DNA of 64,000 nucleotides from Evansella sp. LMS18 (GTDB lineage: Bacteria; Bacillota; Bacilli; Bacillales; Salisediminibacteriaceae), in NCBI RefSeq assembly GCF_024362785.1, contig NZ_CP093301.1, positions 310,001-374,000 on the forward strand, in the 5' to 3' direction. A program made the position numbers and the translations under genes. Below are positions 1 through 64,000 of this stretch, piece after piece (the stretch's first letter is position 1; each line of letters starts with the position of its first letter). The notes below the pieces were generated by a model. The model was not told where the DNA came from, made no database searches, and worked only from the letters and a program-made list of their open reading frames with translations.

Positions 1-650
1 GTTCCTTCCACGCTTGGAGTGCTGACCCAGTCGCCAATTTTAAATGGCTTTTCGGTTATAATAACCACTCCCCCGAAGAAATTGCTCAGGGAATCCTGTG
101 CTGCAAGAGCGAAAGCAAGACCTCCAAGTCCGAGTCCTGCAACAAAACCAGATACGTTATATCCCCACTCCGCCGCAATAATGCTTATCGCCATCGCAAT
201 GATAGCAAACCTGAGCAGCTTCGAAAGGAATGGCATAAGAATATTATCAGCTTCCACGTGAAACCTTTTACCTACCTTGGTAAACACCGCAGAATTTGGG
301 CTGGTTAAATTGAACAATCCCCAGGCAACAAGAATTACAATCAGGGATCTGTATATTAACCCGATAAAATTCATAACATTGTCCCCATGCGGCAAATATA
401 CAAGTGCTATATAAATACCAATGATAAAGAAAAAAGCTCTTAACGGCCGCTCAAAGGCCAGCAGCACATTTGTTAACACATCAGCGTGAGCTTTTCTCGA
501 AAACATGAGAATAAACTTAAAAAGATATGTAGTAAATATCTTCCGGAAGATGAGAAATAAAATAACTATCCCTACAGCAATCCCAAACTCTGTCCAGGTA
601 AAGGTTATTTCTATCTCTTCTAATATTTCTTCGAAGTCTGTTTCGTTCAT
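1..650 (-). CDS. MscS-family mechanosensitive ion channel, N-terminal part (cut by window edge)
   Basis: The reverse strand is open from an ATG at 650 to the left edge (216 codons). An acidic N-terminus (MNETDFEEILEEIEI) is followed by several hydrophobic segments and then the MscS pore-helix region, with GFVAGLGLGGLAFALAAQ and DSLSNFFGGVVIITEKPFKI leading into the beta domain (IGDWV). Known family role: the channel opens under membrane tension to release solutes in hypo-osmotic shock, which suits a salt-adapted host. The ribosome site AGAAAGGAG lies 8 nt before the ATG. The C-terminal domain is outside the window. The family call is firm; the subfamily (YkuT-like or larger) cannot be decided. 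Confidence 0.9.
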   Translation of the reverse strand, partial: MNETDFEEILEEIEITFTWTEFGIAVGIVILFLIFRKIFTTYLFKFILMFSRKAHADVLTNVLLAFERPLRAFFFIIGIYIALVYLPHGDNVMNFIGLIYRSLIVILVAWGLFNLTSPNSAVFTKVGKRFHVEADNILMPFLSKLLRFAIIAMAISIIAAEWGYNVSGFVAGLGLGGLAFALAAQDSLSNFFGGVVIITEKPFKIGDWVSTPSVEG

Positions 651-714
651 CTTGTTTGCTCCTTTCTAAGACAATAGCCTCCCGCAAGTAACAGTATAAA
701 CACTAACGGTGAAT

Positions 715-745
715 AAAAAAAGCACTCTCTATCATTTAGAGAGTG
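715..745 (-). terminator. Rho-independent terminator of the UspA gene
   Basis: On the minus strand, an 8-bp perfect stem (CACTCTCT/AGAGAGTG) with a 7-nt loop is followed by seven T. It sits directly after the uspA stop codon. Confidence 0.85.
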
Positions 746-746
746 G

Positions 747-1175
747 TTAGTTCATATTGTCAGGAACTACCATTACAGGGCATTGAGCCAGATGAAGCAC
801 ACCGTAACTGACACTTCCAAGAATGGCACTGACAAAAGGTCCGTTTCCCCGGGAGCCAATAACGATACACCGTGCTTTTTGTTCTGCAGCTTCATCCGTA
901 ATCTGAATCGAAGGTGTACCGATCCTTACTTTTTGTACAAATGGAACTCTGTCATTCACCAGGTCTGCCGCAGACTTCATCACTTCCTGTCCCTTCGCCT
1001 CTTTCTCAGCGAGCCACCTCTCGTCTCCAGGGTCCTCCCCGGAAAATAATTTCTCCTTTTCAGGCTGTACATTGAGCATTAAAAGGGCTTCCGTATATTT
1101 TTCTGCCATCTCCACTGCAGTTTCCACTGCTTTCAGAGCATGGGAAGAGCCATCAACAGGTACAATTATCATCAC
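747..1175 (-). CDS. Universal stress protein, UspA family
   Basis: 142 residues, a single Usp domain. The N-terminus IIVPVDGSSHALKAVE is the usual first strand with the nucleotide-contacting Asp. Near residues 107-123, GSRGNGPFVSAILGSVS fits the ATP-binding pattern G-2x-G-9x-G-S, so this is probably an ATP-binding Usp. It ends CPVMVVPD, as is typical. A ribosome site (GAAAGGAG) precedes the Met-Met start. It is monocistronic, with its own terminator. The family responds to starvation and membrane stress; the specific role is not visible here. Confidence 0.93.
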   Translation of the reverse strand: MMIIVPVDGSSHALKAVETAVEMAEKYTEALLMLNVQPEKEKLFSGEDPGDERWLAEKEAKGQEVMKSAADLVNDRVPFVQKVRIGTPSIQITDEAAEQKARCIVIGSRGNGPFVSAILGSVSYGVLHLAQCPVMVVPDNMN

Positions 1176-1495
1176 ACCAACACTCCTTTCAATAATACTT
1201 CGCTTCCACTCACGTTTTGAGGGGGTACGAACGAATACATCGGAATAATTGCATAGTACCTTTTTTTATGAAGGATAAAACTTACCCGCCTCAAAAATAT
1301 ATGCATAAGTATAAAGCATTGGGGAATAACATAATACTTATCAACGGAAAATTCTGAATAAAAAGACACTTGTAACAAAACTGTCATTTTTCAACAAAGA
1401 AAGCGCTTTCATTTTTAGCATATTGATGGTTAAATACTCATAAGGGGACTAAGGTTACGTGTGCAGAAGCAAAAAATTCTTTTGGGAGGTTGTTT
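1176..1495. other. Intergenic region between divergent uspA and ABC ATPase genes
   Basis: About 320 bp with no convincing gene. It must hold the promoters of both flanking genes. The only clear element is a perfect palindrome GAAAGCGCTTTC at 1399-1410, listed separately. Confidence 0.5.
1398..1412. promoter_or_regulatory. cre-like palindrome (possible CcpA site)
   Basis: AGAAAGCGCTTTCAT differs by one base from the palindromic CcpA operator TGAAAGCGCTTTCA. It lies about 85 bp upstream of the ABC ATPase start. Carbon-catabolite control is inferred from the match alone. Confidence 0.45.
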
Positions 1496-2182
1496 ATGGG
1501 GATTGTTAACTTATCCAATGTACTTAAACGCTTTTCATCCAACGGGGAAATGAATATTCTTTTCGAGAATATGAATCTGCAAGTGAACGAAGGTGAGGTA
1601 GTCGTCATAACAGGTGGTTCACAAACGGGCAAGTCCACATTGCTTCACATGATCGCGGCGATGACACCGGCAAACAAAGGAACGGTGGAAGTTTTCGGAC
1701 AAAACCTTGTAACGGTCAAAGAACGTCCGAAATGGAGGCTGGAGAACATTGGCCTTGTTACGGATGAAGGATGTTTATTACCTTATTTGACTGTAAAACA
1801 AAACCTGCTTCTTGGTACTGACAGCAGTGAGCCGGATTATCCACTGAAAGAGGCACAGGCTCACAGAATTCTCGAAGAGCTTGGTTTTTCATCTGAATCA
1901 CTGAACGAAACTCTCGAAGGGCTGACTTCCAAAGAACAAATCCTCGCAACTATCGGGAGAATCTTTATGACAAATCCAAAGCTTATTCTTGCTGATGAAC
2001 CTGGAAAGAGATTGTCAGGGCCTGAGGGAGAAGAAGTTATTAGAGGAATGTTTCAATTTGCAAGAACCAACGGTGCTACGGTAATTGCAGTGAGCAATGA
2101 TCCAGGGATCATCAAGGAGGCAGATCGATTACTCAGGCTGGAAAACCGCAAACTCGTGGAGGTGCAGGAAGCCGCAGGGTAA
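1496..2182 (+). CDS. ABC-transporter-type ATPase with degenerate signature and H-loop
   Basis: 228 residues. The fold is that of FtsE/LolD-like ABC ATPases: Walker A GGSQTGKST near residue 40 and Walker B LILADEP near 162 are intact. The other catalytic elements are unusual. The C-loop reads LTSKEQILATIGR instead of LSGGQQQRVAIAR, and the switch region reads AVSNDP, with Asn where the H-loop His is expected. No permease gene is adjacent. The start is ATG 1496, 6 nt after GGGAGG; a TTG two codons earlier is less likely. It may bind ATP but hydrolyse poorly, or pair with an unseen partner. Family sure, function unknown. Confidence 0.85.
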   Translation: MGIVNLSNVLKRFSSNGEMNILFENMNLQVNEGEVVVITGGSQTGKSTLLHMIAAMTPANKGTVEVFGQNLVTVKERPKWRLENIGLVTDEGCLLPYLTVKQNLLLGTDSSEPDYPLKEAQAHRILEELGFSSESLNETLEGLTSKEQILATIGRIFMTNPKLILADEPGKRLSGPEGEEVIRGMFQFARTNGATVIAVSNDPGIIKEADRLLRLENRKLVEVQEAAG

Positions 2183-2429
2183 TTTCATATGAGATATAAC
2201 AGATCAATATTTGTTTTAGTAAATACCGTGAAAGCCATAATTTAGCTGTGTACATCTGGAAAATGTATACAGCTTTTTTATTTGTATTTCCCCCTGCCCA
2301 ATCTGGTTTACTTACCTTCAATAAATACTACGCCCAACAAAGCTTTTTTCTGAAAAACTGTGCTTTTGCCTATTCGCCATCCTGCATCATTACATACGAT
2401 GTAGTGAATTGATATGTGAGGTGATAAGC

Positions 2430-2858
2430 ATGAGCGAAGAAAAGAAACGTCCTTTTCTCCCTTTTCAGGAAAGACCTTTCGGAGACTTACTGCAGTCAAT
2501 TGATTCTTTTTTCCAGGATACAGTAAAGCATATAAAAGCGCCTAGGTTCATTCCCACTTATCAGTATGAAACGAAAAAAGAATATATTATTGAGGCCGAA
2601 CTTCCAGGTGTGCAAAAAGACCAGATTGGCCTGGATATTTACCAGAACTATATAAAGATTTCCGTACAATCCGAAGAAATCACCGAGGAAAAGGACGATA
2701 TTCAAAACACATTTAAGCACAGCAGCAGATTCCAGAAAGCAGAAAGAGTAGTACAGCTTCCCTTTCTTGTAAACGAATCAGAGGTTAAAGCTGTATTGAA
2801 AGACGGATTACTGCAGATCAGAATCCCAAATAAACGTAAAAGAATCCCAATAGATTAA
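2430..2858 (+). CDS. Small heat shock protein, Hsp20/alpha-crystallin family
   Basis: 142 residues. The alpha-crystallin domain runs from about residue 45 (YQYETKKEYIIEAELPGV) to the conserved AVLKDGLLQIRIP near the C-terminus, with an IRI motif. Known role: ATP-independent holdase chaperone forming oligomers. The start ATG 2430 has GAGGTG 6 nt upstream; an upstream in-frame TTG has none. It is followed after 16 bp by the YppG-like gene, so the two are probably co-transcribed. No CIRCE or CtsR operator is visible upstream. It resembles B. subtilis YocM/CotM-type proteins, but I cannot say which. Confidence 0.9.
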   Translation: MSEEKKRPFLPFQERPFGDLLQSIDSFFQDTVKHIKAPRFIPTYQYETKKEYIIEAELPGVQKDQIGLDIYQNYIKISVQSEEITEEKDDIQNTFKHSSRFQKAERVVQLPFLVNESEVKAVLKDGLLQIRIPNKRKRIPID

Positions 2859-2874
2859 AAAGGAGGAATTAATA

Positions 2875-3210
2875 ATGTATTATCCACCTAACCACGGCCG
2901 GCCAGGCCGGCCTCCTGTAAATCAGCCGCCAATGTATCCTCCATATCAGTCACAAGGTATGTACTGGCAGCAGCCATACCAGGCTCACAACAGCCAGCAA
3001 ATAAACGGACGCCCAGGAGGAACCAACTACCTACAGGGACAACCGCAGCCTCCAAGACCAGCATCTGGCATCTTATCTGCGTTTAAAACAAAGGATGGCA
3101 AATTTGATTTTGATAAAGCCTCCACTACCATTGACCAGGTAGTTAAAGTTGGAAATCAGATCAGCCCCCTCGTAAAACAAGTAGGAAGCTTTTTCAGCAC
3201 TAAAAATTAA
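2875..3210 (+). CDS. yppG: YppG-like protein (Pro/Gln/Tyr-rich, spore-associated family)
   Basis: 111 residues. The first ~65 are low-complexity Pro/Gln/Gly/Tyr (MYYPPNHGRPGRPPVNQPPM), and the C-terminal 45 carry the conserved block FKTKDGKFDFDKASTTIDQ seen in the Bacillus YppG family. Such proteins are usually associated with spores; the biochemical role is unknown. A near-perfect ribosome site (AAAAGGAGG) precedes the ATG. It is second in the hsp20 transcript and followed by a terminator. Confidence 0.72.
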   Translation: MYYPPNHGRPGRPPVNQPPMYPPYQSQGMYWQQPYQAHNSQQINGRPGGTNYLQGQPQPPRPASGILSAFKTKDGKFDFDKASTTIDQVVKVGNQISPLVKQVGSFFSTKN

Positions 3211-3240
3211 AAACAGACTCATTATTTTTCTTATATGGAT

Positions 3241-3262
3241 AACGGGCAGTGCCCGTTTTTTA
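3241..3262 (+). terminator. Terminator of the hsp20-yppG transcript
   Basis: Stem AACGGGC/GCCCGTT with a very small loop, followed by a run of T. Confidence 0.75.
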
Positions 3263-3321
3263 ATTTCTTCTTCCCACTATGCTACAATGAAATAAAACAA
3301 CAACAAGGGGAGATTTAGCAG

Positions 3322-4071
3322 ATGAATGATGTCATAGAAACAATCTTAAACCACCGTTCGATCAGAAAATTTAAAGATATTCCACTTACCGACGAGCAAA
3401 TAAAAACAGTTGTTTCCTCGGCCCAAATGGCGTCCACATCCAGTTACATACAGGCATACACGATTATCGGGGTGAAGAACCCTGAAACAAAACAGAAACT
3501 TGCAGAGCTTGCAGGGGGACAGGCATATGTGGAAAACAGCGGCCACTTTTTCATATTCTGTGCGGACCTGCAAAGACACGAGCTCATTGGAAAAATGGAA
3601 AACACGGATGTATCAGAAGCTCTCCAGTCAACTGAAAAATTCATGGTATCTGTGATTGACGCAGCTCTTGCAGCACAAAACGCCACACTCGCAGCTGAGT
3701 CCATGGGCCTGGGTATCTGCTATATCGGCGGAATAAGAAACAATATTGAGGAAGTCTCAAATCTCCTGAAGCTTCCTGACTATGTAATTCCTCTATTCGG
3801 GCTTACTGTAGGCGTACCGGAATCTGAAGGTTCCCAAAAACCAAGACTGCCATTTGAAAATGTATATCATGAAGAAACATATACACAATCAGAAGACAAG
3901 CTGATCAGCCAGCTCCATGAGTATAACGAAACGGTGGCGGAATATTACCGCGAAAGAACCGATGGAAAGCGATCCGACACATGGACCGGCCAGATGGCTG
4001 GCATGCTGTCCAGCGCAAAAAGAAAACAAATGATGGAGTTTGTTCAAAGCAAAGGGTTTATGAAGAACTAG
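3322..4071 (+). CDS. nfrA: NADPH-dependent flavin reductase / nitroreductase, NfrA type
   Basis: 249 residues, the same length as B. subtilis NfrA1. Characteristic segments are the N-terminal IETILNHRSIRKFKD, then ASTSSYIQAYTIIGV, NSGHFFIFCADL, AAESMGLGICYIGGIRN and the C-terminal YYRERTDGKRSDTW. It is an FMN enzyme that reduces nitroaromatics, FMN or NAD(P)-linked substrates. In B. subtilis it is Spx-controlled, but no operator can be called here. GGGGAG lies upstream of the ATG. The next gene begins the methyl-cycle operon, which has its own promoter. Confidence 0.93.
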   Translation: MNDVIETILNHRSIRKFKDIPLTDEQIKTVVSSAQMASTSSYIQAYTIIGVKNPETKQKLAELAGGQAYVENSGHFFIFCADLQRHELIGKMENTDVSEALQSTEKFMVSVIDAALAAQNATLAAESMGLGICYIGGIRNNIEEVSNLLKLPDYVIPLFGLTVGVPESEGSQKPRLPFENVYHEETYTQSEDKLISQLHEYNETVAEYYRERTDGKRSDTWTGQMAGMLSSAKRKQMMEFVQSKGFMKN

Positions 4072-4079
4072 CACTTATG

Positions 4080-4147
4080 GAAAAAAACTGTCCCGGGTAA
4101 GCAGGCAGCCATCTGCCGTCCTTGCTCCGGGGCAGTTTTTTTATTTT
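4080..4147. terminator. Imperfect bidirectional terminator after nfrA
   Basis: A long hairpin pairs ACTGTCCCGG with CCGGGGCAGT around an inner stem. It is bordered by A6 on one side and T7 on the other. Confidence 0.75.
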
Positions 4148-4255
4148 TTGTGATGTTTTTCATAACATTTCCGCTTAAGTTCACAAACTTTTTTCCCCTA
4201 TTTTTTATTTTTGTAAATCGGGTATATAAATTACTACAGCTTTGTTTTCTTAGCA

Positions 4256-4284
4256 TTGCTGTTGGTCGCTGCATATGATAAAAT
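4256..4284 (+). promoter_or_regulatory. SigA promoter of the yrrT-luxS-mccAB operon
   Basis: TTGCTG (4256-4261), a 17-nt spacer, then TAAAAT (4279-4284), about 60 bp before yrrT. In B. subtilis the matching operon is repressed by CymR. No clear CymR site, S-box or T-box leader was seen in this short leader. Confidence 0.7.
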
Positions 4285-4344
4285 ATAAAAAGTTAATCCC
4301 GAGTAAGTTAATGAGTTTTATATGAATTCTAAGGAGTGACTAAC

Positions 4345-4992
4345 ATGGGAAGAGAATTCGTTGATCTGTTTAACCGATGGGCAGAAACTTATGACTCCAC
4401 AGTGGCAGGTATGGATGAAGAATATAAAGATGTATTTGAAAATTACGGGCAGATTCTGCAGGAAGTTGCCCGCAGAGTAAATGGTCATGTCATTGAATTT
4501 GGCACTGGAACAGGAAACCTGACTGAATTTTTGGCAGCAAAAGCGGAGACAGTTATGGGTGTGGAACCATCTGATAAGATGCGGGAAGCAGCAAACAGAA
4601 AGCTTAAAGAAACGGAAGTTGTGGAAGGAGATTTCCTCGTTTTTCCAGAGCCGGAACACCCGGTGGATGCTATTGTTTCAAGCTACGCATTCCACCATCT
4701 TACAGATGAAGAAAAAGGAAAAGCGGCTGCTATTTATGCGGATATACTAAAGACTGGCGGAAAAGTCGTTTTCGCTGATACAATGTTTATGAATGAAGAC
4801 CGAAAACAGGAAATTATCCAGGACGCGCAAAGACGCCAGTTCTTTAATTTAGCAGAGGATTTACAGACAGAATACTACACTACTCTGCCTGTAATGGCTT
4901 CTATATTCGAAGATGCCGGTTTTGAGGTGAGTTTTACCTCCATGAATAAATTCGTCTGGATCCTTGAGGCGGTTAAGCGCGAAAATCATTAA
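4345..4992 (+). CDS. yrrT: Class I SAM-dependent methyltransferase, YrrT type
   Basis: 215 residues. Motif I is [14 protein letters not shown] near residue 50, followed by [11 protein letters not shown] (acidic ribose-binding position) and [14 protein letters not shown]. Both length and neighbours match B. subtilis YrrT (about 213 aa), an AdoMet methyltransferase in the methionine-to-cysteine operon whose methyl acceptor is not established. The start is ATG 4345, 8 nt after AAGGAG. It is first of four genes, with luxS starting 13 bp after its stop. Confidence 0.9.
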
Positions 4993-5005
4993 GGAGGAAT
5001 GTTTT

Positions 5006-5479
5006 ATGACTAAGAAAATGAATGTAGAAAGTTTCAATCTTGACCATACGAAGGTGGCTGCTCCTTATATCCGCCTTGCAGGTGTAACAGAAGGCGCGCA
5101 AGGGGACAAGATTTATAAATATGACATCCGTTTTAAACAGCCGAACAAAGAGCATATGAAAATGCCGGCACTACACTCTCTGGAGCATATGATGGCGGAA
5201 TTCAGCCGAAACCATCATCCCCAGATCGTTGATATTAGTCCGATGGGCTGCCAGACAGGTTTCTATCTAGCAGTCATTAACGATGACAACGTGGAAAACG
5301 TGCTCGAGCTTGTGGAAAAGACGCTGAAAGATGTCCTGGAAGCCGACGAAGTGCCAGCCTGCAATGAAGTACAATGCGGATGGGCTGCTTCCCATTCTCT
5401 TGAAGGTGCTAAGGAGCTGGCGAAAGATATGCTCGACCAGAAAGATGGCTGGACTGCCGTTTTTGCTGAAGAAGCATAG
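5006..5479 (+). CDS. luxS: S-ribosylhomocysteine lyase LuxS
   Basis: 157 residues. It carries the zinc-binding HSLEH (residues about 54-58), the catalytic/zinc Cys region [13 protein letters not shown], and [12 protein letters not shown]. It cleaves S-ribosylhomocysteine to homocysteine and DPD, the AI-2 precursor. AAGGAGG lies 8 nt before ATG 5006. Its position between yrrT and mccA is informative, because the homocysteine it makes is the substrate of MccA/MccB next door. In B. subtilis that position is held by mtnN and luxS lies elsewhere. Confidence 0.97.
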
Positions 5480-5488
5480 GTGAGCGTT

Positions 5489-6418
5489 ATGACAATCTAC
5501 CAGGGAATCCACTCGTTAATCGGAAATACACCACTTTTTGAAATAACAAATATTGAAATTCCAAATAAAGCGAGAATCTTTGCTAAACTGGAGTTCTTCA
5601 ACCCAGGCGGAAGTGTCAAAGACAGGCTCGGCCAGGAGCTGATCAGGGAAGCGGTGGAGAATAACCGGATCAGCTCTTCCGGCACGCTCATTGAACCAAC
5701 CGCCGGAAATACAGGAATCGGCCTGGCTCTCGCCGCTGTTGGAACGGATATAAAAGTAATCTTTGTCGTTCCTCAGAAGTTCAGCCAGGAAAAACAGACC
5801 CTGATGCGGGCACTTGGGGCAACGGTTGTTAACACACCGACCGAGGACGGCATGAAGGGCGCTATCGAAAAAACAAAGGAACTGCTTAAGGAAATACCTG
5901 ACTCCTACTCCCCTTCTCAGTTTGCCAACCCGGCAAACCCAGGGACATATTATAAAGGGTTAGGACCAGAGATTGTCAGGGACCTTGATAACAAAGTGGA
6001 TGTTTTTGTGGCAGGAGCAGGCACTGGCGGAACTTTTATGGGAACGGCCAGATATTTAAAAGAAGTGCTTCCTTCAGTGAAAACCTCCATCGTTGAGCCT
6101 GAAGGTTCCATTTTAAACGGTGGCGAATCAGGCCCCCACCGTACAGAAGGAATAGGCATGGAATTCCTCCCTGATTATATGGATACTGGGTATTTTGATT
6201 CCATTCACACGATAACAGATAAAGAAGCATTCCACTGGGTGCTTGAACTCACAAAGAAAGAAGGCCTCCTTGCTGCAAGTTCTTCAGGAGCTGCCTTTGC
6301 TGCAGCGATGAGGGAAGCGGAAACCGCGAAGGAAGGCGCTCACATTGTCACAGTCTTCGCAGACAGCAGTGAGCGGTATTTAAGTACAGGCATATACGAA
6401 GGGACGGATGAAACATGA
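5489..6418 (+). CDS. mccA: MccA, PLP-dependent cystathionine beta-synthase (O-acetylserine-type)
   Basis: 309 residues, cysteine-synthase fold. The PLP lysine is in NPGGSVKDR (residue ~40), the substrate loop is EPTAGNTGIG, and the phosphate loop is GAGTGGTFMG. It makes cystathionine from homocysteine and O-acetylserine in reverse trans-sulfuration. ATG 5489 follows GGTGAG closely; GTG 5480 overlapping the luxS stop is an alternative. Its stop codon overlaps the mccB start (ATGA), so the two are translationally coupled. Confidence 0.93.
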   Translation: MTIYQGIHSLIGNTPLFEITNIEIPNKARIFAKLEFFNPGGSVKDRLGQELIREAVENNRISSSGTLIEPTAGNTGIGLALAAVGTDIKVIFVVPQKFSQEKQTLMRALGATVVNTPTEDGMKGAIEKTKELLKEIPDSYSPSQFANPANPGTYYKGLGPEIVRDLDNKVDVFVAGAGTGGTFMGTARYLKEVLPSVKTSIVEPEGSILNGGESGPHRTEGIGMEFLPDYMDTGYFDSIHTITDKEAFHWVLELTKKEGLLAASSSGAAFAAAMREAETAKEGAHIVTVFADSSERYLSTGIYEGTDET

Positions 6419-7548
6419 AAAAGAAAACACAACTCATTCACGGCGGAATTGTCGGAGATGAATTTACTGGTGCTGTATCCACACCAATATATCAGGTAAG
6501 CACGTACAAGCAAAATGGCGTAGGTAACTTCAAATACGAGTATTCCCGTACAGGAAACCCTACCCGTGAAGCACTTGAAGCACTGATCCGCGACCTGGAA
6601 GGCGGCCACGCAGGCTTCGCTTTCGGCTCCGGAATGGCTGCTATATCAGCAATCCTGAATATGTTCAAAAGCGGCGACCACGTTGTTTTCACAGATGATG
6701 TATACGGCGGAACCTACCGCCTCATGTCTAAAGTGATGAACCGTTTCAATATTGAAGTAGACTTCGTGGACACGAGCAGCCCTGAAAAAGTGAAGGAAGC
6801 GATTAAGGATAATACGGTGGCGATTTACGTGGAAACACCGACAAACCCACTGCTGAAGATTACTGACATTCGTGTGATGAAGGAAATTGCTGACGAGAAT
6901 TCGCTCCTTCTCATCGTAGACAACACATTCAGCACCCCATATTTCCAGAACCCTATCGATCTTGGGGCTGACATTGTGCTTCACAGTGCCACAAAATATC
7001 TCGGCGGGCACAGTGACGTTGTTGCCGGGCTTGTGGTAGTAAACAGCCAGAAGCTTGCTGAAGAGCTTCATTTCGTCCAAAATTCCACTGGCGGAGTATT
7101 AGGGCCTCAGGATTCATGGCTGCTTATCCGAGGAATTAAGACTCTTGGCCTTCGTATGGAACAGACAGAGAAAAACACGAAAGAAATCGTGAAGTTCCTT
7201 GAAAGCCGCGACGACATTGAAACGATCTGGTATCCAGGCCGTGAAGACCACCCTGGACGTGAGATCCACCTGAGCCAGGCAACAGGTTTCGGCGGAATGG
7301 TATCCTTCGATGTAGGAAGCGGCGAAAGAGCGGAAGAGGTTTTGAGAAAAACTAAATTCTTCACCCTGGCAGAGAGCCTCGGTGCTGTAGAAAGCTTAAT
7401 CAGCCTCCCTCCAAAAATGACGCATGCTTCCATTCCAAGGGAACGACGCCTTGAACTAGGGATTACTGACGGATTGATCCGAATCTCTGTAGGAATTGAA
7501 GATGCGGAAGATTTAATCGAGGACTTAAAACAAGCTCTTGACAGCTGA
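6415..7548 (+). CDS. mccB: MccB, cystathionine/homocysteine gamma-lyase
   Basis: 377 residues, Cys/Met-metabolism PLP family. The PLP lysine lies in HSATKYLGGHSD, with conserved YSRTGNPTREALE and VETPTNPLLKITD segments. It cleaves cystathionine to cysteine, 2-oxobutyrate and ammonia, completing the route from LuxS-derived homocysteine to cysteine. The B. subtilis enzyme is 379 aa. The start overlaps the mccA stop. It is the last gene of the operon; three short repeats and a strong terminator follow. Confidence 0.94.
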   Translation: MKKKTQLIHGGIVGDEFTGAVSTPIYQVSTYKQNGVGNFKYEYSRTGNPTREALEALIRDLEGGHAGFAFGSGMAAISAILNMFKSGDHVVFTDDVYGGTYRLMSKVMNRFNIEVDFVDTSSPEKVKEAIKDNTVAIYVETPTNPLLKITDIRVMKEIADENSLLLIVDNTFSTPYFQNPIDLGADIVLHSATKYLGGHSDVVAGLVVVNSQKLAEELHFVQNSTGGVLGPQDSWLLIRGIKTLGLRMEQTEKNTKEIVKFLESRDDIETIWYPGREDHPGREIHLSQATGFGGMVSFDVGSGERAEEVLRKTKFFTLAESLGAVESLISLPPKMTHASIPRERRLELGITDGLIRISVGIEDAEDLIEDLKQALDS

Positions 7549-7585
7549 GCGTAAAAATTAGGTACTATTGCAGGTGTGGGATGGG

Positions 7586-7637
7586 TTTATCGGCGAAAAT
7601 CGGATTTTATCGGCGAAACCTGAGTGTTTATCGGCGA
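7586..7637 (+). repeat. Three copies of the 11-mer TTTATCGGCGA
   Basis: Exact copies start at 7586, 7606 and 7627 (20- and 21-bp spacing) in the mccB 3' region. The linkers between copies differ, so only the 11-mer is conserved. Confidence 0.85.
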
Positions 7638-7668
7638 CCCGCCAATAAAACCTCAAAAATCAGGATAC

Positions 7669-7703
7669 AAAAAAGATGGCAGGATGCCCTGCCATCTTTT
7701 TTA
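7669..7703. terminator. Bidirectional terminator between convergent mccB and the 79-aa gene
   Basis: A perfect 9-bp stem GATGGCAGG/CCTGCCATC with a 4-nt loop is flanked by A6 and T6. It can serve both strands. Confidence 0.92.
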
Positions 7704-7711
7704 TTGTATTT

Positions 7712-7951
7712 TCAGTACAGCTTTTCTGCATTTCTGCTGCCGCTACTCTCTGATGAGGCAGGCAGGACCGCAAGGATGTTCTTCACTTGAAATCTCCTGT
7801 ATGCCTTTCTCAGATGGCAGTACCCATGAACCCACTGATCATCAAATTTTTCCACCGAAACAACACGCTTTGAGATAAGCCCTTTTTCCGAAAGGTACAT
7901 TAATACAACAGGATACCTTCCCGATAGCGCTTTCCGAAGAACACCTTCCAT
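7712..7951 (-). CDS. Small protein resembling a WYL domain core
   Basis: 79 residues. The segment FDDQWVHGYCHLRKAYR followed by RFQVKNILAV resembles the ligand-binding WYL domain of bacterial regulators, here without any DNA-binding domain. A strong ribosome site (AAAGGAGGGAG) supports the start. It is a single gene ending at a shared terminator. Similar short WYL-like proteins occur in Bacillus, but their function is not known to me. Confidence 0.72.
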   Translation of the reverse strand: MEGVLRKALSGRYPVVLMYLSEKGLISKRVVSVEKFDDQWVHGYCHLRKAYRRFQVKNILAVLPASSESSGSRNAEKLY

Positions 7952-8034
7952 CCTGCTCTCCCTCCTTTAATAAAAGATAATCGAACTTATGTTCTTATTT
8001 TTATTATAATTTATTCTCCTTGAGCTGGCAAGTG

Positions 8035-9183
8035 TCACCCAATTGGAAAATCATTGTATTTATTTGAAAACTGCTCCGCCATGTTTTCTGCTTTTGCAGT
8101 TGTGTATACTTCCTCCTTACCAATCATTGCCTGAACAATTTGCTTTCGTGGATTCCCTCGTCCTTTTCGGAAGACTGGTCTTTTATCAGTTTTATTAAGG
8201 AGATCAGACAATACTGTTCTCCTGTGAATAATATGGACACCATGATAGCTGGCTAATACTCTCCGGTTTTCTTTTTCCTGCCCTGGAAGCGGAGATATAA
8301 TCCCCACTTGAACGTTCGAAGAAACAGCTTCCGCCATTGATACACCACCAGGCTTTGAGATGACCAAATCCGCTGCTTTTACATAATCCACATAGTCAGG
8401 AGTGAAAGGTTTGGAAATAAGAACAGACCCGCCATTAATAATTTGTCTGCTTGGTTTCTTTTCATGATCCTTACCTCCGAAAAGATAAACTTCCCAGGCC
8501 TGTCGATCCTTCTGCAGAAGTTTTTTTATTTTTTTCTCAGGAGTCAGCCCTTCTCCTCCCCCTGATACGACCAATACTGGTTTTCCACTGCTGATACCCA
8601 ATTTTTTTCTTATCAACTGTTTTTCAGTTTGCTCCTCCCATACTTTTTTCACAGGGATTCCGAAGGGGTAAAAACGACAGTGTGGATAGACCATCTGAAG
8701 TTCTGCTGCTTCTTCCTTTTCACTAAGAAAAACTCCGGAAACACAGCTTGTTAATGAAAGTCTGTGAGTTGAAAAATCAGTGATCACTGAATAAAGGGGG
8801 ATATTACTGTCCGGCGTCTGCTGGTTCATGAGAGAAGCCACCTGCGTGGCAAGAGGGTGAACAGCTGCAATGCATGTACATTCTTTATCACTTAAAAAAT
8901 GGAGCTGTTTCCTCCACCAGAATTTCAATAAAGGCTGAATGACTTCTCCCATTCTTTCAAGATCGGTCATTTTGTATATTCCGTCCCATAACAGGGGGAA
9001 TTTCTTAATGCATATGAAATAGGCAGCTTTGAGCCTCGACGCAGTTTCAGTATCAACGAGAGAGAATACATCAATAATCTCAGCTTCTCCCCCATGCTCT
9101 TCCCATTCTTCCTGCAATGCTCTGCATACCTGATTATGCCCCTCTCCTACGGAAACAGAGAAAATCAGTAATTTCCTGCTCAT
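8035..9183 (-). CDS. UgtP/MGDG-synthase-like glycosyltransferase (GT28)
   Basis: 382 residues. The N-terminal nucleotide-free domain starts with FSVSVGEGHNQVCRALQEEW, the usual MGDG-synthase signature with TGEGH replaced by VGEGH. The C-terminal donor site includes VVSGGGEGLTPEKKI and KAADLVISKPGGVSMAEAV. Relatives add glucose or galactose to diacylglycerol using UDP-sugar at the membrane (UgtP makes glycolipid anchors for lipoteichoic acid). ATG 9183 has GGAG 8 nt upstream. As it is diverged from UgtP, the acceptor is uncertain. Confidence 0.85.
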   Translation of the reverse strand: MSRKLLIFSVSVGEGHNQVCRALQEEWEEHGGEAEIIDVFSLVDTETASRLKAAYFICIKKFPLLWDGIYKMTDLERMGEVIQPLLKFWWRKQLHFLSDKECTCIAAVHPLATQVASLMNQQTPDSNIPLYSVITDFSTHRLSLTSCVSGVFLSEKEEAAELQMVYPHCRFYPFGIPVKKVWEEQTEKQLIRKKLGISSGKPVLVVSGGGEGLTPEKKIKKLLQKDRQAWEVYLFGGKDHEKKPSRQIINGGSVLISKPFTPDYVDYVKAADLVISKPGGVSMAEAVSSNVQVGIISPLPGQEKENRRVLASYHGVHIIHRRTVLSDLLNKTDKRPVFRKGRGNPRKQIVQAMIGKEEVYTTAKAENMAEQFSNKYNDFPIG

Positions 9184-9350
9184 CTGCAACACTCCATCTT
9201 CATTGTATGGTTAATTAGTATGCACAAAGGTTTTCTGTTCAAACATAGGAGCTATTACAGGAATATTCACCAGGAAGAGAGACAATTCTGAATTTCTAAA
9301 GTTTATTCTGGCAAGCATTAGCATGGGGCTTATAGTGTAAGGGGGATTTG

Positions 9351-10342
9351 TATGCTCGAACGGAAGAAAATTAGTGTGGATATGGTAGTCTGAAGCGGCT
9401 TGCATATCAGAAATGTTGAAACTTTTTTTAGAAAGGGAACGCTGGGGCGTCTTGCATGCCTGAACTTTGGGATGTTGCCGAAGAACGGGCATGTTGGGGC
9501 TTCCCGCATGCCCGAACTTTGGGATGCTGCCGAAGAACGGGAACGTTGGAGCTTCTCGCATGCCCGAACTTTGGGATATGGCAGAAGAACGGGCACGTTG
9601 GGGCGTCTCGCATGCCCGAACTTTGGGATATGGCAGAAGAACGGGCACGTTGGAGCTTCCCGCATGCCCGAACTTTGGGATGTTGCTGAAGAAAGGGAAC
9701 GTTGGAGCCTCCCGCATGCCCGAACTTTGGGATGTTGCTGAAGAAAGGGAACGTTGGAGCCTCCCGCATGCCCGAACTTTAGGATTTTGCTGAAGAACGG
9801 GCACGTTGGAGCTTCCCGCATGCCCGAACTTTGGGATGTTGCTGAAGAACGGGCACGTTGGAGCTTCCCGCATGCCCGAACTTTGGGATGTTGCCGAAGA
9901 ACGGGCACGCGACAGCTTCTTGCATGCCCGAACTTTGGGATATTACCGAAGAAAGGGCACGTTGGAGCTTCCCGCATGCCCGAACTTTGGGATGTTGCCG
10001 AAGAACGGGCACGCGAGAGCTTCGTGCATTACCGCTACATCTCTTTTTTCTACCGAGCGGGCACGCGAGACCTTGTTGCGTTACCGCTCCAGCTCTTTTT
10101 TCTCTCGAGCGGGTATGCAGAGCCTCTTGCGTTACCGCTCCAGCTCTTTTTTCTCCCGAGCGGGTATGCAAGAGCTTCTTGCGTTACCGCTCCAGCTCTT
10201 TTTTCTCTCGAGCTGGCATGCGAGAGCTTCTTGCGTTACCGCTCCAACTCTTTTTTCCCCCGAGCGGGTATGCGAGAGCTCCTTGTGTTAATACCAGACT
10301 CTAAATGCGTTACCCCTCCACCTCTTTTCCTCTCGAATCATT
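9351..10342. repeat. 52-bp tandem repeat array, two subfamilies (about 18 units)
   Basis: Strict 52-bp periodicity. Subfamily A starts (CATGCCCGAACTTTGGGAT) at 9455, 9507, 9559, 9611, 9663, 9715, 9767, 9819, 9871, 9923 and 9975, with decayed units at 9351 and 9403. Subfamily B starts (TTACCGCTCC) at about 10029, 10081, 10132, 10184, 10236 and 10288, with a partial at 10310. Both keep the same scaffold: an inverted pair around a GAGCTTC centre, CGGGCA/TGCCCG in A and GAGCGG/CCGCTC in B. No stop codon occurs in most frames, so long ORFs on both strands here are by-products of the repeat. No gene is called inside. Confidence 0.93.
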
Positions 10343-10372
10343 AAAAAAGACGACTGAATTACATCAGCCGTC
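10343..10372 (-). terminator. Terminator of yjcG-yjcF
   Basis: On the minus strand, stem GACGGCTGA/TCAGTCGTC followed by six T, just after the yjcF stop. Confidence 0.85.
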
Positions 10373-10379
10373 TCTCTCT

Positions 10380-10805
10380 TTACATTATTTGTTTCTTCAT
10401 TGCTACATGCGGGATGCCCGCGTCCATAAACACATCCGAGTGGGTCGTGTAGCCAATTTTTTTATAAAAAGCCTCTGCGTGAGTCTGGGCATTGAGCTTA
10501 ATTTCAGCTATCCCATTCTCTTTTGCAGTTTCTTCTATTTTTCGCATCAGCTTTTCGCCGACACCTTTTTTGCGGTGGGAAGGATGTACACAAATCCGCT
10601 CCACTTTGCCGAAACCTTCAAGAATTCGAAAACGGCCCGCACCAATATTTTCCCCTTCATCATACACTACAAAATGAAGAGAATCCTTTTCATGAGAGTC
10701 CATTTCTGCTTCGAGAGGGACGTTTTGCTCTTCTACGAAGACAATTTTCCTGACTTCATAGGCATCTTTTAATTCCTGTTCTGTCGTGACGAGCCGTACT
10801 TCCAA
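10380..10805 (-). CDS. yjcF: GNAT-family N-acetyltransferase, YjcF type
   Basis: 141 residues, a single GNAT domain. Motif A is VERICVHPSHRKKGVGEKLM (acetyl-CoA pyrophosphate loop RKKGVG), followed by LNAQTHAEAFYKKIGY. YjcF-type proteins acetylate a substrate that is unknown. The start is a TTG at 10805 with AAGGAAG 8 nt upstream, embedded in the end of yjcG. The yjcG-yjcF pairing is the same as in B. subtilis. Confidence 0.9.
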   Translation of the reverse strand: MEVRLVTTEQELKDAYEVRKIVFVEEQNVPLEAEMDSHEKDSLHFVVYDEGENIGAGRFRILEGFGKVERICVHPSHRKKGVGEKLMRKIEETAKENGIAEIKLNAQTHAEAFYKKIGYTTHSDVFMDAGIPHVAMKKQIM

Positions 10806-10808
10806 AAT

Positions 10809-11324
10809 TTAAACTTCCTTTCCTAATAAGAACGTTTCGTAAACGGTCCAGGTTCCGTTCTCCAGCTGATAGAGTAATGAGAATCTGTCGATTGTTTCTT
10901 TATGGTCGAGACTCTCCAGCCTTAGCCTGCTGCTCACATCGGAACATTCATCATTATCAAGATCCTGGCCGATAGTTATATGAGGCACAAACGTATATTG
11001 CTGCTCCTGAGCCAGCGGCCCGCTATTCAGCCTATCATGCAGAGCAAGAAGTTCCTCATTCGGTTTCACTTTCATATAAATTGTGTTTGTAACAGGGTGG
11101 AACGAGCTGAACTTGTACACACACATTTCAAACGGACTGCTTTCTTTTGCAGCCTGGCGTATATATTTTACCAACTCTTTCATTTCCTCTTCATCCGCAT
11201 CGAAAGCTTCTTTCAGCGTCAAATGAGGCGGGATTTTAGAGTAATGAGAATCATATCGTTTTCTGTAAGAGTTCGCAATGTCCTGTAATCCTTTTGACGG
11301 AAAAGCAGCAATCCCGTATCTCAT
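10809..11324 (-). CDS. yjcG: YjcG, 2H phosphoesterase (2'-5' RNA ligase-like)
   Basis: 171 residues, matching B. subtilis YjcG. The two HxT/S signatures of the 2H superfamily are visible as PPHLTLKEAF (residue ~40) and VPHITIGQDL (residue ~118). The known fold is a bilobal phosphoesterase; the biological substrate is not defined. The ribosome site is a good AAGGAGGG-type site before ATG 11324. It is upstream of and translationally close to yjcF (3-nt gap). Confidence 0.92.
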   Translation of the reverse strand: MRYGIAAFPSKGLQDIANSYRKRYDSHYSKIPPHLTLKEAFDADEEEMKELVKYIRQAAKESSPFEMCVYKFSSFHPVTNTIYMKVKPNEELLALHDRLNSGPLAQEQQYTFVPHITIGQDLDNDECSDVSSRLRLESLDHKETIDRFSLLYQLENGTWTVYETFLLGKEV

Positions 11325-11622
11325 TTAATTCCCTCCTTGATTGCAGCTGTATGAGTTTATACATACAGCCGGCAAAATTTTTAATTTATTCTATTTTACC
11401 AGTCTTTCCTGATACCTCTTTTTTTACCTTCTACATTAACTATAAAAAAACCTTCTCGATTTTGCAAAAATTAAGCAGCTATTCGTTAACCGTTCCCTGA
11501 AAGTTTAGTATTTCCTGCTAAAGGGAATTCAAGTTTCAGACCAGCGCTATTTTAAAATACTTGTGGTAAAATGGCATAATAGAGCAAACTTTCGCAAAAG
11601 TCGTACCAAGGAGTGAATTTTA

Positions 11623-12195
11623 ATGGGAGATAGAAAACCAGACAGAGTACCAGTAAGAAGTGATGTAGTCGAGCAGGCTACAAGAGATAAATTAGAAGAA
11701 CGGGGCGTGACAATCGAGTCTATCGCACAGATCGTTTACGATCTTCAGCTCCCTTTTAATGAAGATTTACAAATGGAAGACTGCATGGACAGTGTAAACA
11801 AGGTGCTCCAAAAACGTGAAATACAACATGCAGTATTAGTAGGAATTGAGCTGGATGAACTTGCTGAAAGGAAACAGCTTTCCCAGCCTCTCCAGGAAAT
11901 CGTTGAATCGGATGAAGGGCTTTTCGGAGTAGATGAAACGATCGCCTTTGGTTCTGTATTTGGCTACGGAAGTATTGCTGTAACTACTTTCGGCTACCTT
12001 GATAAAGAAAAAGTAGGAATCATCAAGGAGCTGGATACAAAGAAAGGTGAAGAAGTTAATACTTTCCTCGATGACCTCGTCTGCAGTATCGCAGCCAATG
12101 CTTCCGGTCGCCTCGCCCACAGGCTGAGAGACCGCCAGGAAAAGCTGCAGGAACAGGAAATCATCGATAAAGACCGGGAAGAGCGAATAGGATAA
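11623..12195 (+). CDS. yutG: Phosphatidylglycerophosphatase A family protein, YutG-like
   Basis: 190 residues. A PgpA-family core is recognised from ERGVTIESIAQIVYDLQ, VLQKREIQHAVLVGIELD, the GVDETIAF segment and HTFLDD-like NTFLDDLVCSIAANASGRLAH. PgpA enzymes dephosphorylate phosphatidylglycerophosphate; in B. subtilis the YutG paralogue's real substrate is unclear and YqeG is thought to be the main enzyme. This protein has a charged N-terminal extension and a Glu/Lys-rich tail. AAGGAG precedes the ATG; a terminator follows. Monocistronic. Confidence 0.85.
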   Translation: MGDRKPDRVPVRSDVVEQATRDKLEERGVTIESIAQIVYDLQLPFNEDLQMEDCMDSVNKVLQKREIQHAVLVGIELDELAERKQLSQPLQEIVESDEGLFGVDETIAFGSVFGYGSIAVTTFGYLDKEKVGIIKELDTKKGEEVNTFLDDLVCSIAANASGRLAHRLRDRQEKLQEQEIIDKDREERIG

Positions 12196-12210
12196 ATACC
12201 TAAATACCAG

Positions 12211-12247
12211 CACCCCTGTGAGCTAAGTTTCATGGGGGTGTTTCTTG
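12211..12247 (+). terminator. Terminator after yutG
   Basis: Stem CACCCCTGTG/CATGGGGGTG, loop of about 10 nt, then a short T-rich tail. Confidence 0.75.
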
Positions 12248-12315
12248 ATTAATCCACTATTAAGTGGTATTCTTTTCATCAGTTATTGCAAATTAAACTT
12301 TGAGGTGAACACGTT

Positions 12316-12513
12316 ATGCAAAGTCCGCAGCCTGTAATAAAAAAGCCGCGCTGGATTTATTTAAAGCAAATATTTACTTCTAAGTTTCAGGCAGACTGCT
12401 TAAAAGCAAAAATAGAAGATAACTGGATCAACGGTTATGAAATTGGGCCATGTGTTGAAATAAGAAGACTTAAGGATAATCGTTATGTTGTAAGATATAC
12501 ATACGATGAATGA
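12316..12513 (+). CDS. Hypothetical 65-residue protein
   Basis: GAGGTG 8 nt before the ATG supports translation. The sequence is basic with aromatic residues (RWIYLKQIFTSKFQADCLKA) and ends in VEIRRLKDNRYVVRYTYDE, suggesting a small alpha/beta fold. I do not recognise the family. It lies alone between yutG and the tRNA gene. Confidence 0.6.
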   Translation: MQSPQPVIKKPRWIYLKQIFTSKFQADCLKAKIEDNWINGYEIGPCVEIRRLKDNRYVVRYTYDE

Positions 12514-12632
12514 AATCTATTATAATATATTACAATAGCAGCAACACTGTTACTTTTATCAGCTGGAGTATAGTGAAATGACAGAATGCCCGGAAGCATA
12601 AATGTTATTCCGGAAAATCTTTGCTAAGCATA

Positions 12633-12661
12633 TTGACATTCCGGGCTGTCTGGTATATATT
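12633..12661 (+). promoter_or_regulatory. SigA promoter of tRNA-Val
   Basis: TTGACA, 17-nt spacer, TATATT, ending 41 bp before the tRNA. A consensus -35 and near-consensus -10, as expected of a stable-RNA promoter. Confidence 0.85.
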
Positions 12662-12702
12662 ATTAATTGTTCCCTAAAAAAATTGCCTTCAGGCATCTTT
12701 CT

Positions 12703-12778
12703 GATCCGTTAGCTCAGTTGGGAGAGCGCCACCTTGACAGGGTGGAGGTCACTGGTTCGAGCCCAGTACGGGTCACCA
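12703..12778 (+). tRNA. tRNA-Val (anticodon GAC)
   Basis: 76 nt with encoded CCA. The acceptor arms GATCCGT/ACGGGTC pair with one G-U. The D-arm contains AGCTCAGTTGGGAGAGC, the anticodon stem CCACC/GGTGG encloses loop TTGACAG (anticodon GAC, valine), and the T-arm is CTGGTTCGAGCCCAG. It is followed at once by a terminator and then by the prophage-like region, so its 3' end is a likely integration site. Confidence 0.97.
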
Positions 12779-12789
12779 TACATACAAGC

Positions 12790-12820
12790 AAAAACCCTCG
12801 ATATACAAGGGTTTTTATTT
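12790..12820 (+). terminator. Terminator of tRNA-Val
   Basis: Stem AAACCCT/AGGGTTT with a 9-nt loop and T-rich tail. Confidence 0.85.
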
Positions 12821-12890
12821 TTGTCTAATTCGTATTTCATAACTAAAATGAGTAATTGGTGCCAATTAATGCCAATTTTCATACATAAAT

Positions 12891-12919
12891 AAAAAAAGAG
12901 TAGCCTTTGACCAGGCTAC
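12891..12919 (-). terminator. Terminator of the coiled-coil lipoprotein gene
   Basis: On the minus strand, GTAGCC/GGCTAC stem with an 8-nt loop, followed by CTCTTTTTTT. Confidence 0.8.
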
Positions 12920-12925
12920 ATCGTT

Positions 12926-13522
12926 TTACTCCACTTTAGTAAACTTCACAGATGTATTTAATTCCATAGTTTCGCCTTCATCAGCAAAAAAGACATACTC
13001 TGACTCATTAGAATCTCTATCCCCTAAAGTTACGGCCACTTTAGAACGTCCATCTGTACGAACAAAAAAGTTCCCTCTTCCTCTGTTTGGCTCTGCTATG
13101 TATCTGCCCGGAGGCAAGTCTGAGCCAACTACAAAATGACCAGCACTCAAAATAATCGGTTCTTCCCCAACCTCTTTCAGTTGCCCTGTTATTGATGCTA
13201 ATTCACTTTCCTTCTCAGATATTTTTTCGTCTAAGTCTTTGAGTGAGTCTTCTTTGGTTTTTAATTCTTTGTTTATTTCTTCTCTTTTATTGTAAATTGC
13301 TATTGCCTCTTCTATTTCCTCGCGTAGTCCATCAATTTCTTCATCTATTGCATCTAACTCTCTTGTACTTTCAATCTTTTCATCAACTAGTTCTTTCAAC
13401 TCTTTTTTTCTAGCTTCAAGATTATCGTCCAATTTTTTATAAGTTAATACATCACCATCCAGTTCAACTTGTGCTTCAGCATCATTACACCCAGCCAACA
13501 TAATAACAGCTATGATAATCAA
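12926..13522 (-). CDS. Lipoprotein-like coiled-coil protein with a C-terminal PGxY domain
   Basis: 198 residues. A short hydrophobic N-terminus ends in the lipobox-like IMLAGCND; a coiled coil of Glu/Lys heptads spans about residues 25-118; and a C-terminal domain contains AGHFVVGSDLPPGRYIAE and NFFVRTDG. That GxFxVGxDxxPGxY pattern recurs twice in the protein at 36.4-37.2 kb. The only possible start is TTG 13522, because a stop codon lies two codons upstream. The signal therefore lacks the usual Lys/Arg n-region, and the 5' end may be damaged. Function unknown. Confidence 0.7.
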   Translation of the reverse strand: MIIIAVIMLAGCNDAEAQVELDGDVLTYKKLDDNLEARKKELKELVDEKIESTRELDAIDEEIDGLREEIEEAIAIYNKREEINKELKTKEDSLKDLDEKISEKESELASITGQLKEVGEEPIILSAGHFVVGSDLPPGRYIAEPNRGRGNFFVRTDGRSKVAVTLGDRDSNESEYVFFADEGETMELNTSVKFTKVE

Positions 13523-13552
13523 TAACTATTGGTGAGCACCTTTTTTAAATTA

Positions 13553-13660
13553 CTATTCTTTAATCCAAATATTTAAATCGAGTTTAGAAGAATTTGATAT
13601 ACCATTGAAGTATGCTACAGCAATTGCAATACCGACACTTGTTAAGGCAAAAAAAAAGCA
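13553..13660 (-). pseudogene. Possible C-terminal fragment of a membrane protein
   Basis: An open stretch reads AFFFALTSVGIAIAVAYF and then NGISNSSKLDLNIWIKE before a stop. It has no plausible start or ribosome site. It sits in the prophage remnant, between the lipoprotein gene and a terminator. Possibly the tail of a deleted gene. Confidence 0.3.
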
Positions 13661-13679
13661 CCACGGTGGGTACTAAAGA
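13650..13679 (-). terminator. Terminator of the 73-aa gene
   Basis: On the minus strand, AGTACC/GGTGCT stem with a 6-nt loop, followed by nine T. Confidence 0.7.
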
Positions 13680-13682
13680 CTG

Positions 13683-13904
13683 CTAATCTATTCTCTTAAC
13701 CCTAATTTTTCTATCTATACCTTGTAATTCAAAATAATACCTCATACCGTCTTTATATATTTTTACTCTTGGTCTATATTTGTATTTATATTTATAATAA
13801 TATTCTACTTGTTGCCATTTTTGACCATTAGTCAATGCAAAAATGGTCTCGCCACCAAAACCATTAGATTCACCTTCAAGTCTCGATTCTTTATACAGTT
13901 CCAT
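13683..13904 (-). CDS. Stand-alone aromatic-rich beta domain protein (73 aa)
   Basis: Start chosen at ATG 13904, just after AGGAGGGAGGTGG. The sequence has TIFALTNGQKWQQ followed by a Tyr/Lys strand (YYYKYKYKYRPRVKIYKDG) and VKRID. I recall the same LTNGQxWxQ...Y.Y.Y.P.V.IY pattern as a module in larger Bacillus proteins; here it is alone. The leader upstream matches those of two neighbouring genes. Function unknown; part of the cargo in the prophage remnant. Confidence 0.65.
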   Translation of the reverse strand: MELYKESRLEGESNGFGGETIFALTNGQKWQQVEYYYKYKYKYRPRVKIYKDGMRYYFELQGIDRKIRVKRID

Positions 13905-13907
13905 ATT

Positions 13908-13961
13908 CCCACCTCCCTCCTGCCTTACACATTTCGAAAGAAAAGAAATGTGGTCCTGCAA
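13908..13961 (-). promoter_or_regulatory. Conserved cargo leader, copy 1
   Basis: Reading on the minus strand: TTGCAGGA, about 20 nt, TTTCGAAATGTG, TAAGG, CAGGAGGGAGG, then the ATG 57 nt from the start of the motif. The same order of elements occurs before the genes starting at 14326 and 14882. Confidence 0.6.
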
Positions 13962-13981
13962 ACAAAGGTCCCCTGTAGCTG

Positions 13982-14326
13982 CTAAAATTTAGATACCACC
14001 TGGCTACATGAAGGGCATCTAGCCCTATCAGAGATAGAATATGGCTTAAAAATATGCATTCTTATTAGTTCTTTCTCTTTGTCCCAACAGCCAGAACAAT
14101 AGGGCTCTTCTTTATTATTCAAGTAATAAACATGACCTTTAAACGATAATTTTTCTCCTAATTCTTTATTATCTTTTAACTTCTGTATTTCTTTTTTAAG
14201 TTCTTCATTTTCATTTTGTAGATCCATTGCTTTTTCTTGGACTTCTAATATTTTGGCATACAAGTCAATATTCCCAGCTTCTTTAGCAACTTTAGCAGCA
14301 TCTTTTATCGCGTCATAAAAACCCAT
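13982..14326 (-). CDS. Coiled-coil zinc-ribbon protein (114 aa)
   Basis: The N-terminus MGFYDAIKDAAKVAKEAGNI leads into a coiled coil (residues ~25-55, QENEELKKEIQKLK type). A C-terminal zinc ribbon has CSGC near residue 78 and CPSC near 107. This arrangement is known from many uncharacterised Bacillus proteins. CAGGAGGGGGTGTT precedes the ATG. Cytoplasmic, possibly nucleic-acid- or protein-binding; no specific role can be given. It follows the shared TTGCAGGA leader. Confidence 0.75.
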   Translation of the reverse strand: MGFYDAIKDAAKVAKEAGNIDLYAKILEVQEKAMDLQNENEELKKEIQKLKDNKELGEKLSFKGHVYYLNNKEEPYCSGCWDKEKELIRMHIFKPYSISDRARCPSCSQVVSKF

Positions 14327-14330
14327 AACA

Positions 14331-14379
14331 CCCCCTCCTGTCTTTAGAATTTCGACAGAAAGGAAGTTATTTCCTGCAA
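14331..14379 (-). promoter_or_regulatory. Conserved cargo leader, copy 2
   Basis: TTGCAGGA, then CTTCCTTTC, GTCGAAATTCTAAAG, ACAGGAGGGGG, and the ATG 53 nt from the motif. It starts directly after the terminator of the upstream cargo gene. Confidence 0.6.
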
Positions 14380-14384
14380 TAGAG

Positions 14385-14406
14385 AAAAAGCACTGTTCAA
14401 GGTGCT
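14385..14406 (-). terminator. Terminator overlapping the stop of the 161-aa gene
   Basis: On the minus strand, AGCAC/GTGCT with an 8-nt loop and T5 tail. TTGCAGGA of the next leader follows within 10 nt. Confidence 0.6.
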
Positions 14407-14882
14407 TCTTCTCTAAGTTCTTTTAATATTTCCGGTATACCGGTGTCCAGTTCTTTTTGATTGTATGTGTATCCAAGCTCTTTTCTTAATCTGTTATAGT
14501 CTTTTACTAGAACACTGACAACTTCTCTAGTTTCCTTTTCAGTAGGAGAAGGGAATTTTCCAATAAAGTCTTTCCATGCGTTTAAAAATTCAGGAGAGGC
14601 ATAACCAGAATTCTTTATTATGAATTCGGCAAAATAGTCTTTTGACAAGACTTTTAGTGTATCCGCTGTACCTAAACTAATCCTTTTCTTACTCAAACAG
14701 AAATCTTTTACAATATTTATCTTTGCTAGAGTTAAACCGTAAGAAGGTGCATAAAAGTTTGTTAATTGCTGCCTCTTCCACTGTCTCTTTGCTTTTATGG
14801 GTTCTATGATAAAATGATTTCCTATTGCAATAATAAGTGCTACTGATGCAGAGATTACCACTGCCCATATTCTAATATCCAT
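14397..14882 (-). CDS. Single-pass membrane protein of unknown function (161 aa)
   Basis: One N-terminal transmembrane segment (IWAVVISASVALIIAIGNHF), then a basic stop-transfer (KAKRQWKRQQL) and a cytosolic helical domain with TNFYAPSYGLTLAKINIV. ATG 14882 lies 6 nt after GGAGGTG; ATG 14888 is also possible. Cargo gene of the prophage remnant, with the shared leader. The topology resembles small membrane-anchored proteins often found with phage-defence genes, but there is no direct evidence for that. Confidence 0.68.
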   Translation of the reverse strand: MDIRIWAVVISASVALIIAIGNHFIIEPIKAKRQWKRQQLTNFYAPSYGLTLAKINIVKDFCLSKKRISLGTADTLKVLSKDYFAEFIIKNSGYASPEFLNAWKDFIGKFPSPTEKETREVVSVLVKDYNRLRKELGYTYNQKELDTGIPEILKELREEAP

Positions 14883-14888
14883 TACCAT

Positions 14889-14940
14889 CACCTCCTCCCT
14901 GACCTTACACGATTCGCCATAGAAGGAATTCTTCCTGCAA
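14889..14940 (-). promoter_or_regulatory. Conserved cargo leader, copy 3
   Basis: TTGCAGGA, then AATTCCTTCTATG, GCGAATCGTGTAAGG, CAGGGAGGAGG, ATG. Spacing of about 58 nt, like the other two copies. Confidence 0.6.
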
Positions 14941-14979
14941 TTTTTAAAAAGAAACCCAAAACGGATGCCCATTCCTCAT

Positions 14980-15102
14980 TTACTTCTTATTCTTTTTCGG
15001 GCCACTTCGGCCACTTAACCGAGAGTCTTTTTTGCTTTGATTAGTGGTGTTATTCTTGCTTACTGGTCCCGGCTTTACTCTGCCTTTGTCCTTGTCAGCC
15101 AT
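14980..15102 (-). CDS. Small basic phage-like protein (40 aa)
   Basis: ATG 15102 has AAAGGTG 5 nt upstream. The product is Lys/Ser/Gly-rich (MADKDKGRVKPGPVSKN, ending RSGPKKNKK). It lies just after the broken HTH gene, where phages often have small terminase-proximal genes. It may be real or a remnant. Confidence 0.4.
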   Translation of the reverse strand: MADKDKGRVKPGPVSKNNTTNQSKKDSRLSGRSGPKKNKK

Positions 15103-15160
15103 CATAGCACCTTTGACCTAGTGAACAGACGGTTAAAACCTCGCCTGTCTCCCTTCCAGT

Positions 15161-15611
15161 TTACACATAGCAATTTTCTTTTTTCACCTTTGACACTTGT
15201 GGCACATTTGGAACATCTGACATTTGGGAAGCACTAGATTCCTTCATTCGTTGTATATTGGTATGAGAAAGGCTCATATGTCTACCAATCCATCTTTAGG
15301 ACTTCCCTTCCAGAAGCCAAAGAAGAACCTCAGTTTCTCTCTGCTCTGTTATAAGGTGCATTCTTTGCTGAATAACCTGAAACTTTTTCTCGTTTTTAAA
15401 CACATATTCCTCAGCGCTTCTCCCGGCGCTTAACTTCCTGGAACACAGAATCTGAATGAGAACCATCTTTTGCTTTAGGCTTACCGGCTTCATCCCCGTA
15501 TTGAGCAGTGAGCTTCTCGCCTGCATCTTTGATGGAATCTCTAAGCAGCTTAATACCATTCATCATCCAGCGGTAATCCTTCGAAATATTCACAATATTC
15601 TTACGAACCAT
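15161..15611 (-). pseudogene. Broken phage late-gene regulator (ArpU/Xpf-like HTH protein)
   Basis: Two frames join into one protein. MVRKNIVNISKDYRWMMNG runs to QEVKRREKR (stop at 15411); after a one-base shift near 15413-15425 it continues SAEEYVFKNEKKFQVIQQ to LLWLLEGKS; then after an in-frame TAA (15296-15298) RWIGRHMSLSHTNIQRMK, a clear HTH. The tail DVPNVPQVSKV is typical of phage proteins just before terminase genes. Position downstream of xtrA fits PBSX xpf. At least two disabling changes make it a pseudogene. Confidence 0.65.
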
Positions 15612-15628
15612 AGCAAGCACCTAATAGT

Positions 15629-15815
15629 TTATTTTTGCCTCATTGCTCCACCGCGACGTTCGTATATCGGTCTGTTTGCACCCATTAGTTCTTGCCAATT
15701 TCTATCTGTAAGCTCGTCTCTTTTCTGCTTCGGCTACTTTTTCTGCTGCTGCTTTTTCCAGCGCTTCATTTCTATTTTTAGGTTTCTTATTTCTTTTCCC
15801 CTTATTAAATGAAAA
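15629..15815 (-). pseudogene. Frameshifted small phage protein
   Basis: Frame 1 gives KPKNRNEALEKAAAEKVAEA; a shifted frame gives KRDELTDRNWQELMGANR and then PIYERRGGAMRQK before TAA 15629-15631. The combined protein resembles small phage proteins found between xtrA-like and terminase genes. No start with a ribosome site is left. A remnant. Confidence 0.5.
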
Positions 15816-15851
15816 AAGGACGCCTGTTTTTAACCGCCATTCTTAGCGTCC
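15812..15851 (-). terminator. Terminator of the 171-aa membrane protein gene
   Basis: On the minus strand, GGACGC/GCGTCC stem with a long loop, followed by T6. Confidence 0.65.
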
Positions 15852-15870
15852 TCTAATGGGCTGGCAGAAC

Positions 15871-16386
15871 TTATAAATATTTAGAAATCTTTTCCTTTGA
15901 ATTTTTCCAGTCATTTAATAACAACTTCAGGTAATCTTCCGGGCCAATATCGGTTTGACCCCCATTTAAATCTTTCCTTAGATTAACCATAAACTTTGCT
16001 GCATCTGCTAAAACTTTTAAATTTTCTTCTTCCGCAGGATGAGGTCCAGTTCCCTCACGTAATACTAAAAAAGATTTCATGGTTTCATCACTACCAAACA
16101 AAAAAACGGCATTAGAGATGTCCCTAAAATTTTGTTCTAACTTCCTTTCTTTTTGTGATTCATTTTTTATTTTTACATTTTCAAAAAAATTCTCTACGAA
16201 ATTCTTATATTTTTCCATTTTTATTGGATGATTCTGCTCAACCGTAATATTTAATTTGTTAAGTTCTGCTCTAAGGTTACTAATCTTTTTTTGATAAAAA
16301 AATTGCGGAATAAAACCTACCCCTAGGAAACCTAAAATCATGATTACAATTTGAGCAATATTAAACCAAAATTCTTCAGTACTCAA
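15871..16386 (-). CDS. Single-pass membrane protein of unknown function (171 aa)
   Basis: An N-terminal transmembrane segment (IAQIVIMILGFLGVGFIPQF) is followed by a cytosolic coiled and helical domain rich in Lys/Glu. The start is TTG 16386, 8 nt after GGAGGGA; no ATG with a site is available. It follows the DUF5677-like gene in the same direction and ends with its own terminator. Same general plan as the 161-aa protein (one TM then helical domain) but no obvious sequence identity. Cargo of the prophage remnant. Confidence 0.65.
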   Translation of the reverse strand: MSTEEFWFNIAQIVIMILGFLGVGFIPQFFYQKKISNLRAELNKLNITVEQNHPIKMEKYKNFVENFFENVKIKNESQKERKLEQNFRDISNAVFLFGSDETMKSFLVLREGTGPHPAEEENLKVLADAAKFMVNLRKDLNGGQTDIGPEDYLKLLLNDWKNSKEKISKYL

Positions 16387-16487
16387 AACTCTCTCCCTCC
16401 TGGAATCTATTTCCTCTCACTCACACTTGGAGAGCCAGAAAACAGTAACCACCTTAATTCCCAGCGTCCCCCATTCGGCTGATAGAA

Positions 16488-17297
16488 CTATTTGTATTTT
16501 GAATAATTGGCGGTTAAAGCCAGTAATGTTCTAAACTTCTTTAACTCCCTATCCATATTATAAAAACTGTACAAACTATCTAAAGTTTCTATTAGAAAGG
16601 TGTTTGCTAATGAAATGTGCATATCGAAGTCCTGTTTATTAGCAATTACTACAGATACTTCATTTTCTTTAAAACGCCACCTACTTAGAGCGTCTTTGGC
16701 ATGTACTTCTTTTGAGAGAAGCCTATACATTAATTCGTACTCTGCATGCATATCAATATTTTTTTTATTGCAAAGTTGTTCTAGGGTCGATGTCTTACCG
16801 TCAAGGTTGTACCAGGCATGTTTAACTTCCCTTAGCCTAAAAACATCTTCAAAATCTCTTTTTAGTTTTTGTACCTCTACTTCATAGGAATCATAATTAG
16901 ATGCTTCCTTTATGCTTTCTATACTCGGATTCCCCAGTAATTCTCTTATATTATTACCTAACTTCCCTGGGGTGGTTATTTTATAATACATTTTTAAATC
17001 ATCTATTTTTTTTGCTGCAAAATAAGATCTACTGTAGATTACATTATCTTTAGAGAGAAGTAATTTTAAATAGACACGGTTTTCTAATATGCTTCTTGAG
17101 ATTGTATCCATGGAGGCATTCTTTTTTAACTCGATTAGCACAATTAATGATTCTATCTTCTCGACCATATCTTCAAACAAAGCTAAGGTTACCACATCTG
17201 ATATATTTAATTCCTTGTTCTTTTTATTAAAATGATTATTTAATATTTTTTCCAAAGCACTGTTCGACTCTTTAAGTGTTTTTTTTAGTAACTTCAA
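16488..17297 (-). CDS. DUF5677-like protein
   Basis: 269 residues from TTG 17297, which has GGGGGGAAGAG upstream; a TTG at 17318 is the alternative. All-helical, with SRSILENRVYLKLLLS (residues ~85-100) and MYRLLSKEVHAKDALSRW, the two conserved blocks I associate with DUF5677 proteins. These are uncharacterised, often in mobile or defence regions. The 5' end overlaps the 3' end of xtrA, so the cargo was likely inserted directly behind xtrA. Family call moderate; function unknown. Confidence 0.65.
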   Translation of the reverse strand: MKLLKKTLKESNSALEKILNNHFNKKNKELNISDVVTLALFEDMVEKIESLIVLIELKKNASMDTISRSILENRVYLKLLLSKDNVIYSRSYFAAKKIDDLKMYYKITTPGKLGNNIRELLGNPSIESIKEASNYDSYEVEVQKLKRDFEDVFRLREVKHAWYNLDGKTSTLEQLCNKKNIDMHAEYELMYRLLSKEVHAKDALSRWRFKENEVSVVIANKQDFDMHISLANTFLIETLDSLYSFYNMDRELKKFRTLLALTANYSKYK

Positions 17298-17496
17298 AAC
17301 TCTTCCCCCCCTCGTCAAACCTCACCCGTTTTAATTTACCCTGATGCGTTACCAGCGTTGTTACACCATGATCCGGCAGGAATGTCTCCCTGGCTTTTCC
17401 ATCTGAAATAAGTATTACAACGGGCTTGTCATATTTTGTAGTATCTATTCCCATTTTACCAGTTATAGGATTAATTTCTATATACTTTAGTCTCAA
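17272..17496 (-). CDS. xtrA: XtrA-like phage protein (PBSX type)
   Basis: 74 residues. MRLKYIEINPITGKMGIDT, PVVILISDGKA and THQGKLKRVRFDEG match the XtrA/YqaO family of PBSX- and skin-type elements, which lies before the late regulator and terminase genes. The start is a TTG with a weak ribosome site, and no upstream phage operon is left. It marks the region as a prophage remnant. Function of XtrA unknown. Confidence 0.82.
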   Translation of the reverse strand: MRLKYIEINPITGKMGIDTTKYDKPVVILISDGKARETFLPDHGVTTLVTHQGKLKRVRFDEGGKSFEVTKKNT

Positions 17497-17541
17497 AGTA
17501 ATAACACTTCTCAGAATATGATATTATTAAGTTAGCGATTG

Positions 17542-17567
17542 ACCGTCCTAGAAGGGGCGGTTTTTTT
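17542..17567 (+). terminator. Orphan plus-strand terminator
   Basis: ACCGTCC/GGGCGGT stem plus T7. No plus-strand gene lies upstream, so it may be left from a deleted gene. Confidence 0.55.
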
Positions 17568-17569
17568 AG

Positions 17570-17910
17570 TTACCCAATAATGTACACTTTCTTGCTGTCA
17601 ATTTTCTCTCTTAACTCTTCCTCTAAATATTCCTTAATTCTCTTCATCGCCTTTATCTTCCATGCCCCTCCATCTGCTTCAAACAGAGCGCACGTTGGGT
17701 CACTTTGCATCCGGAAAACAAACTCACTCTCAGGCTGTTCCACTTCGACGGAGGTCGGTACGGTGCGAGCAGTACCGGATTAGGAACTTTAACATATCCT
17801 GCACTTGCTATCCCTGTTTTGGCTACAACAGATTGGCTTGTCTATTCATTCAGGCAGCCCCGGTTTCCAGTTCCTGCAGTGTAAGTTTCTGAAGTGGCCG
17901 TCCGTCTCTA
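17570..17910 (-). pseudogene. Remnants of two phage genes, one DUF2303 (YfdQ)-like
   Basis: Frame 1 encodes GIASAGYVKVPNPVLLAPYR. After a one-base shift near 17755 it continues SVEVEQPESEFVFRMQSD, then PTCALFEADGGAWKIKAMKR and a stop at 17570. The pattern LAPYR..EVEQPESEFVFRM...ALFEADGGAW is what I recall for the phage DUF2303/YfdQ family. Further upstream a separate tail, RPLQKLTLQELETGAA, ends in a stop. Both are broken, so the early part of the prophage has decayed. Confidence 0.55.
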
Positions 17911-17934
17911 GCTTCTGTGAAGCCCTTGGCTTCT

Positions 17935-17947
17935 AGTCACCATAACA
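17935..17947. repeat. Candidate degenerate attachment site (right end)
   Basis: GTCACCATA at about 17936-17944 repeats the tRNA-Val 3' end plus two following bases (12773-12780) and is preceded by AGCCC as in the T-arm. A terminator hairpin follows both copies. The match is short, so this is only a candidate. Confidence 0.35.
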
Positions 17948-17960
17948 ATACATAGTAAAT

Positions 17961-17991
17961 AAACCCCTTGTTAATTTACAAGGGGTTTTGT
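17961..17991. terminator. Terminator at the end of the prophage remnant
   Basis: AAACCCCTTGT/ACAAGGGGTTT stem with a 5-6-nt loop and T-rich tail on the plus strand. Confidence 0.75.
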
Positions 17992-18036
17992 TAATTTATT
18001 CAAAGCTCACTAGTGATAACTTATTCTACCTCTCCC

Positions 18037-18612
18037 TCACATTAACCTAGTAACCTTTTCTAAATAATCCTTCCTCTCCGCTTCTGTCTCAAAGTTTACC
18101 AGTGCATATTCTCTTTCTTTTCTCAGATACTCCATATAATCCTCGTACTCAGGACCAAACTCAGTTTCTAACTGGTTTTTAATTTTCTTTGCGAGGATGG
18201 GGCTTGCTCCGGATGTGCTGACGGCAATCTTTAGTAACCCTCGTTTTATATATGCCGGGAAATAGAAATTACTCTGCTCCTGGTTATCGACTATATTAAT
18301 GAGGGGAACGTGATGCCTCAATTCCTCAGAAATTCCTTCATTTAGTTCTTTCTCGTTAGTTGCAATTACAGCCAGAAAACAACCTGCGGGAAGGTCCCCG
18401 GCAACGGAACCGATATCCTCCGAGCTGTATGCTTTTTCCACATAATGAAACTGCGGGCGGTATTCCTCCAGTTCCTTCGCCAGCCCCTTACTAATGACTG
18501 TTACTACCGCCCCTTCCCCAAGGAGGAAACGAACCTTCCTTGCTGCAATCCTTCCCCCGCCGATAACGAGGCATTGTCTTCCGTCTAATTTAATCATTAA
18601 TGGTGTGGTCAT
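18037..18612 (-). CDS. sirC: Precorrin-2 dehydrogenase, SirC/YlnF type
   Basis: 191 residues. The NAD-binding loop CLVIGGGRIAARKV is at the N-terminus; then FLAVIATNEKELNEGI, INIVDNQEQSNFYFPAYI and IAVSTSGASPILAKKIK, the usual Met8p/SirC blocks. It oxidises precorrin-2 to sirohydrochlorin. The chelatase is a separate gene (sirB). ATG 18612 follows GGAAG by 7 nt and overlaps the sirB end, so they are coupled. It supplies the siroheme for NirB. Confidence 0.92.
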   Translation of the reverse strand: MTTPLMIKLDGRQCLVIGGGRIAARKVRFLLGEGAVVTVISKGLAKELEEYRPQFHYVEKAYSSEDIGSVAGDLPAGCFLAVIATNEKELNEGISEELRHHVPLINIVDNQEQSNFYFPAYIKRGLLKIAVSTSGASPILAKKIKNQLETEFGPEYEDYMEYLRKEREYALVNFETEAERKDYLEKVTRLM

Positions 18613-19432
18613 CACTACACTTCCCTTCTGCCTCTGCTTCCGCCTCCCCTATCTGCTGTTCTATCCACCTTGCTACCAGATTGTGCGGCACTATCGTTTT
18701 TCCATTCCAAATATAATCCAGACCGTCCAGTTTAGCCGGAATACTTTTCTTCGTTAAGTAGCCTTCGCTTAATACTAATGGGATGACAAGCACTTTGCCG
18801 CCCTTACTCAGCAGATCCTCCGCAGCCTCCCTCAAGTTATCCGGGTAAAGTGACCCATATTCCACCTGCTCAAAAGCAAATCGCCTTTCTAGGCCAGACT
18901 TTATTTTTTCAAGCTGCTCCGACCATTTCTCAGATAAACTAGGTTGCTTGCTTCCATGGGCTGCAATCAGCAGGGACTCTTTCTCAGGCGCCTTTGACAG
19001 TTCCTGAATTTGATCTGATAGAATATCCAGCACTATGGGATGTGCATTCATTGGTTCGCGCCAGATAACTGGCACCTGCAATTTTACTGGCTGAATGTCT
19101 GCTCTGCCGGAAAAAGCATGAGAAATACCTAAAGCAAATTTTATTTCCTCAATATGACTGCTTCCGGAGGACACAAATAACGGGACGATAATAATTTGTG
19201 TAACGCCCATTTCTTCCAGCTCTTCAATTCCCCTTTCAATTGTCATTACACTGAATTCCAGGTAACTAATTACGATAGGGTATGCACACTGAACTTTATC
19301 CACCGTTCTTTTAATTTGATCCTCCCATCCTTGGCTTTTAGATCCATGGGCGATGATTAACACGCCATACTTAGTCTCCAATTTAAAAACTCCCTCTTTT
19401 TTCAGCTGGTCTATCAGCTTCAAATTTTCCAC
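18590..19432 (-). CDS. sirB: Sirohydrochlorin ferrochelatase, SirB/CbiX family
   Basis: 280 residues with two homologous halves. GVLIIAHGSKSQGWEDQI and the second LLIAAHGSKQPSLSEKW hold the metal-binding/catalytic His, and VPLFVSSGSSHIEEI the second His. It inserts Fe2+ into sirohydrochlorin. The start is GTG 19432 with AGGATAGG upstream. The C-terminus is an unusual Glu/Ala run (EAEAEAEG) before the sirC overlap. Divergent from nirB. Confidence 0.92.
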   Translation of the reverse strand: MENLKLIDQLKKEGVFKLETKYGVLIIAHGSKSQGWEDQIKRTVDKVQCAYPIVISYLEFSVMTIERGIEELEEMGVTQIIIVPLFVSSGSSHIEEIKFALGISHAFSGRADIQPVKLQVPVIWREPMNAHPIVLDILSDQIQELSKAPEKESLLIAAHGSKQPSLSEKWSEQLEKIKSGLERRFAFEQVEYGSLYPDNLREAAEDLLSKGGKVLVIPLVLSEGYLTKKSIPAKLDGLDYIWNGKTIVPHNLVARWIEQQIGEAEAEAEGKCSDDHTIND

Positions 19433-19645
19433 ATCGATACCTATCCTTTTGTCACCTAAACCGTATAGAAAGATTGTTAAATAGGAATGTTCAAAAATTC
19501 GACCTATGTTTCACAGGCACTCGGGTAAAACCTGATTATAATTACGTTATAAGCAATTTACATTTCAAGCGTTGTTTTAATAGTGGGAAAATGGGAAACG
19601 CATACTGACATTTCCTTCCCCACATTGATCATACAACAAGTTAAT

Positions 19646-19661
19646 GCCTTTTTTAAAAGGC
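19646..19661. promoter_or_regulatory. 16-bp perfect palindrome upstream of nirB
   Basis: GCCTTTTTTAAAAGGC, 43 bp before the nirB ATG in the sirB/nirB divergent region. Possible operator; no known TnrA, Fnr or NsrR consensus was recognised. Confidence 0.35.
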
Positions 19662-19704
19662 GAATTTGTGAAATGTTGAGCATTTATAACTGGAGGGGGC
19701 CTTC

Positions 19705-22116
19705 ATGATGAAAAAACAGCTGGTGATGATTGGAAATGGTATGGCGGGTGTCCGCTGTATCGAAGAAATACTTAAACGAAATCCTGAGCAATTTGAAATC
19801 ACTATAATTGGGGATGAACCTCACCCTAACTATAACCGCATTATGCTTTCCAATGTACTGCAGGGAAAAGCAGCAATCAATGAGATTACTATAAACGACT
19901 GGAACTGGTATAAGGAATATGGAATCACTCTCTATACTGGCGAAAAGGTTACTGAAATAAGAAAAGATGAAAAAGTAATTGCTACAGATAATGGCCGGAC
20001 TCTTCCATACGACGAGTTAATTATAGCTACAGGATCAAGAGCATTCATTTTACCAATCCCTGGAGCTGACCTGGAAGGTGTGATTGGTTTCCGCACCATT
20101 GAAGATACAGAAAAAATGATCGATATAGCGAGGAAAAAATCAAAAGCGGTTGTCATCGGTGGCGGTCTTCTTGGACTAGAAGCAGCCCGGGGACTGATTG
20201 ATCAGGGCATGGAGGTTCATGTCGTCCACCTGCTGCCAACGCTTATGGAACAGCAGCTCGATCAGCCGGCTGCCAGGATGCTCAAAAAAGATTTAGAGAA
20301 ACAGGGCATGAAGTTCCTGATGGAAAAACAAACAACTGAAATATATGGCAATGAAAATGTGGAAGGTATAAAATTCTCCGACGGCTCCACCATTGAATGT
20401 GACTTAGTGGTTATGGCAGTTGGAATCAGCCCGAACACGAGCCTGGCAAAAGACGCTGGCTTCGATGTGAACCGGGGGATTATTACGGATGACTATATGC
20501 GCACTTCCTTCCCTTCTGTTTATGCGATTGGGGAATGCGCCGAGCACCGTGGGGAAACATACGGCCTTGTAGCTCCCCTTTATGAGCAAGGTGCCGTACT
20601 CGCTGATTTTATTACAGGAAAAGCCACAGAAGGCTATCAAGGAAGTGTTTTATCCACTCAGCTCAAAGTTGCGGGCTGTGATCTCTTCTCGGCCGGTCAA
20701 ATCCATGAAGATGATTCCACAGATTCTATCGTGGTACATGACTCTGTCGCCGGTGTATACAAAAAGGTACTGACCTCTGATAACAAAGTAACAGGTATCG
20801 TTTTGTACGGTGACGCATCTGACGGAAGCAGACTGTTTTCCATGCTGAAAAAAGGAACGGATATTACCGAATTTACAACAGCCTCTATCCTGCAAAAAGC
20901 AGGCGAACAGGAGGATCCGAACCAGCTTATTGCAGAAATGCCTGCTGAGGAGACGGTTTGTGGCTGTAATGGAGTCACAAAAGGGACGATTGTCCGCTCT
21001 GTCCTTGAGGACGGACTTAACACTTATGATGAAGTTAAGATCTGCACAAAGGCCGGCGCGTCCTGTGGAAAATGCAAGCCCATGGTTGAAGCTATACTCT
21101 CTTACACACTTGGTGACTCCTTTGATGCTGCGGCCCAGAAAACAGGAATGTGCGGCTGTACAGAATTAAGCCGTGATGAAGTTGTGGAGCAAATCAAGGA
21201 AAAAGGAATGCAGTCACCAATGGAAGTTCGTTTCGTATTAGGATTCTCAAGCCCTGAAGGCTGCTCAAAATGCCGTCCGGCTCTGAACTATTACATGAGG
21301 ATGCTTTATCCGGAAACATATGAGGATGATAAGGCCTCCCGCTTCGTGAACGAGCGTATGGAAGGAAATATTCAGAAAGACGCGACCTTCTCGGTTATCC
21401 CCCGCATGTACGGCGGAACCACAACGGCAGACGAGCTGATACGGATTGGAGAGGTTGCAAAAAAATATGAGGTGCCGCTCGTTAAGATTACCGGTGCAAG
21501 CCGGATAGGCCTTTACGGTGTAAAAAAAGAGGATCTCCCTCTCGTATGGCAGGACCTGGAGATGCGTTCAGGTTATGCCTATTCCAAATCGTTAAGGAAT
21601 GTAAAGTCCTGTGTCGGTTCCCGTTTCTGCCGTTTCGGAACGAAGGATTCTTTAGGACTGGGTATCACATTGGAGAAAGAGCTTGAGATGATTGACACGC
21701 CTCACAAAATGAAGATGGGTGTGACAGGATGCCCGCGAAACTGTGCGGAAGTGCTCACAAAAGATTTCGGTGTTGTCTGTGTGGAAAACGGCTATCAGCT
21801 TTATTTTGGAGGGAACGGCGGAACGGAAGTAAGAGAAGGTGACTTCCTTGCCATTGCAGCCAAAGAAGAAGAAGTACTGGCGAATGCAAAAGCATATATG
21901 CAGTTTTACCGTGAAACAGGGGTTTATGGTGAGCGAACAGCCACCTGGACAGAAAGAATAGGCTCTAAATTAATTAAAGAAGTTCTCCTGGACAACGCCC
22001 AGCGTGCGGAGCTTATAGAACGCTTTGAACAAGCAAGAAAGACTTACCGCGAAGCATGGGGAGCTATGCTCCAGCATACAGAACAGAAAAAAATGTATGA
22101 AGTGGTCAGGAAATAA
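19705..22116 (+). CDS. nirB: Assimilatory nitrite reductase [NAD(P)H], large subunit
   Basis: 803 residues. Domain order: FAD/NAD pyridine-nucleotide reductase (LVMIGNGMAGVRCIEEIL, then VVIGGGLLGLEAARGL near residue 150), two BFD-like [2Fe-2S] Cys clusters (CGCNG ... CGKCKP; CGCTE ... CSKCRP), and the siroheme/[4Fe-4S] sulfite-nitrite reductase half with CVGSRFCRFG (~residue 637) and TGCPRNCAEV (~673). It reduces nitrite to ammonium. GGAGGGGG precedes the ATG. First gene of nirB-nirD-nasF. Called NasD in B. subtilis. Confidence 0.97.
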   Translation: MMKKQLVMIGNGMAGVRCIEEILKRNPEQFEITIIGDEPHPNYNRIMLSNVLQGKAAINEITINDWNWYKEYGITLYTGEKVTEIRKDEKVIATDNGRTLPYDELIIATGSRAFILPIPGADLEGVIGFRTIEDTEKMIDIARKKSKAVVIGGGLLGLEAARGLIDQGMEVHVVHLLPTLMEQQLDQPAARMLKKDLEKQGMKFLMEKQTTEIYGNENVEGIKFSDGSTIECDLVVMAVGISPNTSLAKDAGFDVNRGIITDDYMRTSFPSVYAIGECAEHRGETYGLVAPLYEQGAVLADFITGKATEGYQGSVLSTQLKVAGCDLFSAGQIHEDDSTDSIVVHDSVAGVYKKVLTSDNKVTGIVLYGDASDGSRLFSMLKKGTDITEFTTASILQKAGEQEDPNQLIAEMPAEETVCGCNGVTKGTIVRSVLEDGLNTYDEVKICTKAGASCGKCKPMVEAILSYTLGDSFDAAAQKTGMCGCTELSRDEVVEQIKEKGMQSPMEVRFVLGFSSPEGCSKCRPALNYYMRMLYPETYEDDKASRFVNERMEGNIQKDATFSVIPRMYGGTTTADELIRIGEVAKKYEVPLVKITGASRIGLYGVKKEDLPLVWQDLEMRSGYAYSKSLRNVKSCVGSRFCRFGTKDSLGLGITLEKELEMIDTPHKMKMGVTGCPRNCAEVLTKDFGVVCVENGYQLYFGGNGGTEVREGDFLAIAAKEEEVLANAKAYMQFYRETGVYGERTATWTERIGSKLIKEVLLDNAQRAELIERFEQARKTYREAWGAMLQHTEQKKMYEVVRK

Positions 22117-22167
22117 TTTTTCCAGACGAATCTCGAACCAGTCATACATTGAATGGAGGAACCGGTG

Positions 22168-22485
22168 ATGAATCTGACAATAGAACGTGTGAAACTATTT
22201 AATTTAAATGAGCTGCCTGTATTAATGGGCAAAGAGACAGAAATAAATGGAGTGTCCATCGCAGTTTTCCGCTTAAGCAATGGAGATGTCCGGGCAATCG
22301 GGAGCCGCTGCCCCCATACTAACGGACCACTGGCGGAAGGTATTGTGGCAGGAGAATACGTATACTGCCCGCTCATGGACTGGAAGGTTTCCCTTATAAC
22401 CGGGGAAGTACAGCCGCCAGACGAAGGCAGAGTTGAAACTTATAAAACAGAAGTAATAAATGGAGAAGTCTTTATACTTCTTTAA
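22168..22485 (+). CDS. nirD: Nitrite reductase small subunit, Rieske-type, with altered ligand
   Basis: 105 residues from ATG 22168 (GGAGGA 7 nt upstream). The Rieske fold is clear. The first ligand pair is GSRCPHTNGPLAEG, but the second reads YCPLMDWKV where CPLHDW would be expected: the His ligand is Met. Enteric NirD also lacks Rieske ligands and works without a cluster, so the protein may still be functional as a structural subunit. Between nirB and nasF. Confidence 0.93.
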   Translation: MNLTIERVKLFNLNELPVLMGKETEINGVSIAVFRLSNGDVRAIGSRCPHTNGPLAEGIVAGEYVYCPLMDWKVSLITGEVQPPDEGRVETYKTEVINGEVFILL

Positions 22486-22498
22486 ATGGGGGATGGAA

Positions 22499-23908
22499 AT
22501 GAGCGGGTTTGTATCGTTTGTGGGGGCTGGTCCCGGGGATATTGGGCTGATAACAGAAAAAGGAATACGCCGTTTAAAGAGCGCTGATGTTGTATTATAC
22601 GACCGGCTGGCGAATCCAAGGCTACTCAGATTTACGAAGCCGGACTGCAGGCTCGTTTACTGCGGAAAGCTGCCAGACCGCCATGTTATGCGTCAGGATA
22701 TGATTAACAGGGCACTCACAGATTTTGCTTTACAGGGCCTTCAGGTGGTTCGTCTAAAAGGAGGAGACCCTTCCGTTTTCGGCCGTGTCGGTGAAGAAGC
22801 GAAAGCACTCAAAGAGGCTGGTATTGAATATGAAATCGTGCCAGGCGTTACCGCAAGTGTCGCAGCAGCCAGCTACGCCGGGATCCCGGTAACACACCGG
22901 GATTACAGTACGAGCTTTACGGTACGAACAGGCCATTACTGTTCCAATAGTACTGGAAAAATAAATGAATCTGTGAAGAACGCTGATACCATTGCTTACT
23001 ATATGGGGATAAAAAATCTGCCTGCACATTGTGACCAATTAATAAAAGACGGGCTGCCATCAACAACAAAGATTGCTGTTGTTGAATGGGCGACTACCGG
23101 AAAACAGCGCACAGTGGAAGGATCACTGGAAACGATCAATGAAAAAGTGATTTCAAACAAAATTCAGAATCCTGCTATGGTGATTATCGGTGATGTTGTA
23201 TCAATGAGAAAGGAGCTTGCATGGTATGAGAAGAAGCCCCTTCTCGGCAAGCGTTTATTAATTGCAAAAGCTTCTCCTTCAGAAAGTGAAATAGAGAGGT
23301 ATTTCCTTGATTCAGGCGCGGAAGCGTATGCTTTCCCTACTCTTACAATGAAGAAAACCAAACTGTCCAACGAAGATGTTGAGCATATCACGGGAAGTGG
23401 CAGGCTTATATTTACCGCTCCGGAAAGTATCGATATCGTTATGGAATCTTTACTTGAAGCAGGTTTTGATGTACGTGACCTCCCCCGCTGGATTGGCTGT
23501 TTGTCAGAAAAAACGTTGCAGGCATTACGGTTAAAAGGGATCATTGGCCATAAACTTCAGAAGACGGAAGCAAATTCTGTTGTTGTTGGCCCTGAATCAC
23601 AACAATTCAATGTTACTTTTTCCACTCATCGCATTGTAAGAGACCAACGATTCAAGGAGCTGGAAGAGAGGCTCCTAGCTGAAGAGAAGTGGGAGACTGT
23701 TGTTTTTCCGAACCGCTCCTCTGTAGACTGGTTTACGCAGGAAGCTGATGCTGCCGGACTTCCCCTGTCTTTATTGAAGTTTGCGTATATTGGCAATCAG
23801 GTAAAGGCGTATGCTGAGGAAAAAGGGTTCCAGGAGATAGACGAGGAAATACAGCGTGAGATAGAAAGCTGGAAAACAAATAGAAGCAAGGTTGTATCGG
23901 CTGGCTAA
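22499..23908 (+). CDS. nasF: Uroporphyrinogen-III C-methyltransferase fused to HemD-like domain (NasF)
   Basis: 469 residues. N-terminal SUMT: FVGAGPGDIGLITEKGI, VLYDRLANPRLL, VRLKGGDPSVFGR and PGVTASVAAASYAGIPVTHR. C-terminal ~220 residues resemble uroporphyrinogen-III synthase (HemD), as in B. subtilis NasF (483 aa). It converts uroporphyrinogen III to precorrin-2 for siroheme. ATG 22499 follows GGGGG; an ATG at 22460 inside nirD has no site. With sirC and sirB the window has the complete branch to siroheme. Confidence 0.93.
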   Translation: MSGFVSFVGAGPGDIGLITEKGIRRLKSADVVLYDRLANPRLLRFTKPDCRLVYCGKLPDRHVMRQDMINRALTDFALQGLQVVRLKGGDPSVFGRVGEEAKALKEAGIEYEIVPGVTASVAAASYAGIPVTHRDYSTSFTVRTGHYCSNSTGKINESVKNADTIAYYMGIKNLPAHCDQLIKDGLPSTTKIAVVEWATTGKQRTVEGSLETINEKVISNKIQNPAMVIIGDVVSMRKELAWYEKKPLLGKRLLIAKASPSESEIERYFLDSGAEAYAFPTLTMKKTKLSNEDVEHITGSGRLIFTAPESIDIVMESLLEAGFDVRDLPRWIGCLSEKTLQALRLKGIIGHKLQKTEANSVVVGPESQQFNVTFSTHRIVRDQRFKELEERLLAEEKWETVVFPNRSSVDWFTQEADAAGLPLSLLKFAYIGNQVKAYAEEKGFQEIDEEIQREIESWKTNRSKVVSAG

Positions 23909-23950
23909 AATAAAGTTTTTGTTCCATTCTGCAATCCTGCAAAGAAAAGA

Positions 23951-23990
23951 TGCACAACCGGCGGCTCCCCCCGCTGGCTGTGCATTTTTT
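23951..23990 (+). terminator. Terminator of nirB-nirD-nasF
   Basis: Long stem TGCACAACCGGCGG with CCGCTGGCTGTGCA, then T6. Confidence 0.9.
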
Positions 23991-24021
23991 CTATGGGTTT
24001 ATTTCTGAAAACATAAGCGCC

Positions 24022-24297
24022 TCAGACAGTTAGTTTTTCCAGCGCCATCTGCTTCAGCTCTTCTATCAACGAAGGTGCATACAAACCAGTAATTATTTCA
24101 AATCTATGATTTTTATCATTCCAGGCCAGAATATCAGAAACGGTCCACTCCCCTTCTTCCTGGAAGCGTTTTTTAAGAACTACTATCCCGTCTATGTTTT
24201 CAGGATTATCTCTTGATTCATATTTTATGGAAACTGTCAGATCGAGATTCTTTTTCAATAAATTTATATCAGATAACTCAGCGGTTTTTATATACAT
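24022..24297 (-). CDS. Hypothetical 91-residue protein
   Basis: GAGGATGTGAGG lies just before the ATG. Sequence pattern: MYIKTAELSDINLLKKNL, GIVVLKKRFQEEGEWTV and a C-terminal helix LIEELKQMALEKL. Looks like a small soluble alpha/beta protein. Not recognised. It stands alone between the nir operon (convergent) and the SDR gene. Confidence 0.65.
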   Translation of the reverse strand: MYIKTAELSDINLLKKNLDLTVSIKYESRDNPENIDGIVVLKKRFQEEGEWTVSDILAWNDKNHRFEIITGLYAPSLIEELKQMALEKLTV

Positions 24298-24449
24298 TTC
24301 CTCACATCCTCTTCTATCAGGATGGCCAGAAAGTGAGGAATTTATTAAAGGTGAGTGCTTTTTATTTAAACGGCATTATAAAAGGTACATCAGCCAATGT
24401 GATGCACCTTCTTCATTAAGAATATTTCAGAAAAGTCAGAAGTCTTCTA

Positions 24450-25220
24450 TTACATAGCCCGCATACCGCCATCGATTGTATAAATGCCTCCCGTAATGAA
24501 ACTAGCTTTTTCAGATGCTAGGAAATAGACCAAATCGACAATTTCCTGATTCTCCGCATACCTTCCAAGAGGAATTGCCGCTGCAAAATTTTGCTGTGCT
24601 GCTTCTGCGTTCTCAGGGCTGAAGCCAGCTTCTAAAGAGCGCATCATTCTGTTATTTACTGGTGAAGGGCATACAGCATTAACACGAATTCCGTCTGGTG
24701 CTCCTTCTAAGGCTGCTGTTTTTGTTAATCCTAATACGGCGTGCTTGGACGCGATATAGGCGGAAACACCGGCTGTTCCCCCGAGCCCGGCAACAGAAGC
24801 AGTATTAATAATTGAACCACCCTTATGTTCTTTCATAATCGGCATAATATATTTCATGCCATAAAATACGCCTTTAACATTCACATCTAAAACCTTGCTG
24901 AATAAGTCAGATGGATATTCAGGAATGGGGATAACCTTTCCTTCAATACCTGCGTTATTGAAAAACACATCAACGGTTCCGAAAGCATCTAATGTTTCGT
25001 TAACGTAATTTTCCACCTGAGCCTCATCAGATACATCTGCAGCAACTGTAATATATCTGTCTTCCTTAAGATCCAATTCAGTTGCCACTCGGTCCAGTTC
25101 TTCCTGGTCCAGGTCTACTAATGTAATCTTTGCACCGTCAGCTGCAAAAGTCTTTACAGCTTCTTTACCGATTCCCCCGGCCGCACCAGTAATAATAACA
25201 ACTTTTTCATTAAAACTCAT
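24450..25220 (-). CDS. Short-chain dehydrogenase/reductase (SDR family)
   Basis: 256 residues, classical SDR. TGAAGGIG cofactor loop at ~residue 12, acidic Asp after the second strand (VDLDQEEL) suggesting NAD(H), NNAG at ~88, catalytic Ser (NTASVAG) and YIASK (Tyr-Lys). It ends GGIYTIDGGMRAM, typical of glucose/3-oxoacyl-type SDRs. Substrate not predictable. ATG 25220 with GGGGGATG upstream. Monocistronic. Confidence 0.92.
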   Translation of the reverse strand: MSFNEKVVIITGAAGGIGKEAVKTFAADGAKITLVDLDQEELDRVATELDLKEDRYITVAADVSDEAQVENYVNETLDAFGTVDVFFNNAGIEGKVIPIPEYPSDLFSKVLDVNVKGVFYGMKYIMPIMKEHKGGSIINTASVAGLGGTAGVSAYIASKHAVLGLTKTAALEGAPDGIRVNAVCPSPVNNRMMRSLEAGFSPENAEAAQQNFAAAIPLGRYAENQEIVDLVYFLASEKASFITGGIYTIDGGMRAM

Positions 25221-25355
25221 AGTAACATCCCCCTCAGTCAGTATATTGTGATTCATTTCACAACTTAATTTTACCTGATATATTTCTGCTGAAAGACTAA
25301 GAGTTGTGTATAAATTGCAAACTTTAATTCAAAATACACTCACTCTGCTGAATAG

Positions 25356-25387
25356 TAAAAACGGACAGCGCAAAGGCACTGTCCGTT
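25356..25387 (-). terminator. Terminator of the 3D-domain protein gene
   Basis: On the minus strand, AACGGACAGTGC/GCGCTGTCCGTT and T5. Confidence 0.88.
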
Positions 25388-25409
25388 ATATAAAATCTCT
25401 ATTTTTCTG

Positions 25410-26867
25410 TTAATCTACTACTCGTATTTCCACAGAACGTCTCCCGAAGGATAACGCGTCAGAGCGGTTTGGCATAAAGATATCTATCTTATTGCCTTTT
25501 ATCGCCCCGCCTGTATCAGCTGCGAGGAAGGTGCCGTAACCTTTCACTTCTACGCGGGATCCGAGAGGAATCACACTTGGGTCAACGGCGATTACTTTTG
25601 CGTTAGGGTTTGCCTTCAGGTCGATACCTGTGCGGGTCACCCCTGAACAGCCATTACAGCTGGCGGTATAAGCAGTTGCTGAGAAGGTTCTCCAGCCGCC
25701 GCTGTCAGAGTTAGAGCCTGACGAATTGTTCTGGCTGCTGCCAGAGTTCGAACTTGAATTTGATCTGCTCACTTGTTCTGAGTTATTACTGCCTGATTCC
25801 TTTTTAGCCTGTTGTTCTTCAGCCTTTTTACGGGCTGCCTCTTCCTCTGCTCTCTTCTTAGCCGCTTCTTCCTCGGCTTTAGCCTGAGCTGCTGCTTCCT
25901 CTTCGGCTTTTTTCTTAGCTGCCTTGTCTTCCGCAGCCTTGGCCTGTGCAGCACTTGCCTGAGCTTTTTCTTCTTCCGCTTTAGCTCTGGCTGCTTCTTC
26001 CTCGGCTTTAGCCTGAGCTGCTGCCTCTTCTTCCGCTCTCTTCTTAGCCGCTTCTTCCTCGGCTTTGGCCTGGGCTGCTAATTCAGCTTCCCTTTCAGCC
26101 TGCAGACGGGCTTCTTCCTCAATCAGCTTCCGGATATCTTCTTCCTGTAAAGCCAAATCTCTGTCATCCTTCACCAATTGGCCAATGAGCCTTTCCTGTT
26201 CAGCTTCGTTTGCTTTTGATTTATCTCTTAACTGAACAGTTTTGTCTCGCTGTTCTTCTAACTGTTCGTGAATTTCTTCCAGCTCGATTGCCTGATTGAC
26301 AAGGTCGTAAAGCGTATCTTCGTACTGGCCTTGAACCAGAACAAGTTCCTCCTGGTTAAGTTCCAGCTGAGTTATAAAATTATCATCAGCTTCTGCAATT
26401 CTTGTAATACTAACCACACGGCTCACAAAGTCGCCGAAGCTCTCAGATCCCAGAACTACCTCTATGTATGTAGCTGTATCTACCCCTCTATGCTGATATG
26501 TCCTCGCCCGTTCCCGCAATAAATCGGTACGGTAATCAATATCGTCCTGAAGTCTTTCAACTTCAGCCTCAAGGTCTTTAATCTCTTCTTCATTATTTTT
26601 AATATTGGTTTCTATTTCTTCTATTCTCTGCTCGTTTTTTCCCATCACATCATCGAGCTGGGAAATTTCGCTGTTTAGTTCTTCCAGTTCCTGGACTAAC
26701 TCAACAAGCCTTACTTCCGCATCGGACAGTTCCGACTGAATCGCTTCCCGTTCTGACTGGATTTGTTTCTGTTCCTCTTCATACTCTTCCGTGGCGAAAA
26801 CTCCGCCGCCTCCCGCTAAACAAAATACTCCAAAGAACATCAAAACTACTATTAATTTTTTAAGCAC
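25410..26867 (-). CDS. Secreted coiled-coil protein with C-terminal 3D (MltA-like) domain
   Basis: 485 residues. Signal peptide (KKLIVVLMFFGVFCLAGG), a PcsB/CwlO-type N-terminal coiled coil (residues ~30-240), an Ala/Glu/Lys repeat linker (AKAEEEAAKKRAEEEAA-type, ~250-350), a Ser/Asn/Gly linker, then the 3D domain with SATAYTA, GIDLKANPNAKVIAVDP, IPLGSRV and ADTGGAIKGNKIDIF (three conserved Asp). Likely a cell-wall lytic transglycosylase regulated by its coiled coil. GTG 26867 follows AGGGGGAGA. Confidence 0.88.
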   Translation of the reverse strand: MLKKLIVVLMFFGVFCLAGGGGVFATEEYEEEQKQIQSEREAIQSELSDAEVRLVELVQELEELNSEISQLDDVMGKNEQRIEEIETNIKNNEEEIKDLEAEVERLQDDIDYRTDLLRERARTYQHRGVDTATYIEVVLGSESFGDFVSRVVSITRIAEADDNFITQLELNQEELVLVQGQYEDTLYDLVNQAIELEEIHEQLEEQRDKTVQLRDKSKANEAEQERLIGQLVKDDRDLALQEEDIRKLIEEEARLQAEREAELAAQAKAEEEAAKKRAEEEAAAQAKAEEEAARAKAEEEKAQASAAQAKAAEDKAAKKKAEEEAAAQAKAEEEAAKKRAEEEAARKKAEEQQAKKESGSNNSEQVSRSNSSSNSGSSQNNSSGSNSDSGGWRTFSATAYTASCNGCSGVTRTGIDLKANPNAKVIAVDPSVIPLGSRVEVKGYGTFLAADTGGAIKGNKIDIFMPNRSDALSFGRRSVEIRVVD

Positions 26868-26999
26868 ACTGTCTCCCCCTAAGAGTTATTAGTGTCCGTC
26901 TATGAATATATCTACAATATCAGAGAAATGATCCGCACCTTACGTATGTAACACTCTTGTAAAAGAATTATTGTCTCTTTGTAATAGAAACGAAATATT

Positions 27000-27028
27000 T
27001 TGCCATGCTGGTAGCTGTTATGTAAAAT
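27000..27028 (+). promoter_or_regulatory. Orphan SigA-type promoter on the plus strand
   Basis: TTGCCA, 17-nt spacer, TAAAAT. No plus-strand gene is recognised downstream; the next genes are all on the minus strand. It could drive a small RNA or antisense transcript. Confidence 0.4.
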
Positions 27029-27248
27029 CAACTTGTTATATTCCTTGTTAACGATTTCTTTACAAGGCCAGAAAAACTGATCCAGGTGGATGGAGTGTAC
27101 ATATTTACAGGTGAAAATGAAAATTCAGCACACGAAGCATGGGCTTTCGTCTCTTCTGAAACTAAACAAAGATTAATACGGATGTATTTTTCCTGCTAAT
27201 AGTTCTTTTGATTTTATGCACAGATAGAACCTCAATTTTTTCCCAATA

Positions 27249-27285
27249 TTAAAAAGCTGGAAAGTTGATAACTCTCCAGCTTAAA
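27249..27285 (-). terminator. Terminator of the siderophore ATPase gene
   Basis: On the minus strand, AAGCTGGAGAGTT/AACTTTCCAGCTT with a 4-nt loop, then TTTAAT. Confidence 0.85.
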
Positions 27286-27296
27286 AACATCTTACT

Positions 27297-28109
27297 TTAA
27301 TTACTTGCCCCAACTTCAGCGATACACCGGCCTTTGCCGAATGGTATACATAACGGAGTTCCAAATAACGGATCCTTTGTAATTTGGCAGTCCATTTTAA
27401 AAACCTTTTTTACAAGATTGCATGTGATGACTTCCTCCGGTTTACCTTGAGCAAATATTTTCTTATCCTGGACTGCTACAATGTTATGAGCATATCTGCA
27501 GGCCAGGTTCAAGTCATGAAGAACCATGACAATTGTCCGTTTTTCTTTTTCGTTCAATTCAAACAACAAATCAAGTATTTCAATTTGATGAGTCATATCT
27601 AAATAAGTGGTAGGTTCATCTAACAATATGGTGTCTGTATCCTGTGCAAGCACCATTGCTATCCAGGCACGCTGTCTTTGCCCCCCTGATAATGAATCTA
27701 CTTCTCGTTCTGCAAATTCTGTCATTTGAGTGGCTGCCAATGCTTTATTTACCTTTTTTTCATCTTCCCATGACCATTGTTTCAGCCAGTTTTGATGGGG
27801 GTACCTGCCTTGCTTGACGAGCTGCAGGACAGACAGCCCTTTAGGAGCATCAGGTCCTTGAGGCAAGATCGCGAGCTGCTTTGCCACGTCTTTGGTCCCC
27901 ATTTTATTAAGCATTGATCCGTCCAGGAGTATTGAGCCGCTTTTAGGCTTAAGCAATCTCGCTAACGACCGTAATAATGTGGATTTTCCACACCCATTGC
28001 CACCAATAAAAACGGTAATTTCTCCTTTAGGTATTTTAATATCCAGATTATCGATTATTAAGGATTCACCATACCCAAGACTGAGGGCATTCGCTTCTAT
28101 ACCACGCAT
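27297..28109 (-). CDS. Iron-siderophore ABC transporter ATPase (FecE/YusV type)
   Basis: 270 residues. Walker A GGNGCGKST, Q-loop AILPQGPDAPKG, signature LSGGQRQRAW, Walker B TILLDEPTTYLD and H-loop MVLHDLN are all intact. It powers Fe(3+)-hydroxamate or catecholate import with the two permeases upstream. ATG 28109 has GGGAG about 10 nt upstream. Its own Fur-box match at 28209-28223 and a ~200-bp gap suggest it is transcribed separately from the permeases, as yusV is in B. subtilis. Confidence 0.94.
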   Translation of the reverse strand: MRGIEANALSLGYGESLIIDNLDIKIPKGEITVFIGGNGCGKSTLLRSLARLLKPKSGSILLDGSMLNKMGTKDVAKQLAILPQGPDAPKGLSVLQLVKQGRYPHQNWLKQWSWEDEKKVNKALAATQMTEFAEREVDSLSGGQRQRAWIAMVLAQDTDTILLDEPTTYLDMTHQIEILDLLFELNEKEKRTIVMVLHDLNLACRYAHNIVAVQDKKIFAQGKPEEVITCNLVKKVFKMDCQITKDPLFGTPLCIPFGKGRCIAEVGASN

Positions 28110-28208
28110 ACTCTGACACTCCCTTCCATACAAACACTCCTGTAACTCAGAAGTACATATATTTCATCTAATTAATTATTTATATCGCTCATTTAAGTGT
28201 ATTTTAAT

Positions 28209-28223
28209 TGAGAATCATTGTCA
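28209..28223. promoter_or_regulatory. Fur box upstream of the siderophore ATPase gene
   Basis: TGAGAATCATTGTCA matches the 7-1-7 Fur box TGATAATNATTATCA with two mismatches. 100 bp before the ATG. Confidence 0.7.
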
Positions 28224-28317
28224 ATAAGCTTAACAGGGACTTTCAATAAGGAAGCAGTAACTACTTAAACGCACCTTGTTTACAGTAACCAGTGATATTA
28301 TAAAAATACAATATCAG

Positions 28318-29352
28318 TTACAAATTGCGGTTTTTATATAATAAATAAATGAAGAACGGTGCCCCTATTCCAGCAGTAAAGACACCTGCCGGAAGATCTG
28401 ACGGCAAGAAAGCAGTACGGGCAACTACATCAGCCAAAGTAACGATCAAACCACCAGTCAGCGCTGCAGCAGGGACTAGTGCGGCAAAGGATGCACCGAT
28501 TAGTTTTCGGGCAATATGAGGAGCTATTAATCCTACGAAGCCTATGCCTCCGGCAAAGGCCACTGCAGAGCCAGCTAAAGCAACACTGATAAATAACAGC
28601 AGAAAGCGAAACAACTGTACTTGCACACCAAGGCCGCGAGCTACATCATCTCCCAGTTCTTTCACATTAACCGTTCTGGCAAGGAAAACCGTAACAGGTA
28701 TCAGAACGATAACCCATGGAAGCAGCCCGTACACATCACTCCAGTTTGCCCCATAAATACTTCCTGTCATCCATAGATATGCTCGGCCTGCTGTTGCAAT
28801 ATCACTAAGTACAATCATCATGGTGGTTAATGCGTTCATAGCGGCAGCTATACCTATCCCAATCAGGATTAACCGAATAGGTGTAACTCCATTTTTCCAC
28901 GATAAAATATAAATAATCACAGAAACAGCACCTGCACCGGCAATAGCTGCTAAAGGAAGCCAGCTTATACTTATCTGGCCCGCGAAACTGACTAAGAAAA
29001 TGATTGCCCCTACAGAAGCTCCTCCGGTAATTCCAATAATATCAGGAGAAGCCAGCGGGTTTCTTACAATACCTTGTAAAATAAGACCAGACACTCCTAA
29101 TGCGGCTCCAACCAAAAATGCGAGCAATGTCCGCGGAAGCCTGAGAGTATTAATGACGAAATCATGTTCTGCGGTACTCCCTGTAAGCTGCTTTATAACC
29201 TGGAAAAGAGATATCCATGCACTTCCTGCTGATAAAGAAAACAGAAACACTAACAAAGTAAATGCTGCTAATACAGAAATGACTGCTGCTGATTTCTTGT
29301 CAGCCTGAAAGGAGAAAGAGTCTGTCTTGTTTCGAATAATGAATTTACCCAT
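28318..29352 (-). CDS. Iron-siderophore ABC permease (FecCD family), second subunit
   Basis: 344 residues, about nine hydrophobic segments. Typical FecCD blocks: RLPRTLLAFLVGAALGVSG, RNPLASPDIIGITGGASVGA, WMTGSIYGANWSD and GFVGLIAPHIARKLIG. Start ATG 29352 overlaps the previous gene by 8 nt, showing coupling; an upstream TTG is less likely. Pairs with the 337-aa permease as a heterodimer. Confidence 0.94.
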   Translation of the reverse strand: MGKFIIRNKTDSFSFQADKKSAAVISVLAAFTLLVFLFSLSAGSAWISLFQVIKQLTGSTAEHDFVINTLRLPRTLLAFLVGAALGVSGLILQGIVRNPLASPDIIGITGGASVGAIIFLVSFAGQISISWLPLAAIAGAGAVSVIIYILSWKNGVTPIRLILIGIGIAAAMNALTTMMIVLSDIATAGRAYLWMTGSIYGANWSDVYGLLPWVIVLIPVTVFLARTVNVKELGDDVARGLGVQVQLFRFLLLFISVALAGSAVAFAGGIGFVGLIAPHIARKLIGASFAALVPAAALTGGLIVTLADVVARTAFLPSDLPAGVFTAGIGAPFFIYLLYKNRNL

Positions 29353-30358
29353 TTTTTGAGAGCCCCTTCCTTGCAATGTAAATAAAAAACGGAGTTCCTA
29401 CCAGAGCAGTCATAACCCCTATTGGCATTTCCTGCGGCATTATCACCAGTCTCGCTGCTACATCAGCCAACAGTAAAATGGTCGCTCCTGATACAGCAGA
29501 AAAGGGTATAACCCACCGGTAATCAATACCGATAATACCTCTGACTATATGAGGTACAATCAGGCCAATAAATCCAATAGCCCCGCCAATAGCGACAGAT
29601 CCGCCGGCTAAAAAGACTATTATGATTCCTATTACGACTTTGGTAAGGACTGTACGCTGCCCAAGACTTTTTGCAACATCCTCACCAGACATCATGATAT
29701 TAACCGCTCTTCCTAACAGAAGTGCTCCAATTAATCCAGCAGCCATAAAAGGCAATATTGGCAGAAGCATTTCTATGGATCTTCCTGCAACCGACCCGGC
29801 AAGCCAGAAAAGCACGCTTTGCAGGTTCTGTTCGCTAAGAACTAAAATCCCTTGAGTAAACGAAACAAACAAGGCAGTTATTGCAGCACCTGCTAAAACA
29901 ATCCGAACTGGAGCAAGGCCATCCCTCCCAAGAGAACCAAGAAAGTAAACAAGAACAGCAGCTATTCCTGCTCCCAGAAATCCTATCCACATATAATGAA
30001 CTAAAGAGGCGATCGATAAAAATACAGAAGAAAAGACAATAAAAAATAACGCACCAGCATTTATGCCGAAAATATCCGGAGCTGCCAGTGGATTTCTTGT
30101 CAGTGCCTGCATAAGAGCTCCGGAAACAGCTAAACTTGCTCCTATAACCGTTGCTATAACCGTTCTGGATATACGAGAAGTTGTAATAATAATATGTTCA
30201 GTAACTGTTTCATCATAATTAAAAAACGCTTCAATAATTGTATACATAGGAATTGCTGTTTTCCCCACAGAGATACTTAAAATAAATGAAACAAGAAATA
30301 TAAATAAAAAAATAAAAAAAATAGCTATTTTAGGCAGTCGGAAAAATAATTTTTTCAT
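29345..30358 (-). CDS. Iron-siderophore ABC permease (FecCD family), first subunit
   Basis: 337 residues, about ten transmembrane segments. SRISRTVIATVIGASLAVSG, TRNPLAAPDIFGINAGAL, WLAGSVAGRSIE and GFIGLIVPHIVRGIIG are FecCD signatures. GAGG lies before ATG 30358. Separated from the binding-protein gene by ~170 bp with a stem-loop at the end of that gene. Confidence 0.94.
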   Translation of the reverse strand: MKKLFFRLPKIAIFFIFLFIFLVSFILSISVGKTAIPMYTIIEAFFNYDETVTEHIIITTSRISRTVIATVIGASLAVSGALMQALTRNPLAAPDIFGINAGALFFIVFSSVFLSIASLVHYMWIGFLGAGIAAVLVYFLGSLGRDGLAPVRIVLAGAAITALFVSFTQGILVLSEQNLQSVLFWLAGSVAGRSIEMLLPILPFMAAGLIGALLLGRAVNIMMSGEDVAKSLGQRTVLTKVVIGIIIVFLAGGSVAIGGAIGFIGLIVPHIVRGIIGIDYRWVIPFSAVSGATILLLADVAARLVIMPQEMPIGVMTALVGTPFFIYIARKGLSKNG

Positions 30359-30483
30359 TTTTTTCCTCTTTTCATTACTTTTTATTGAGCTGGACTATAT
30401 CTATTCTGGATTTATTTCAGCGTAATGTAATAACACAAAGTATGCGATTTTTCTATATTACCTATTTTTTCACTGCAACAAAT

Positions 30484-30524
30484 AAGCAAGGGAAGAGAGA
30501 CATCACCCCCTCCAGCCCTTGCTT
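30484..30524 (-). terminator. Stem-loop after the binding-protein gene (attenuator or processing site)
   Basis: AAGCAAGGG/CCCTTGCTT perfect 9-bp stem with a 23-nt loop, directly after the stop codon and without a strong T-run. It could stabilise the binding-protein mRNA or reduce read-through to the permeases. Confidence 0.5.
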
Positions 30525-30532
30525 CGTATCCT

Positions 30533-31588
30533 TTATTTCTCTATATCAAATCTGTCATATATATCGTCCAGCATCATATTAGCTGCGATAATTCCTCCAG
30601 CCATATTCCATGTTACCTCATCTACCATATAAACCTGATCGTTCTGAACTGCGTCAAGATTTTGCCAAAGCGGATGACTGGTCCACTCTTCAAAAGTCCT
30701 TTCAACTGCTTCATCCTCTTCGTTAAAGATATAGAATACCTCAGCATTCATATCCGGAATACTTTCTTTATCGGTAAGCATTACTCCCCATTCTTCACTC
30801 TGCTGGTTTTCCGGTCTTGAGAAACCGAGTTCGTTTAAAATCGAGCCAGCAAAACCTGTAAAGTAAATTCTTGCATGATCTGCTCTGAAGTTCAGAATTG
30901 AGACATTAAGCGGCCACTCGTCCCCTAATTCTTCTTCTATCTTTGTTTGGAAGTCAGCTACTCTTGCGTCCCACTCAGATAGTAATCTGCCTGCATCCTC
31001 ATCCATATTCATTGCCTCTCCCATTAGTTCTACTGTTTCCTTAAATTCGAACACACTCTCATGAGTAACTGTTGGAGCAATTTCAGAAAGCTGATCATAT
31101 ATTTCTTCATGACGCATTTTTGAAGCAATAATTAGGTCAGGGTTTAATGCTGCTATTTCTTCAATGTTAGGCTGGTTTTCATCACCCAGGATTTCAGCAC
31201 CTTCCAGTTCATCTTCCAGGTAATCATAGACTGGCTGCTGAACCCATGACTCGACTACACCAACAGGCTTAACTCCAAATGCAACCGCAGCATCTGTCGC
31301 ACCTTGGTACAGAGTCACAATCCTCTCTGGTGTTCCCTCAATCGTTGTTGTTCCCATCGCATGTGTAATTTCTCTTGTTTCCTGAGCTGTTTCTTCGTTT
31401 TCACCATCCTCATTTTCCTCCGTTTCTGCCTCCGGTTCAGTGTGGGCAGTATTGTTGCTGTTCTCATTATTGTCTGCTGACTGTTCGTTCTGATCTCCAC
31501 AGCCAGATAAGATAATTAACGAGAGAAATAACGTTATAAGTACTAAGAATAATTTCTTTCCACCTATTGGATATGTAGCTTTTCGCAT
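30533..31588 (-). CDS. Iron-siderophore binding lipoprotein (PBP class III)
   Basis: 351 residues. Signal and lipobox LSLIILSGCGD, then an acidic Asn/Glu linker (~40 residues; salt adaptation), then the FecB/BtuF domain: TTTIEGTPERIVTLYQGATD, VKPVGVVESW, NIEEIAALNPDLIIASKMR and WNMAGGIIAANMMLDDIYDRF. Anchored outside the membrane; binds Fe-siderophore. GAGGAGGAAC precedes ATG 31588, and a Fur box lies just upstream, so it is first in an iron-repressed transcript. Confidence 0.94.
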   Translation of the reverse strand: MRKATYPIGGKKLFLVLITLFLSLIILSGCGDQNEQSADNNENSNNTAHTEPEAETEENEDGENEETAQETREITHAMGTTTIEGTPERIVTLYQGATDAAVAFGVKPVGVVESWVQQPVYDYLEDELEGAEILGDENQPNIEEIAALNPDLIIASKMRHEEIYDQLSEIAPTVTHESVFEFKETVELMGEAMNMDEDAGRLLSEWDARVADFQTKIEEELGDEWPLNVSILNFRADHARIYFTGFAGSILNELGFSRPENQQSEEWGVMLTDKESIPDMNAEVFYIFNEEDEAVERTFEEWTSHPLWQNLDAVQNDQVYMVDEVTWNMAGGIIAANMMLDDIYDRFDIEK

Positions 31589-31611
31589 ATTGTTGTTCCT
31601 CCTCAGTCAAT

Positions 31612-31626
31612 TGAGATTGATTATCA
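31612..31626. promoter_or_regulatory. Fur box upstream of the siderophore-binding lipoprotein gene
   Basis: TGAGATTGATTATCA against TGATAATNATTATCA, two mismatches, 24 bp before the ATG. Confidence 0.75.
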
Positions 31627-31693
31627 CTCCCAATTAGAATTATACTTCATACATAATAAAAGTCAAAACGTTTTTTTCGGCAAACTTTCATTC

Positions 31694-31737
31694 AAAAAAA
31701 AACAGAAACCCTCTTAAGCAGAGAGTTTCTGTTTTTA
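31694..31737 (-). terminator. Terminator of the metalloprotease gene
   Basis: On the minus strand, ACAGAAACTCTCT/AGAGGGTTTCTGT stem, then nine T. Confidence 0.88.
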
Positions 31738-31832
31738 ATTTAATAAACTTTCCAGTGGTCTCGTTATTCTCAACAAGTCTGGACGCTTGTATAGCCTGAT
31801 TTTAATTTAAAACGCTCATCCTTACTGTTGTT

Positions 31833-33686
31833 TTACCATAAAGGCTCACGGAAGTTATCTTCTACAGACCAGCCTTCGTAAAGACCGATATCGTCAAATG
31901 CGCTCAGGAAAGCATCATACTCTTCACTATCTTCACCATATAGATCTGTAGCTGATTGAAGAATAGCTTCACGGAACTCAGCAAAACTTGCATCATAATG
32001 CAGGTAGTCATACGCACCGTACCAAGTATCGGCAACCACTTCCCTGCCCATTCCATATTCTTCGGCCACTAAATATGCAGAGTGCTGGAGGATTGTACAG
32101 TTGATATGCACACCGCCGTTATCCATGTTTCCAGGAAGGTGGTAATATTCATCCATATGTGCAGGATAGCGTCCTTCCCCATCTATACTGTATGCCCAGT
32201 ATTGCTGGCCAACAGGGAATTTCCCTGGATCTTCATTGCTTCGAAGTGCCGTTCTGCCATCGGCAAGCCACTGTTCACCCATAATATCTTCACCGACATC
32301 CCAGCTTCTGTCATCTACGATAGTTGCAAAGGTGTCTGAGAAGGCTTCATTAATTGCGCCTGTCTCATAGCGGTAACGGAGACCTCCGTTATAGTGGGTA
32401 ATACCATGTACCATTTCGTGGGCAGTTACATCTAATGCGGCTAATGGAATAAATTGTTGTCCATCGCCGTCCCCGTATGTCATCATAGCAATTCCATTGC
32501 TCCAGAACGCATTATTAAATTCTCTTCCATAATGCACCCTTGAGTTGATTGCCATACCGTTATCATCAAGTGAGTTCCGGCCGTGGTTTTCAAGGAAATA
32601 CTCATAAACAATTTTAGAATTGGAATGCGCATCTACCGCAGGGCCCTGTCCAACAGTTTCCCAGGAGCTGCTGTCTCCGGAATAAACTACATCTCTCCAG
32701 GAAGCATTTTTATTTGAGTATAGTTCCATTTGGTTGGTAGTGTTTTTCATATTATAAGTGAAAATTCCGTCCATAATTGGGGCAGTTGTGTCTGCTAAGT
32801 AGAAAGTAGAACCTTTGCCATCACCAGGAATAGTACCGTGGGAGAGATTCAGGCTCTTAGTGTCGCCGGTCGTACCGAATCCAGTTCCGGATGCCGGTTT
32901 TAAGGAACTCGCTTTATCTACTGCGATAGGAGCTGGCCCTTTACCATGATCTGGGCGGCCCTTTTCTTCTGTTATATCCATATCAAGTACATCACTGAAG
33001 AACGCTAATCCAGTCATAGCGTCGAGCTTGTCGATCACTTCCCCGGTGTTGGCATCCACATATATGTACCAGTTGCCAGGTTCACCTGAGAAAAACTCAA
33101 GGTTTACTCTGTAAGCAAGATGATAATCATCTTCAAATGGATAAATAATCAGTTCTGTTTCTTCAAACTCTACAAACTCAGGAGCATTTACTGCGAATTT
33201 AGCTGAGGTTACAGCTTCATTTTCGGTAACATCAGGGGAAGTGTCAAAGTCCATAGCTTCTATTTCTGTATCATAATTTCCATTTACTGCTGTAATCACA
33301 TTGTCTTCATCAAAATGGACGTTAATCTCATTCCTGTCTACAGGAACACCATTTTTCGTCTGCTGCATGCGGACATGGGTACTGCCGGAATCATTTTCGT
33401 TTGTTCTTACTTCCTTCAAATCGCTGTCCGGGTTATCAATCTGGAAGACATCCTTGTGTTTTTCCAAAAACTTTTTTGCATTTTGGGCGTTACCCTTGCC
33501 TTGTTTCTCAGACAATTTCCCAGAAACAAATAATGGAGGACCTTGTCTGTCTTTGTTTTCCACAACCTTCACTTTCCCATTATTTTTGAATTCTTGCATG
33601 GAGTTACCTTCAGCAAAAGACCCTCCGGCACCAAATCCTGCTCCGAGAATCACAGCTGATAGCATGACCGCCGCAAATCTTTTCAT
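31833..33686 (-). CDS. Extracellular neutral metalloprotease, M4 (thermolysin/bacillolysin) family
   Basis: 617 residues: signal peptide (MKRFAAVMLSAVILGAGFGA), FTP and PepSY-type propeptide (to ~residue 260), then the mature M4 domain. Zinc site HEMVHGITHY (~411) with third ligand in GAINEAFSDTFATI (~435). Near the C-terminus HINCTILQHSAYLV replaces the usual HINSGI..KAAYL, giving an unusual Cys close to the catalytic His. Many acidic residues fit a salt-active secreted enzyme. Monocistronic. Confidence 0.95.
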   Translation of the reverse strand: MKRFAAVMLSAVILGAGFGAGGSFAEGNSMQEFKNNGKVKVVENKDRQGPPLFVSGKLSEKQGKGNAQNAKKFLEKHKDVFQIDNPDSDLKEVRTNENDSGSTHVRMQQTKNGVPVDRNEINVHFDEDNVITAVNGNYDTEIEAMDFDTSPDVTENEAVTSAKFAVNAPEFVEFEETELIIYPFEDDYHLAYRVNLEFFSGEPGNWYIYVDANTGEVIDKLDAMTGLAFFSDVLDMDITEEKGRPDHGKGPAPIAVDKASSLKPASGTGFGTTGDTKSLNLSHGTIPGDGKGSTFYLADTTAPIMDGIFTYNMKNTTNQMELYSNKNASWRDVVYSGDSSSWETVGQGPAVDAHSNSKIVYEYFLENHGRNSLDDNGMAINSRVHYGREFNNAFWSNGIAMMTYGDGDGQQFIPLAALDVTAHEMVHGITHYNGGLRYRYETGAINEAFSDTFATIVDDRSWDVGEDIMGEQWLADGRTALRSNEDPGKFPVGQQYWAYSIDGEGRYPAHMDEYYHLPGNMDNGGVHINCTILQHSAYLVAEEYGMGREVVADTWYGAYDYLHYDASFAEFREAILQSATDLYGEDSEEYDAFLSAFDDIGLYEGWSVEDNFREPLW

Positions 33687-33870
33687 CGAATCCCTTCCCT
33701 CTTAAAATTTAGTTTTCCGAAAATATCGGTTTCCGAATAGTTTAAGAGTATATTATTCTGCTGATTTATTAATCAGACTTTTCTGTTAATTTTAGTAGTC
33801 AATTTGTCTTAGCAATATTAATAATTTCAAAGTGCGTTGAGTAAATCTATTAAAGTGATTATTGGCAGAT

Positions 33871-34043
33871 CGGTTCCTCATTCCGCTATTCCATTAAATT
33901 ACCTTGTTATAGCAGGTTTTAGGGTCCTGGTTCCGTTATTATCCGGTTTCACCAATGAAAACTATGAAATGTATGCTATAACGGAAGAACCTATACGACC
34001 CCTTGAAACAGCCTTTTTTCCTATTTAGCGGAATGAGAATCCG
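33871..34043. repeat. Nested inverted-repeat element (~173 bp)
   Basis: Outer arms: 33871-33888 (CGGTTCCTCATTCCGCTA) and 34026-34043 (TAGCGGAATGAGAATCCG), 16 of 18 paired. Inner arms: GGTTCCGTTAT (33929-33939) and ATAACGGAAGAACC (33978-33991), paired apart from one extra A. No ORF with a ribosome site. Looks like a small non-coding palindromic element or MITE in the gap between the protease and thioesterase genes. Confidence 0.6.
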
Positions 34044-34060
34044 CAACAACTTCCTGGAGC

Positions 34061-34098
34061 ATAAAACAACAGACCAAATCCTTAAATTTGGTCTGTTA
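34061..34098 (-). terminator. Terminator of the thioesterase gene
   Basis: ACAGACCAAAT/ATTTGGTCTGT perfect 11-bp stem with a 6-nt loop; T-rich on the minus side. Confidence 0.85.
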
Positions 34099-34149
34099 AT
34101 TAGTGTGCTGTACCATATATCTTCACCAATCAGGCAATTTGGTTTTTCA

Positions 34150-34665
34150 TTAAGAATCCCATGGTTTGTCTATTGTCATATACGAGGCAAGTTCCACACT
34201 TTTTTTCCGTCTTCTTTTTCTGTTTTCTGCCCTCTCTCCCCCGGTATTATGTAAGAACTCTTCTTCCTTCGTTTCCGGAACAACAGAAGGAACCTGAGAG
34301 GGGTTGCCATGTTCATCAAGGGCTACAAATGTTAAAAAAGCTGTTGCCGCGATCCGGCGTTTTCCGGAAAGTAAATCTTCAGCAACTGCCTTAACAAAGA
34401 CTTCCAGAGACGTCCTCCCTGTCCATGTTACAAACGATTCAAGGCAGATAGAGTCTGTCGGGTGGATGGGTGCCAGAAAATCTACCGAATCTGTAGAAGC
34501 CGTGACAACATCCGTGCGGCAGTGACGCCTTGCTGAAATGGCTGCTACTGCATCCATCTTCTTCATTAACACACCGCCGAATAGTGTGTTGTGGTTGTTC
34601 GTATCGTTCGGCAGTACAAGATCAGTCTGTACTACTCTCGACTGGCGGATATATTTCTTATTCAT
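34150..34665 (-). CDS. Acyl-CoA thioesterase, hot-dog fold (YkhA-like)
   Basis: 171 residues. LPNDTNNHNTLFGGVLMKKMDAVAA is the hot-dog signature with Asn/His/Asp active residues (split as PNDTNNHNTLFGG and MDAVAAISA). The central part GRTSLEVFVKAVAEDL is standard; the tail is basic (RAENRKRRRKKS). Cleaves acyl-CoA to fatty acid and CoA. AAGGGGAG upstream of the ATG. Next to an aminotransferase gene in the same direction (29-bp gap), likely one transcript. Confidence 0.92.
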   Translation of the reverse strand: MNKKYIRQSRVVQTDLVLPNDTNNHNTLFGGVLMKKMDAVAAISARRHCRTDVVTASTDSVDFLAPIHPTDSICLESFVTWTGRTSLEVFVKAVAEDLLSGKRRIAATAFLTFVALDEHGNPSQVPSVVPETKEEEFLHNTGGERAENRKRRRKKSVELASYMTIDKPWDS

Positions 34666-34694
34666 AATGCTCCCCTTCCTGCTGAAATACTACA

Positions 34695-35867
34695 TTACAC
34701 ATGTATAAACATATCACTTTTTTTTAGCTTTTCTGCTGCTTTTTTTAACACTTCTTCTTCCTGGACAAGGGCAATCCTTACATAACCTTCCCCTGTTTCC
34801 CCGAAAGCATTACCTGGAACAACGACAATTCCGGTTTCATCAAGGAGTTTATATGTAAAGGAAGTGGATGTTTCATTCTCAGGTACCTTTGCCCAGATAA
34901 ACATAGATGCCTCTGGCGGTTCAACATGCCACCCCGCTTCCTGGAGTCCCTTTACGAGCACATCTCTTCTCTGACTGTATATCGTACGTAATGAGCTGCT
35001 GAAACTCGCTGCGTTTCTCATAGCCAGAGCTGCGGCCTTTTGTACTGGAGTGAAAACTCCATAATCTAAATTGGACTTCAGTCTGCCAAGAGCTTCAATG
35101 ATTGAGGGATTGCCAGCAGCATAACCTATTCTGCAGCCTGCCATATTAAAGCTTTTAGAGAAAGAATTAAATTCAACTCCAACTTCTTTTGCTCCGTTGA
35201 CAGATAAAAAACTGACTGGTTTTTCATCGTAATATAGCTCCGAGTATGCGAAATCATGAAGGATTATAATATTAAATTTTTCAGCAATTGCAATGGCTTT
35301 TTCAAAAAACTGCACAGAAGCCAGAGCCGGTACCGGGTTTCCCGGGAAGTTCAAAATCATCAGCTTCGCTTTTTGAAGTATATCTTCCGGAATGCTGTCC
35401 AAATCAGGGAGAAAATTATTTTCTTCCTTCAGTGGCATAAAATATGGCTGTGCTCCTGCAAGAGAAATGCCTGCTTCATAAGCAGTATATCCTGGGTCAG
35501 GGACCAGCACCACGTCTCCTGGATCTGCTACTGCCATTGGGAAATGAACCAGCCCGTCCTGGGAGCCCATCGTAACGATTATTTCTTTTTGGGCATCCAA
35601 TGACACACCGTTTCCCTCAAAATAATAATCCTCTACAGCCTTATGGAGCTCAAATGTACCGGTTAAAGAGTAGCCATAATTTGAAGGGTCTTTTACCTGC
35701 CTGGCCAGTTCCTCCATGACAAAAGATGGTGGTGGAAGGTCCGGGCTCCCTATACTTAAATCTATTATTTCCTCTCCTGCTTCCAGCTTCTGCTTTTTGT
35801 AATTAGATAGTTCCGAGAAAATTGACGTACCGAATTTATCCATTTTTTGCGAAAGAAGAATCTCCAT
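34695..35867 (-). CDS. PLP-dependent class I/II aminotransferase (LL-DAP aminotransferase-like)
   Basis: 390 residues. IDLSIGSPDLPPPSFVMEE, YGYSLTGTFELHKAV, LNFPGNPVPALAS and the PLP lysine in FNSFSKSFNMAGCRIGYA place it in fold-type I; the arrangement is like LL-diaminopimelate aminotransferase or related alanine/aromatic enzymes. Note the conserved NPT is NPV here. ATG 35867 has AGAGGTG 6 nt upstream; a GTG at 35876 is unlikely. Substrate uncertain. Confidence 0.9.
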   Translation of the reverse strand: MEILLSQKMDKFGTSIFSELSNYKKQKLEAGEEIIDLSIGSPDLPPPSFVMEELARQVKDPSNYGYSLTGTFELHKAVEDYYFEGNGVSLDAQKEIIVTMGSQDGLVHFPMAVADPGDVVLVPDPGYTAYEAGISLAGAQPYFMPLKEENNFLPDLDSIPEDILQKAKLMILNFPGNPVPALASVQFFEKAIAIAEKFNIIILHDFAYSELYYDEKPVSFLSVNGAKEVGVEFNSFSKSFNMAGCRIGYAAGNPSIIEALGRLKSNLDYGVFTPVQKAAALAMRNAASFSSSLRTIYSQRRDVLVKGLQEAGWHVEPPEASMFIWAKVPENETSTSFTYKLLDETGIVVVPGNAFGETGEGYVRIALVQEEEVLKKAAEKLKKSDMFIHV

Positions 35868-36382
35868 TATTTTCACCTCTTATATAAATGTAAATTAAAC
35901 TTATTATAACAGGATATAAAAAGAACAAGTATGCCCTTCATTCAAAAATAACTTCACTCGCTGCAAATCCACTCCATTATTTATGGCAGTTAAAACCGTA
36001 ATATGCCAGAAACTACAAACTCACTTTCTCTGAATATAGTGTCTTTAATTGTCGTTTGGTAGTATAATAATATTAACTTCTGCATCCTCGAAGGGCCTCC
36101 GACAAGGCAAAAACTCCCGATTGATCATGAGAGCATCACCGGATCCATACATAAGGACACTATCCTGCTTAACAGCTTGACTTAACAGAAATATTGTTTT
36201 TCATTTTTTTATAATTTCATCGATTTGGATTTCTCTGCTAAGAGCAGCTGAATTCCCTATTGCAGGATTTTCTCCCCAGCTCTGATAAATCACCGGTAAG
36301 CTGTGTTAGTTTTTAGTACATTGTCGACGGATTCTGAGTGATACGGAAGATTAATTACAATTTAATAAGGAGGGGTTCAGTT
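35868..36382. other. Intergenic region with a possible small coding remnant
   Basis: 515 bp between divergent genes. On the minus strand an open stretch at about 36046-36153 reads MYGSGDALMINREFLPC then RRPFEDAEVNIIILPNDN before a stop, with AGGATAG upstream of its ATG. It could be a real 35-residue peptide or a leftover. No riboswitch was recognised. A short hairpin (AGGACACTATCCT) overlaps its start. Confidence 0.35.
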
Positions 36383-37222
36383 ATGTATGAACAGGAAGCA
36401 TCAAAAGAGAAAAAGCCATTTTATAAAAAATGGTGGTTTATTGCAATTGTCGTATTCTTTATTACTGCAGCCATTGCCACAGGCGGAGAGGATGAGGAAA
36501 CCTCCCAGGCGCAAAATGATAACAATAATTCCGAGGAAAACGAGCCTGAAAATACTGAGAACAACAATGATAACAGTGATAACAGAGAAAACGAGGAAAA
36601 CAGCGAAGACGACGTTAACAACGCCAATAACAACGCTGGTGATGAAAACAACGAAGCTGTTGAGGAAGAAGAACCTGAGACAGATGAAAACAATAATGAA
36701 GAACCTGTTGTAGAAGAAGAAGAGACCGAGCCTGAAACAGCAGATTATGTAAGTTTTGGATCAGGTATGTTCATCGTTGGAGATGAAATACAGCCTGGTT
36801 TATACCGGAATGGCGGCAGTATGACATACTGGGAAAGACTGGCCGGTTACAGCGGTGAGCTTGATGATATTATCAGCAATGGTCTTCCTGAAGGCCCTGC
36901 GTATGTAGAAATTAAAGAATCTGATGAAGCTTTCAGTTCACAAGGTTCTGGTGAGTGGATACTGATCGATGATAATTATGAAGGAGAACTCCTTACAGAA
37001 TTCGGGGACGGCCAGTACTTAGTAGGAGTGGATATCGAACCTGGGAAGTACAGAAACGATAGTGCTTCAGGCGGCTACTGGGCAAGATTAAGCGGATTTG
37101 ATGGGGAATTAGACAATATTATCTCTAATGATATTATCGAAGGGTCCGTTATCGTGGAGATATCTTCTAGTGACTACGGGTTCGAAACTACAAGATCCGG
37201 TACTTGGACAAAAATTGAATAG
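36383..37222 (+). CDS. Membrane-anchored acidic protein with two PGxY domains
   Basis: 279 residues. One transmembrane segment (WWFIAIVVFFITAAIATGG), ~85 residues of Asn/Glu/Asp, then two copies of a ~70-residue domain: SGMFIVGDEIQPGLYRNGG ... YWERLAGYSGELDDIISN and DGQYLVGVDIEPGKYRND ... YWARLSGFDGELDNIISN. The repeats are obviously homologous and share GxFxVGxDxxPGxY with the lipoprotein at 12.9-13.5 kb. Topology suggests the domains are outside the cell. ATG 36383 with AAGGAGGGG. Function unknown. Confidence 0.82.
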   Translation: MYEQEASKEKKPFYKKWWFIAIVVFFITAAIATGGEDEETSQAQNDNNNSEENEPENTENNNDNSDNRENEENSEDDVNNANNNAGDENNEAVEEEEPETDENNNEEPVVEEEETEPETADYVSFGSGMFIVGDEIQPGLYRNGGSMTYWERLAGYSGELDDIISNGLPEGPAYVEIKESDEAFSSQGSGEWILIDDNYEGELLTEFGDGQYLVGVDIEPGKYRNDSASGGYWARLSGFDGELDNIISNDIIEGSVIVEISSSDYGFETTRSGTWTKIE

Positions 37223-37537
37223 TCATTAATTTTACCTTACAAGCTCTTGCGATACTTGAGATTCAAAAATCAGGAACTCAGGGCACGCGAGAATTAGTTA
37301 ACAAAAAGAGCCGGGAGCAATGTCCCGGCTCTTTTTGTTTACCTGCTTATCCCCCTTATTTTTTCCTCAAAATCAATCAGTCTCCAAAGAGCCGCTCCAC
37401 TGCCTCGCAGCAAAAATAATACTCTTCTCAAAAACTTTTCAGATATATTAAAAAGTAGTTTTCGATTACGTCAAAATGGTTATATTAAAAACAAAACATT
37501 ATATGGTAAGAAAATAAAAACACTGGAGGCTTTTATC
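37223..37537. other. Intergenic region between the PGxY protein and the 52-aa ORF
   Basis: About 315 bp. Apart from the terminator at 37303-37337 I see nothing I can name; it presumably holds the promoter of the 52-aa gene. Confidence 0.4.
37303..37337 (+). terminator. Terminator of the PGxY-protein gene
   Basis: AAAAAGAGCCGGGA/TCCCGGCTCTTTTT perfect stem, 6-nt loop. Confidence 0.92.
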
Positions 37538-37696
37538 ATGAATGAGAATTCACCGAAAGATATTGAGCTGATAGAGCGAAGAGCAAAGGAAGAAGACCGG
37601 GAAGCGAAGCGGGCGGATATTGTTGTGGAAGAGGCAATTTCCCATATGAATCCGCAAAGGCAGCATAGTACAGAAAAATCCCTGGATAAACGATAA
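37538..37696 (+). CDS. Small charged protein (52 aa)
   Basis: GGAGG 8 nt before ATG supports translation. Glu/Arg/Lys-rich: MNENSPKDIELIERRAKEED, then REAKRADIVVEEAISHMNP. Probably helical and cytosolic. Followed by a strong terminator. Not recognised. Confidence 0.65.
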   Translation: MNENSPKDIELIERRAKEEDREAKRADIVVEEAISHMNPQRQHSTEKSLDKR

Positions 37697-37730
37697 GGGT
37701 GAAGAACCCATATTTAAAGATAATTTGTCT

Positions 37731-37764
37731 CAGAGGTACACGATTTCGTGTACCTCTTTTTTCC
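37731..37764. terminator. Terminator between the 52-aa gene and the M14 peptidase gene
   Basis: AGAGGTACACGA/(T)CGTGTACCTCT stem with 3-nt loop and T6; serves the convergent pair. Confidence 0.9.
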
Positions 37765-38964
37765 TTAAACAGGCAAATACAGATTAGCTAGAAATATTCC
37801 GAGTGTTTCTTCATACATTTCGTCAAATTGAGTAACAGGAAGCGGGTTAACACCTCTTCCTAATTCAACCGTAAACCCTGGTCTTCTCCATTCCTGAATA
37901 AACCAGTCTTTATACCCTGCGAAACTCTCAACATACTGAATCGGACGGTAACCGCTGACACGGTAGAACTCATTCACAATTGTCCGGGATTCCGGGGGTT
38001 CAAACCCTTCAAAGCCCCAGAAAATCACTTTTCCCTGAGTATGATATGCCGATACACGGTGAAAGTCCCTGTTTCTCGTCAAGTCGGCAATAGCAACAGC
38101 CTCTGGCTCTGATAGTGGACTCTCTCCAGGATAATCGAACGGTGCAGGGCTGTATATTTCCTTGCGTGCCCTCTCGTCTTCCCACCTGGCAGGGAACTGG
38201 TTATTTAAATCTACACCGCGAATATTCGCTTTCCAGGTGGAAAAATCAAGGCTTCCTCCATTAATTGCAATGACGGATGAACGAAATGGCTCCGCTTCAG
38301 GAGGTCCGTTCAAAACAAGATCTACACCATCAGGGTTCAACATAGGAACGACAGAAAGCTGAGCTTCATTATAAAACCGGTTCAGATACAGCCCCCTTAC
38401 TGGCTGTCCGTTGGTGAGTGCAAGCAGGTAATCATTGAGCTGGGTCATAAGTACCGGAGTCGTTATCCATTCTATTGCATGAAAAGAAGCATTAACATGG
38501 ACTCTTTTCGGTCCATTACCAACAGTGACTTCAAACAAGTTCTTTCCCATCACCGAGCTCCCAAAAATGGAAGTGCCAATAAACGGGTAGATTTGCGCCA
38601 GTTGACGAAGATCATTAACCAGTGTCTGAGAGTCATAGTTCCTTTTCCCGGAAACTACCCGCCATGTCACTCTTACCGGGATGATCAGAATGCTCCCGAC
38701 AGCTAAGTTAGCAGGATTGACTCCCGGATTTAATAAGTATAGTGACTCCGGGGGGATATTGTACTGGGAAGCAATTTGCCAAATCGTATTACCTGGCTGA
38801 ATCTGATGGCTGGCTGTTACGTAACCAGGTATTCTTAATTCCTGCCCCGGCTGAAGTCCAGCTGGGTTTACATTTCGGTTCGAATCCATCAGCAGATTTA
38901 ATGGGACGGAAAATAACCTGCTGTAAAACCACAGTGTATCTCCTCTCCGTACCTGGATTCTCAT
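37765..38964 (-). CDS. LysM-M14 zinc carboxypeptidase (gamma-D-glutamyl-diamino acid endopeptidase type)
   Basis: 399 residues. Two LysM wall-binding domains (VRRGDTLWFYSRLFSVP; IQPGNTIWQIASQYNIP) and an M14 peptidase domain: zinc HAIEW (HxxE, ~residue 162), downstream His in VSAYHTQGKV (~309) and catalytic Glu in FTVELGRG (~376). LysM-M14 proteins of Bacillus cleave the peptide stem of peptidoglycan, often in spores or mother-cell lysis (like YqgT/Endopeptidase I). No signal peptide is seen. GGAGGG before the ATG. Confidence 0.92.
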   Translation of the reverse strand: MRIQVRRGDTLWFYSRLFSVPLNLLMDSNRNVNPAGLQPGQELRIPGYVTASHQIQPGNTIWQIASQYNIPPESLYLLNPGVNPANLAVGSILIIPVRVTWRVVSGKRNYDSQTLVNDLRQLAQIYPFIGTSIFGSSVMGKNLFEVTVGNGPKRVHVNASFHAIEWITTPVLMTQLNDYLLALTNGQPVRGLYLNRFYNEAQLSVVPMLNPDGVDLVLNGPPEAEPFRSSVIAINGGSLDFSTWKANIRGVDLNNQFPARWEDERARKEIYSPAPFDYPGESPLSEPEAVAIADLTRNRDFHRVSAYHTQGKVIFWGFEGFEPPESRTIVNEFYRVSGYRPIQYVESFAGYKDWFIQEWRRPGFTVELGRGVNPLPVTQFDEMYEETLGIFLANLYLPV

Positions 38965-39109
38965 TTAATCCCTCCACGTTTTTCTTACATTGTATGTATT
39001 GTTTCTTTATTAAATCCTCTATTCGAGAAATTTAACTGCATCTAGTCTTCTCTGAAAGTTTTGGTACAATAGTTATTATGCCAATAGACAAACTATGAGG
39101 AGGCCAACT

Positions 39110-40045
39110 ATGATACATAAGCTTGAATTACGTTCAGAAAACTTACAAGGCTCATTCAGCAATGAATATAAACCTGTCCTGACAATTAACTCGGGCGATT
39201 CTCTCCATCTCACTACACCCGATATTCAATGGGGCTATTCCCCTTCTCAGGGTACCGAAAGAATTGAATATAACTCCGGACAGAACGAGGAAAAGCGGGG
39301 GCACCCTGTCCTTGGGCCGGTAGCTGTAAGGGGAGCAAAGCCAGGAACAGTACTTGAAGTGCGGCTTAATGAGATAAAACCAGGCTGGTATGGAAGGAAC
39401 TGGGCTGGCGGTAATAAAAACTGGCAGAATGAAAAGATCGGGATAGTTGACGAAGACAGACTTCAAGTGGACTGGGAACTGGACTCAGAGAGCATGACAG
39501 GAAAATGCGAACTCGGCGAAAAAGAATTCCGTGTTGCTCTCCAGCCATTCATGGGTCTACTTGGAGTCGCGCCGGGACAGCCGGGAATCCATCCCACTCC
39601 TCCCCCAAGAAACTGCGGGGGAAATATTGACTGCAAAGAGCTTGTGACTGGAAGCACGTTATACTTGCCGGTCTTTACAGAGGGAGCATTATTTTCCATT
39701 GGCGATGGACACGCTGTTCAAGGGGATGGCGAAATTTCCGGAACGGCCATTGAGTGCCCGATGGATCATGTGGACGTTACATTAACAGTAAGAGAAGACA
39801 TGAAGCTGAGTTATCCCAGGGCAAAGACACCTTCCGGCTGGTTAACATTTGGTTTCCATGAAGATCTAAACGAGGCAACTGGAATTGCGCTGCATGAAAT
39901 GATGGATTTAATACAGGAACTGTACAAGGTGAGCAGAACAGAAGCCACAGCCCTTGCCAGCGTAGCAGTTGACTTGAGGATTACCCAGGTTGTAAACGGT
40001 GCTAAAGGAGTACACGCTGTTCTTCCGTATGGTGCAGTGAGATAA
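39110..40045 (+). CDS. Acetamidase/formamidase family protein
   Basis: 311 residues. Typical FmdA/AmdA features: GPVAVRGAKPGTVLEVRLN, PFMGLLGVAPG, PPPRNCGGNIDCKELVTGS, LFSIGDGHAVQGDGEISG (metal-binding His/Asp) and ECPMDHVDVTLTV. Hydrolyses small amides to acid and ammonia; the exact substrate is unknown. ATG 39110 with GAGGAGG; ATG 39095 is too close to be used. Single gene, followed by a dispersed repeat. Confidence 0.92.
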   Translation: MIHKLELRSENLQGSFSNEYKPVLTINSGDSLHLTTPDIQWGYSPSQGTERIEYNSGQNEEKRGHPVLGPVAVRGAKPGTVLEVRLNEIKPGWYGRNWAGGNKNWQNEKIGIVDEDRLQVDWELDSESMTGKCELGEKEFRVALQPFMGLLGVAPGQPGIHPTPPPRNCGGNIDCKELVTGSTLYLPVFTEGALFSIGDGHAVQGDGEISGTAIECPMDHVDVTLTVREDMKLSYPRAKTPSGWLTFGFHEDLNEATGIALHEMMDLIQELYKVSRTEATALASVAVDLRITQVVNGAKGVHAVLPYGAVR

Positions 40046-40110
40046 AAACAGGAGGATACCGTGGATATCGCAATGCCTGTCCACGAAACAGATACTCTTT
40101 ATAACATCAA

Positions 40111-40420
40111 AGAGGCTGGGACATAACTAAAGTGTTTAAATGAAATACGAACAAAATATCACAGAGCGGAGGAAATATACGTAGACTCCTTCGGGAGCAA
40201 AGGCAACGGTGAGACACCGCAGTGACGAGCGTTACATCACGGTTAAGCTGCGAGTTGTCTCGACGGATTCAGCCACAAAGCGGTTCTCGCAGAGGAAGAG
40301 ACACGCTCTTTTGCACGAGGAGGCTCACCAGCCTCCCGAGGAAAGCGAAGTGTATTTCCGTAGCGGTTTTTTATCCTTGTTCGGATTTTCAATCCATCAA
40401 ACACTTTTGTCCCAGCCTCT
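40111..40420. repeat. Palindromic dispersed repeat with inverted ends (~310 bp)
   Basis: Ends are inverted: AGAGGCTGGGACA (40111-40123) and TGTCCCAGCCTCT (40408-40420). Inside, GCGGAGGAAATATACGTAGA pairs with the far segment GAAAGCGAAGTGTATTTCCG, and a module GTTGTCTCGACGGATTC ... GAGGAAGAGACACGCTC sits at about 40248-40312. Similar sequences are common dispersed elements in Bacillus genomes as I know them. No gene inside. Confidence 0.8.
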
Positions 40421-40431
40421 TTCCTGTTTAA

Positions 40432-41052
40432 TTACTGCTGCATACCATGTCCCTGATTATTCATCGGCGCTCCAAGATTCGGCATTCCCATCCCTGGCTG
40501 TTTTTGCTGGTACTGGCCAGTCATTGGCTGGAACATAGCTGCCATCTGTGTCGTCTGGTCCTGGCTGAAAGCAGGAGGCTGATAATATCCATTCTGATTC
40601 ATCCATCCCCAAATTTCATACGCCATTTCCTGGCACAAGTTTGCTCCATTGACATGGTATGTGCGAAGCTGAGTATCCACACATTCATTTGCCCACTGCA
40701 TGCCCATGACAGAACCTGTTTTATGCGCATTCAATGCTAAAGTCGCAATAGTCTGGTCAGAAAGGGCCGTTATTTCACTCCTTGGGGCAGACATACTTAT
40801 CTGGTGATGCATGCCAGGGTTCCCCTGCACATTAAATTCAGGCGTCTGATGTGTAACCTGAGCCCCTTTTCCATTCATTAAATTTATACCTTGCTGATAT
40901 GCAGTAATCATCAGCTGCTGATGCTTCATTAGAATATTACGTAAGTTTTGGTCTTTACACTGATTTGCAAACATGCCGTGCTGTTCGATTTCAGCTGCTT
41001 TTGTCCGTAGTGCTTCAGATGTTTCTAATAGCTCGTGGGCTGCATAATTCAT
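40432..41052 (-). CDS. Spore coat protein, CotF family (206 aa)
   Basis: Two ferritin-like helical coat-F segments (MNYAAHELLETSEALRTKA, then ALNAHKTGSVMGMQWANEC), followed by a Gln/Met/Pro/Gly-rich tail (QQKQPGMGMPNLGAPMNNQG). CotF-type proteins are structural proteins of the inner spore coat. GGAGG-like site (CCGGAGGTT) before ATG 41052. Immediately downstream of the peroxiredoxin gene in the same direction. Confidence 0.88.
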   Translation of the reverse strand: MNYAAHELLETSEALRTKAAEIEQHGMFANQCKDQNLRNILMKHQQLMITAYQQGINLMNGKGAQVTHQTPEFNVQGNPGMHHQISMSAPRSEITALSDQTIATLALNAHKTGSVMGMQWANECVDTQLRTYHVNGANLCQEMAYEIWGWMNQNGYYQPPAFSQDQTTQMAAMFQPMTGQYQQKQPGMGMPNLGAPMNNQGHGMQQ

Positions 41053-41131
41053 TGGTTTTAACCTCCGGATTATATTGTGGGTTATTAAGCCCCTTGATTA
41101 GTTTGGACAAAGGCAAATGGAACATGCACGA

Positions 41132-41761
41132 TTAAACTTTCCCAATATTTTCAGTATCAGAACCAATGCCCGGATTACCAGGCATCCAGTTGGCCGGCGT
41201 CCCCAATTTTGTTTTTGCTTCATAATTCAACGCTTGTATTACCCTTAGTAATTCGTAACTGTTGCGCCCGATTTCTTTCGGATAAATCGACTTCAGTACA
41301 ATAACACCTGAAGGATCAACGATAACGGTTGCTCTGTATGCTGCTCCCGTATTTTCATCCAGAACCCTGTAAGCTTTACTGATTCTGTGGCTGCGGTCGC
41401 TTACAAGGGGATACTGCACAGTACCTGCGGAAGGAGAAGTTTCTTTAAAAACTTTATGGGCATATACACTGTCTGTACTGATGCCAAGTACTTCTGTATT
41501 CTGTTGTTTCAATTGAGGGTATAAAGCAGCAACTGCTGCCAGTTCAGTAGGTCAGACAAAAGTGAAATTACCAGTGTAGAAAAAAAGGATTACCCATTTA
41601 CCAAGGAGCTCCTGAAGGTTAATGGTAACAATTTGATTATTTACAAAAGCTTGCGCTGAAAAAACAGGTGCATAATCGTCCCTGGATGCACAATAAGGCT
41701 GTGTACCGGGAGATGATTCTTCTGTAAAAATCTTTTTCTGCCGCCGTTCGATTAGTACCAC
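41132..41761 (-). CDS. Peroxiredoxin (AhpC/TSA) with in-frame UGA at the peroxidatic position: candidate selenoprotein
   Basis: 209 residues if UGA 41554-41552 is read as Sec (residue 70). Before it: LLGKWVILFFYTGNFTFV; after it: PTELAAVAALYPQLKQQNTE and LGISTDSVYAHKVF, RISKAYRVLDENTGAAYRA, VIVDPSGV. The Prx motif is FTFVCPTE, so UGA replaces exactly the active Cys codon. No other disruption is seen over 209 codons. A SECIS-like hairpin follows. The resolving-Cys position (VCPANW in 2-Cys Prx) is GTPANW, so a 1-Sec enzyme. Start uncertain: GTG 41761 directly abuts AAGGAGG. A plain nonsense pseudogene is the alternative. Confidence 0.75.
41525..41554 (-). promoter_or_regulatory. UGA codon and SECIS-like hairpin in the peroxiredoxin mRNA
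   Basis: In the mRNA, UGA is followed after 11 nt by stem GGCAGC/GCUGCU (6 bp, one G-U) with loop AGUU; 17 nt separate UGA from the loop and a G is at loop position 2. This fits the general bacterial SECIS rules (loop about 16-37 nt after UGA, G in the first two loop positions). Small stems occur by chance, so the support is moderate. Confidence 0.55.
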
Positions 41762-41979
41762 CCTCCTTCCATTCCGTTACTTCATTAATATGTTTCTTCT
41801 TTATTTTTTAGGATTTGAAAACAATAAAGAAAACTCGCCGATTGGCGAAGTCAGAGGCGTAGTTGCACTTATACTTAGGCCGTAAAAATATTCACTGCGT
41901 CGAATTAACTTCATCGCTAAAATTTTATATTTTCTTAAAGTGCAAAAAAGACCCCTATATAAGGGATCCTCTGTTGCAA
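41762..41979. other. Short intergenic region with CG-rich hairpin
   Basis: Contains CTCGCCGATTGGCGAAG, a small hairpin, within a stretch that looks like other Bacillus dispersed intergenic repeats. It separates the peroxiredoxin gene from the CotF pair. Confidence 0.35.
41944..41968 (-). terminator. Terminator of the small CotF genes
   Basis: On the minus strand, GATCCC/GGGGTC stem followed by T6. Confidence 0.75.
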
Positions 41980-42273
41980 TTAAAACTGGTCATCAGGATG
42001 GAGATTGTTTTGCATGAGCTCCTGCACCTTTCCTATCTGGGCGGCAGTTGCTGCTTCTGTCATATACCAGCCTTTGTCATTGAGCAGATTAAACAGCCGG
42101 TAGTGGCCATCACTGGAGCTTTCCAGACAATGTCCATATATTTTCCGCAACGGTTCGTGGCTGACTTCAAGCATGGTGTTACTAAGGCTGCGGCACCGTC
42201 CTTTCTCCAGTTCCAGACAGAGCTGTACCATTTCCCTGTCGGTCAGCCCCCGTCCTTCCATATTATTCGGCAT
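41980..42273 (-). CDS. CotF-like spore coat protein (97 aa)
   Basis: Helical coat-F domain: GLTDREMVQLCLELEKGRC, HCLESSSDGHYRLFNLLNDK and GWYMTEAATAAQIGKVQEL. ATG 42273 follows GAAGGAGG by 8 nt; an upstream GTG/TTG-type start at 42309 lacks a site. Pairs with the 67-aa gene just upstream (16-bp gap), so one transcript. Confidence 0.82.
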   Translation of the reverse strand: MPNNMEGRGLTDREMVQLCLELEKGRCRSLSNTMLEVSHEPLRKIYGHCLESSSDGHYRLFNLLNDKGWYMTEAATAAQIGKVQELMQNNLHPDDQF

Positions 42274-42289
42274 TTTTCGCCCTCCTTCC

Positions 42290-42493
42290 TTATTGTAATT
42301 TTCCAGCACGGTTAAAATATTGAGAGAGTTCGGCTATCCTTAACTGATGCTGTTCGGCAATTTCTTCAAGAACTGTCTTAAGCTCCAGATCCTTACATTG
42401 GGATGCACACCAGTTCATCGTTTTTGCAGTTATTTCCTCGGCTCTTATCTCATCTTCAATAAATGCAAGTTCCTTCATTGTCAGCCCTGCCAA
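42290..42493 (-). CDS. Small CotF-related protein (67 aa)
   Basis: MAGLTMKELAFIEDEIRAEE, then MNWCASQCKDLELKTVLEEI and a helix QHQLRIAELSQYF. The CASQCKDLEL segment resembles the FANQCKDQNL of the 206-aa CotF protein, so a half-domain of the same family. TTG 42493 is 7 nt after GGAGGTG. First in the pair with the 97-aa gene. Confidence 0.78.
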   Translation of the reverse strand: MAGLTMKELAFIEDEIRAEEITAKTMNWCASQCKDLELKTVLEEIAEQHQLRIAELSQYFNRAGKLQ

Positions 42494-42670
42494 TTATCTG
42501 CACCTCCAGATTATTTTTTCTTATTATTTAATTTCTGGGAGAAATTATCCGATGAAGTTTTTTTAAAACGAAACCAATTAGCCATTTTATGGTTATTATC
42601 TTCCCTTCTTCTCATATATTTTAGTTGTTGGCGATCCCTTAAATTAAATTAAAAGCAGGTGACAGACAGA

Positions 42671-43399
42671 GTGGGGCAAAATTATAATAAACGAATGTCA
42701 GCAGTGGATACTGCTCAGCAATTTATTCAGCATTTTTATCCTTTTTGCCAGGGCGCAATACTCGCCGGAAGTGTTATCAGAGGAACGGCTACCAAGACTT
42801 CAGACCTGGATATTGTTGTATTTGATAATGCTGTTCCTTCTCCTTACAGAGAATCCCTTATTTTTAACGGATGGCCGGTGGAAGTATTTGCCCACAATTT
42901 AACATCCTATAAACAGTTTTTTCAGGAAGACTGTGAAACCGCAAAACCTACTCACCCTCATATGATTGCCGAAGGAATTGTGCTCATCGATAAAGGAATT
43001 GTCGGCATTATAAAAAGTGAAGCAAAACATTTATTGAAAAAAGGGCCTACAGCCTGGGACCCGGAGGAAATTTATTTAAAGCGATATTTTATTACTGATG
43101 CACTTGAAGATTTTATTGGAGCTTCCGACAGAGGAGAAGAAATATTTATAGCCAGCACCCTTGCAGACTGGCTTCATGAATTTGTCTTGAGGACGAATGG
43201 AAAATGGATAGGGGATTCTAAGTGGATTGTACGGGCATTAAGTAATTTTGATGAAGATTTTAGCAGGACTTTCGTGGAAGCCTTTGATGTATTTTATAAA
43301 ACCGGCAATAAAGATAAAATAATAAATCTTACAGACAATGTGTTAGCTCCATTCGGCGGGCGCCTTTTTGACGGCTTCAGGATGGGGAAGAAAAATTAA
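42671..43399 (+). CDS. Nucleotidyltransferase-fold protein (242 aa)
   Basis: The N-terminal Pol-beta-like motif AGSVIRGTATKTSDLDIVVF contains GS and DxD, with third acidic residue in WPVEVFAHN. The helical C-terminal domain resembles aminoglycoside adenylyltransferases or MNT-type enzymes. GTG 42671 lies 8 nt after AGGTGA; GTG 42659 has no site. Substrate unknown. Monocistronic, with its own terminator. Confidence 0.8.
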   Translation: MGQNYNKRMSAVDTAQQFIQHFYPFCQGAILAGSVIRGTATKTSDLDIVVFDNAVPSPYRESLIFNGWPVEVFAHNLTSYKQFFQEDCETAKPTHPHMIAEGIVLIDKGIVGIIKSEAKHLLKKGPTAWDPEEIYLKRYFITDALEDFIGASDRGEEIFIASTLADWLHEFVLRTNGKWIGDSKWIVRALSNFDEDFSRTFVEAFDVFYKTGNKDKIINLTDNVLAPFGGRLFDGFRMGKKN

Positions 43400-43424
43400 A
43401 ACAGGGACCAGGTCCCTGTTTTAC
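43400..43424. terminator. Terminator between nucleotidyltransferase and ypjP genes
   Basis: AAACAGGGACC/GGTCCCTGTTT, almost a perfect palindrome with a minimal loop. Confidence 0.75.
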
Positions 43425-44023
43425 GACATCCATTTTGGCGGTGTGTTTTTATCCCAGTATACTTCTCCAAGCTCATAATGCTCTTCGAAATTGTCAGTGT
43501 ATAAATGGTAGTGGAAATTAAACCAGTATCCATCCCGTGGGCGGTTATCCCGGCGCACATGAAACCTCGCTATATCATCACCGGACCGGTAGTCATATAC
43601 ATTAAAGATTTTTTCTCCGTATCCTCCGGAAGGCTGTTCCGTTATCACATAATAAGGGACTTCTTCTCCCGCTTCTGTAAGAATCATGCCCAGCACTTCT
43701 TCTATATTAGGAAGAATCAGAGAGTTAACTTCATCTTCAACGTTTTTGATAATACGGGGACCTAATTTTTCGATGGTCTGTTCTTTGGCAAGCTCAGTCA
43801 GGGCAATGACATAATCTTCGGTGTCCGGCTCGCCGCTTTCTGATACGGAATCCCCAGAATCGGAGACTCCAGTCAGGTCGTTTTTAGGATCCTCACTATT
43901 GCCCGAGGATAAGATTTCGTCATTGTTTTCTGCCTGTGCATCCAGGTACGTTGGTGGTATGAATGTTCCCAGGGTTATAAATGTAATGAGAACAACGGAA
44001 AACTTTTTCAGCCATAGTTTCAT
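43421..44023 (-). CDS. ypjP: YpjP-like secreted protein
   Basis: 200 residues. Signal peptide (MKLWLKKFSVVLITFITLG), an acidic Ser/Asp linker (SDSGDSVSESGEPDTEDY), then the conserved YpjP C-terminus GYWFNFHYHLYTDNFEEHYE with VYWDKNTPPKW at the end. Conserved in Bacillus, function unknown. Transcribed convergently to the nucleotidyltransferase. Confidence 0.85.
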   Translation of the reverse strand: MKLWLKKFSVVLITFITLGTFIPPTYLDAQAENNDEILSSGNSEDPKNDLTGVSDSGDSVSESGEPDTEDYVIALTELAKEQTIEKLGPRIIKNVEDEVNSLILPNIEEVLGMILTEAGEEVPYYVITEQPSGGYGEKIFNVYDYRSGDDIARFHVRRDNRPRDGYWFNFHYHLYTDNFEEHYELGEVYWDKNTPPKWMS

Positions 44024-44129
44024 AGTAAAAACTCCCTCTGGTTTACTAGTTTAATTGTAACATGCCAGAAGAAAAAATCTATGAGACTTATTAATAAAAA
44101 TTGTGAAAATTCATGTATTATGATAAAAC

Positions 44130-44876
44130 TTATAAGAGCAGCTGGATTCCTCCTGCGGCAGCAAGAAAAAGAATTGCCGTATTGAATTTTTTCTGTGGAA
44201 TTAACGGCAGAAACTTAATTCCAAGAAAAGCTCCTGCAAGTATAACTGGAACGAGCCACAGATTAAACAGGACAGTCTCCCAGGTTATTAACGTAAGCCA
44301 AATATAGAGTGGTACTTTAATGAGGTTTACGGCAAGAAAAAACCAAGCCCCTGTACCAATAAATACTTTTTTCGGCAGATTGATAGCGATGAGGAAAATG
44401 GACATAATCGGACCGGCAGCATTTCCAATCATCGTTGTAAAACCTGCCAGTGTCCCTATCACGCCTCTGAAACTCCCTGACTTCGGCATATTTTCCAGCC
44501 ATTTTGTCCTGCCTTTCTCTCTTGCCATCTGGCCGGCAGCCATTATAAGCACAATTACACCAAGAATTATCTCGATGGGTCTGCTCGCTGTGATGAATAA
44601 CAGAAGAATAAATCCGGCAATTAAGCCTCCCCCTACCCATGGAACGAGGGAAAGAAGGGTTTTCCAGTGGACGCTGTGCCGGTAATAAACAACTGCTATG
44701 AGATCTGCAGCTATAAGCATAGGCAGCACAATCCCTATGGAATCTCTTGCCGGAAAAATAGTCGCCATTGCTGCAACTACGAGAATTCCAAGTGCAGGGA
44801 GACCAGTCTTGGCAAGCCCGATAAGTGCAGCACATAATAAAACTATTAAAACCTCTCCAGTGTCTAATCCAAGCAT
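44130..44876 (-). CDS. TauE/SafE-family sulfite exporter-like membrane protein
   Basis: 248 residues with about eight hydrophobic segments. VLLCAALIGLAKTGLPALGI at the N-terminus and GTLAGFTTMIGNAAGPIMSI in the middle are the duplicated TauE motifs (GxxxGxxGxG / GxxxGxxxGNAAGP). Family members export sulfite or organosulfonates. GGGAGG before ATG 44876. Single gene. Confidence 0.9.
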   Translation of the reverse strand: MLGLDTGEVLIVLLCAALIGLAKTGLPALGILVVAAMATIFPARDSIGIVLPMLIAADLIAVVYYRHSVHWKTLLSLVPWVGGGLIAGFILLLFITASRPIEIILGVIVLIMAAGQMAREKGRTKWLENMPKSGSFRGVIGTLAGFTTMIGNAAGPIMSIFLIAINLPKKVFIGTGAWFFLAVNLIKVPLYIWLTLITWETVLFNLWLVPVILAGAFLGIKFLPLIPQKKFNTAILFLAAAGGIQLLL

Positions 44877-45112
44877 ACGGTTGCCTCCCTGCCTCTGTTT
44901 AGTTTGACACCCCCAGTATAAACTGCCTTTGATGCGGCATGCAAAAAAGTGACAGGACAAAGGGTGGTTCCTGATGACCCTTGATCTATGAAATTACCGG
45001 CAGCTTAGCGGATATCGCTTAAATTCTTTAAATTCTCAACAAAATAACTACACATCTTTGCTCGTGTTTACATAAGTTGTACTATCCCTGAAAAGGAAAG
45101 GGGGTTTGCATT

Positions 45113-45208
45113 ATGGGATACGGACACGGTTATGGAGCAGGATTCGCATTAGTTCTGGTTCTGTTTATCCTGCTTGTAATTATCGGTGCTGCAGCTTGGA
45201 CTTGGTAA
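45113..45208 (+). CDS. yjcZ: YjcZ-family sporulation peptide (31 aa)
   Basis: MGYGHGYGAGFALVLVLFIL followed by LVIIGAAAWTW and stop: the typical YjcZ/YjcM pattern of a Gly/Tyr head, then a hydrophobic helix ending in Trp. Such peptides are made late in sporulation in many Bacillus. GAAAGGGGG lies 8 nt before the ATG and a terminator follows. Confidence 0.88.
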   Translation: MGYGHGYGAGFALVLVLFILLVIIGAAAWTW

Positions 45209-45235
45209 TTTAAGCTTAGCAAAAGCAAATTCCTT

Positions 45236-45263
45236 AAAGGGCGCCTCTTTGGCGCCCTTTTTT
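45236..45263 (+). terminator. Terminator of the YjcZ gene
   Basis: AAGGGCGCC/GGCGCCCTT, 5-nt loop, T-tail. Confidence 0.92.
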
Positions 45264-45355
45264 CAATGAAACGTAAGACCACCTGATGGACAGAGAGACA
45301 GGTTACTCACTGCCACTCCGTCCCCCCTTCTCTCTAATTTTAGGCAATGGTAGTC

Positions 45356-45590
45356 TCATGCCAATTCTTCTGCTAAACGAAGTTTGAGAGAATCCCAGAT
45401 TAACTGCAAAAAGTCTTCAAGCTCTTGTTTTCCTCTCTGCGCTGCTTCTTCCGCCGTCTCTTTACTCTCAAAAGATAACCTCCAGCTTTTATAAAGTAAA
45501 AGTCCTCTTTTAGAGTAATCAAAAGTTAATGGCAGATGATAAGGTTATACCAAATGTTAATCAATCTACGCTCCATTCACCTAATTTCAT
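45356..45590 (-). pseudogene. Possible decayed small gene
   Basis: The tail WRLSFESKETAEEAAQRG then LEDFLQLIWDSLKLRLAEELA is open but has no start; upstream, a short ATG frame (MKLGEWSVD) ends at TGA and other frames carry a continuation. Looks like one small gene with a stop and frameshifts. No family recognised. Confidence 0.35.
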
Positions 45591-45647
45591 AGCTTAATTT
45601 AAGCTATCTTCTCAAAACATAAGTCCCTATAAGGATTTTCTCCATTG

Positions 45648-45938
45648 TTACAGCCGTGTAATTGAAAAGAAAAAGCTAAAACCAAGCAGAATAAGAAAAC
45701 TTATTAAAATAGTTTTTTTATTAACCTCTCCCATGTGTCTTCTAACTCCTGCAAAAATTATCAAAAAAACCATGACAACCATAAAGCCAATTATTAGATA
45801 AATTAGCCACGTATTATTCAAAAAGAACGTCACACCTTTTTCTTCGTTATTTTCCATATACCATGTAATTGATAATACAAAAATTATTATAAATGCAATA
45901 ATTATTGCCTGTAATCTCCCCCATGCTTTGTCAGACAT
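45648..45938 (-). CDS. Small membrane protein, three transmembrane segments (96 aa)
   Basis: AIIIAFIIIFVLSITWYM, WLIYLIIGFMVVMVFLIIF and ILISFLILLGFSFFFSI are three membrane segments with short charged loops. ATG 45938 lies after AGGAGATGCTT. Downstream of the Tad locus in the same direction. Function unknown. Confidence 0.7.
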   Translation of the reverse strand: MSDKAWGRLQAIIIAFIIIFVLSITWYMENNEEKGVTFFLNNTWLIYLIIGFMVVMVFLIIFAGVRRHMGEVNKKTILISFLILLGFSFFFSITRL

Positions 45939-46030
45939 AAGCATCTCCTATCTTTTCTTAGAATTGTTATTTACAGCAGAAAACTTCCATAATCAAAGTC
46001 AAGGAAAGTTGACATACAACGTGGTAAATA

Positions 46031-47503
46031 CTATTTAAAATATTGTTTTTGAATTGTATTGTCATGAACTGGATCATTTATATTTTCGTTTTTTGAAACG
46101 TCATTGCCGTTGCTATTGCTATACCACTCCTTAAATTTTTGGGTGATATTTGAGTCGATAAAATCAATTGTTGCACCCACAAAAAAGATTTCTTTATTTC
46201 TTCGTTTAAAAATTTCCATTATTTTTTTCGTAATGTCTTTTGCAATTGCAGCCATAAAGTAAAATGAAGCTCCCACAAGGAAACCTACAAAAAAGTCTGT
46301 AAAGGACATATTTCCTGTCAATACATATCCTCTTAGAAATTCCAGTGTCCCAATAACTGCACCACTGTATATCGGCCATTTAAACATTGACAATTTCAAC
46401 CTTCCTGGGATGGTTGCAGTTAAAAATTTCCCGGCAGTTCCAAAGGTTAATAAAGATGCTATACCCGTATATATTCCATTTACAATTACTTCTCTCATGC
46501 TTAAATTCCACTCACCAGTCTCCAACATATGAAGAAAACTAGAAACAAAATCTATACCCGCTGATACACCAAAACCTCCAAAGAAATAGCCTAAACCTGC
46601 CTTTGAAAATGGAGACAAAGCAGATGATCTTGCCGCAACCCAGAGAGCGCGGGCTCCTGCAGCAAGCCCTCCCGTTCCCTGAAGTAGTCCGCCGGTTATA
46701 GATCCTCCAACAGTCCAGGCTAACGCATGCAACCAGTTGAAACTGTCTGTACCTCCGTTCACCAGGAAATATATTCCTGCTGCTATAGCGGCGCCTGCCG
46801 CAGCTACTAACGCAACTGGGATAGAAATTAGCCCTACCACCACTAAAACGGCTATACCTGCTACTACTCCAAGGACAATACCTATTGTTACAATGAGATC
46901 TTGTGTCCAGTCACTTAACCCGTCCCAGGCCTCTGAAAACCACTCTCCAGCTGTAGATATGGTATCAGAAAACCACTCCCCAACCGAACTCATTGTATCA
47001 ACAAACCCATCCAGCAGCCACTCGCCAAAGGAAACTGCATCTGCCCGGAGGCCATCAGAATCAGTTATATAATCCCAGGTATCGCTTGCAAGCTCTCCTA
47101 AATCTCTACCTGCCTCTACAGCCCCGTCCCAAAAATCTTTTCCTAAATCACGAAGCCTTTCCCAGAAGCTTCGGTCGTCATAATCCGGATGATTAGGATC
47201 GCCTGAATGCCCAGGGTGGCCGGAGCCAGGGTCTCCTGATCCCGGGTCTGGAGCGCCAGGGGGGTTAACATTTTCTATTCCTCCAGGGAAGAATCCCCCT
47301 GGTCCGTCCGGTCCCCACGAACCTGACTCATCTTCTATATCCGTATCCACTAACCTTGATTTGCTTTCCGGGAAGATAATTCCAAAATCGTCGTCTGCCT
47401 GTGCTGGCGCAGTGCTTCCAAGTGTAATAAAAATTATACTGAGACAAAACGCTGTAACAGCAAGGAACTTTATTTTATTCGTCATTTTATTATTTTCATA
47501 CAT
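46031..47503 (-). CDS. Large secreted/membrane protein at the end of the Tad locus (490 aa)
   Basis: Signal peptide (IKFLAVTAFCLSIIFITLG), an acidic Gly/Pro linker (GDPGSGHPGHSGDPNHPDYD), an amphipathic Trp-rich region (three W.EW/GEWFS-type copies at ~residues 150-195: GEWLLDG, GEWFSDT, GEWFSEAWDGLSDW), then glycine-rich hydrophobic segments (IGIVLGVVAGIAVLVVVGL and others) and a basic C-terminus. Looks like the transmembrane part of pre-toxin or phage-tail-like proteins, but no catalytic domain is seen. Position right after TadG suggests it is part of the same system. Unknown. Confidence 0.72.
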   Translation of the reverse strand: MYENNKMTNKIKFLAVTAFCLSIIFITLGSTAPAQADDDFGIIFPESKSRLVDTDIEDESGSWGPDGPGGFFPGGIENVNPPGAPDPGSGDPGSGHPGHSGDPNHPDYDDRSFWERLRDLGKDFWDGAVEAGRDLGELASDTWDYITDSDGLRADAVSFGEWLLDGFVDTMSSVGEWFSDTISTAGEWFSEAWDGLSDWTQDLIVTIGIVLGVVAGIAVLVVVGLISIPVALVAAAGAAIAAGIYFLVNGGTDSFNWLHALAWTVGGSITGGLLQGTGGLAAGARALWVAARSSALSPFSKAGLGYFFGGFGVSAGIDFVSSFLHMLETGEWNLSMREVIVNGIYTGIASLLTFGTAGKFLTATIPGRLKLSMFKWPIYSGAVIGTLEFLRGYVLTGNMSFTDFFVGFLVGASFYFMAAIAKDITKKIMEIFKRRNKEIFFVGATIDFIDSNITQKFKEWYSNSNGNDVSKNENINDPVHDNTIQKQYFK

Positions 47504-47549
47504 ATGAGTCACCCAACCTTCACTTGAGTCATTTTCAATTATTTCGTTA

Positions 47550-48302
47550 TCAGTGGCATGCGCTGACTACGAAACTAAATCCATCAAGCAGTGATACAGA
47601 AGAAGCTGCCTGGGCATAAACATTATTGTTTTCCAGATTTCCACTGTCTACGGTGATATAGGCCGGGTTCCTCTTGGTGTATACCTGTATTTTAAATTCA
47701 TCGTTATAAGGAAATCTAACGACAATATCATCTTCAGCGTCATTTACAGCACCGTTTTTTTCTGCATAATATTTCGCGGCACTGTCAATATCATTCCATC
47801 TGTTATTAATTCCCCGGCACATGATTTGGGTGATAATAACATCATCATTATGAAAAAAGAAGGCTGCCGCTTCCTCAAACTCCAGTTCTGCTGAAAGGTT
47901 ATCGAGCCTTTCAACAATAGTATCTGGAATTCCCCAATCCGAAATAATCTCTTCTCTGATTTCATCTTCATCAATTTCTATTTCTTCTGCTTCTTCATCC
48001 TCATTCTCAACTTCTTCATTCTGCTCCAGCAATTCCTCAATTCGCCTTTCCAATTCTTCATCAATTTCTTCCTCAAGATTACCCAGCTCATCGAGTATTT
48101 CTATACGCAGCTCCTCTTCATAGGCTAATTTCGCTTCCCTTGCAGCCGCAAGGGCCCCTGCATCTGCGCCTGACTGGCTGATCCGCTTATTTGCAAAAGT
48201 AGAGAAAAAATCCAAAAACACGAAACTTAAAAAAATCGCGCCAATTAATATAAACAAAACAAAAGTGGTCGTACTTCCATCTTCATTTTTCAGCCTCAGC
48301 AC
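47550..48302 (-). CDS. TadG-like pilus assembly protein
   Basis: 250 residues. N-terminal TadE/G-like segment (LKNEDGSTTTFVLFILIGAI, then FSTFANKRISQSGADAGALA) with the AADAAAL-type motif, then a long acidic coiled-coil (EEEIDEELERRIEELLEQ), and a beta-rich end. GTG 48302 follows AAGGAGAGG; ATG 48359 inside tadE has no site. Adjacent to TadE. Pseudopilin-like role expected. Confidence 0.8.
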   Translation of the reverse strand: MLRLKNEDGSTTTFVLFILIGAIFLSFVFLDFFSTFANKRISQSGADAGALAAAREAKLAYEEELRIEILDELGNLEEEIDEELERRIEELLEQNEEVENEDEEAEEIEIDEDEIREEIISDWGIPDTIVERLDNLSAELEFEEAAAFFFHNDDVIITQIMCRGINNRWNDIDSAAKYYAEKNGAVNDAEDDIVVRFPYNDEFKIQVYTKRNPAYITVDSGNLENNNVYAQAASSVSLLDGFSFVVSACH

Positions 48303-48339
48303 CTGCACCCTCTCCTTATCAGCACCTGGAAGAGTCCAG

Positions 48340-48732
48340 TCAGTCACTCTCCCCTTCATACGGCATAGTGACAGACCTTGTAATATTTTGATCTAAATTA
48401 TTCAATATTGGCATCTGGATGAATGGCACCTTTGTCACTACAGTAACAGTGACTTCCTCTCCGTAACCGGAAGAGCCAATACTTCGGGTAGGAGTGCCGG
48501 CGAGTTGAAGTCCAACAGCAGAGTTTTCCACTGCCTGCACATAATCCCCCTCCACTGACGCTGCCCTGGCACCGTCCCTTGCTGCAGCTTCCGTTACCAC
48601 AAGGGCGTAAGCAACAAGCGATACCTGCCATACAAAGAAAATAGCAAATATTAAAAGAGGAAAAATCGCCACAAACTCGATCGTTTGTGAGCCTTTTTCA
48701 TTCCCTGTATATCGTTTAATGATTTTTCGCAT
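48340..48732 (-). CDS. TadE-like pseudopilin
   Basis: 130 residues. KGSQTIEFVAIFPLLIFAIF is the typical TadE N-terminal hydrophobic segment (G-S-x-T-x-E-F), followed by TEAAARDGARAASVEGD. Minor pseudopilin of the Tad pilus. GAGGTGG precedes ATG 48732. Confidence 0.9.
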   Translation of the reverse strand: MRKIIKRYTGNEKGSQTIEFVAIFPLLIFAIFFVWQVSLVAYALVVTEAAARDGARAASVEGDYVQAVENSAVGLQLAGTPTRSIGSSGYGEEVTVTVVTKVPFIQMPILNNLDQNITRSVTMPYEGESD

Positions 48733-48807
48733 CGGATCCACCTCGATATAGTTTACTAGAATGGAGAGCCCTTTCAGTTCAGAAAGGACTATCCACGTCC
48801 AAAATTA

Positions 48808-49038
48808 TTAACCACTCAGGTTGTCCAGGAATCCTGTAATAACTTCGATAATTTTTGCTCCTACCTGGCCGTCATTCTGCAGCACAGAGATAATCGCAGA
48901 TACAAATACGATAACAAGCAGCCCAATCGCCACCCATTCCAGTGATAAGGCGCCCTTTTCCTCTTCCATTGTCTTTTTGAACTGTTCCTGGGTTCCACTC
49001 AATGTTTCAGTAATTTTCCCATAAATTTTTTCCATCAT
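48808..49038 (-). CDS. Flp-type pilin (76 aa)
   Basis: EEEKGALSLEWVAIGLLVIV is a prepilin-like processing and hydrophobic segment (G followed by A-x-x-x-E-W), like Flp1 of Firmicute Tad systems. The N-terminal leader is unusually long (~28 residues). AAGGAGAG precedes the ATG. Expected major pilin, since it sits between tadC and tadE. Confidence 0.82.
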   Translation of the reverse strand: MMEKIYGKITETLSGTQEQFKKTMEEEKGALSLEWVAIGLLVIVFVSAIISVLQNDGQVGAKIIEVITGFLDNLSG

Positions 49039-49122
49039 TATGAATCTCTCCTTTAAAAGAATATAATTATTTGAAGTTAATTAATTTTAGACATGCCTGT
49101 TTGCTGGCTTCCGCACAGTCTG

Positions 49123-50064
49123 TTAACGGAATAATATATCAAGCCCAAACGCTCCAGGGTTGTAAATAAGATTCAGCGCCATCATTCCTACTATGAGGAG
49201 TAAGACACTAGGAGCAACAAAAAAAGTTGTCACAAGGGTAATCTGGGGGCTCGCTTTCGCCGCTTTTTCCTTAGCTCTGAAACCTCTCGACTGCCTCAGG
49301 TCACTTGCCTGCACGTTGAATGTCTGTGCAATCGGTACACCAAGCTCTTCTCCCTGCAAAAGAGAGGTTACAAGGCTTTCCAGCTCCTTTGATGAATTCC
49401 TTTCCTGCAGCTCCTGAAAAGCGATTCTTCTTGGCACCCCAAGGCTTGTCTCCCTCGTGAATCTGCTGATCTCTTCGCTTAAGGGACCATCCATTTTTTC
49501 CGAAACCTGCCTTAACGCTCCATCCAGTGAAGCACCGGCTCTTAAAGAAATACTTACAATATCCATGAAATCCGGCATACTGACACTGATGATTTCCTGC
49601 CGCTCTTTCGCCTTCATGCGAATCCAAACGTTAGGGAGGAGAAATCCTGCGAAAGGCATTACTACTAATAGAAGAAAACCAAACGGCAAACCCATCAGCT
49701 GGTAAGGCCAGAAAACTATTAAACTTCCAAAACCGAGGAGATATCTGAGTCCGTAAAAAGTTTCCAGTTTCATTCCCATCGGATATCCAGCATAAGCGAG
49801 AAGTTTTTCATCTTGTTCCCTGTTCTCAAACATCGGGTATTTAACTGCAGTGGGCCCTATATATTCACCCCCTCTGATTAACAGCCTGCCAACCCTTTCT
49901 TTCAGGGAGACTTTTACTTTTTTCTTTTCTTCTCCTTCACCTGCATACTCCACGAGCTTCTGCTTCTTTGCCACATAAAGCCAGATATAAATGAACGCAG
50001 CGAGAAGGAAGAGAAGGATAATGCCAACTAACAAAGTAACAAGCGTTATGAAATTTTCACTCAT
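49123..50064 (-). CDS. tadC: TadC-like inner-membrane platform protein (T2SS F family)
   Basis: 313 residues. An N-terminal membrane anchor, two mid TM segments (LIVFWPYQLMGLPFGFLLLV), and the T2SSF domain (ISLRAGASLDGALRQVSEKM, SLLQGEELGVPIAQ). C-terminal TM segments VTTFFVAPSVLLLIVGMMAL. Works with TadB and the ATPase. GTG/ATG site fine; 3-bp gap to tadB. Confidence 0.92.
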   Translation of the reverse strand: MSENFITLVTLLVGIILLFLLAAFIYIWLYVAKKQKLVEYAGEGEEKKKVKVSLKERVGRLLIRGGEYIGPTAVKYPMFENREQDEKLLAYAGYPMGMKLETFYGLRYLLGFGSLIVFWPYQLMGLPFGFLLLVVMPFAGFLLPNVWIRMKAKERQEIISVSMPDFMDIVSISLRAGASLDGALRQVSEKMDGPLSEEISRFTRETSLGVPRRIAFQELQERNSSKELESLVTSLLQGEELGVPIAQTFNVQASDLRQSRGFRAKEKAAKASPQITLVTTFFVAPSVLLLIVGMMALNLIYNPGAFGLDILFR

Positions 50065-50067
50065 AGG

Positions 50068-51000
50068 CTACACCCTTATCCTTGTTATCTTTTTTATCAG
50101 GAAAAAAGCAAATAACTGAAGGGCTGCGATAATAACAATAAGAATCAGGCCTAAAGGGGTGAACAACGGATTAAGAAAACCCGGTATAACAACATTCATC
50201 ATGATTACCATGAAAACCGGAAGGATGGGCAGTAAAAAGGCAATATACTTCGCTTCGGCAGTTAGTGTGTTAATTTCTTTATTGACACGCTCCCTTTCTT
50301 CCAGGGTGTCGGCCATAATACTAAGCACCTCAGCAAGATTTCCCCCCACCCTTCTCTGAATCGAGATCGTACTCACAAAAATCTTCAGTTCATCACTGGC
50401 AATTTTCTGAGACAGCCTGCCCATAGCATCATCAAAACTGTCGCCCAGATTCAGCTCCTGATTCAGTTCATTAAATTCTTCCCCTGCGGGCGCAGGCAGC
50501 TCCTTTGCCACCAGCTGAACCCCCTGATGCAGCGTCATACCTGCTTTAACCGTGTTGCTCATCATCCTGCATATTTCAGGAAGCTGCTTATTAAAATCCG
50601 CGGCGCGTTTATCTTTACGGGAATTTAAATATATTTTCGAACCTGCCCATACAAAAATATAAGCCAGTACTATGTCCAGTGGGAATAGCAGCTGCAGAAG
50701 GAAGTGGCAAACAAACCACAGCATCGCAAATATGAGAAGACATACAGCAGCGTATTCAGATGCTTTAATCGGCAGATTTGCCTGCATGAGTTTCTTTCTC
50801 AGCGACTCTGAAATCTCGGAGGAATCAAACCGGTCGCCAAACAGGTAGATGAAACTCTTCCTCTTCTTCTCTTCCTCAGTATGAAACCAGCTGTTAACAC
50901 GTTTAATAGATTTTTTTGCCTGGGTGCCAGTTACGTAGTAATACAAGAAAACGGAAAAAGCAAAGAAGGTGGCGCTAAGTGAAATAACGGCAGGATTCAT
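50068..51000 (-). CDS. tadB: TadB-like inner-membrane platform protein (T2SS F family)
   Basis: 310 residues. T2SSF domain KAGMTLHQGVQLVAKELPAP and IQRRVGGNLAEVLSIMADT near the middle, flanked by two TM pairs. The start overlaps the end of the ATPase gene by 4 nt (coupled). Confidence 0.92.
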   Translation of the reverse strand: MNPAVISLSATFFAFSVFLYYYVTGTQAKKSIKRVNSWFHTEEEKKRKSFIYLFGDRFDSSEISESLRKKLMQANLPIKASEYAAVCLLIFAMLWFVCHFLLQLLFPLDIVLAYIFVWAGSKIYLNSRKDKRAADFNKQLPEICRMMSNTVKAGMTLHQGVQLVAKELPAPAGEEFNELNQELNLGDSFDDAMGRLSQKIASDELKIFVSTISIQRRVGGNLAEVLSIMADTLEERERVNKEINTLTAEAKYIAFLLPILPVFMVIMMNVVIPGFLNPLFTPLGLILIVIIAALQLFAFFLIKKITRIRV

Positions 51001-52343
51001 TCCAGCGTCCCCTCCTTAAATATGTCGTCGGAAAGTGTTAAGCCAAAGGATCTGATCTTTTGATACGCCTCGGGTATATAGCCAGTCGCTTCAAAATCAC
51101 CCAGTACTCTTCCATTTTCATCTGTTCCTTTTCTGGAAAAACGAAAAATATCTTTCAGATAAACTTTCCCGTTATCCTCTGTGATCTCAGAAATATTTAC
51201 GAGCCGGCGTTTACCGTCTGTAAGCCTTTCACTCTGGACAATAATATCCAGCGCTCCCACAAAATATCCGCGGATCACGTCTACAGAAAGAGGAAGACCT
51301 GACATAATCACCATAGCTTCCAGCCTTCCCAGCGCATCTTTAGGCGAGTTGGCGTGTACCGTAGTTAACGACCCTTCATGCCCGGTGTTCATTGCCTGCA
51401 GCATATCAAGAGCTTCCGTGCCCCTGACTTCCCCGACAATGATCCGGTCAGGCCGCATACGCAGTGCGTTCTTTACCAGGTGGCCAATAGCTATTTCGCC
51501 CGTGCCCTCCATATTCGGTGGTCTCGCTTCCATTCTTACGAGGTTATCGTAATTAAACCGAAGCTCTGCCATATCTTCTATTGTGACGATTCTTTCCCCG
51601 GGAGGTATGGCTGAAGAGAGAACATTTAACAGGGTAGTTTTTCCGCTGCCCGTCCCTCCGGATACGAGAATGTTACATTTTGCTTTTACCAGAGCTTTCA
51701 GAAACTCCCCCATCACAGGATGGAAGGAATCAAACTGAATGAGATCTTCCATAGCAAAAGGGTCTCTTTTAAATTTCCTGATAGATATTACCGGCCCATC
51801 AAGGCTGACAGGAGGTATCGCCGCATTTACACGGCTTCCATCATGAAGCCTGGCATCAACCATTGGTGAACTCTCATCAATTCTGCGCCCAATCGGAGCA
51901 ATAATCCTGTCAATAATATGCCGGATATGATTCTCATCTTTAAATCGGACAGTTGTTTTTTCCAGGCGTCCATTTTTCTCAATAAAAATCGCTTTCGGGC
52001 CGTTGACCATTATCTCCGTAATCTCATCATCTTCAAGAAGAGCTTCCAGTGGGCCGTAGCCGACAGATTCATTGATGAGCTGCTTAATGATTTCCTGCAT
52101 TACCTGAGAGGGAATGATAACCCGCTCTTCTTCAATCATCGCGGAGACGAGCCGCTCAATTGTCTGTTTCCTTTCCACAGGCTCCAGTGCAGTGATAGAA
52201 GCGAGGTCAGCCTCTTTAATAAGCCTGTTCTTATAGTGCCGTACCCAGCGGTCCACCTCCTGGTCCCGGATGTTTTCGGCTCCGGCTGAGGATAAAACGG
52301 CGGTGCCAGGTTTAATGCCTGCTTTTTGAATCCATGATGACAT
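50997..52343 (-). CDS. cpaF: Tad/CpaF-family secretion ATPase
   Basis: 448 residues. Asp-box and N-domain (IMVNGPKAIFIEKNGRLEKT), Walker A VSGGTGSGKTTLLNVL (~240), Walker B RMRPDRIIVGEVRG, and the His-box TGHEGSLTTVHANSP. Powers pilin polymerisation. ATG 52343 with AGGTGAT. In the direction of transcription it follows the repeat element and then cpaE. Confidence 0.95.
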   Translation of the reverse strand: MSSWIQKAGIKPGTAVLSSAGAENIRDQEVDRWVRHYKNRLIKEADLASITALEPVERKQTIERLVSAMIEEERVIIPSQVMQEIIKQLINESVGYGPLEALLEDDEITEIMVNGPKAIFIEKNGRLEKTTVRFKDENHIRHIIDRIIAPIGRRIDESSPMVDARLHDGSRVNAAIPPVSLDGPVISIRKFKRDPFAMEDLIQFDSFHPVMGEFLKALVKAKCNILVSGGTGSGKTTLLNVLSSAIPPGERIVTIEDMAELRFNYDNLVRMEARPPNMEGTGEIAIGHLVKNALRMRPDRIIVGEVRGTEALDMLQAMNTGHEGSLTTVHANSPKDALGRLEAMVIMSGLPLSVDVIRGYFVGALDIIVQSERLTDGKRRLVNISEITEDNGKVYLKDIFRFSRKGTDENGRVLGDFEATGYIPEAYQKIRSFGLTLSDDIFKEGTLE

Positions 52344-52374
52344 GCTGATCACCTATCCATTTTTATTGGTTAAA

Positions 52375-52715
52375 CTCTGTTAAACTTTGTTGTTGATTTT
52401 CGTTACAAGACGCTCGCGTGCCGCGGGCATTGCTTCAGCTTCCTCGGGAAAAAAGAGCGTGTCTCTTCCTCTGCGAGTAAATTCTTTGAAGCATATACGT
52501 CGAGACAACTCGCAGCGGATTCTTGAGGTAACGCTCGTCCCTGCGGGATCTTCAGCTAATGCTATTCCCGCAGGCAAGAGCGTTTGCTTCACCGCAAATG
52601 CCTCGATTTGTCTCGACGGATACTCTACGGAGCTAAGCTGGAAGAGGAAGAGACAGTCTCGCTCGCACCTTTCACGAAATTCAACAATACGCCCCAACAT
52701 CAGCCTTTAACAGAG
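52375..52715. repeat. Palindromic dispersed repeat inside the Tad locus (~340 bp)
   Basis: Ends are inverted CTCTGTTAAA (52375-52384) and TTTAACAGAG (52706-52715). Two inverted copies of a module occur inside: GAGCGTGTCTCTTCCTCTG ... ACGTCGAGACAACTCGCAG (52455-52515) and its opposite GTCTCGACGGATACTC ... GAAGAGGAAGAGACAGTC (52608-52660). The same module is in the repeat at 40.1-40.4 kb. It lies between cpaE and cpaF, which are otherwise one operon. No gene inside. Confidence 0.8.
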
Positions 52716-52722
52716 CCATTGT

Positions 52723-53850
52723 TTAGACTAGTACTTTGCTGACGAGGCGCTGAACATCCTTCGTAACTTTTGATTTAGCTTTCTTACCGTTACTGAGGAA
52801 AAATGGTATTCCCATGTTCAGCATCGGCTGGATACCATAATAATCTGACCGGATGACACCATCCAGGGGAGCATCAATGATCTTCCTGACGTCCTTTTCC
52901 GTCATCTCGTCTTTGTCGTCTGTTCTGTTAAGTATGATGGAAAACCCTTGTTTTTTACCAAGCTGAAATCTGTCAAACAGAGTTAAAGTATGCTTCAAAA
53001 CTCTTAAGCTCAGACTGTCCGGATTGAGAACATAATATATATGGGAAGCTTCATTAAGCCCTGTAAAACTTAGTGAGGAAAGGCCGCTTGGCATGTCCAC
53101 AATGACATAGTCATAATGTTCTTTACATACTCTCAGCATTCTGGAGACGAGCTCGTCCTCTATGTCTTCCGCATGTTCCGGAACAGATGGGCCGAGTATG
53201 ATATCAATGCCTGTCTCTTCATGGGTTACTGCCACATTTTTAATATGATGAATCGCAAGCTCCTGAAGTACAGGCTTCAGATCATAATAAGAGCGTGGAT
53301 GATCCAGACCAAATGTAACCTCGATTCCACCGAACTGGGCATTCAGGTCTATGAGGACGACTTTTTTATCGTGCTGAGTCTGCAGGCACTGTGCAGTCAT
53401 GGCAGAAAGAAGCGTTTTTCCCGCCCCGCCTTTTGAACTGTAAAAAACACAAACTTTTCCTTTTTCCAGCATTCCGTCGTTCGCTGTACTTGCTGCTTCG
53501 CCGTGCTCAATCTTATCCTTTATATGATTAATCAAATCCTGCAATCTGTCTTCTTCTTCATTGATGACCACAACATCATAGATTCCAAGTTTCAGATAAG
53601 AACGCAAAGCCTCGTAGGACCTTTCTCTTGCCACCGCTATAAAAAATGTTCCTGAAACGTTCCACAAGTTACTTTGCTCTTTCAGTATATTTTCATCTAT
53701 AAATACCACATCGTACCGATGGCTGATTAAGTCATCGTTCCATTCGTCCGTTTTGACAACAGAAACAGACGCCTGCTCAAGAGACTCTTCCAGCTTGTTC
53801 TCCAATTCTTTGTCAGGTATAACTGTCAGGGCACGCATGGGACTCATCAT
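52723..53850 (-). CDS. cpaE: CpaE/TadZ-like MinD-family ATPase
   Basis: 375 residues. N-terminal receiver-like domain (YDVVFIDENIL, ~residues 1-110), then a MinD/ParA ATPase with deviant Walker A VFYSSKGGAGKTLLSAM, Walker B YDYVIVDMPSGLS. Localises the Tad apparatus. The start overlaps the stop of cpaB (ATGA). In the direction of transcription the repeat element separates it from cpaF. Confidence 0.9.
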   Translation of the reverse strand: MMSPMRALTVIPDKELENKLEESLEQASVSVVKTDEWNDDLISHRYDVVFIDENILKEQSNLWNVSGTFFIAVARERSYEALRSYLKLGIYDVVVINEEEDRLQDLINHIKDKIEHGEAASTANDGMLEKGKVCVFYSSKGGAGKTLLSAMTAQCLQTQHDKKVVLIDLNAQFGGIEVTFGLDHPRSYYDLKPVLQELAIHHIKNVAVTHEETGIDIILGPSVPEHAEDIEDELVSRMLRVCKEHYDYVIVDMPSGLSSLSFTGLNEASHIYYVLNPDSLSLRVLKHTLTLFDRFQLGKKQGFSIILNRTDDKDEMTEKDVRKIIDAPLDGVIRSDYYGIQPMLNMGIPFFLSNGKKAKSKVTKDVQRLVSKVLV

Positions 53851-54641
53851 TCTTCATCCTCGCCTTCATCATCTTCATCTTCGTTGTCTTCGTTATCTTC
53901 ATCATTATTTTCTTCGTCGTTATTATCATTGTTATCATTGCTATTCTCTTCATCCTGCGTTTCATTGTCTTCTTCAGCAGACTGTAACTGTTCGGAAGAT
54001 TCTGACTCCTCGGGTGGTATATCTTCCGTTTGCTGAATCTGGTTTGCGAGAAGAACGCGAATGGAATCAGCAGTATTCTGAAAATGGATAAACTGCTCTG
54101 CATCATTAATGTGCAGAGATATTTTAATATTTGCAGTCTCTTCACTGCCCTGGTCACGCTGGATTACTTCTACATTTTCAAATACACGGGTAGTTGTTAA
54201 ATCTGTTTCTTCAGAGGTAGATGTAACAACGATATCCACTGTATCGCCGGCAGCAACCGCCTGATCCATTACTACATTCGGCGTTGCATTCAGCCAGACA
54301 ATTCTGTGGTCCTGGGGTATATCAGCTGCTGAACGAAGTATGTTATGTGTGAGAAGGTCTCCCTCCTGGAGCTGAACTATAGTTACTGCGTCCTGGACAT
54401 CACTTAAATCTCTTATAAAGGATGTGAAGCCATCTGCCTGTGGAATCTCCACCCACTCAATCATTTCCGCATTAATTTCAGAGTACGGCTGAATATTGGA
54501 AGCGGCTACAGCTACACTGGTTCGTTCCCCGAGAGAATCCTGTGCAGATCTTACTTCGTTAAGAACGAGGACACTGGTAACAACAGATAAAATAAATGCT
54601 ACAGTTAAAAAAATCATTGCTTTACGTTTCGCATCAATCAT
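53847..54641 (-). CDS. cpaB: CpaB/RcpC-like pilus assembly protein with SAF domain
   Basis: 264 residues. One N-terminal TM (KAMIFLTVAFILSVVTSVLV), SAF domain (RTSVAVAASNIQPYSEINAEM), then RcpC region, and a ~60-residue Asp/Glu/Asn tail (EDNEDNEDEDDEGEDEE). The tail is an unusual addition, in line with the acidic linkers of other exported proteins here. GGAGATG before the ATG; 16-bp gap to the gene upstream. Confidence 0.88.
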   Translation of the reverse strand: MIDAKRKAMIFLTVAFILSVVTSVLVLNEVRSAQDSLGERTSVAVAASNIQPYSEINAEMIEWVEIPQADGFTSFIRDLSDVQDAVTIVQLQEGDLLTHNILRSAADIPQDHRIVWLNATPNVVMDQAVAAGDTVDIVVTSTSEETDLTTTRVFENVEVIQRDQGSEETANIKISLHINDAEQFIHFQNTADSIRVLLANQIQQTEDIPPEESESSEQLQSAEEDNETQDEENSNDNNDNNDEENNDEDNEDNEDEDDEGEDEE

Positions 54642-54657
54642 AGGTTCTTCATCTCCG

Positions 54658-55494
54658 TTATTTTTCTGCTAAACTATAATTCTTTACTTGATGTGCTTCT
54701 GTAATGTTCGTTTTTAAGGGCAATAGCTGTACGAATGGAATATTTACAGGCAAATTACTATTTGGCACTGTAATAGAATTTTTAACGTTCACATTATTTT
54801 CAAGTTCACACCCCTTACATACAGCAGCAAAATCATTATCCCTGTTATTATTAAGTACTTCCTCGCACAGCTCATTTACTTTTCCTTTTCCTGTCACCTT
54901 CCAAATGCCAGTTTCTGGTGTATACTCGTGTATGTAAAAATTTTTATATTGCTTGTCTTTCTGCATTGTCCTTCTTTTTTTCTCATAAACTGTAATTTTC
55001 TTATATGGGGTGATAAGCCACGCTTTGTTACTATATAGATGTTTATTTAGATATTCAGCTGCCCCCTTAGAAGTAATATTCTCCGCCCCAAGATCGGCAG
55101 CCAAAGTTTCTAAACATCGCGTGATATTGACAGCATCCATTGCCTGGAAGCCTTCACGGACAGCCACAGGGATGAGCCTGTATTCTGGAAGGAGCCAGTT
55201 TCTGATTCTCAACAGCTTCTCAGCTCCTGTAACTGCAGGATTGTATACGTAAACTACAGGACCTTTAACAGCCTGTTCTTTGAAATACTCTGTAAAATAC
55301 TGAAGCTCTTCATGTGTGGTTAATTTCCTGAATTTAAATGGACGCGGAAACACCGACCCCTGGTAGCCAGCTATTAGATTGCTTAACGAATTTGATTGAG
55401 TCGTACTGTCTTCCCGGACCGATATTTGTCTTCCTTCATTCCATGAAAAGCCATCAAGATGCAAAAATATGCTTTCTTCAATTAAATAATTCAT
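54658..55494 (-). CDS. Unknown protein heading the Tad operon (278 aa)
   Basis: No signal peptide or membrane segment. Features: GSVFPRPFKFRKLTTHEELQ, VVYVYNPAVTGAEKLLRIRN, ARE-like LIPVAVREGFQAM and a Cys pair in VCKGCELENN. It is the first gene of the Tad transcript, 16 bp ahead of cpaB, and has no homologue I recognise in Tad loci of proteobacteria. Could be a regulator or cytosolic accessory factor. AAGGGCGG-type ribosome site before ATG 55494. Confidence 0.75.
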   Translation of the reverse strand: MNYLIEESIFLHLDGFSWNEGRQISVREDSTTQSNSLSNLIAGYQGSVFPRPFKFRKLTTHEELQYFTEYFKEQAVKGPVVYVYNPAVTGAEKLLRIRNWLLPEYRLIPVAVREGFQAMDAVNITRCLETLAADLGAENITSKGAAEYLNKHLYSNKAWLITPYKKITVYEKKRRTMQKDKQYKNFYIHEYTPETGIWKVTGKGKVNELCEEVLNNNRDNDFAAVCKGCELENNVNVKNSITVPNSNLPVNIPFVQLLPLKTNITEAHQVKNYSLAEK

Positions 55495-56080
55495 TTTTAT
55501 CCGCCCTTATGTACTAATTTTCTCCTGTGTACACAGCTGGAATATATCACCATCATTCAACTCAGCTATTCGGGAGTTCTCTATAGTGTTTTTTATCACA
55601 AATCTGTCACATTTTACAAACTGCTTCATATCATCAGCATTAGATAAAAAGTCCCGATTTTCCCATACTTTCCTGCAAAAAATGACCAGCAGAAGAATCC
55701 AGAGAGATATGCAGGCTTTTTTTCCTATATCAAATTCCCAACAGTCTTTTTTAAGGTTCCCAAAGTAATTTCATAAATTTTTACAGTTATTTCCCTTTGG
55801 TGAAGGGAAGATTTAGCTGTCAACAAAATTTACTCATGACTTAAGTACTGTTTTTTCGACATGAGCGCTTTCTCAATAAAAGTCCCTTTGATATTCCATT
55901 ATTTTTCCATATTAAACCAACTCTTTCTTCTTTCAAAAAAATACAGCTGGCACTTCCTGCTGCAATCACATATTAAATAAACCTCCTGTATGACCGCACC
56001 TGTATAATAATTGTGTCAGCAATAAAAAGGGAGCTGCAGACTATTCATCCGCAAGCTCCCTTATATAACCGGCTGTCTTA
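55495..56080. other. Upstream region of the Tad operon
   Basis: 586 bp, AT-rich, without a convincing gene. It should contain the Tad promoter (minus strand) but I could not pick a clear -35/-10. A terminator for the acyl-CoA synthetase gene is at its right end. Confidence 0.5.
56024..56066 (-). terminator. Terminator of the acyl-CoA synthetase gene
   Basis: AAGGGAGCTTGC/GCAGCTCCCTT stem on the minus strand, then T5. Confidence 0.8.
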
Positions 56081-57745
56081 TTAACTGCCAGCCTGCTCTT
56101 TTTCTCCAGCCTTATTTTTATATTCAATGGACTTTTCCCGGAGTTTGAACTTCTGAATCTTCCCGGAAGCTGTCATTGGGTACTCCTCACAGAATGCTAT
56201 ATATCTTGGAACTTTGTATCGGGCGATTTTTCCATAACAGTAGTCTTTAATCTCTTCTTCTGCAGCTTCTTCCCCTTCCTTAAGCCGGATCCAGGCAACG
56301 ATCTCTTCTCCGTATTTCTCATCGGGAACTCCCACAATCTGTACATCAAGAATTTTAGGGTGCTGGTATAAAAATTCTTCAATTTCTCTTGGGTAAATAT
56401 TTTCTCCACCACGAATGATCATGTCTTTCAGCCTGCCTGTAATTTTACAGTAGCCATTCTCATCCATGACTGCCAGGTCTCCAGTATATAGCCAGCCATC
56501 ATTGTCAATTGCTCTGTCTGTTTCTTCCTGATTTTTATAGTAGCCTTTCATTACATGGTAGCCTCTTGTGCACAACTCTCCCTGCGTTCCTCTCGGGACC
56601 TCTTTATTTGTCCCTGGCTCAACGATTTTTACTTCCACGTTCGGGAGCGCTCGTCCAACCGTGGAGACACGAAGTTCAAGTGGATCGTCCGTTCTTGTCT
56701 GGGTGATGACAGGAGAAGATTCTGTCTGCCCATATGCGATAGTAATCTCTGACGCACCCATCTCATTTACTACGCCTTTCATCACCTCAATTGGACAATT
56801 GGATCCTGCCATAATCCCTGTCCTTAAGGAAGATAAATCATAATTTTTGAAATCAGGATCATTCAATTCAGCAATGAACATTGTAGGAACACCATGCAAA
56901 GCGGTACAGCATTCTTTTTCCACTGCCTCCAGTACTTCCGCAGGCTTAAATTCCTGCACCGGCACCATAGTCGCCCCTACCGTAACGCATGCAAGGGTTC
57001 CCATTACACACCCGAAGCAATGAAAGAACGGGACAGGTATACATAACCGGTCCTCTTTGGATAGCTTCATACACTCCGCTACATTTCGTGCATTGTTAAT
57101 GATATTGCTGTGTGTAAGCATTACACCTTTAGGAAACCCGGTTGTCCCTGAGGTATACTGCATGTTGATGGGTTCATGATAGTGCAGGCTGTCCATTCTC
57201 TCATCGAGCTCATGATCAGATGTTTTACTTGCACGCTCAAGCAAATCCTCCCAGTGAAACATCCCAGGATAACGATTTTCACCGAGAACAATCACATTCT
57301 TCAGTTTAGGCAGTTTTTTTGAATTCAGACTGCCCGGTTCTGAAGTCCTCAACTCAGGTGCTATTTCATAAAGCATATTAATATATGAAGCATCACGGTA
57401 TTCTTCCATTAATATTAAAGTTGTCGAGTCTGACTGCCGGAGCAGATACTCAAGCTCCGCAGTACGATAGCTTGTGTTAACTGTTACGAGCACTGCTCCC
57501 ATCTTCCCGGAGGCAAACTGGGTGGTCACCCATTCGGGTCGGTTCGTTGCCCAGATAGCTACATGGTCTCCTTTTTCAATACCAAGGCTCATCAGACCTT
57601 TTGCCGCATTACGGGCGAGCTTATCAAACTCCTTGTAGGAAAGCCTGAGTCCTCTGTCCGGATAAACTACTGCCTCATGGTCCGGGCTTTCTTTTGAAAC
57701 CGTTTCCAAAAGTTTACCCATAGTCAGTTTTATTTCGTCTGCCAT
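56081..57745 (-). CDS. yngI: AMP-forming acyl-CoA synthetase, YngI-like
   Basis: 554 residues. ATP-binding [20 protein letters not shown] (~200), core [31 protein letters not shown], hinge/A8 [20 protein letters not shown] and [20 protein letters not shown], and the catalytic Lys in [13 protein letters not shown]. Activates fatty or acetoacetate-like acids with ATP and CoA. Very close to B. subtilis YngI in length and sequence. AAAGGGGG upstream of the ATG. Probably controlled by the palindrome just upstream. Confidence 0.93.
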
Positions 57746-57772
57746 GCTTATCCCCCTTTAAATTGATATACC

Positions 57773-57794
57773 TGACTGAGCATCCGCTCAGTTA
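57773..57794. promoter_or_regulatory. Palindromic operator upstream of yngI
   Basis: TGACTGAGC-ATCC-GCTCAGTTA, 9-bp arms with one mismatch, 28 bp before the ATG. The TGAnTGA...TCAnTCA style is like TetR-family fatty-acid repressors (FadR), so regulation by such a repressor is inferred. Confidence 0.6.
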
Positions 57795-57795
57795 G

Positions 57796-58130
57796 CTGGG
57801 TTATAAAGGTATTATAAATGAATAATTACAAATTTAAAAGTAATTTAAAATATTCTGAATTAAATGCAGGCAAAGCATATCCTTAGCTAGCTAATTTTAT
57901 CAGGTGGATTCAACAAAAAAATAAGAGAAGTTTTTCCGTCTGTTTATTAAATCAGCTGCTTAATATTCCCCCCAACGATGATTTCACATCCCTTTACTCC
58001 CCGGCTTCAGGAATCATCAGCTTTTTAGCGACCAAAAAAGACGTATACCAATTTATACGTCCAATCATGTCCAATATAATAAGTAAGCACCTGTTAACAG
58101 AACCGTTTATTATTACGTCAGCTTTTTCAA
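57796..58130. other. Intergenic region upstream of yngI
   Basis: About 335 bp; apart from the terminator at 58033-58061 I see nothing nameable. Confidence 0.4.
58033..58061 (-). terminator. Terminator of the 119-aa membrane protein gene
   Basis: On the minus strand, GACGTATA/TATACGTC stem followed by T6. Confidence 0.82.
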
Positions 58131-58490
58131 CTAATCTCTGTATTTTAATTTCGATTTTCTATAACTTACAAGATGGTGAACTGCACCATTTCCTATAAAG
58201 GCAGCAGCGACTATTCCGAGGAATACATTCCAGCCAATTACCGGGTAAAAACTGTAATTGAGCAAGTGATGAAAATGAAGTTCCGAGGGATCCGTAAGAG
58301 GAGACATCCACTGAAACACCACCCCTGCGATAATTATACTTACAGAGGCTTGCAAAAAAGCATAAAACAAAGCAGTTACCCTGTTAATTTTCAAACGCTC
58401 CATAATCACAAAAAACAAATATATTACGCCTGCCAGAATAAACAACATTAAAATGATTAAAGAAATTGTTAACGTTGTTTCATTTATCAT
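58131..58490 (-). CDS. Small integral membrane protein (119 aa)
   Basis: Three transmembrane segments: ISLIILMLFILAGVIYLFFV, ALFYAFLQASVSIIIAGVVF and VFLGIVAAAFIGNGAVHHLV, with a His-rich loop (ELHFHHLLNY). ATG 58490 is preceded by AAGGGTGAAGG; a GTG at 58499 is less likely. Not recognised; single gene with its own terminator. Confidence 0.7.
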   Translation of the reverse strand: MINETTLTISLIILMLFILAGVIYLFFVIMERLKINRVTALFYAFLQASVSIIIAGVVFQWMSPLTDPSELHFHHLLNYSFYPVIGWNVFLGIVAAAFIGNGAVHHLVSYRKSKLKYRD

Positions 58491-58665
58491 TTCCTTCACC
58501 CTTAGTTAATCTGTTTTTATAACTCTAACATTATATCATTAATCTGTTAACTAAGAGGGGGTCTTTCCCTTCGATTTTATATGGGAAACTTTTAAAACAA
58601 TGTGAGAAAGTATATGAGAATGAATTTTCTTCTCCTTAAAGGGTATAAATCAACTATACGCTTTT

Positions 58666-59490
58666 CTATTTATACGGTGTTTTGAGCATAGCGCTCTTTA
58701 TGTCAGGAAAAATGGACAGGTCCTTGAGAGGAAGATTCTGCAGAACGACAGACTGGGCCATTCCCGGCTGGATGCCAGTGAGAGAAACATCTACACCAAG
58801 AACTTCCAGAGTTCTTATTACTTTCAGAATCCCGGCTGCACTACTGTCATTCACTTCCTCCATACCTGAAAACTCAAGAATAAGATGGGCTATTCGTTTT
58901 TCACTGCTGATCTGGAGGATTTCCTTCAGCATTCCACCGGATTCGCCACCATTAAACCCGGATGTGACAGGACACAGAGCTGTTCCATCCGCCAGCGGAA
59001 TAACCAGAAGGGTGTTTTCTGAAGCAGGAACAGGGACAGGCCCTGATGTGTTTTTTAAGGAGAAACTTTCACTTAAAATCATTCTGGTACCCGCTGTAAT
59101 TAAACGATTAATCTCAATTGTTTCCGTAACAGTGAGGGAATATTTTTGCTGAAGGTTACTGTCAGTTTTATACACCATCCAGAAAGCGTTAGTAATATAA
59201 GAGAAAGTGATCATTCTGGTAAAAAGGACCGTCTGGGATAGATGGGCAGGCTGGTGTAATGTTTCCACTGCCGTTTGATTAATGCTGCCAGCCAGTTTCC
59301 CGGATAATAAATGCTCTGCCAGTATATTTGTTGTCTCTTTTATAAAATGTTTCTTTTCCGGCAGGTCCAGATAAAGATCTTCTGACTCATCCATACACCG
59401 TTCGGTTGCTGCTTGTATAATCGTTTCCCTGGAGGAAAGCATTTCCTGCAGGAAGTCCTGAATTTTATCGTTCCCACTAAAGGTAGTCAT
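58666..59490 (-). CDS. RsbR-like STAS-domain protein
   Basis: 274 residues (the size of RsbRA). N-terminal globin-like helical domain (~residues 1-150), C-terminal STAS: LLVIPLADGTALCPVTSG, then HLILEFSGMEEVNDSSAAGI with the Ser/Thr phosphorylation region (VNDSSAAG). Stressosome-type signalling towards SigB is the known role. The start ATG 59490 has AAGGAG 13 nt upstream; no better start is available. Divergent from the HxlR gene. Confidence 0.85.
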   Translation of the reverse strand: MTTFSGNDKIQDFLQEMLSSRETIIQAATERCMDESEDLYLDLPEKKHFIKETTNILAEHLLSGKLAGSINQTAVETLHQPAHLSQTVLFTRMITFSYITNAFWMVYKTDSNLQQKYSLTVTETIEINRLITAGTRMILSESFSLKNTSGPVPVPASENTLLVIPLADGTALCPVTSGFNGGESGGMLKEILQISSEKRIAHLILEFSGMEEVNDSSAAGILKVIRTLEVLGVDVSLTGIQPGMAQSVVLQNLPLKDLSIFPDIKSAMLKTPYK

Positions 59491-59612
59491 CCAGTATAAA
59501 CTCTCCTTTTTTACATCACGTTTAACCAGCATGAAAAGGTTTAACATAAGTGTGGCACAGATACAGGATAATCGTAAGTAGTATATTATATTAGACTTAG
59601 GAGGTTGATGCT

Positions 59613-59966
59613 GTGGAAGTTGAAAGGATGAAGGATATAAATACAACACTTGAAGTAGTATGCGGAAAGTGGAAAGCTATAATTCTGCTGGAGCTCGACA
59701 ATAAAACGCTTCGTTTCAGTGAGCTTAAAAGCAGGCTGCCCGACGTCAGCCACCAGACGCTGATTAAGCAGCTGAAAGAACTGGAAGAAGAAGGGCTTGT
59801 TGAGAGGAAATCATATCCAGTAGTTCCCCCCAAGGTTGAATATTCATTAACTTCCTATGGAAAAAGCCTGGAAGGCTTGCTCCTGAATATGTCGGAGTGG
59901 GGGCACAGACATAGGAAAAACAGAAAAAAAGAATATGATGACAGGGAAAATATGAAGCTGTCCTGA
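59613..59966 (+). CDS. HxlR-family transcriptional regulator
   Basis: 117 residues. CGKWKAIILLELDNKTLRF then SELKSRLPDVSHQTLIKQLKELE is the winged helix; VVPPKVEYSLTSYGKSL is typical for HxlR. Usually a redox or aldehyde-responsive regulator of neighbouring genes. GTG 59613 lies 8 nt after GGAGG. Divergent from the STAS protein. Confidence 0.92.
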   Translation: MEVERMKDINTTLEVVCGKWKAIILLELDNKTLRFSELKSRLPDVSHQTLIKQLKELEEEGLVERKSYPVVPPKVEYSLTSYGKSLEGLLLNMSEWGHRHRKNRKKEYDDRENMKLS

Positions 59967-59992
59967 ATAAATCTCCTCTCCTCCGAAGCGAT

Positions 59993-60026
59993 AAAAACGA
60001 CGATACTGGCGGCAGTATCGTCGTTG
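59993..60026 (-). terminator. Terminator of the yitW gene
   Basis: AACGACGATACTG/CAGTATCGTCGTT perfect stem with T5 on the minus strand. Confidence 0.9.
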
Positions 60027-60044
60027 GCAGCTTCATTAATATTG

Positions 60045-60377
60045 TTAATTATCAGCTACTCCAAGAGCTATCTTTGCATAACGGGACATCATGCTTTTAT
60101 CCCACGGCGGGCTGAACACAATATCCACATCCACTTCGCCTATTTCCCCGAATTCCCGCAGGTCGTTTAAGGCCCGTTTAATATCGGACACAATGGTGCC
60201 AGCTAATGGACAGCCCATTGATGTAAGAGTCATTGTAATTTTTACATTATCTTTCTCATCCAGATCCACATCGTATATTAACCCAAGATTGACAATGTCA
60301 ACTCCTAATTCAGGGTCAATAACATTTTCAAGTTCAGCATAAACTCGGTCTTTCATTTCCTGTTTTTCGTCAGCCAT
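60045..60377 (-). CDS. yitW: MIP18/DUF59-family Fe-S assembly factor, YitW-like
   Basis: 110 residues. ELENVIDPELGVDIVNLGLI, VKITMTLTSMGCPLAGTI (with the conserved Cys) and VDIVFSPPWDKSMMS are the family blocks. Known role: auxiliary factor for Fe-S cluster assembly with SufU/SufB. GGAGGGG precedes ATG. Single gene. Confidence 0.94.
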   Translation of the reverse strand: MADEKQEMKDRVYAELENVIDPELGVDIVNLGLIYDVDLDEKDNVKITMTLTSMGCPLAGTIVSDIKRALNDLREFGEIGEVDVDIVFSPPWDKSMMSRYAKIALGVADN

Positions 60378-60652
60378 GTTAACCCCTCCTTTACATTTAA
60401 TTTAACAAACTTCCTTTTTTAAAAACAGTTTTCTGCTCATACTAATTACAGGAGCAGGCAGAGTATTTCTTTTGGGCAGCAGTTCTTTCAATCAGAAAAG
60501 CATACTATACCCTCAGTTGACAAAACAAAGGAATATTTCTAATATGATTATATATATTTCTACATACGAAACATTTTTATTCTGCGGCGGCAATTCCCTT
60601 CATTTCCGTCGTTTCTTTAATGCCAGAAACCTAAACAGAAAGAAGGCTTATA

Positions 60653-62035
60653 ATGGAAGAACAGCCTGTCCATAAGAAACTCGATAAACGTGAAAGAAAA
60701 AACCTTATTCTCTTAATATGTATCCTCCTTACATTTACAGTCATGAACGGTACGATGTTCAATGTCGCAATACCGGACATTGCAGAAGAATTCAATTTAC
60801 TCCCTTCTCAAGTAAGCTGGGTAATGACCGGCTATATTTTAGTGTTTGCCATTGGCTCCTTAATGTATGGAAAACTGGCGGATCTGTTTCCTATCAAAAC
60901 GTTGCTGACAGCAGGAATCATTCTGTTTGCTTCAGGGGCCGCATTAGGTTTATTTTCCCCTAACTATTCGACCCTTCTCGCAGCAAGAGTGCTTCAGGCA
61001 ATGGGAGGAGCCTCTATCCCTGCCCTTTCCTTTATCATACCGGCCAGATTTATGCCAGGTGAAAGAGGTAAAGTTTTTGGGATTGTTTCTTCAACAGTCG
61101 CCTTTGCCTCTGGTCTTGGCCCAATCATGGGAGGTTTGGTTGGAGGAGCATTCAACTGGCGGTTTCTTTTCATCTTTTCTGTCCTGTCACTCATCGCCCT
61201 GCCATTTTTAAGAAGGTGGCTCCCTGAAGAAGAAAAAAGGCAGACTGGCAAAGTTGATATATTAGGCGCTGTACTTATAGCCATAACTATATCAGCATTT
61301 TTACTTTTTGTTACATCACTCAATTTTATTGCCCTCATTGCTGCAGCTGTTGCAGGAGTACTCTCCGCCTGGCGTATGTACACGTATGAAGATCCTTTTA
61401 TTGATCCGGCAATGCTGAAGAATGTTTATTATGCTTTCACTATCCTGACAAGTTTTCTTGGAACAATAGCTATGTTCGGCATGATTTTCGTTGTTCCGAT
61501 TATGGCAAGGGATATTTATTCTTTAAGTACAGTGGAAATCGGGCTTCTTCTGTTCCCTGGTGCCATGGCGGCAGGTATTATCGGCCAGTTTGGCGGAAAA
61601 CTGATTGACAGACACGGAAGTTACCCCGTTGTTCAGTTCGCTTTTCTATTCGTTGTGGCAGGTTCGTTCCTTGTCTCCACTTTTATTGGTGTCCCTCCGT
61701 GGATTATTTCCCTGTGTATCCTTGTACAGTATATCGCTTTCCCGCTGATTCAGAGTTCGACGGCAAATATACTGACACAGGTGATTCCTGAAAAACGCAC
61801 CGGAGTCGGCATAGGACTATTCAATTTATTGAATTTTCTCGCCGGGGCTATTGCGAGCGCAGTGTTTGGAGCCATACTAGACCTTCAAAATGTGACATTA
61901 CTCTTAAACCCTATAGCACAAAATGGTTCATCAACGATCTATGCTAATTTATTTATTGGGCTTTCCATTCTGGCTGTGTTTACTTTGTTCCTTTTCAGAA
62001 CAATATTCAGGAATTTCGCAGAAAAACATAAATAG
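60653..62035 (+). CDS. MFS drug/cation transporter, DHA2 (TetL-like) 14-TM family
   Basis: 460 residues with about 14 membrane segments. Motif A-like GSLMYGKLADLFPIKTLL after TM2; antiporter motif C region VAFASGLGPIMGGLVGGAF; and C-terminal TANILTQVIPEKRTGVGIGL. Size and sequence order match TetA(L)/TetK. In alkaliphiles TetL-like proteins can also act as Na+(K+)/H+ antiporters. AGAAAGAAGG before ATG. Substrate unknown. Confidence 0.9.
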   Translation: MEEQPVHKKLDKRERKNLILLICILLTFTVMNGTMFNVAIPDIAEEFNLLPSQVSWVMTGYILVFAIGSLMYGKLADLFPIKTLLTAGIILFASGAALGLFSPNYSTLLAARVLQAMGGASIPALSFIIPARFMPGERGKVFGIVSSTVAFASGLGPIMGGLVGGAFNWRFLFIFSVLSLIALPFLRRWLPEEEKRQTGKVDILGAVLIAITISAFLLFVTSLNFIALIAAAVAGVLSAWRMYTYEDPFIDPAMLKNVYYAFTILTSFLGTIAMFGMIFVVPIMARDIYSLSTVEIGLLLFPGAMAAGIIGQFGGKLIDRHGSYPVVQFAFLFVVAGSFLVSTFIGVPPWIISLCILVQYIAFPLIQSSTANILTQVIPEKRTGVGIGLFNLLNFLAGAIASAVFGAILDLQNVTLLLNPIAQNGSSTIYANLFIGLSILAVFTLFLFRTIFRNFAEKHK

Positions 62036-62045
62036 TCAGATTAGA

Positions 62046-62083
62046 AAAAAGGCTCCTGGGAGAGACAATCCCGGGAGCCTTTG
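62046..62083. terminator. Bidirectional terminator after the MFS gene
   Basis: AAGGCTCCTGGGA/TCCCGGGAGCCTT stem; T6 on the minus strand, short T-run on the plus. Confidence 0.85.
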
Positions 62084-62088
62084 GATAT

Positions 62089-62337
62089 TCATATGGAAAT
62101 GTCAATATGCGACCCTTTCCCTGTGACGGTGTTTTCACATTCTTTCACTTTTCGTTTTAACTGCTGCTTTACCACGTTTCTTTCAAAGAAATTTCCACAG
62201 CGCGACCTGTTTCTTAGAAATTCATAAAATTCAGCACGCTGTACCGCTGCAGCTGGAGAGACCGAGGGTGAATGTTTCTGCTGGCGGCTGCCATAGATAA
62301 TCATTTGTTCATCTCTGACTGGCGGAATATAGCCCAT
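62089..62337 (-). CDS. Hypothetical 82-residue protein
   Basis: MGYIPPVRDEQMIIYGSRQQ at the N-terminus, then EFYEFLRNRSRCGNFFERNV and a Lys-rich helix. ATG 62337 after GAGGTGATGGTA. Not recognised. Small, basic and soluble. Confidence 0.65.
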   Translation of the reverse strand: MGYIPPVRDEQMIIYGSRQQKHSPSVSPAAAVQRAEFYEFLRNRSRCGNFFERNVVKQQLKRKVKECENTVTGKGSHIDISI

Positions 62338-62415
62338 TACCATCACCTCTTCTCCTGTATATAATTCCCCTTTTCACTTCGGCCGAAACCTTCAGAAAGG
62401 GGCAGGAGCTGAGTG

Positions 62416-62553
62416 TCAGTCTTTTTTCTTAAGCTTTTTTCCGCAGCCGCATCCTCTTCTTTGAATCTTTTTTATCGTCTCCTTAGCCTTAACATGAGTA
62501 TTCACCTGTTTTTTCTTATTTTGTGAGAGTACAATTAAACGTTCAAGCTTCAT
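62416..62553 (-). CDS. Small basic Cys-containing protein (45 aa)
   Basis: MKLERLIVLSQNKKKQVNTH followed by a Lys-rich tail with CGCGKKLKKK. GGAG 8 nt before the ATG. Downstream of the coiled-coil gene in the same direction. Not recognised. Confidence 0.55.
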   Translation of the reverse strand: MKLERLIVLSQNKKKQVNTHVKAKETIKKIQRRGCGCGKKLKKKD

Positions 62554-62708
62554 CACTTAATCTCCTTTCCTCTTTACCAATATGGTATGTAAGGAAAGAG
62601 CTTGTGACCATCCACCTGACTATGTTTTAGCATAAGATGGCGACTGTCCATCTGAAGCGCTAATCGAACAACCAAGTAACTTTTCGAGTCAAAGTTGAAA
62701 ATCTTCGT

Positions 62709-63233
62709 TTAAGTGTCTTTATTTTTTTTCTGCTGCGTATGAAGATTACTGATAAACCAGTCATCTTTTGCTACTCTGGCCTTCCCTTCCCCTTCCTCCC
62801 TGTTTTTCCTCTGTAAGCCTGCCTTTCTGTTCTCTTCCGGTAACGGCAGAAACGTTGTACTTCTCTCCTCATACTTCTTAATTTTTTCCATTAGCAGCAC
62901 ATTATCCTGAAGCGTTTCCTCCAGCTGCTTATTTAAAAGAATTCCTTTCTCTGTCAGTACATTTATTTTCTCTGCAGCAGCCTTAAATTTTTGCCTCCAT
63001 TCTTCATTCTCATTTAGTAATCTTTCTTTTTCATTGGTTAATTTTTTCATTTGCTCTTCAGCTGTTTCATTCTTCTGCCTTAACTCTTCATTGTTTTGTT
63101 TCAAGTCTTCGAGCAGCCGGTAATGATAATTTTCTTCATAGTCCTTAATTTTCTTTTCATACTTATGGAGCTCCGATCTCAGGTGAATAACTTTTTGCTT
63201 CAGTTGCACTGTGGTCATCCGTTCCTGCTTCAT
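62709..63233 (-). CDS. Coiled-coil protein (174 aa)
   Basis: Residues ~5-120 form a continuous coiled coil (HKYEKKIKDYEENYHYRLLE, LTNEKERLLNENEEWRQKF). C-terminal tail LPLPEENRKAGLQRKN, charged. AAGGGGGAAGAGG precedes ATG 63233. Not recognised; possibly a sporulation or cytoskeletal accessory. Confidence 0.7.
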   Translation of the reverse strand: MKQERMTTVQLKQKVIHLRSELHKYEKKIKDYEENYHYRLLEDLKQNNEELRQKNETAEEQMKKLTNEKERLLNENEEWRQKFKAAAEKINVLTEKGILLNKQLEETLQDNVLLMEKIKKYEERSTTFLPLPEENRKAGLQRKNREEGEGKARVAKDDWFISNLHTQQKKNKDT

Positions 63234-63415
63234 CCTCTTCCCCCTTTACGTTTCACTCCCTTTTTATCATCTTATGTCCATATGAGCGGAAACTTTCCAA
63301 AGTCAAGCCCATAGTCTCAAATTCAAAGTGGGATTTTGCACAAATTTTTCCTTTCTTCATACAATGAAGTAGTCCCGAATAAAGGAACAAACACGAGTGA
63401 AAGGATGATAAAAGA

Positions 63416-64000
63416 ATGTCCGACTTAGAGAATCTTTGTATCCGGGTCACTAAAGTTTATGACTGGGTAACAAGGCAAGTAGATAAAGATTATACTTTCA
63501 ACGGCAAAACCGGGCTGGCGGACCTTGGATTCACCTGCAATGGGACTCCAAGTAATAATCCTTGTGCTTTGATTGACGATGGAGAAGATTTCTTCGTCTC
63601 TGTTGTGCCGACAGATTCAGAGGGTAACGTTATTCCCCTTAATGAAATAGAATGCCGTGAGGTAGGCACCCGCAGAGATATCTTCGTAGAAGAACTGGGA
63701 ATAGAGCTTCAGCTTGTGAAAATCAAAAAGCAGGGATTCTTCGCAGTGGAGCTGCGGGAAGAAGAAGATGGCCCGGTGGTATGCGTTTCTGAACCGGTTC
63801 CGTTCTGCATATTTGAAAGATTTTTGCTGTGTGCTCCTGAAGGTACAGATGTAAATTGCCATATTTACGACTTTTTCGGTACCGGTGTTGTATGCTGCAA
63901 TAACGGCGACTTCCTCGATCTTGCCCTAACATTGACTATCTGCCAGTCGGTTCAGGCAGAAGCTGAAGTTAAGCTTGAAGTTGAGGGGAAACTCTGTCAG
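63416..64000 (+). CDS. Cys-rich, spore-surface-like protein, N-terminal part (cut by window edge)
   Basis: Open from ATG 63416 to the right edge (195 codons). LCIRVTKVYDWVTRQVDKDY, then many Cys (VCVSEPVPFCIFERFLLCAP, VVCCNNGDFLDLALTLTICQ). The KVYDWVTRQ opening and the Cys pattern remind me of spore coat/exosporium proteins of Bacillus. The ribosome site is AAGGATG, about 9-11 nt upstream. The end is outside the window. Confidence 0.65.
   Translation, partial: MSDLENLCIRVTKVYDWVTRQVDKDYTFNGKTGLADLGFTCNGTPSNNPCALIDDGEDFFVSVVPTDSEGNVIPLNEIECREVGTRRDIFVEELGIELQLVKIKKQGFFAVELREEEDGPVVCVSEPVPFCIFERFLLCAPEGTDVNCHIYDFFGTGVVCCNNGDFLDLALTLTICQSVQAEAEVKLEVEGKLCQ

What the first reader, a model, noticed from the sequence alone, without database searches (positions are those of the whole stretch)
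41132..41761. Peroxiredoxin with UGA exactly at the peroxidatic cysteine: candidate selenoprotein in a Bacillaceae
Seen: the frame reads FTFV-UGA-PTE, all other codons on both sides encode an intact AhpC/TSA protein, and the UGA is followed by a 6-bp hairpin with a G in the AGUU loop 17 nt downstream. Known: FTFVCPTE is the peroxidatic motif of this family, Sec-containing peroxiredoxins exist in bacteria, and bacterial SECIS elements sit immediately after UGA. The resolving Cys is absent (GTPANW), so the enzyme would depend on one Sec and an external thiol. Inference: Sec insertion rather than a nonsense mutation. The weak start codon spacing is a caution.
Basis: partly seen in the sequence, partly recalled or inferred. 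Interest (0 to 1): 0.92.

Follow-up and report, generated by a model that had tools for sequence, protein, structure and literature searches.

The report
Selenocysteine peroxiredoxin in a Bacillaceae bacterium
The apparent stop codon inside this antioxidant-enzyme gene is almost certainly read as selenocysteine, the rare 21st amino acid, as in nearly all of its close relatives; enzymes of this kind are already known, so the call is right but not a great surprise.

Summary
On the minus strand an AhpC-type peroxiredoxin has UGA (41554-41552) at the peroxidatic position, followed by a 6-bp hairpin with loop AGUU. The selenocysteine reading is strongly supported. The genome carries selC, selA, selB and a selD with its own UGA. 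Of 53 orthologues among 397 genomes of the order, 52 have one TGA; 51 of those 52 genomes have tRNA-Sec (128 of the other 345 do). The one orthologue without TGA has Cys, and its genome (G009) has no tRNA-Sec, SelA or SelB over the cut-offs. In 96 distinct sequences the hairpin is kept by synonymous compensatory changes (six pairs in 93 of 96; at most 21 in a synonymous null). Codons beyond the UGA are under purifying selection. It belongs to the known TxxU (Sec) peroxiredoxin kind, and a RefSeq record already annotates a relative across its TGA. Variant features of the clade: no C-terminal resolving Cys, the motif proline lost in 61 of 96, an N-terminal Cys motif in 79 of 96. Caution: this copy has ATC where E. 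clarkii has ATG as start, so expression of this copy is less certain than the family-level conclusion.

The parts
41132..41761 (-). AhpC-type peroxiredoxin gene with in-frame UGA; reading from GTG 41761 or from ATC 41752, stop TAA 41134-41132
41762..41768 (-). Shine-Dalgarno AAGGAGG, 9 nt before ATC 41752-41750 (ATG in E. clarkii at the same spacing)
   Evidence: sequence
41750..41752 (-). ATC codon aligned with the ATG start of E. clarkii; likely non-standard start or damaged start
   Evidence: crude start test of 96 loci
41690..41692 (-). Cys24, the N-terminal Cys motif of the clade
   Evidence: motif in 79 of 96 relatives
41552..41554 (-). UGA read as selenocysteine (Sec70) at the peroxidatic position
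41525..41540 (-). bacterial SECIS hairpin (6 bp, loop AGUU) directly after the UGA
   Evidence: criteria from PMC13188914

Best explanation
The gene encodes an AhpC/Prx1-fold peroxiredoxin in which the in-frame UGA is decoded as selenocysteine by SelB and tRNA-Sec, directed by a bacterial SECIS hairpin directly downstream. Sec70 takes the place of the peroxidatic cysteine, reduces peroxide and becomes a selenenic acid. Because the C-terminal resolving Cys is missing, it is probably re-reduced by an external thiol system (thioredoxin, or bacillithiol and its redoxins), with the N-terminal Cys24 as a possible helper. Shown by computation: machinery in the genome, UGA conservation, covarying hairpin, selection beyond the UGA. 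Inferred: actual Sec insertion, catalysis, reductant. Efficient expression of this particular copy is less certain, because its start codon is non-standard.
For: Own genome: tRNA-Sec 62.2 bits (cut-off 47) with anticodon TCA, SelB 363.4 (cut-off 242.25), SelA 542.3 (cut-off 267.9), SelD 408.9 (cut-off 125) with a TGA of its own. Codon at the site: TGA in 88 of 110 loci, 115 of 137. Order: 52 of 53 orthologues with one TGA among 397 genomes; 51 of these 52 genomes have tRNA-Sec over the cut-off, 128 of the other 345 do (Fisher p 8e-19 without correction for kinship). Family: 9 of 9 TGA genomes have tRNA-Sec and SelA, while G009 with Cys has no tRNA-Sec, SelA or SelB over the cut-offs. Hairpin: loop GU in 96 of 96, six pairs in 93 of 96, synonymous null mean 10.6 and at most 21 in 500 rounds; covariation score 0.273 against 0.129, 0 of 500 shuffles. 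Beyond the UGA dN 0.026, dS 0.29 against E. clarkii.
Against: No experiment. The hairpin of this one sequence is not unusual by shuffling (z 0.27). Two of the five covariation measures do not discriminate (435 of 500 shuffles reach them), because only two pairs vary by compensation. One TGA genome of 52, G065, shows no tRNA-Sec over the cut-off, though it has SelB over the cut-off and is in about 200 contigs. The window copy lacks a standard start codon at a usable distance from its Shine-Dalgarno. Before the UGA the constraint is weaker (dN 0.082, dS 0.21).
Confidence: 0.93

Rival explanations
1. The UGA is a plain nonsense mutation (pseudogene), or a real stop that yields only a short product.
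For: By table 11 the frame is interrupted, and the start codon is non-standard.
Against: The same UGA in 52 of 53 orthologues, constraint beyond it, covarying hairpin, tie to tRNA-Sec.
Confidence: 0.02
2. The family is a true selenoprotein family, but the window copy has begun to decay: ATG to ATC at the start has silenced or nearly silenced it.
For: E. clarkii has ATG at the aligned codon, the window ATC. By a crude test 94 of 96 loci have a standard start with a Shine-Dalgarno; of the two others L131 has ATG codons, the window copy only a GTG that abuts the Shine-Dalgarno.
Against: Frame, UGA and hairpin are intact; dN/dS over the whole gene about 0.16 against E. clarkii. AUC may work as a weak start (recalled), and a sequencing error is possible.
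Confidence: 0.15
3. The enzyme is not a one-Sec enzyme: the N-terminal Cys24 resolves the selenenic acid (a Sec-Cys pair).
For: N-terminal Cys motif in 79 of 96 relatives, present here.
Against: 12 of 96 have no Cys in the 66 residues before or after the Sec, so it cannot be needed in all. The model is a monomer and is under pLDDT 50 just before Cys24 (residues 16-23), so geometry is not tested.
Confidence: 0.3

Closest known systems
Sec-containing peroxiredoxin (Prx, PF00578, motif TxxU) of bacteria; first member PrxU of Eubacterium acidaminophilum (Sohling 2001, seen only as a citation)
   Same: AhpC-TSA domain with Sec at the peroxidatic position in TxxU (table row of PMC13188914).
   Different: Below NCBI's PrxU model (155.8 bits, cut-off 270). 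The proline of PxxxTxxU is Thr here and is kept in only 35 of 96 of the clade. I could not compare with the PrxU sequence itself.
RefSeq peroxiredoxin WP_225003809.1 of Cytobacillus spongiae (NZ_CP089998.1)
   Same: 60.4% identical, TGA at the same codon, same kind of hairpin; the annotated gene runs across the TGA.
   Different: It has a standard start (the annotated start is ATG) and Pro-free FFYSSDFTFVU; nothing essential differs.
AhpC, typical 2-Cys peroxiredoxin (TIGR03137; PDB 4mab)
   Same: Fold (TMt 0.95, 32% identity), catalytic Thr and Arg.
   Different: Sec for the peroxidatic Cys, no C-terminal resolving Cys; 160.1 bits against cut-off 272.

Membership tests
Sec-containing peroxiredoxin (TxxU) | AhpC-TSA/PF00578 domain | tested here: met
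   119.2 bits, cut-off 26
Sec-containing peroxiredoxin (TxxU) | UGA at the peroxidatic position, three after the conserved Thr | tested here: met
   T67-F-V-U70; TGA in 52 of 53 orthologues
Sec-containing peroxiredoxin (TxxU) | bSECIS: loop 3-9 nt, stem 4-16 bp, G in the first two loop places, 16-37 nt from UGA, MFE at most -7.5 (PMC13188914, legend seen) | tested here: met
   4 nt, 6 bp, G second, 17 nt, -9.0 kcal/mol; kept by covariation
Sec-containing peroxiredoxin (TxxU) | Sec machinery in the genome | tested here: met
Sec-containing peroxiredoxin (TxxU) | Pro of the PxxxTxxU motif | tested here: not met
   Thr63 in the window; Pro in 35 of 96 of the clade. A variation within the clade, since sister members keep it
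Sec-containing peroxiredoxin (TxxU) | Sec in the protein and peroxidase activity | not testable with these tools
   needs 75Se labelling or mass spectrometry, and an assay
NCBI PrxU equivalog (NF040737) | score above the curated cut-off 270 | tested here: not met
   155.8 bits
AhpC equivalog, typical 2-Cys peroxiredoxin (TIGR03137) | score above 272 and a C-terminal resolving Cys | tested here: not met
   160.1 bits; GTPANW, no Cys

The most novel reading that the evidence does not exclude
A Bacillales clade of AhpC-fold peroxiredoxins has turned into a one-Sec, glutathione-peroxidase-like enzyme: with Sec in place it shed both the resolving Cys and the otherwise well-kept active-site proline, and it draws on bacillithiol or thioredoxin. 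The Cys orthologue in G009, in a genome without Sec machinery, also lacks that proline, which suits a Sec-to-Cys reversal. The clade would then be a natural experiment on what Sec relaxes in a peroxiredoxin active site.
Probability: 0.4. Interest if true: 0.55.

Novelty: new member of a known kind. Interest (0 to 1): 0.4.

Why it matters
Among 397 genomes of the order, 53 have an orthologue, and 51 of the 179 genomes with tRNA-Sec have its TGA form, so in these bacteria the Sec trait serves an antioxidant enzyme as well as formate dehydrogenase and SelD. The clade offers a clean comparative set (Sec members with and without other Cys, and one Cys form in a genome without Sec machinery) to ask what selenium does for a peroxiredoxin without a resolving Cys. 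For annotation it is a reminder to read through a conserved UGA at a redox position before a gene is called broken.

Tried and rejected
Pseudogene by nonsense mutation: rejected. A changed genetic code was not pursued, because the UGA stands at a Cys position and the genome has tRNA-Sec. Conserved gene partner that would name the reductant: I clustered the neighbours of 88 loci; of the 22 largest clusters printed none covers more than 21 loci, and flanks were short for some loci. The two Coat_F neighbours of the window gene cluster only with E. clarkii. Mobile spread: no relative in viral contigs, one hit at E <= 1e-40 in 72,556 plasmid records; the phage collection was not searched. Promoter consensus: none in 40900-42100. 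Whether NCBI's models cover the clade: the window protein is far below the PrxU and AhpC cut-offs; one search scanned 38 members but printed no scores for the others, so I do not claim that none reaches a cut-off. Geometry of Cys24: not resolvable. Literature: ten searches (45 on SECIS, 74 on start codons) listed no paper devoted to this Bacillaceae clade. The library holds open-licence papers only and supplements could not be read; PMC5029168 counts 91 Sec-Prx in 78 organisms, which may include such genes. So I do not claim that it is unpublished.

Limits of the counts: the 96 sequences are one per distinct 63-nt stretch after the UGA, from 114 TGA loci (115 less L036, a distant relative of 36% identity that I left out). 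Some loci are the same genome reached by two tools (for example L010 and L039). One search kept the best 80 of 183 relatives. Searches were matched by reading both lists; one search used stricter filters. One search used 46 sequences (45 distinct), one search used 38. In the tree (119 rows) the fork with 96 Sec rows and L017 is weak (88/48); its Bacillales part is firm (98/97). L017 has a long branch and its exact neighbours are unsure (94/0).

Full report
What is there. The frame lies on the minus strand, 41761 to 41135, stop TAA 41134-41132, with one UGA at residue 70 (41554-41552) in FFYTGNFTFV-U-PTELAAVAAL. Pfam AhpC-TSA spans both sides. The model (mean pLDDT 86.1, 38 sequences) has the AhpC fold (4mab, TMt 0.95, 32% identity). 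The UGA stands where related peroxiredoxins have the peroxidatic Cys.

Can the organism make Sec? Yes. The window is part of a one-contig 4.9-Mb genome; the nearest named relative of the gene is Evansella clarkii DSM 8720, 90% identical. Within about 6 kb the genome has selA, a selD with its own in-frame TGA (UGCK), selB and selC, each over its cut-off. Two formate dehydrogenase alpha homologues carry one TGA each, each followed by a predicted hairpin with loop GGUCU.

Is the UGA conserved? In 110 loci the codon is TGA in 88 and Cys in 22; with 27 further loci it is TGA in 115 of 137. The Cys loci other than L017 are paralogues or distant peroxiredoxins (34-50% identical). In an even draw of 397 genomes of the order, 53 have an orthologue at E <= 1e-45: 52 with exactly one TGA and one, G009, without; its codon is TGT (L017).

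Does it follow the machinery? Of the 52 TGA genomes, 51 have tRNA-Sec over the cut-off, against 128 of the other 345 (Fisher p 8e-19, not corrected for kinship). The exception, G065, is in about 200 contigs; its best tRNA-Sec match is below the cut-off, but it has SelB over the cut-off. In the family (35 genomes) the nine genomes with the TGA orthologue all have tRNA-Sec and SelA. G009 has no tRNA-Sec, SelA or SelB over the cut-offs, and the hairpin of the clade is no longer its best fold. In the tree L017 lies inside the Bacillales Sec clade, which suggests Sec-to-Cys replacement with loss of the machinery; its long branch keeps this an inference.

Is the hairpin a SECIS? In this one sequence it is not remarkable (z 0.27). 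Across 96 distinct sequences it is. The stretch encodes Ala-Ala-Val-Ala-Ala or close to it, and third positions change in step: GCAGC-GGUC-GCUGC in 42, GCGGC-GGUC-GCCGC in 28, GCAGC-AGUU-GCUGC in 17, GCGGC-GGUC-GCUGC in 6, GCAGC-CGUG-GCUGA in 2, GCGGC-AGUU-GCUGA in 1. The loop GU is in 96 of 96 and six standard pairs in 93 of 96 (87 all Watson-Crick); the outermost pair is G-A in 3. Drawing synonymous codons from the genes' own usage gives on average 10.6 and at most 21 in 500 rounds. On 46 of these sequences count of structure pairs gives 23 cells with changes on both sides against 6.6, and a covariation score of 0.273 against 0.129, 0 of 500 shuffles each; two other measures do not discriminate (435 of 500). 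Related sequences count more than once in these tests. The form N-GU-N', N pairing with N', agrees with the bSECIS model of PMC13188914, and its four numerical criteria are met (legend seen).

Is the part beyond the UGA translated? Against E. clarkii the 139 codons after the UGA have 8 amino-acid differences, dN 0.026, dS 0.29 (ratio 0.09). The 66 codons before it have 12, dN 0.082, dS 0.21 (ratio 0.39). Constraint is strong after the UGA and weaker before it.

How it probably works (inference). Sec70 attacks peroxide and is re-reduced by thiols. None of the 96 has a Cys at the place of the AhpC resolving Cys. An N-terminal Cys motif is present in 79 of 96 and is Cys24 here; 12 of 96 have no Cys in the 66 residues before the Sec or anywhere after it. 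A one-Sec cycle with an external thiol is therefore the simplest scheme that fits all members. The proline of PxxxT is kept in 35 of 96 Sec members and in 21 of 22 Cys loci, the exception being L017; Thr at U-3 is kept in 95 of 96 and Arg143 in 96 of 96. The relaxed proline is the most unusual feature of the clade.

Caution on this copy. E. clarkii starts with ATG 9 nt after AAGGAGG; the window has ATC there, and its only in-frame GTG abuts the Shine-Dalgarno. By a crude test 94 of 96 loci have a standard start with a Shine-Dalgarno; the other two are this copy and L131, which has ATG codons. A weak AUC start, a sequencing error and beginning decay are all possible.

What is known. Sec-peroxiredoxins (TxxU) are an established family: PMC1088965 (43 genes in the Sargasso Sea set; passages), PMC1794560 (12 Prx selenoproteins; Bacillales with 3 families and 3 selenoproteins; passages), PMC5029168 (91 in 78 organisms; passages and one section), PMC9312934 and PMC13188914 (table rows and passages), PMC8533274 (passages). 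Sohling 2001 was seen only as a citation. A RefSeq record of Cytobacillus spongiae annotates a 60% identical relative as a peroxiredoxin gene that runs across its TGA, so NCBI already reads through in at least one case. The finding is therefore correct, and a new member of a known kind with variant active-site features.

Noticed in passing
window 40432-41052 and 41980-42309, minus strand: The gene lies between two Coat_F (spore coat) genes on the same strand; E. clarkii shares this, the other loci clustered do not show it. A link to spores is possible but untested.
   Followed up: partly
G000:C1:785000-788000 and 4357900-4360800 (L170, L171): Two formate dehydrogenase alpha homologues of the same genome carry an in-frame TGA in RIUHSS, followed by hairpins with loop GGUCU: probable further selenoproteins.
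   Followed up: partly
L036 (G034:C1:85223-85774) and G033:C1:802851-803234: More distant peroxiredoxins (36-37% identical) in two genomes of the family also have one in-frame TGA; L036 has it at the peroxidatic site, with a hairpin after it. Possibly a second Sec-peroxiredoxin lineage.
   Followed up: partly
L097, L057, L058: Records labelled Pseudomonas sp. ISL-84, Sporosarcina globispora DSM 4 and Paenibacillus sp. FSL R5-0490 carry copies that fall within the Cytobacillus group of the tree: mislabelled or mixed assemblies, or transfer.
   Followed up: no
G083, G103, G166: Three genomes of the order list two tRNA-Sec matches each.
   Followed up: no
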